Assembly (NCBI GenBank): GCA_002310075.1
Contig: DBXU01000169.1
Coordinates: 904 to 12,407, forward strand
DNA: 11,504 nucleotides
Direction of reading: 5' to 3'
Origin: Bacteroidales bacterium UBA1204
GTDB taxonomy: Bacteria; Bacteroidota; Bacteroidia; Bacteroidales; F082
Shown here in pieces: positions 1 to 11,504 of the stretch. The notes under the pieces were generated by a model, which was not told where the DNA came from, made no database searches, and saw only the letters and a program-made list of their open reading frames with translations. The stretch's first letter is position 1; the number at the start of each line of letters is the position of its first letter. A program made the translations under genes and the position numbers.

Positions 1-629
1 TAGGCATAGTTCCAGATGCGCTTCTCAATGTATTCATCCACATAATGGTAGTTGCCGAACAAGGCGGAGTCGGGGATGAACTCGGTTAAAGTGCCCGTGT
101 CGTCATCGGAAGGGATGATGCCAGAGTCGCTGACCATCTTGCCTTGTGCAAACTCCACGATCCTTGTCTTGCCCTCACGTATGGCTTGCACCTTGAAATA
201 GGATGAAAGCGCGTTGACGGCTTTAGTACCCACGCCGTTCAAACCGACCGACTTCTGGAATACCTTGCTATCGTATTTGGCGCCTGTGTTGAGCTTCGAT
301 ACGGCTTCGGCCAACTTGCCCAACGGGATGCCACGGCCATAGTCGCGGATGCTTACTTTTTTGGCGGCTTTGTCGACCGTCACCTCAATCTTCTTGCCGA
401 AGCCGGAGGTGAACTCGTCAATGGAGTTGTCGATTACCTCTTTGATGAGCACATAGATGCCGTCGTCCTGTGAGGCGCCGTCGCCCAGTTTGCCGATATA
501 CATACCCGGACGGCGACGGATGTGCTCCATGTCCTCGAGGTGGACGATGCTGTCGTCGTTATAGTTTTCTGTGGTAGGAATGGGGTCGCTATCTTGCGTA
601 AAAATGTCGTCTTCGATGATTTCGCTCAT
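1..629 (-). CDS. parE: DNA topoisomerase IV subunit B (ParE), N-terminal part, cut by the window edge
   Basis: ATPase subunit of the type II topoisomerase that decatenates daughter chromosomes and relaxes supercoils; it pairs with ParC in the cytoplasm. The first 209 codons are present. The GHKL ATPase motifs are in order: EVIDNSIDE (about residues 64-72, with the Mg-binding Asn68), DYGRGIP (96-102) and the ATP-lid glycines GLNGVG (129-134), followed by [21 protein letters not shown] (38-50) and the acidic N-terminal stretch resemble Bacteroidales ParE more than GyrB. The start is the ATG at 627-629; the acidic head MSEIIEDD follows, and a candidate TAnnTTTG box sits 16 nt upstream. There is no Shine-Dalgarno sequence, as usual in this phylum. 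The gene lies 92 nt downstream of the aspartokinase stop on the same strand and probably has its own promoter. The transducer, TOPRIM and C-terminal parts are outside the window. GyrB is the only serious alternative. Confidence 0.93.
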
Positions 630-645
630 AAAAACTGATTTTGTG

Positions 646-653
646 CAAAAATA
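646..653 (-). promoter_or_regulatory. Candidate -7 promoter box for parE
   Basis: On the minus strand this reads TATTTTTG, an exact match to the Bacteroidota -7 consensus TAnnTTTG. It ends 16 nt before the parE ATG, so transcription would start about 10 nt upstream of the start codon. No good TTTG -33 element is found at the usual spacing; a run of nine T (minus strand, 656-664) fills part of the spacer. The call rests on one short box plus its position. Confidence 0.4.
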
Positions 654-721
654 CGAAAAAAAAAGCAATGGAAATTACAGCCAAAGAACCAGTTTTGGCA
701 TTTATTTTTGAGGACTTGCTT

Positions 722-1996
722 TTATTTCAGCACCATTTGGAGTGTGCTCCGGCTGCTTTGTTCGACGTAGATTTTCTTGCCTTGTGTAAAGGTTTTCTCC
801 AATCCGGGTTGATAATGACGAATCGTGAACAGTTGCAGATTCTCGTTGTATTTGAGGCGGAAGCTATCGTGTATGGCGGCTTTGAGTTTGTCCAGCTTGG
901 TTTTGTTGCTATCGAAACAGAAGGAAAGCATCAAGGCGGACGTTTGGATCATGTTGGCATGGATTCTCAATTCGTCGCAGATGCGGAAGAGGATTTGAAG
1001 GTTATGCTCATTCATGAACGAGAAGTCGCGAGGCGAGATGCTGACCAACGTTTGGTTGTCTTTTACGATGTAGGAGGGTATACGGTCGTCTTCGGGGTAT
1101 AGGTTGCTGTCGATTACGGTGGGAGGGAGATCAGGGTGCAGGAAGGACTGTACTTTTAAAACGATGTCTTTATTTTGTAGGGGTTTGATGGTCTTGGGGT
1201 GAATGATGGTGGCACCATAGAAAGCCAATTCTATGGCTTCTGAGTATGAGATATGAGGAATCTTTATCGTTTCGGGGAAACGTTTGGGGTCTGCATTGAG
1301 GAGCCCATCGACGTCTTTCCAGATAGTGACTTCCTCGGCATCGAGGCAATTGGCGAAGATGGCAGCAGTGAAGTCGGAGCCCTCTCTTCCTAACGTGACG
1401 CTGTGTTTGCCATCGTCGGTGCTGCCGATGAAACCTTGGGTGATGCAGACCACCCCACGGATATGCTCGTCGTTTAGTTTGGTGATCCTAAGTCTGGTCT
1501 CATCCCAATCGACATTGGCAGCCCTGAAGTTAGTGTCGGTCATGACGTACTTTCTCGCGTCAAGCCATCGTGCAGGTACTTCGCATTTGTTGAGGTATTC
1601 CTGGATGATGGTGGTGGAGATCAACTCTCCGTAGCTGACGGTTTGGTCGTATTGGTAGTCATAATCCAAATCGGGCTGTTGCAGTTTCTCCAAAAGCTCC
1701 AGAAAAAGGCATGACACCGATTCTATGATAGGGTGTTTCACATCGTTGTCAAATAGGTTGAGGATGATGCCTTCGTGGTATTCGACGACCTCTTTCATCG
1801 CTTCGATGCCGAGGTCTCCATTATGCTCCCGAAAGTCGTGAAGGATTTTTTCCAGCATGTTGGTGGTCTTCCCCATGGCCGAGACGATCAGCATGATGTC
1901 TTCGTCCTTATGTTGGCAGACGATGTGGGTGAGGTTGCGTACGGCATCGGCATCTTTTACGGAAGCGCCGCCAAATTTATAGATTTTACGTATCAT
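722..1996 (-). CDS. lysC: Aspartate kinase (monofunctional aspartokinase)
   Basis: Phosphorylates L-aspartate with ATP to give 4-phospho-aspartate, the first committed step towards lysine, threonine, methionine and, in many bacteria, diaminopimelate for the cell wall. The protein has 424 residues. The amino-acid kinase domain comes first: KFGGASV (7-13), SAMGKTTN (39-46), SYGELIS (121-127, with the conserved catalytic-region Glu124), TLGREGSDFTAA (201-212), WKDVDG (226-231) and HPKTIKP (266-272). From about residue 280 to 395 there is an ACT-type regulatory region, which in this family binds lysine or threonine for feedback control; the actual effector cannot be read from the sequence. No homoserine dehydrogenase domain follows, so this is not the fused ThrA type. 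The GREGSD variant replaces the GRGGSD of the Escherichia coli enzyme. The ATG at 1994-1996 begins MIRKIYKFGG, as expected. It lies 11 nt after the tsaD stop, with a weak GGA upstream, so co-transcription with tsaD is likely. Confidence 0.95.
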   Translation of the reverse strand: MIRKIYKFGGASVKDADAVRNLTHIVCQHKDEDIMLIVSAMGKTTNMLEKILHDFREHNGDLGIEAMKEVVEYHEGIILNLFDNDVKHPIIESVSCLFLELLEKLQQPDLDYDYQYDQTVSYGELISTTIIQEYLNKCEVPARWLDARKYVMTDTNFRAANVDWDETRLRITKLNDEHIRGVVCITQGFIGSTDDGKHSVTLGREGSDFTAAIFANCLDAEEVTIWKDVDGLLNADPKRFPETIKIPHISYSEAIELAFYGATIIHPKTIKPLQNKDIVLKVQSFLHPDLPPTVIDSNLYPEDDRIPSYIVKDNQTLVSISPRDFSFMNEHNLQILFRICDELRIHANMIQTSALMLSFCFDSNKTKLDKLKAAIHDSFRLKYNENLQLFTIRHYQPGLEKTFTQGKKIYVEQSSRSTLQMVLK

Positions 1997-2007
1997 CTTT
2001 TTCCGTA

Positions 2008-3033
2008 TTATTCTTTGTTGAGGCTTTGTCTGGCATAAGGGGTCAGATCTTGTGTGGCGAATTCGCCTCTAAGGTATTTGTAATAGCCCGCTACGGCCAC
2101 CATGGCGGCGTTGTCGGTCGAATAGCTGAGTCGGGGAATAAACACCTTCCAATGGTATTTTTCACCCAAAGATATCATGGCATCATGAAGGCCTGAGTTG
2201 GCACTGACGCCACCAGCGATGGCCACCGTCTTGATGCCTGTCTGCTTACTGGCTTTTACCAGTTTGTTCATCAAAATATCGATGATGGTTCTTTGCACGG
2301 AAGCGCAAAGGTCTTCTTTGTTTTCCTCAATGAAATTCGGGTTGACTTTCAGGTTGTCGCGGACAGTGTATAAGATGCTTGTCTTCAAGCCGCTAAAGCT
2401 GTAATCCAAGTTGGGGATGTTGGGCTTTGCAAAAGAGAAGGCGTCCGGATTGCCTATCTTGGCCAGCTTGTCGATGACGGGGCCACCGGGATATGGAAGA
2501 CCAAGGATTTTTGCAGTTTTGTCGAAGGCTTCGCCTGCGGCGTCGTCGATGGTTTTGCCAATCACTTCCATGTCGAAATAGTCTTTTACGACAACAATCT
2601 GGGTGTGTCCGCCAGAAACTGTTAGGCAAAGGAAGGGGAAGTCAGGTACTTCAGTATGATTGGCATCAGTGGCGAAATGTACCAGAATGTGGGCGTTCAT
2701 GTGGTCAACTTCGACCATGGGGATGCCTAAAGCAAGTGAAAAAGCCTTGGCAAACGAGGTCCCGACCAATAAAGAGCCTAAAAGTCCTGGCCCACGCGTA
2801 AAAGCGATGGCACTTAATTGTTTTTTATCTATATTTGCAGCCTTTAAGGCTGTGTCGATGACAGGGATGATATTTTGCTGATGGGCACGCGAAGCCAATT
2901 CGGGGACAACACCTCCGTACTGTTCGTGAACCTTTTGACTAGCAATGACATTGGAAAGGACACAGGTGCCTTGGAGCACTGCGGCAGAGGTGTCGTCGCA
3001 TGATGATTCAATGCCTAAAATGTATTCGTTCAT
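2008..3033 (-). CDS. tsaD: tRNA N6-adenosine threonylcarbamoyltransferase TsaD
   Basis: Transfers the threonylcarbamoyl group from threonylcarbamoyl-AMP (made by TsaC/TsaB-type enzymes) to A37 of tRNAs that read ANN codons, forming t6A; it works with TsaB and TsaE. The 341 residues match the usual family length. Visible motifs are the N-terminal ILGIESSCDDTSAA (5-18), PELASRAHQQN (44-54), the metal-ligand pair HMNAH (His111, His115), VSGGHTQ (139-145), GYPGGP-like YPGGPVIDK (181-189), DYSFSGLKTS (210-219), GGVSAN (274-279) and STDNAAM with metal-binding Asp307. The start is the ATG at 3031-3033, because the family begins almost exactly at ILGIESS. The frame stays open upstream to an ATG at 3138, but those extra 35 residues are only the antisense of the divergent gene's membrane helix. 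The gene heads the tsaD-aspartokinase pair and diverges from the tamB-like gene. Confidence 0.97.
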   Translation of the reverse strand: MNEYILGIESSCDDTSAAVLQGTCVLSNVIASQKVHEQYGGVVPELASRAHQQNIIPVIDTALKAANIDKKQLSAIAFTRGPGLLGSLLVGTSFAKAFSLALGIPMVEVDHMNAHILVHFATDANHTEVPDFPFLCLTVSGGHTQIVVVKDYFDMEVIGKTIDDAAGEAFDKTAKILGLPYPGGPVIDKLAKIGNPDAFSFAKPNIPNLDYSFSGLKTSILYTVRDNLKVNPNFIEENKEDLCASVQRTIIDILMNKLVKASKQTGIKTVAIAGGVSANSGLHDAMISLGEKYHWKVFIPRLSYSTDNAAMVAVAGYYKYLRGEFATQDLTPYARQSLNKE

Positions 3034-3037
3034 ATAG

Positions 3038-3045
3038 TAAATTTG
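3038..3045 (+). promoter_or_regulatory. Candidate -7 promoter box for the tamB-like gene
   Basis: Reads TAAATTTG on the plus strand, an exact TAnnTTTG match. Transcription would start near 3052, a few nt before the ATT at 3056 or about 34 nt before the TTG at 3086. No clear -33 TTTG lies 19-21 nt upstream. The box is 6 bp away from an opposing box for tsaD. Confidence 0.3.
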
Positions 3046-3051
3046 AAGGGT

Positions 3052-3059
3052 CAAAATTA
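3052..3059 (-). promoter_or_regulatory. Candidate -7 promoter box for tsaD
   Basis: Reads TAATTTTG on the minus strand, an exact TAnnTTTG match. It ends 18 nt upstream of the tsaD ATG, so the leader would be about 12 nt, similar to the spacing seen at parE. A -33 element at the standard distance is not apparent. It lies inside the potential coding start of the divergent gene. Confidence 0.35.
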
Positions 3060-3085
3060 TCAAAAAAAAGATTATCCATAGCATT

Positions 3086-6000
3086 TTGATTGTTTTTGTA
3101 GTGATACTTTCTATCATTACAAGCCTATTCATCGCCATACAAGACCCTATTATTCAGAAATTTGCCGTTCGGGTGGCTGGTGGTTATCTTTCTGAAAAAA
3201 CAGGTGCTGAAATCAAGGTGGGCCGTTTGGCTATCATGCCAGATTTTTCGGTGATGTTGGATGATGTGTTGGTGAAAGACCTGAGAGACAATAATTTGGC
3301 CAATATAGGAAGGCTTAGAACGAAAATTCATCTCGGTGATCTTTTGGATGGTGTGCTTCATCTGAGCAAGGTGGAGCTTGACGATACGGAAGCCAATCTT
3401 ATCCAATATCAAGGAGAGGATCATTACAACTATCAGTTTTTGGCCGACTTCTTCAGTTCTGATAAGGAGAAAGACCCTGGCAAGAAGCCGATGAAAATTA
3501 TTGTTGACGACATCAACATCAAAGGTCTCGACTTCGTGTTTTGGGACCAGAATTCCTCTGACATGGAGAAGTCCATGAATAACCTGATGGATTATGCTCA
3601 TATTGATGTCGACGATATCTCTTTGAAGGCTAAGAATTTCTATATGTACGGAGATTCCATTCATGCTATCATCGAAGGCTTGTCGGCGACGGAGCTCAGT
3701 GGTTTGGATTTGAAGCATCTTCAAGCCGATGCCACAGTGTCGTCGAAAGGCATTCTATTGGATGGGTTGAAAATGGAAACCAACAATAGCAAGTTTGATT
3801 TGGACTTGCACATGCTATATAACGATTACTCAGCTTTCAAGCATTTCGTCGATTCAGTCACTTTTGATGCCACCATCTATCCGTCTGACATCATGTTGTC
3901 TGATATAGGTGTGTTTACCCCTGTCATGTACGAGATGCCGGATAGGGTGAAGCTTGAATGCCGCTTTTCAGGACCTATCGAGCATTTTGAGGTAGGTGAC
4001 ATCAGTGCTGAATTGGGCCAGTCGACCCATTTCCAGGGATACTTGAGTATGCATCCCCTCGATTTCAATCATGGAGAGCATGTCATGAACATTAAGAACA
4101 TGCAGTTTAATTACGATGATATCGTAAACTTCAAGGTGCCGGGTGCTGGCAATATTCCGTTGCCCGAGTCGCTTCGCGCTTTGGATGGCGGCAATGTTAA
4201 GGTGAATTTCAAGGGCTCATACCTCGATTTCATGTCCGACATCGCTTTTGTCTCTGACGTGGGTAACGTGGATGCTTCCATCAATAGGGGGAAGGATGTA
4301 TATGGAAACAATGAGTTTTCAGGATATGTCAATGCGCAACAAGTTGCCATGGGTGAGATTGCGAAAGCGTCTAAGGTGTTGGGCGACATTGATCTGGATG
4401 CCGAGTTTTCTGCCCGATTCCCCAAAAATGGGAGTCCTGAATTGAGTGTGAACGGCAACGCCTATCATGCCAATGTGTTCGGGAATACCATTGACAAAAT
4501 CAAGTTGGACGGCGATCTCAAGGAAAATCGCTTTAATGGTAAACTCAATGTTAAAGACCCGCTTCTCGATTTGGATTTCAATGGTTTGGTCGATTTCCAA
4601 AATGCCAAATACCCCAAGTCTGATTTTGAGGCTGTTATTCATAAGGCCGATCTGAAGGCTCTCAATCTTGTCAAGAGCGACTCCGTTTCTGTGATCAGTA
4701 CTCGTATCTATGCCAACATGACGGGCTTCGACATCGATAATTTGGAAGGGACACTCCGTATCGACAGCACAGTCTATCATAATGGCAGTGGCGCGTTTTA
4801 CATGGATAGTTTCGATGCCAATATTGTGAATGACAACCTGATGCAACGGCGCATCAACTTGAACTGCGACTTCTTCAATTTTGATATGGGTGGGCAGTTT
4901 AGTTTTGCTGATATCGTGCCAGTCTTTAAGGAATATGTCAATTCGTTTGTGACGATTCCCAAATGGGAAGGCGACATGGCAAAGTTGGAGAAAAAGAGGC
5001 AAAAACACAATACGGAACAGGATTTCTACCTTAATCTGAACTTGAAGGATACGAAGCCGTTGAGCCGCTTGTTTATGCCTTCATTGACAATAGCCGACAA
5101 TACAACGTTGAATGGAACCTTTACCTCACGTTCCAATGCCTTGAACATCACACTGCGTTCAAAATACGTGAAATACGGTGATATTGTTGTCGACAATATT
5201 GAGTTGAAGAATTACAATTTCAACAAATCTTCTATTGCACATTTGTCCGTGGATGATGTTTCATGGAGCAAAGTGTCTGAAACGGACACGTTGGAGTTCG
5301 GTTTTGACAACCTGTCTTTCCTTACACGAATTGCCAATGACACGGTTTATGGCCATCTCGGTTGGGACGATGATGAGCTGGAGGATCATAATAAGGCGTC
5401 TATTGACATGACTTTCCATCCTAATGAGGGAGGTGGCGTGTTTAACCTCACAAAGATGGGTTTGGTTGTCAACGATTCATTGTGGACGGTTTCGCCTAGT
5501 AATTACATTGGATTTGATAAAGGCCGTATTGAAGTGTCGGATCTTGAATTTAGCCACAATAGACAAAAAATCAGAATCGATGGCTATGTGCCTTTGGGTG
5601 TGACGGATACTATCGCCTTGGATTTGAATCAATTCGATCTTTCCAACCTGGACCTTCTCTTCCAAAAGTGGGGCTTTGATATTGACGGCTTTGTCACGGG
5701 ATCGCTACAAGCGGGTAGCTTGAAAGAGAATCCCATGCTCTTGGCTGATGCAATGATTGAAGATGTTGTTGTCAATAATGTGACAATTGGCGATGCCAAG
5801 TTGTTGAGCCAATGGGATAATGCCAAAGAGTCGGTTGGGATCGATGCGAGCATTTTCCACAAGAAGAAACAAGCCTTAAGTGTTGTAGGTACCTATTACC
5901 CGAGACGAGAAAAAGACAATGTGGACCTTGCCGTCAGGATGGATTCGTTGAATATGTCCGTCATCAATCCTTTTGTTGGCAATGCGGTGTCGCGTGTCAA

Positions 6001-7555
6001 AGGATATGGCAAAGGTGAGGTCGCGGTGACGGGTTCCATTAATGCTCCCGATTTGAACGGTAAGATAGACATCGTCGATGGCGGATGCAAGGTGGGTTAT
6101 CTGAACACCTATTATTCGTTCAGTCCCACCATATTGCTAACACCGGAATACATTGGACTGAAGAATTTGGTTCTTGTCGACACGTTGGGTAATTCGGCTC
6201 CTGCTGAAGGACGTGTCTATCACAAGGCCTTTAAGGATCTTCGCTTGGACTTGAAAATGCATCCTCGTGATTTCTTGGCTATGGCTACAACGATAAAGGA
6301 AAACGATACTTTTTATGGTACTGTGTTTGCCGATGGCGTTGTGAGTGCAACGGGGCCCATCAATGACATCAATTTGAGCATTAAGGCCAAAACCGAAAAG
6401 GGCACCAGTCTAGTGTTGCCTTTGAACCGTACTACTTCCATCAAGGAAAACGATTTCATTGTTTTCGTCAACAATGCTATAGACGAAGAGGAATCTGAAG
6501 AAATTGTCGATGAGGTAAAGGCGAAAAGCAATCTCGCCGTCAATTTGGATGTCGATGTAACGGATGCTGCATCTGTAAAATTGTTCTTACCTGGTAATGT
6601 GGGTGTTATTGATGCTACGGGAAATGGTAATCTACGACTTGGCACTTCTTCTTCGGATGCCTTGTCGCTTATTGGCAGATATGTCATTAAGGGAGGGCGC
6701 TTCCAGTTGAATCTGAAAAATGTGATAACCCGAAACTTCAATTTGAAGTCGGGAGGCACCATTTCTTGGTCAGGCTCGCCCACGGATGGCCGTATCGATG
6801 CCACTGGTGCCTATCATGTGAAGGCTGACCTGAGTAGTTTGGGCGTGCAAATCGACTCAACCATGAACATGAACAACAAGGTTAGTGTTGAGTGCTTGAT
6901 TCACCTTAAAGGTGCTCTTCTTAATCCCACCATCACATTTGGAATGAAGTTGCCTAATGCTTCTGAAGATACGCAACAAACTGTCTATTCAATTATTGAT
7001 ACCACCGACCAATCGGTTATGGGAGGCCAAGTGCTGTCGTTGTTGCTGCTGGGCTCATTTAATAACACCGGTGGTGGCACTTCCGATTATTTCAATGCTT
7101 TTGCCAATAATATGCTTGGTGGCATCTCCTTCGAGATCACACCACATCTTGGCATGAGCCTCAGCCATGATATGGGTAGTGCCAATACCTATGAGGAATG
7201 GATGATGTCGCTCAGAAGCGATGTGTTCGACAACCGTCTTCTGATGGACTTCAACTTGGGTGTTATCATGAATAATTCCGATTCGACGGAGTTTAATGCC
7301 ATATCGAACATGGTCGCCGAATGCGACATCAACTATAGGCTTATGAAAGATGGGCGCCTGATGGCCCATTTCTATAACCATTCTAACTATAACACGAACT
7401 ATTCCAGTTTCTCATTCGATAAGTTGTCACCCTACACGCAAGGTTTGGGTCTTACCTATAGCAAGTCCTTCAATACCTTTGGCGAGTTGTTTAGGCGTAA
7501 AAATGCTGATCCGCAGCGCCCGTTTATCAATAGGAGAAATAACCCTAACAACTGA
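3086..7555 (+). CDS. tamB: TamB/AsmA-like envelope biogenesis protein (DUF490 C-terminus), start uncertain
   Basis: A very long protein (1489 residues from the TTG at 3086) of the TamB/AsmA-like group: inner-membrane-anchored, periplasm-spanning proteins implicated in outer-membrane protein assembly and lipid transport. An N-terminal hydrophobic helix (about 1-18) is followed by an AsmA-like entry region (IKVGRLAI, then LDDVLVKDLRDNNL) and by repetitive beta-strand sequence with no catalytic motif. From about residue 1100 to the end is the TamB/DUF490 region. It includes SGGTISWSGSPTDGRIDATG, a GMKLPNASEDTQQ segment, and a C-terminal part rich in aromatic beta strands ending in YTQGLGLTYSKSFNTFGELF, as in Bacteroidota homologues. 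No ATG exists near the start. The frame is open upstream to 3047 and encodes IIKKKIIHSI before the helix, which looks like a normal cytoplasmic n-region, so the true start may be ATT at 3056 (1499 residues). The helicase gene begins 2 nt after the stop. Confidence 0.88.
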   Translation: MIVFVVILSIITSLFIAIQDPIIQKFAVRVAGGYLSEKTGAEIKVGRLAIMPDFSVMLDDVLVKDLRDNNLANIGRLRTKIHLGDLLDGVLHLSKVELDDTEANLIQYQGEDHYNYQFLADFFSSDKEKDPGKKPMKIIVDDINIKGLDFVFWDQNSSDMEKSMNNLMDYAHIDVDDISLKAKNFYMYGDSIHAIIEGLSATELSGLDLKHLQADATVSSKGILLDGLKMETNNSKFDLDLHMLYNDYSAFKHFVDSVTFDATIYPSDIMLSDIGVFTPVMYEMPDRVKLECRFSGPIEHFEVGDISAELGQSTHFQGYLSMHPLDFNHGEHVMNIKNMQFNYDDIVNFKVPGAGNIPLPESLRALDGGNVKVNFKGSYLDFMSDIAFVSDVGNVDASINRGKDVYGNNEFSGYVNAQQVAMGEIAKASKVLGDIDLDAEFSARFPKNGSPELSVNGNAYHANVFGNTIDKIKLDGDLKENRFNGKLNVKDPLLDLDFNGLVDFQNAKYPKSDFEAVIHKADLKALNLVKSDSVSVISTRIYANMTGFDIDNLEGTLRIDSTVYHNGSGAFYMDSFDANIVNDNLMQRRINLNCDFFNFDMGGQFSFADIVPVFKEYVNSFVTIPKWEGDMAKLEKKRQKHNTEQDFYLNLNLKDTKPLSRLFMPSLTIADNTTLNGTFTSRSNALNITLRSKYVKYGDIVVDNIELKNYNFNKSSIAHLSVDDVSWSKVSETDTLEFGFDNLSFLTRIANDTVYGHLGWDDDELEDHNKASIDMTFHPNEGGGVFNLTKMGLVVNDSLWTVSPSNYIGFDKGRIEVSDLEFSHNRQKIRIDGYVPLGVTDTIALDLNQFDLSNLDLLFQKWGFDIDGFVTGSLQAGSLKENPMLLADAMIEDVVVNNVTIGDAKLLSQWDNAKESVGIDASIFHKKKQALSVVGTYYPRREKDNVDLAVRMDSLNMSVINPFVGNAVSRVKGYGKGEVAVTGSINAPDLNGKIDIVDGGCKVGYLNTYYSFSPTILLTPEYIGLKNLVLVDTLGNSAPAEGRVYHKAFKDLRLDLKMHPRDFLAMATTIKENDTFYGTVFADGVVSATGPINDINLSIKAKTEKGTSLVLPLNRTTSIKENDFIVFVNNAIDEEESEEIVDEVKAKSNLAVNLDVDVTDAASVKLFLPGNVGVIDATGNGNLRLGTSSSDALSLIGRYVIKGGRFQLNLKNVITRNFNLKSGGTISWSGSPTDGRIDATGAYHVKADLSSLGVQIDSTMNMNNKVSVECLIHLKGALLNPTITFGMKLPNASEDTQQTVYSIIDTTDQSVMGGQVLSLLLLGSFNNTGGGTSDYFNAFANNMLGGISFEITPHLGMSLSHDMGSANTYEEWMMSLRSDVFDNRLLMDFNLGVIMNNSDSTEFNAISNMVAECDINYRLMKDGRLMAHFYNHSNYNTNYSSFSFDKLSPYTQGLGLTYSKSFNTFGELFRRKNADPQRPFINRRNNPNN

Positions 7556-7557
7556 TA

Positions 7558-10500
7558 ATGATGGGAACAGGACAGTGTTTCAAAGTCTATCAGGCTTCAG
7601 CGGGTTCAGGAAAGACCTTTACCATTGTTAAAGAGTATCTTGAATTGTGCTTGATGAGCCCAGAACATGTGGGTAATTTCCGAAGGATCTTGGCCATCAC
7701 CTTTACCAATGCTTCGGCCAACGACATGAAGGTGAAGGTGCTGAATCATATCAATGGGATCATCAATAGTCCTGTCGGCCACCCTACCGACATGGAACAG
7801 ATGCTGTTGGAAGATTTGGGCATCAGCGATGACGAGTTGAAAACCAATGCGAAACTCCTATTGACGAGTGTTCTTCATGATTACAGCAGCTTTTGCATCA
7901 GCACTATCGATGCATTTGTGCAAAAGTTGTCGCGTACTTTCGCCATCGATTTGGGCCTTCCCAGTCAATATTCCGTTAGTGTCGATACCGATGAGATGGC
8001 TGAAACCATCAGCAATAATCTTGGTCTTCAGATGGGTGATGACAACCCTTTCTTAACCAAGATCATGACGGACTTCAGCGAGAATCAGTTTTCACACGAG
8101 AAGTTCGCTACAGTGCAAAACATGCTGACAGATTATGTCAAAAGGCTGATGACCGAGAAGGCTTATCAGAGAGATGAAAACAACATGATTTCCGATGCTG
8201 CCCAATACAAGGAAACGCTTGACTTCATGAACAAAAAAACCGATTCTTTTGAGACAAGAATCAAGGATTATGTCGCAAGGATTAAGGCAATAGAGAAGAA
8301 ATATAGCATCTTGGAAGAAGATCATGCCCAAGGCTCAAAGGGTTTTCCAAGCTTCCTCAAGAACCTGATGAAGGGGGAAGTGAGAATCTCAAGAAACGCC
8401 TCTAATGTTATGAATACCAGGAAATGGTATTCGACAAAAGCCGAGAAGCATTTTTCGAAAGACATGTTGGAACAGGTCGGGCAGGAACTGTTTGCAGTCT
8501 ACGATGCATTGATGAAAGTCGTGGAGGATTCTTCGGCTGAGTATTTGTTTTATAAGACACAGAAGGATGCATTGTTTTTATATGCTTTACGGTCGGCCAT
8601 CAATGAGGAGTTTTTGCGCGTTGTCCAGGACGAGGAAGTAGTGCATATCTCTGAGTTCAACAAGTTGCTTAACACGGTGATGGGCGATTTCTCGGTTCCC
8701 TTTGTGTATGAACGTATAGGGGAACGTTTCAACCATGTTTTTGTCGATGAGTTTCAGGATACGTCGACCATGCAATGGCAGAACCTATTGCCTTTGGTAG
8801 ACAACGGACTTGCCAACAATGCGATGAGCATGGTGGTGGGTGACGGCAAGCAGGCCATCTACCGTTTCCGCAGTGGGGAAGTAGGTCAAATAGTGAAACT
8901 GCCAGAGATTTATGCGCTGCCTACCGATGATCGTGAGCAAGCCTTCCAACAATATGAAAAGAGCCTGATCAACCATTTCAGTTTTAACCAACTTGATACG
9001 AATTATCGTTCATTCCAAGAGCTGGTCCGTTTTAATTCGGAGTTCTTTGAAAAAGCAAAGGACTATCTGCCTGAGCAATGGAAGTCAGTGTATGTTGGCG
9101 AGGATGTGGAGACTGGGAAGCACGTTTCGGTGGCACAAAGAAGTCATCAATCGCAGCAAGGCTTGGTTCAGGTGGAGCTTTATGACAAAGAAGCACTTCC
9201 GGATTATACACTCCAAAGGATCGAAGAGTTGGTTCGTGAACTCACCGAGCACAATGGCTATAACTGGGGTGACATCAAAATCTTGGTACGAAAGTCAAGA
9301 ACTGGCGCCATAATTGCCAATTATCTGAATGAAAAAGGGATCCCTGTTACTTCTGACGAATCCATTCTTCTTAAATCCTCAGATAAGGTACAACTTGTCG
9401 TCAATACCCTATATTACCTTGTCCATCCGGAAAACGAGGTTTATGTGGCAAATGTCTTGTATTACTATCGTTTGGTAAAAGGCGGGATTGCCGATGGCCA
9501 ACTCGACCAAGTGTTTGCTCAAGTGAAGAGGGTCGCGAATGGAGAGGTTGCCATCGAAATAGCAATGGGCATTGGCGAGCCTGGCGTGTTGACGCAGCTG
9601 CTGTCGAAAGCCACTTGTCTCTACGATTTCTGTATGACTCTGGTCAGGATGTATGGAATAGAGACTTTGTATGACGCCTACATGGATTACTTTCTTGAAG
9701 AGGTGTACAAGTTCCAATCGGGTCCAACCGAAAGCATTACCGATTTTCTTTCCATTTGGGAACGGAAGCAAAAAGACCTTTCTGTTCAGTCGGTCAGCAG
9801 CGATGCTGTTGGCATCATGACGATACATAAATCGAAAGGACTTGAGTTCAAGGTCGTGATTTATCCTGATGCCATCATCGATTTGGATGAACACACCCAA
9901 GGAAAGAGCGAAGAGATGTGGCTGGGTCCTGAGGAACTTGGCTTTGATGATATTCCGAATCTTACCAAGGTGCTATTTAAACTGGACTCGAATGCTGAAG
10001 AGTGTATGGGCGAGAAAGCGTCTGATTATTTCAAGTCAGAGAAGGGGAAAAACAGACTCGACAATCTCAATTTGCTATATGTGGCCTTTACGCGTGCCAT
10101 ACAGCGGCTTTATGTGCTTGCGCCTAAGGGGAAAATAGCTAAGAATGGAGAGCGTCAAGAGAACGTCATTATGGATTTTCTGGCCGATAAGGAAACGCAT
10201 TTGATTGAAGAGAAGGGCTCGGAGCTTGCGATTTATCGTTTTGGCGATCCTTGTTTTGTAGATCCTGATAAAAAAGAGGGGATGAGGAAGGAACCGAAGT
10301 CGGAAGTGGTTTCTGGCAACTGGATGGAAAAGATCCAATTGGATCCTGAACCCAGTATGTTTTGGATGAATGATCACGATAAGATGCAACCTGTTGAATG
10401 GGGGACGTTGGTCCATAAAATCCTTTCAAAGGTAGGAACTCGCGAAGATGTCGACAAAGCTATGGAACCGTATCTCCTTGATGGATCCTTGAACCATGAA

Positions 10501-10827
10501 ATGGCCGATATGTTAAAAAGCTTGGCAGATCAAATGGTGTCGATCCCGACCATTGCTAATGCTTTTGATTGTAGGGCCAAGGTGAAAAACGAGTGTGAGA
10601 TTTTGATCGATCACGAGATCATACGCCCTGACCGTTATGCCGAGCTTCCCGATGTCATTTATTTAATTGATTATAAGACTGGCAAAAAAGAAGAGAAGCA
10701 CCATCGCCAGCTAAAAAACTATATCTCTGCTTTGCAAAGGTTGGTAACGAAGGAAATTCGCGCCTATCTTGTATACCTATCCGACTCGATAGAGGTAGAG
10801 GAAGTGGTGTTGGATACTTTGTTTTAA
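7558..10827 (+). CDS. RecB/AddA-family UvrD-type helicase with C-terminal PD-(D/E)XK nuclease domain
   Basis: Probable helicase-nuclease subunit of an AddAB/RecBCD-type enzyme, which unwinds and trims double-strand DNA ends for RecA loading. The 1089-residue protein carries all superfamily 1A motifs: Walker A ASAGSGKT (13-20), Ia ITFTNASAND (47-56), STIDAFV (115-121), Walker B DEFQD (397-401), III VGDGKQAIYRFR (427-438), IV TNYRS (481-485), V TIHKSKGLEF (755-764) and VI YVAFTRA (841-847). The C-terminal nuclease has His953 in GTLVHKIL, Asp1025 in RPDR and DYKTG (1038-1042), matching the RecB-type His, Asp, Asp-x-Lys active site, so both activities appear intact. The start is the first of two adjacent ATGs; an AGGAG sits too far upstream (7532-7536) to decide it. 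It follows the tamB-like gene by 2 nt. The family is AddA-like in Bacteroidota, but no AddB partner gene is adjacent. An independent RecB-like role remains possible. Confidence 0.93.
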   Translation: MMGTGQCFKVYQASAGSGKTFTIVKEYLELCLMSPEHVGNFRRILAITFTNASANDMKVKVLNHINGIINSPVGHPTDMEQMLLEDLGISDDELKTNAKLLLTSVLHDYSSFCISTIDAFVQKLSRTFAIDLGLPSQYSVSVDTDEMAETISNNLGLQMGDDNPFLTKIMTDFSENQFSHEKFATVQNMLTDYVKRLMTEKAYQRDENNMISDAAQYKETLDFMNKKTDSFETRIKDYVARIKAIEKKYSILEEDHAQGSKGFPSFLKNLMKGEVRISRNASNVMNTRKWYSTKAEKHFSKDMLEQVGQELFAVYDALMKVVEDSSAEYLFYKTQKDALFLYALRSAINEEFLRVVQDEEVVHISEFNKLLNTVMGDFSVPFVYERIGERFNHVFVDEFQDTSTMQWQNLLPLVDNGLANNAMSMVVGDGKQAIYRFRSGEVGQIVKLPEIYALPTDDREQAFQQYEKSLINHFSFNQLDTNYRSFQELVRFNSEFFEKAKDYLPEQWKSVYVGEDVETGKHVSVAQRSHQSQQGLVQVELYDKEALPDYTLQRIEELVRELTEHNGYNWGDIKILVRKSRTGAIIANYLNEKGIPVTSDESILLKSSDKVQLVVNTLYYLVHPENEVYVANVLYYYRLVKGGIADGQLDQVFAQVKRVANGEVAIEIAMGIGEPGVLTQLLSKATCLYDFCMTLVRMYGIETLYDAYMDYFLEEVYKFQSGPTESITDFLSIWERKQKDLSVQSVSSDAVGIMTIHKSKGLEFKVVIYPDAIIDLDEHTQGKSEEMWLGPEELGFDDIPNLTKVLFKLDSNAEECMGEKASDYFKSEKGKNRLDNLNLLYVAFTRAIQRLYVLAPKGKIAKNGERQENVIMDFLADKETHLIEEKGSELAIYRFGDPCFVDPDKKEGMRKEPKSEVVSGNWMEKIQLDPEPSMFWMNDHDKMQPVEWGTLVHKILSKVGTREDVDKAMEPYLLDGSLNHEMADMLKSLADQMVSIPTIANAFDCRAKVKNECEILIDHEIIRPDRYAELPDVIYLIDYKTGKKEEKHHRQLKNYISALQRLVTKEIRAYLVYLSDSIEVEEVVLDTLF

Positions 10828-10833
10828 TTATTG

Positions 10834-10869
10834 AATAAAGCCCGCCAGAGACCTCTGGCGGGCTTTATT
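10834..10869. terminator. Bidirectional intrinsic terminator between convergent genes
   Basis: A perfect inverted repeat with arms 10834-10850 and 10853-10869, each 17 nt, and a GC-rich core (GCCCGCCAGAG paired with CTCTGGCGGGC). The two central bases are AC, so the real loop is probably 4 nt. The outer A/T pairs supply a T-rich tail in both directions (TTTATTT on plus, TTTATTCAATAATT on minus). It begins 7 nt after the helicase stop and ends 17 nt from the stop of the convergent dipeptidase gene, so it can end both transcripts. Confidence 0.92.
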
Positions 10870-10886
10870 TCTTATGTCAAGAAAAA

Positions 10887-11504
10887 TTATCTCTTGGCTT
10901 TCTTGGCTTGGGTCTTCTTGGCTGCAGCCTTCTTGACTGCGGCTTTGTTGACGGCAGCTTTCTTTACAGATGCCGCTTTCTTGTCGGCAGTCGCTTTTTT
11001 AGCTTGAGACTTATGGGCTGGTGCTTTTTTGGCAGGAGCCTTTTTCTTTGCTGTAGCTTTCTTTTCTGCAGTAGCCTCCTCTGTAGCAGCTTTCACTACA
11101 GTCGCTTTTTTGGCGGCTGCTTTTTTAGGGGCAGCTTTTTTGACAGTGGCCTTCTTGGCTACGGTTTTCTTGGTAGCCTTTTTCACGGCAACTTTCTTGG
11201 CTTCACCTCCCTTGGGTGCGTTCTTCAGAATGTCGCACATGAAGTCCCAGAACATCTGAACGGTGGCGATTTCGCAACGTTCGTCCGGTGAGTGCACGCC
11301 GCGCAGGGTGGGGCCGAAGCTGATCATGTCCATGCCCGGGATCTTGTCGCCGATAAGGCCGCATTCCAGTCCGGCGTGGATGGCTCTGACCTTAGGCTCT
11401 TTCTTGAAGCGTTTCTTGTAGCAATTCACAGCAACGTCCAAGATGGCGCTGTTGGGGTTAGGTGCCCAGCCAGGGTAACCGTCGGTGTGCTCCACGTCGG
11501 CATC
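10887..11504 (-). CDS. pepD: Aminoacyl-histidine dipeptidase (PepD, peptidase family M20), C-terminal part with a Lys/Ala-rich tail; 5' end outside window
   Basis: The last 205 residues of a cytosolic metal-dependent dipeptidase that hydrolyses Xaa-His and other dipeptides. The recognised part, from the window edge to about 11214, contains [47 protein letters not shown] and a closing helix [13 protein letters not shown]. The His of GVHSPDE corresponds to a zinc ligand of PepD enzymes, and [15 protein letters not shown] is diagnostic of the family. Family members normally end soon after the closing helix. Here the frame continues for about 108 more residues, nearly all Lys and Ala, to a TAA at 10887-10889. 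The GTG at 11493-11495 is an internal valine, not a start: the preceding codons (Asp-Ala-Asp) continue the family pattern to the edge. The gene converges on the helicase gene through a shared terminator. The dipeptidase assignment is firm; the tail's role is unknown. Confidence 0.92.
10890..11213 (-). repeat. Degenerate Lys/Ala repeat tract encoding a histone H1-like C-terminal tail of PepD
   Basis: 108 codons of low-complexity sequence at the 3' end of the dipeptidase gene. My count gives about 38 Lys and 35 Ala, with Thr and Val as the main fillers. The repeating patterns are [12 protein letters not shown] and APAKKAPA. One short acidic break (ATEEATAE) lies near the middle, and the tract ends [10 protein letters not shown]. 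At DNA level the units are imperfect 12-18 nt repeats rich in cttcttggc and gcttttttggc on the plus strand, with synonymous codons varied (AAG/AAA; GCT/GCC/GCA). It is therefore not a fresh tandem expansion. Similar tails occur in bacterial histone-like proteins such as mycobacterial HupB and in histone H1, where they bind nucleic acid; binding here is inference. Confidence 0.85.

Follow-up and report, generated by a model that had tools for sequence, protein, structure and literature searches.

A lysine/alanine-rich, H1-like C-terminal tail on the PepD dipeptidase of a gut Bacteroidales clade, a candidate nucleic-acid tether

The pepD end and its surroundings

The window, by which we mean the whole stretch of 11,504 nucleotides analysed here from Bacteroidales bacterium UBA1204, carries the 3' end of a pepD gene as a minus-strand open reading frame (10887-11504), its 5' end being cut by the window edge (Table 1). 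A gene encoding a UvrD-like helicase converges on pepD; it directly follows the gene of a TamB-family protein (3086-7555, the helicase occupying 7558-10827). The strong hairpin between the converging genes is a probable bidirectional terminator for both, and it was not listed by a consensus terminator scan. A relative of the helicase is found downstream of pepD in three related loci (L012, L013 and L017).

Table 1. Features at the pepD end of the window
Feature	Position	Strand	Basis
Hairpin between converging genes, foot TTTATT on either strand	10833..10870		RNA fold -29.1 kcal/mol, z -8.35 vs 200 shuffles
Stop codon TAA	10887..10889	-	Sequence
Basic C-terminus beyond the block, last residues KAKR	10890..10940	-	Sequence; all 34 tails of at least 20 residues end in K/R
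Conserved 26-residue block of long tails	10941..11018	-	16/16 long-tail rows fit the pattern; pN/pS 0.178
Variable tail part, AKKA-type repeats and one short acidic cluster	11019..11219	-	Length and sequence differ among relatives
Lys/Ala tail, 110 residues, net +34	10890..11219	-	Sequence; P0016 tail predicted disordered
Last 95 residues of the PepD catalytic core	11220..11504	-	TIGR01893, 119.8 bits over the fragment

The PepD core, through HSPDE and the last helix (ending at 11220), continues in frame as a tail that has 110 residues when counted from that helix (first tail base 11219), or 108 when counted from 11213, where an earlier, sequence-only reading of this DNA had placed its start. 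That reading had reported a PepD C-terminus with an in-frame Lys/Ala tail, which is confirmed here: the tail holds 38 Lys, 36 Ala, 4 Glu, 1 Asp and 1 Arg (67% Lys plus Ala, net charge +34), and is free of Phe, Trp and Tyr as well as of Ile, Leu and Met. Lysine is encoded by AAA and AAG in 20 and 18 cases, and all four alanine codons are in use (GCT 10, GCC 15, GCA 8, GCG 3). TRF found three short arrays in the tail, one of 2.0 perfect copies of 9 bases and two of 3.4 and 2.6 imperfect copies of 15 bases. Because the codons are mixed and the arrays short, recent DNA slippage was rejected as the source of most of the window tail, as the same reading had suggested. In-frame repeat growth does occur between relatives, as in a 7-residue gain in L010 compared with L008.

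The closest full-length relative among the matches listed (best 120 of 7767), P0016, has 579 residues and matches all 95 core residues of the window with 100% identity; its tail resembles the window's in kind, with 14 residues fewer and a few substitutions. Against the TIGR01893 profile, P0016, P0001 and P0004 reach 575.3, 577.6 and 581.8 bits, above the cut-off of 343.75, and the window fragment scores just 119.8 bits because the gene is cut at the window edge. The M20 peptidase and dimerisation domains are present in all three proteins, and the best structure matches of full-length relatives are the PepD structures 3mru and 2qyv, which align with P0001 as far as residue 486 and not beyond. 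For V. alginolyticus PepD, the published account gives H80, D119, E150, D173 and H461, together with D82 and E149, as metal ligands and catalytic residues (PMC6271292). With these positions carried over via the structure-match alignment, the corresponding residues of P0016 (H77, D116, E147, D170, H459, D79 and E146) are invariant in 35 aligned proteins (from 121), and H459 is the only one that falls within the window's part. In our best reading the gene encodes an intact, cytoplasmic Xaa-His dipeptidase (PepD) that is probably active; by eye, the N-terminus of a relative (MSNDILKLKPEG) shows no signal peptide. Ending shortly after the final helix, a usual but not defining trait of the family, is not seen here, where 110 extra residues follow; this extension is a variation within the PepD (M20) family.

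In an AlphaFold2 model of P0016 (35 sequences; mean pLDDT 76.1, pTM 0.65), the core is largely confident, with some weak loops, and residues 489-579 have a pLDDT of about 30-34 without secondary structure, so that the tail is predicted to be disordered, low pLDDT being an indirect sign of disorder.

Distribution and architecture of the tail

A scan of public genomes yielded 49 loci, 47 of them Bacteroidales or Bacteroidia by title (Alloprevotella included) and 2 from spirochaetes. Gut samples of yak, goat, deer or horse are named in 11 of the 49 titles, and the RUG-named genomes are rumen assemblies. Tails were counted in 44 orthologue rows, namely the window and 43 loci, to which two MAGs contribute two rows each; six distant loci (L043 and L045-L049), all tailless, were excluded. 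Tails of 20-110 residues are present in 34 of the 44 rows, 16 of them with 97-110 residues, and the other 10 rows have 2-6 residues. The last residue is Lys or Arg in every one of the 34 tails of at least 20 residues. Since 34 of 44 rows are tailed and the tail of P0016 is alike, an artefact peculiar to the window is ruled out. The sequence-only reading had allowed for relatives that lack the tail and a frameshift or misassembly here; the same kind of tail recurs in many separate assemblies, no evidence of an assembly or frameshift artefact was found in the window, and we give that explanation practically no chance.

Each of the two MAGs has two contigs holding differently tailed copies of the same pepD (L011 and L021 in G006; L009 and L037 in G013), which may be mixed strains or true duplicates. 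In L025, pepD is split into overlapping frames (3855-4299 and 4295-5609), either by a sequencing error or because the gene is broken; P0004, with the same tail, is whole.

In the G003-family survey, this PepD was found in 129 of 149 genomes at E <= 1e-36. A core end (97 residues) with at least 88% identity to that of the window is present in 27 genomes, of which 21 are tailed (20-108 residues) and 6 are not (G007, G010, G018, G099, G117 and G135). In the remaining 102 genomes the protein stops no more than a few residues after the last helix in 101 and is cut by the contig in one. The comparison of C-terminal extensions among relatives that the earlier reading had asked for separates close genomes, mostly tailed, from distant ones, where the tail is absent in 101 of 102. 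An order-wide sample of 393 genomes, searched at E <= 1e-11, a threshold that would miss PepDs with diverged ends, gave matches in 4 genomes, 3 of them tailed and already in the set and one (G032) with the core only. A protein search, in which 8000 candidates were scored and the best 120 of 7767 matches listed, added a deeper tailed protein, P0033, with a core 84.8% identical to that of P0016. As far as we looked, within the genomes surveyed, the tail is restricted to one clade.

Within this clade, tail length ranges from none to about 116 residues. A tailless group of six loci (L026, L027 and L029-L032) is supported and nested among tailed loci in the tree, which favours loss, though the tree is poorly resolved overall (15 of the 47 inner branches are starred and the bootstrap has not settled; 20% of the columns are filled in the window's row, and partial rows were kept); at least one lineage has probably lost the tail. 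Tail length follows the tree poorly, the changes needed being 7 for long, 11 for short and 4 for absent tails, and L011 (100 residues) adjoins L023 (30 residues). Considering the spread from 20 to about 116 residues and the 6 tailless genomes among 27 close ones, the function of the tail is dispensable or replaceable.

A second PepD paralogue, 48-57% identical over the core end, occurs in 14 of 15 genomes searched. None of its 9 readable copies (of 13 fetched; 8 from relatives of these genomes and 1 from Alloprevotella) has a basic tail. In some tailless relatives (L212, L235 and L236) the second pepD lies directly downstream of the first.

Short tails consist mostly of simple AKKAP-type repeats. 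In long tails a variable stretch of repeats, which often includes a single acidic cluster, precedes a 26-residue block. The block pattern [AE][HQ]KSQAKKAxxxKKxASVxKAAVxxA fits all 16 long tails compared, the same 16 from which it was derived, and among the matches listed P0002-P0018 carry the block or a near form of it. Searching 173 genomes with the block gave 17 matches in 16 genomes, 15 of them in pepD, one weak (G128, E 0.007) and one in an orphan tail remnant of G125. This remnant (L161, G125:C43:10445-10549) shares 89-91% DNA identity with L037 and L025, and no PepD core adjoins it. A query with the tail matched pepD only (10 matches in 9 of the 15 genomes searched).

A separate histone-like gene was considered as the source of the tail and rejected: a database search with the tail alone (7996 candidates scored) gave two matches, neither of them such a gene. 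One is a pepD fragment (P0123), and in the other (P0122), a single record on a 2964-base contig, the first part of a dihydropteroate synthase is joined to a pepD-type tail. Since folP and pepD lie about 8 kb apart on one contig in G016, P0122 is probably a rearrangement or an assembly chimera. No tail remnants were seen 3' of the stop in the 8 tailless relatives read.

Two DNA patterns, a narrower probe than a whole-proteome survey, revealed no genome-wide habit of K/A tails. AKKAxAKK occurs 14 times, in 5 of 10 genomes: pepD accounts for 13 of these places (4 genomes), and the remaining one lies in a frame antisense to another gene; the tailed G001, G003, G004 and G016 do not contain it because their repeats are less regular. 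KKAxxKKA was found at 29 places in 17 of 20 genomes (4 in the backwards control), 18 of them in pepD (12 genomes) and 11 elsewhere. By eye, three of these 11 resemble topoisomerase I, three membrane proteins, two small exported proteins rich in Cys and one a coiled-coil protein of the envelope, and two look like short frames. The topoisomerase I-like proteins (by eye; L178, L185 and L197) have a short Lys/Ala/Pro tract ahead of their final zinc-ribbon-like part, both in tailed genomes (G001, G008) and in a tailless one (G007).

Selection on the tail

Purifying selection keeps the tail as protein. For the whole tail, pN/pS is 0.254 (95% bootstrap 0.161-0.360; 13 related loci), and for the block it is 0.178 (0.068-0.354; 16 rows, window included), compared with 0.043 (0.019-0.075) for the last 94 core codons in the same 16 rows. 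In the 13 tail rows the core has a pN of 0.0054 and a pS of 0.247, and the tail's pN/pS is roughly 6 to 12 times the core's. Between the window and each of 15 others, dN/dS is 0.10-0.23 in the block and 0-0.07 in the core; the pairwise rows and the codon columns are interdependent, and the tail alignment is a MAFFT alignment of low-complexity sequence. The view that the tail is maintained as protein, for which the sequence-only reading had proposed a comparison of synonymous and nonsynonymous change, is borne out at a pN/pS of about 0.25. Synonymous distances from the window are larger in the block (0.77-1.65, over 26 codons only) than in the core (0.28-0.66), so the tail may recombine, or core synonymous sites may be constrained.

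Of the 28 lysine columns 2 changed (to Asn and Arg), as against 12 of 27 alanine columns (Fisher p 0.0019), in a test that allows only partly for differences in mutation rate between AAR and GCN codons. Nine of the 28 lysine columns vary synonymously, and nonsynonymous routes are no fewer for AAR codons than for those of alanine, yet lysine changes less. Glutamate changes in 4 of 6 columns, which are small numbers; none of the 18 Pro, Ser, Val and Gln columns changed, so lysine is not the sole residue kept. Across 34 tails (2229 residues) there is no F, W or Y, and I, L or M occur 34 times in all. Selection for a flexible, positively charged arm together with a specific block would leave such a pattern, whichever target the arm binds. 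A lysine/alanine store, one of the roles suggested from the sequence, would not predict lysines protected more than alanines and is disfavoured.

These tests largely refute the explanation that the tail is a neutral low-complexity run-on, formed by loss of a stop and subsequent growth of AAR/GCN repeats without function. Such an origin would find some support in the tailless ends ..NAPKK or ..NVPKAEK (L013, L029), which are close to the tailed start ..NVPKAEAPKAKK (L018), and in the several changes of tail class that the tree requires; it is set against a pN/pS well below 1 (bootstrap upper bounds 0.36 and 0.354), the stronger constraint on lysine and the fact that every one of the 34 tails remains in the basic frame until it ends in Lys or Arg, and we regard it as very improbable.

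The main rival to a nucleic-acid tether is a solubility or spacer tail, that is, a disordered, charged extension that keeps the enzyme soluble under a loose constraint on charge only, with no specific partner. Basic disordered tails can serve in this way, and the very variable length, the probable losses, the 7-residue in-frame gain (L010 vs L008) and the far greater conservation of the core would agree with it. We nevertheless consider it rather unlikely: all 16 long tails compared retain the 26-residue block, the paralogue is tailless (9 copies read), and lysine is protected more than glutamate (changed in 4 of 6 columns, small numbers), from which it seems that positive charge is kept and not charge generally.

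A possible nucleic-acid tether and known systems

On balance, we lean towards the tail being an electrostatic tether, confined to one lineage, by which an otherwise ordinary dipeptidase would be attached to DNA or RNA. In this proposal, the catalytic domain would have been extended at its end by a disordered polycationic tail in one gut Bacteroidales clade. Published structural work describes PepD as dimerising through its lid, with the C-terminus opposite the active site and lid domain (PMC6271292). Each dimer would carry two free arms, of about +34 each in the window's form, and a tail at the C-terminus would leave catalysis free. The most likely ligand of the tail is nucleic acid, either nucleoid DNA or RNA and ribosomes, bound without sequence specificity; the tail would hold or concentrate the enzyme there, in a manner like the proposed tethering of granules to the nucleoid by the H1-like tails of PhaF and AlgP. 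We infer the activity of the enzyme, the binding, the kind of nucleic acid bound and the unaffected catalysis. Tethering to nucleoid, RNA or ribosomes had been suggested from the sequence; the H1-like tail is real, and nucleic-acid binding appears the best fit to it.

Polyphosphate, another target suggested from the sequence, is unlikely, as neither PPK1 nor PPK2 was matched in any of 20 related draft genomes, tailed and tailless (0/20 each; 7/14 and 8/14 in controls); draft gaps hardly explain the absence of both kinases from all 20. Without a polyphosphate kinase match in these genomes, nucleic acid is left as the likeliest polyanion. Any polycation can bind a polyanion, and the conserved block could be a docking motif, so the tail might instead bind another acidic partner, such as membrane phospholipid, an acidic protein or an acidic polymer. 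The tails without aromatics and with few large hydrophobic residues, the lack of a polyphosphate kinase match in the 20 genomes and the relative's N-terminus without a signal peptide by eye all speak against such a partner, which we hold to be improbable. We see only a slim, if marginally better, chance that PepD also serves as a nucleoid or RNA-bound protein resembling a linker histone, its dimer's two H1-like arms and terminal block bridging or coating nucleic acid and coupling peptide turnover to the nucleoid, with the tailless paralogue as the soluble housekeeping enzyme.

The PepD enzyme and the H1-like type of tail are both already known. Their combination, with its clade-restricted, lysine-favouring evolution, appears to be new; no dipeptidase with such a tail was found among the matches listed in open-licence PMC full texts. 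If the proposal is true, a metabolic enzyme has evolved an H1-like arm, and bacteria can attach enzymes to nucleoid or RNA by a cheap, quickly evolving module. The clade offers natural controls in PepD cores 93-100% identical to P0016 with tails of about 5, 30 and 100 residues, and a further one in the tailless paralogue of the same genomes, so the effect of a polycationic tail on an enzyme is directly testable.

Compared with the PepD structures 3mru and 2qyv, the whole core, the fold and the catalytic residues are alike in full-length relatives. These structures and the tailless relatives stop a few residues past the final helix, whereas the tailed clade adds 20 to about 116 basic residues; the statement of the sequence-only reading that known PepD proteins lack such a tail holds for these two matched solved structures.

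Profiles of H1-like proteins matched the tail below their cut-offs. For PF07382 (HC2, cut-off 40), the window reached 28.6, P0016 26.6 and P0004 25.5 bits, with no match listed for P0001; on the window, NF038052 (HC2) gave 21.1 bits against a cut-off of 135 and NF038053 (histone H1-like DNA-binding protein) 29 against 80. Precomputed annotation assigns PF07382 to 6 of 120 proteins (best 120 of 7767), including P0016. In 14 related genomes HC2 gave 3 matches, all pepD tails, and none in 11 genomes, tailed ones among them; 2 of 14 control genomes also had sub-threshold matches. The window tail is like these families in composition and differs in being joined to an enzyme.

The H1-like tails of AlgP and PhaF are thought to tether granules to the nucleoid, and AlgP also works with polyphosphate (PMC9239181, PMC13052382). 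In these Pseudomonas proteins, as here, a long, disordered, Lys/Ala-rich C-terminal tract with a variable number of repeats follows an unrelated N-terminal part, and the P0016 tail, by its low pLDDT, is predicted to share their intrinsic disorder. The head is a granule protein there and an enzyme in the tailed PepD, and the likeness is one of composition; on reading, the window tail has no KPAA tandem repeats of the AlgP/PhaF type, its repeats being AKKA-type. PepA, leucine aminopeptidase, belongs to a different peptidase family from PepD and, to our knowledge, has no K/A tail. PepA has been shown to bind RNA and so offers a known case of a nucleic-acid-binding peptidase (PMC11587861).
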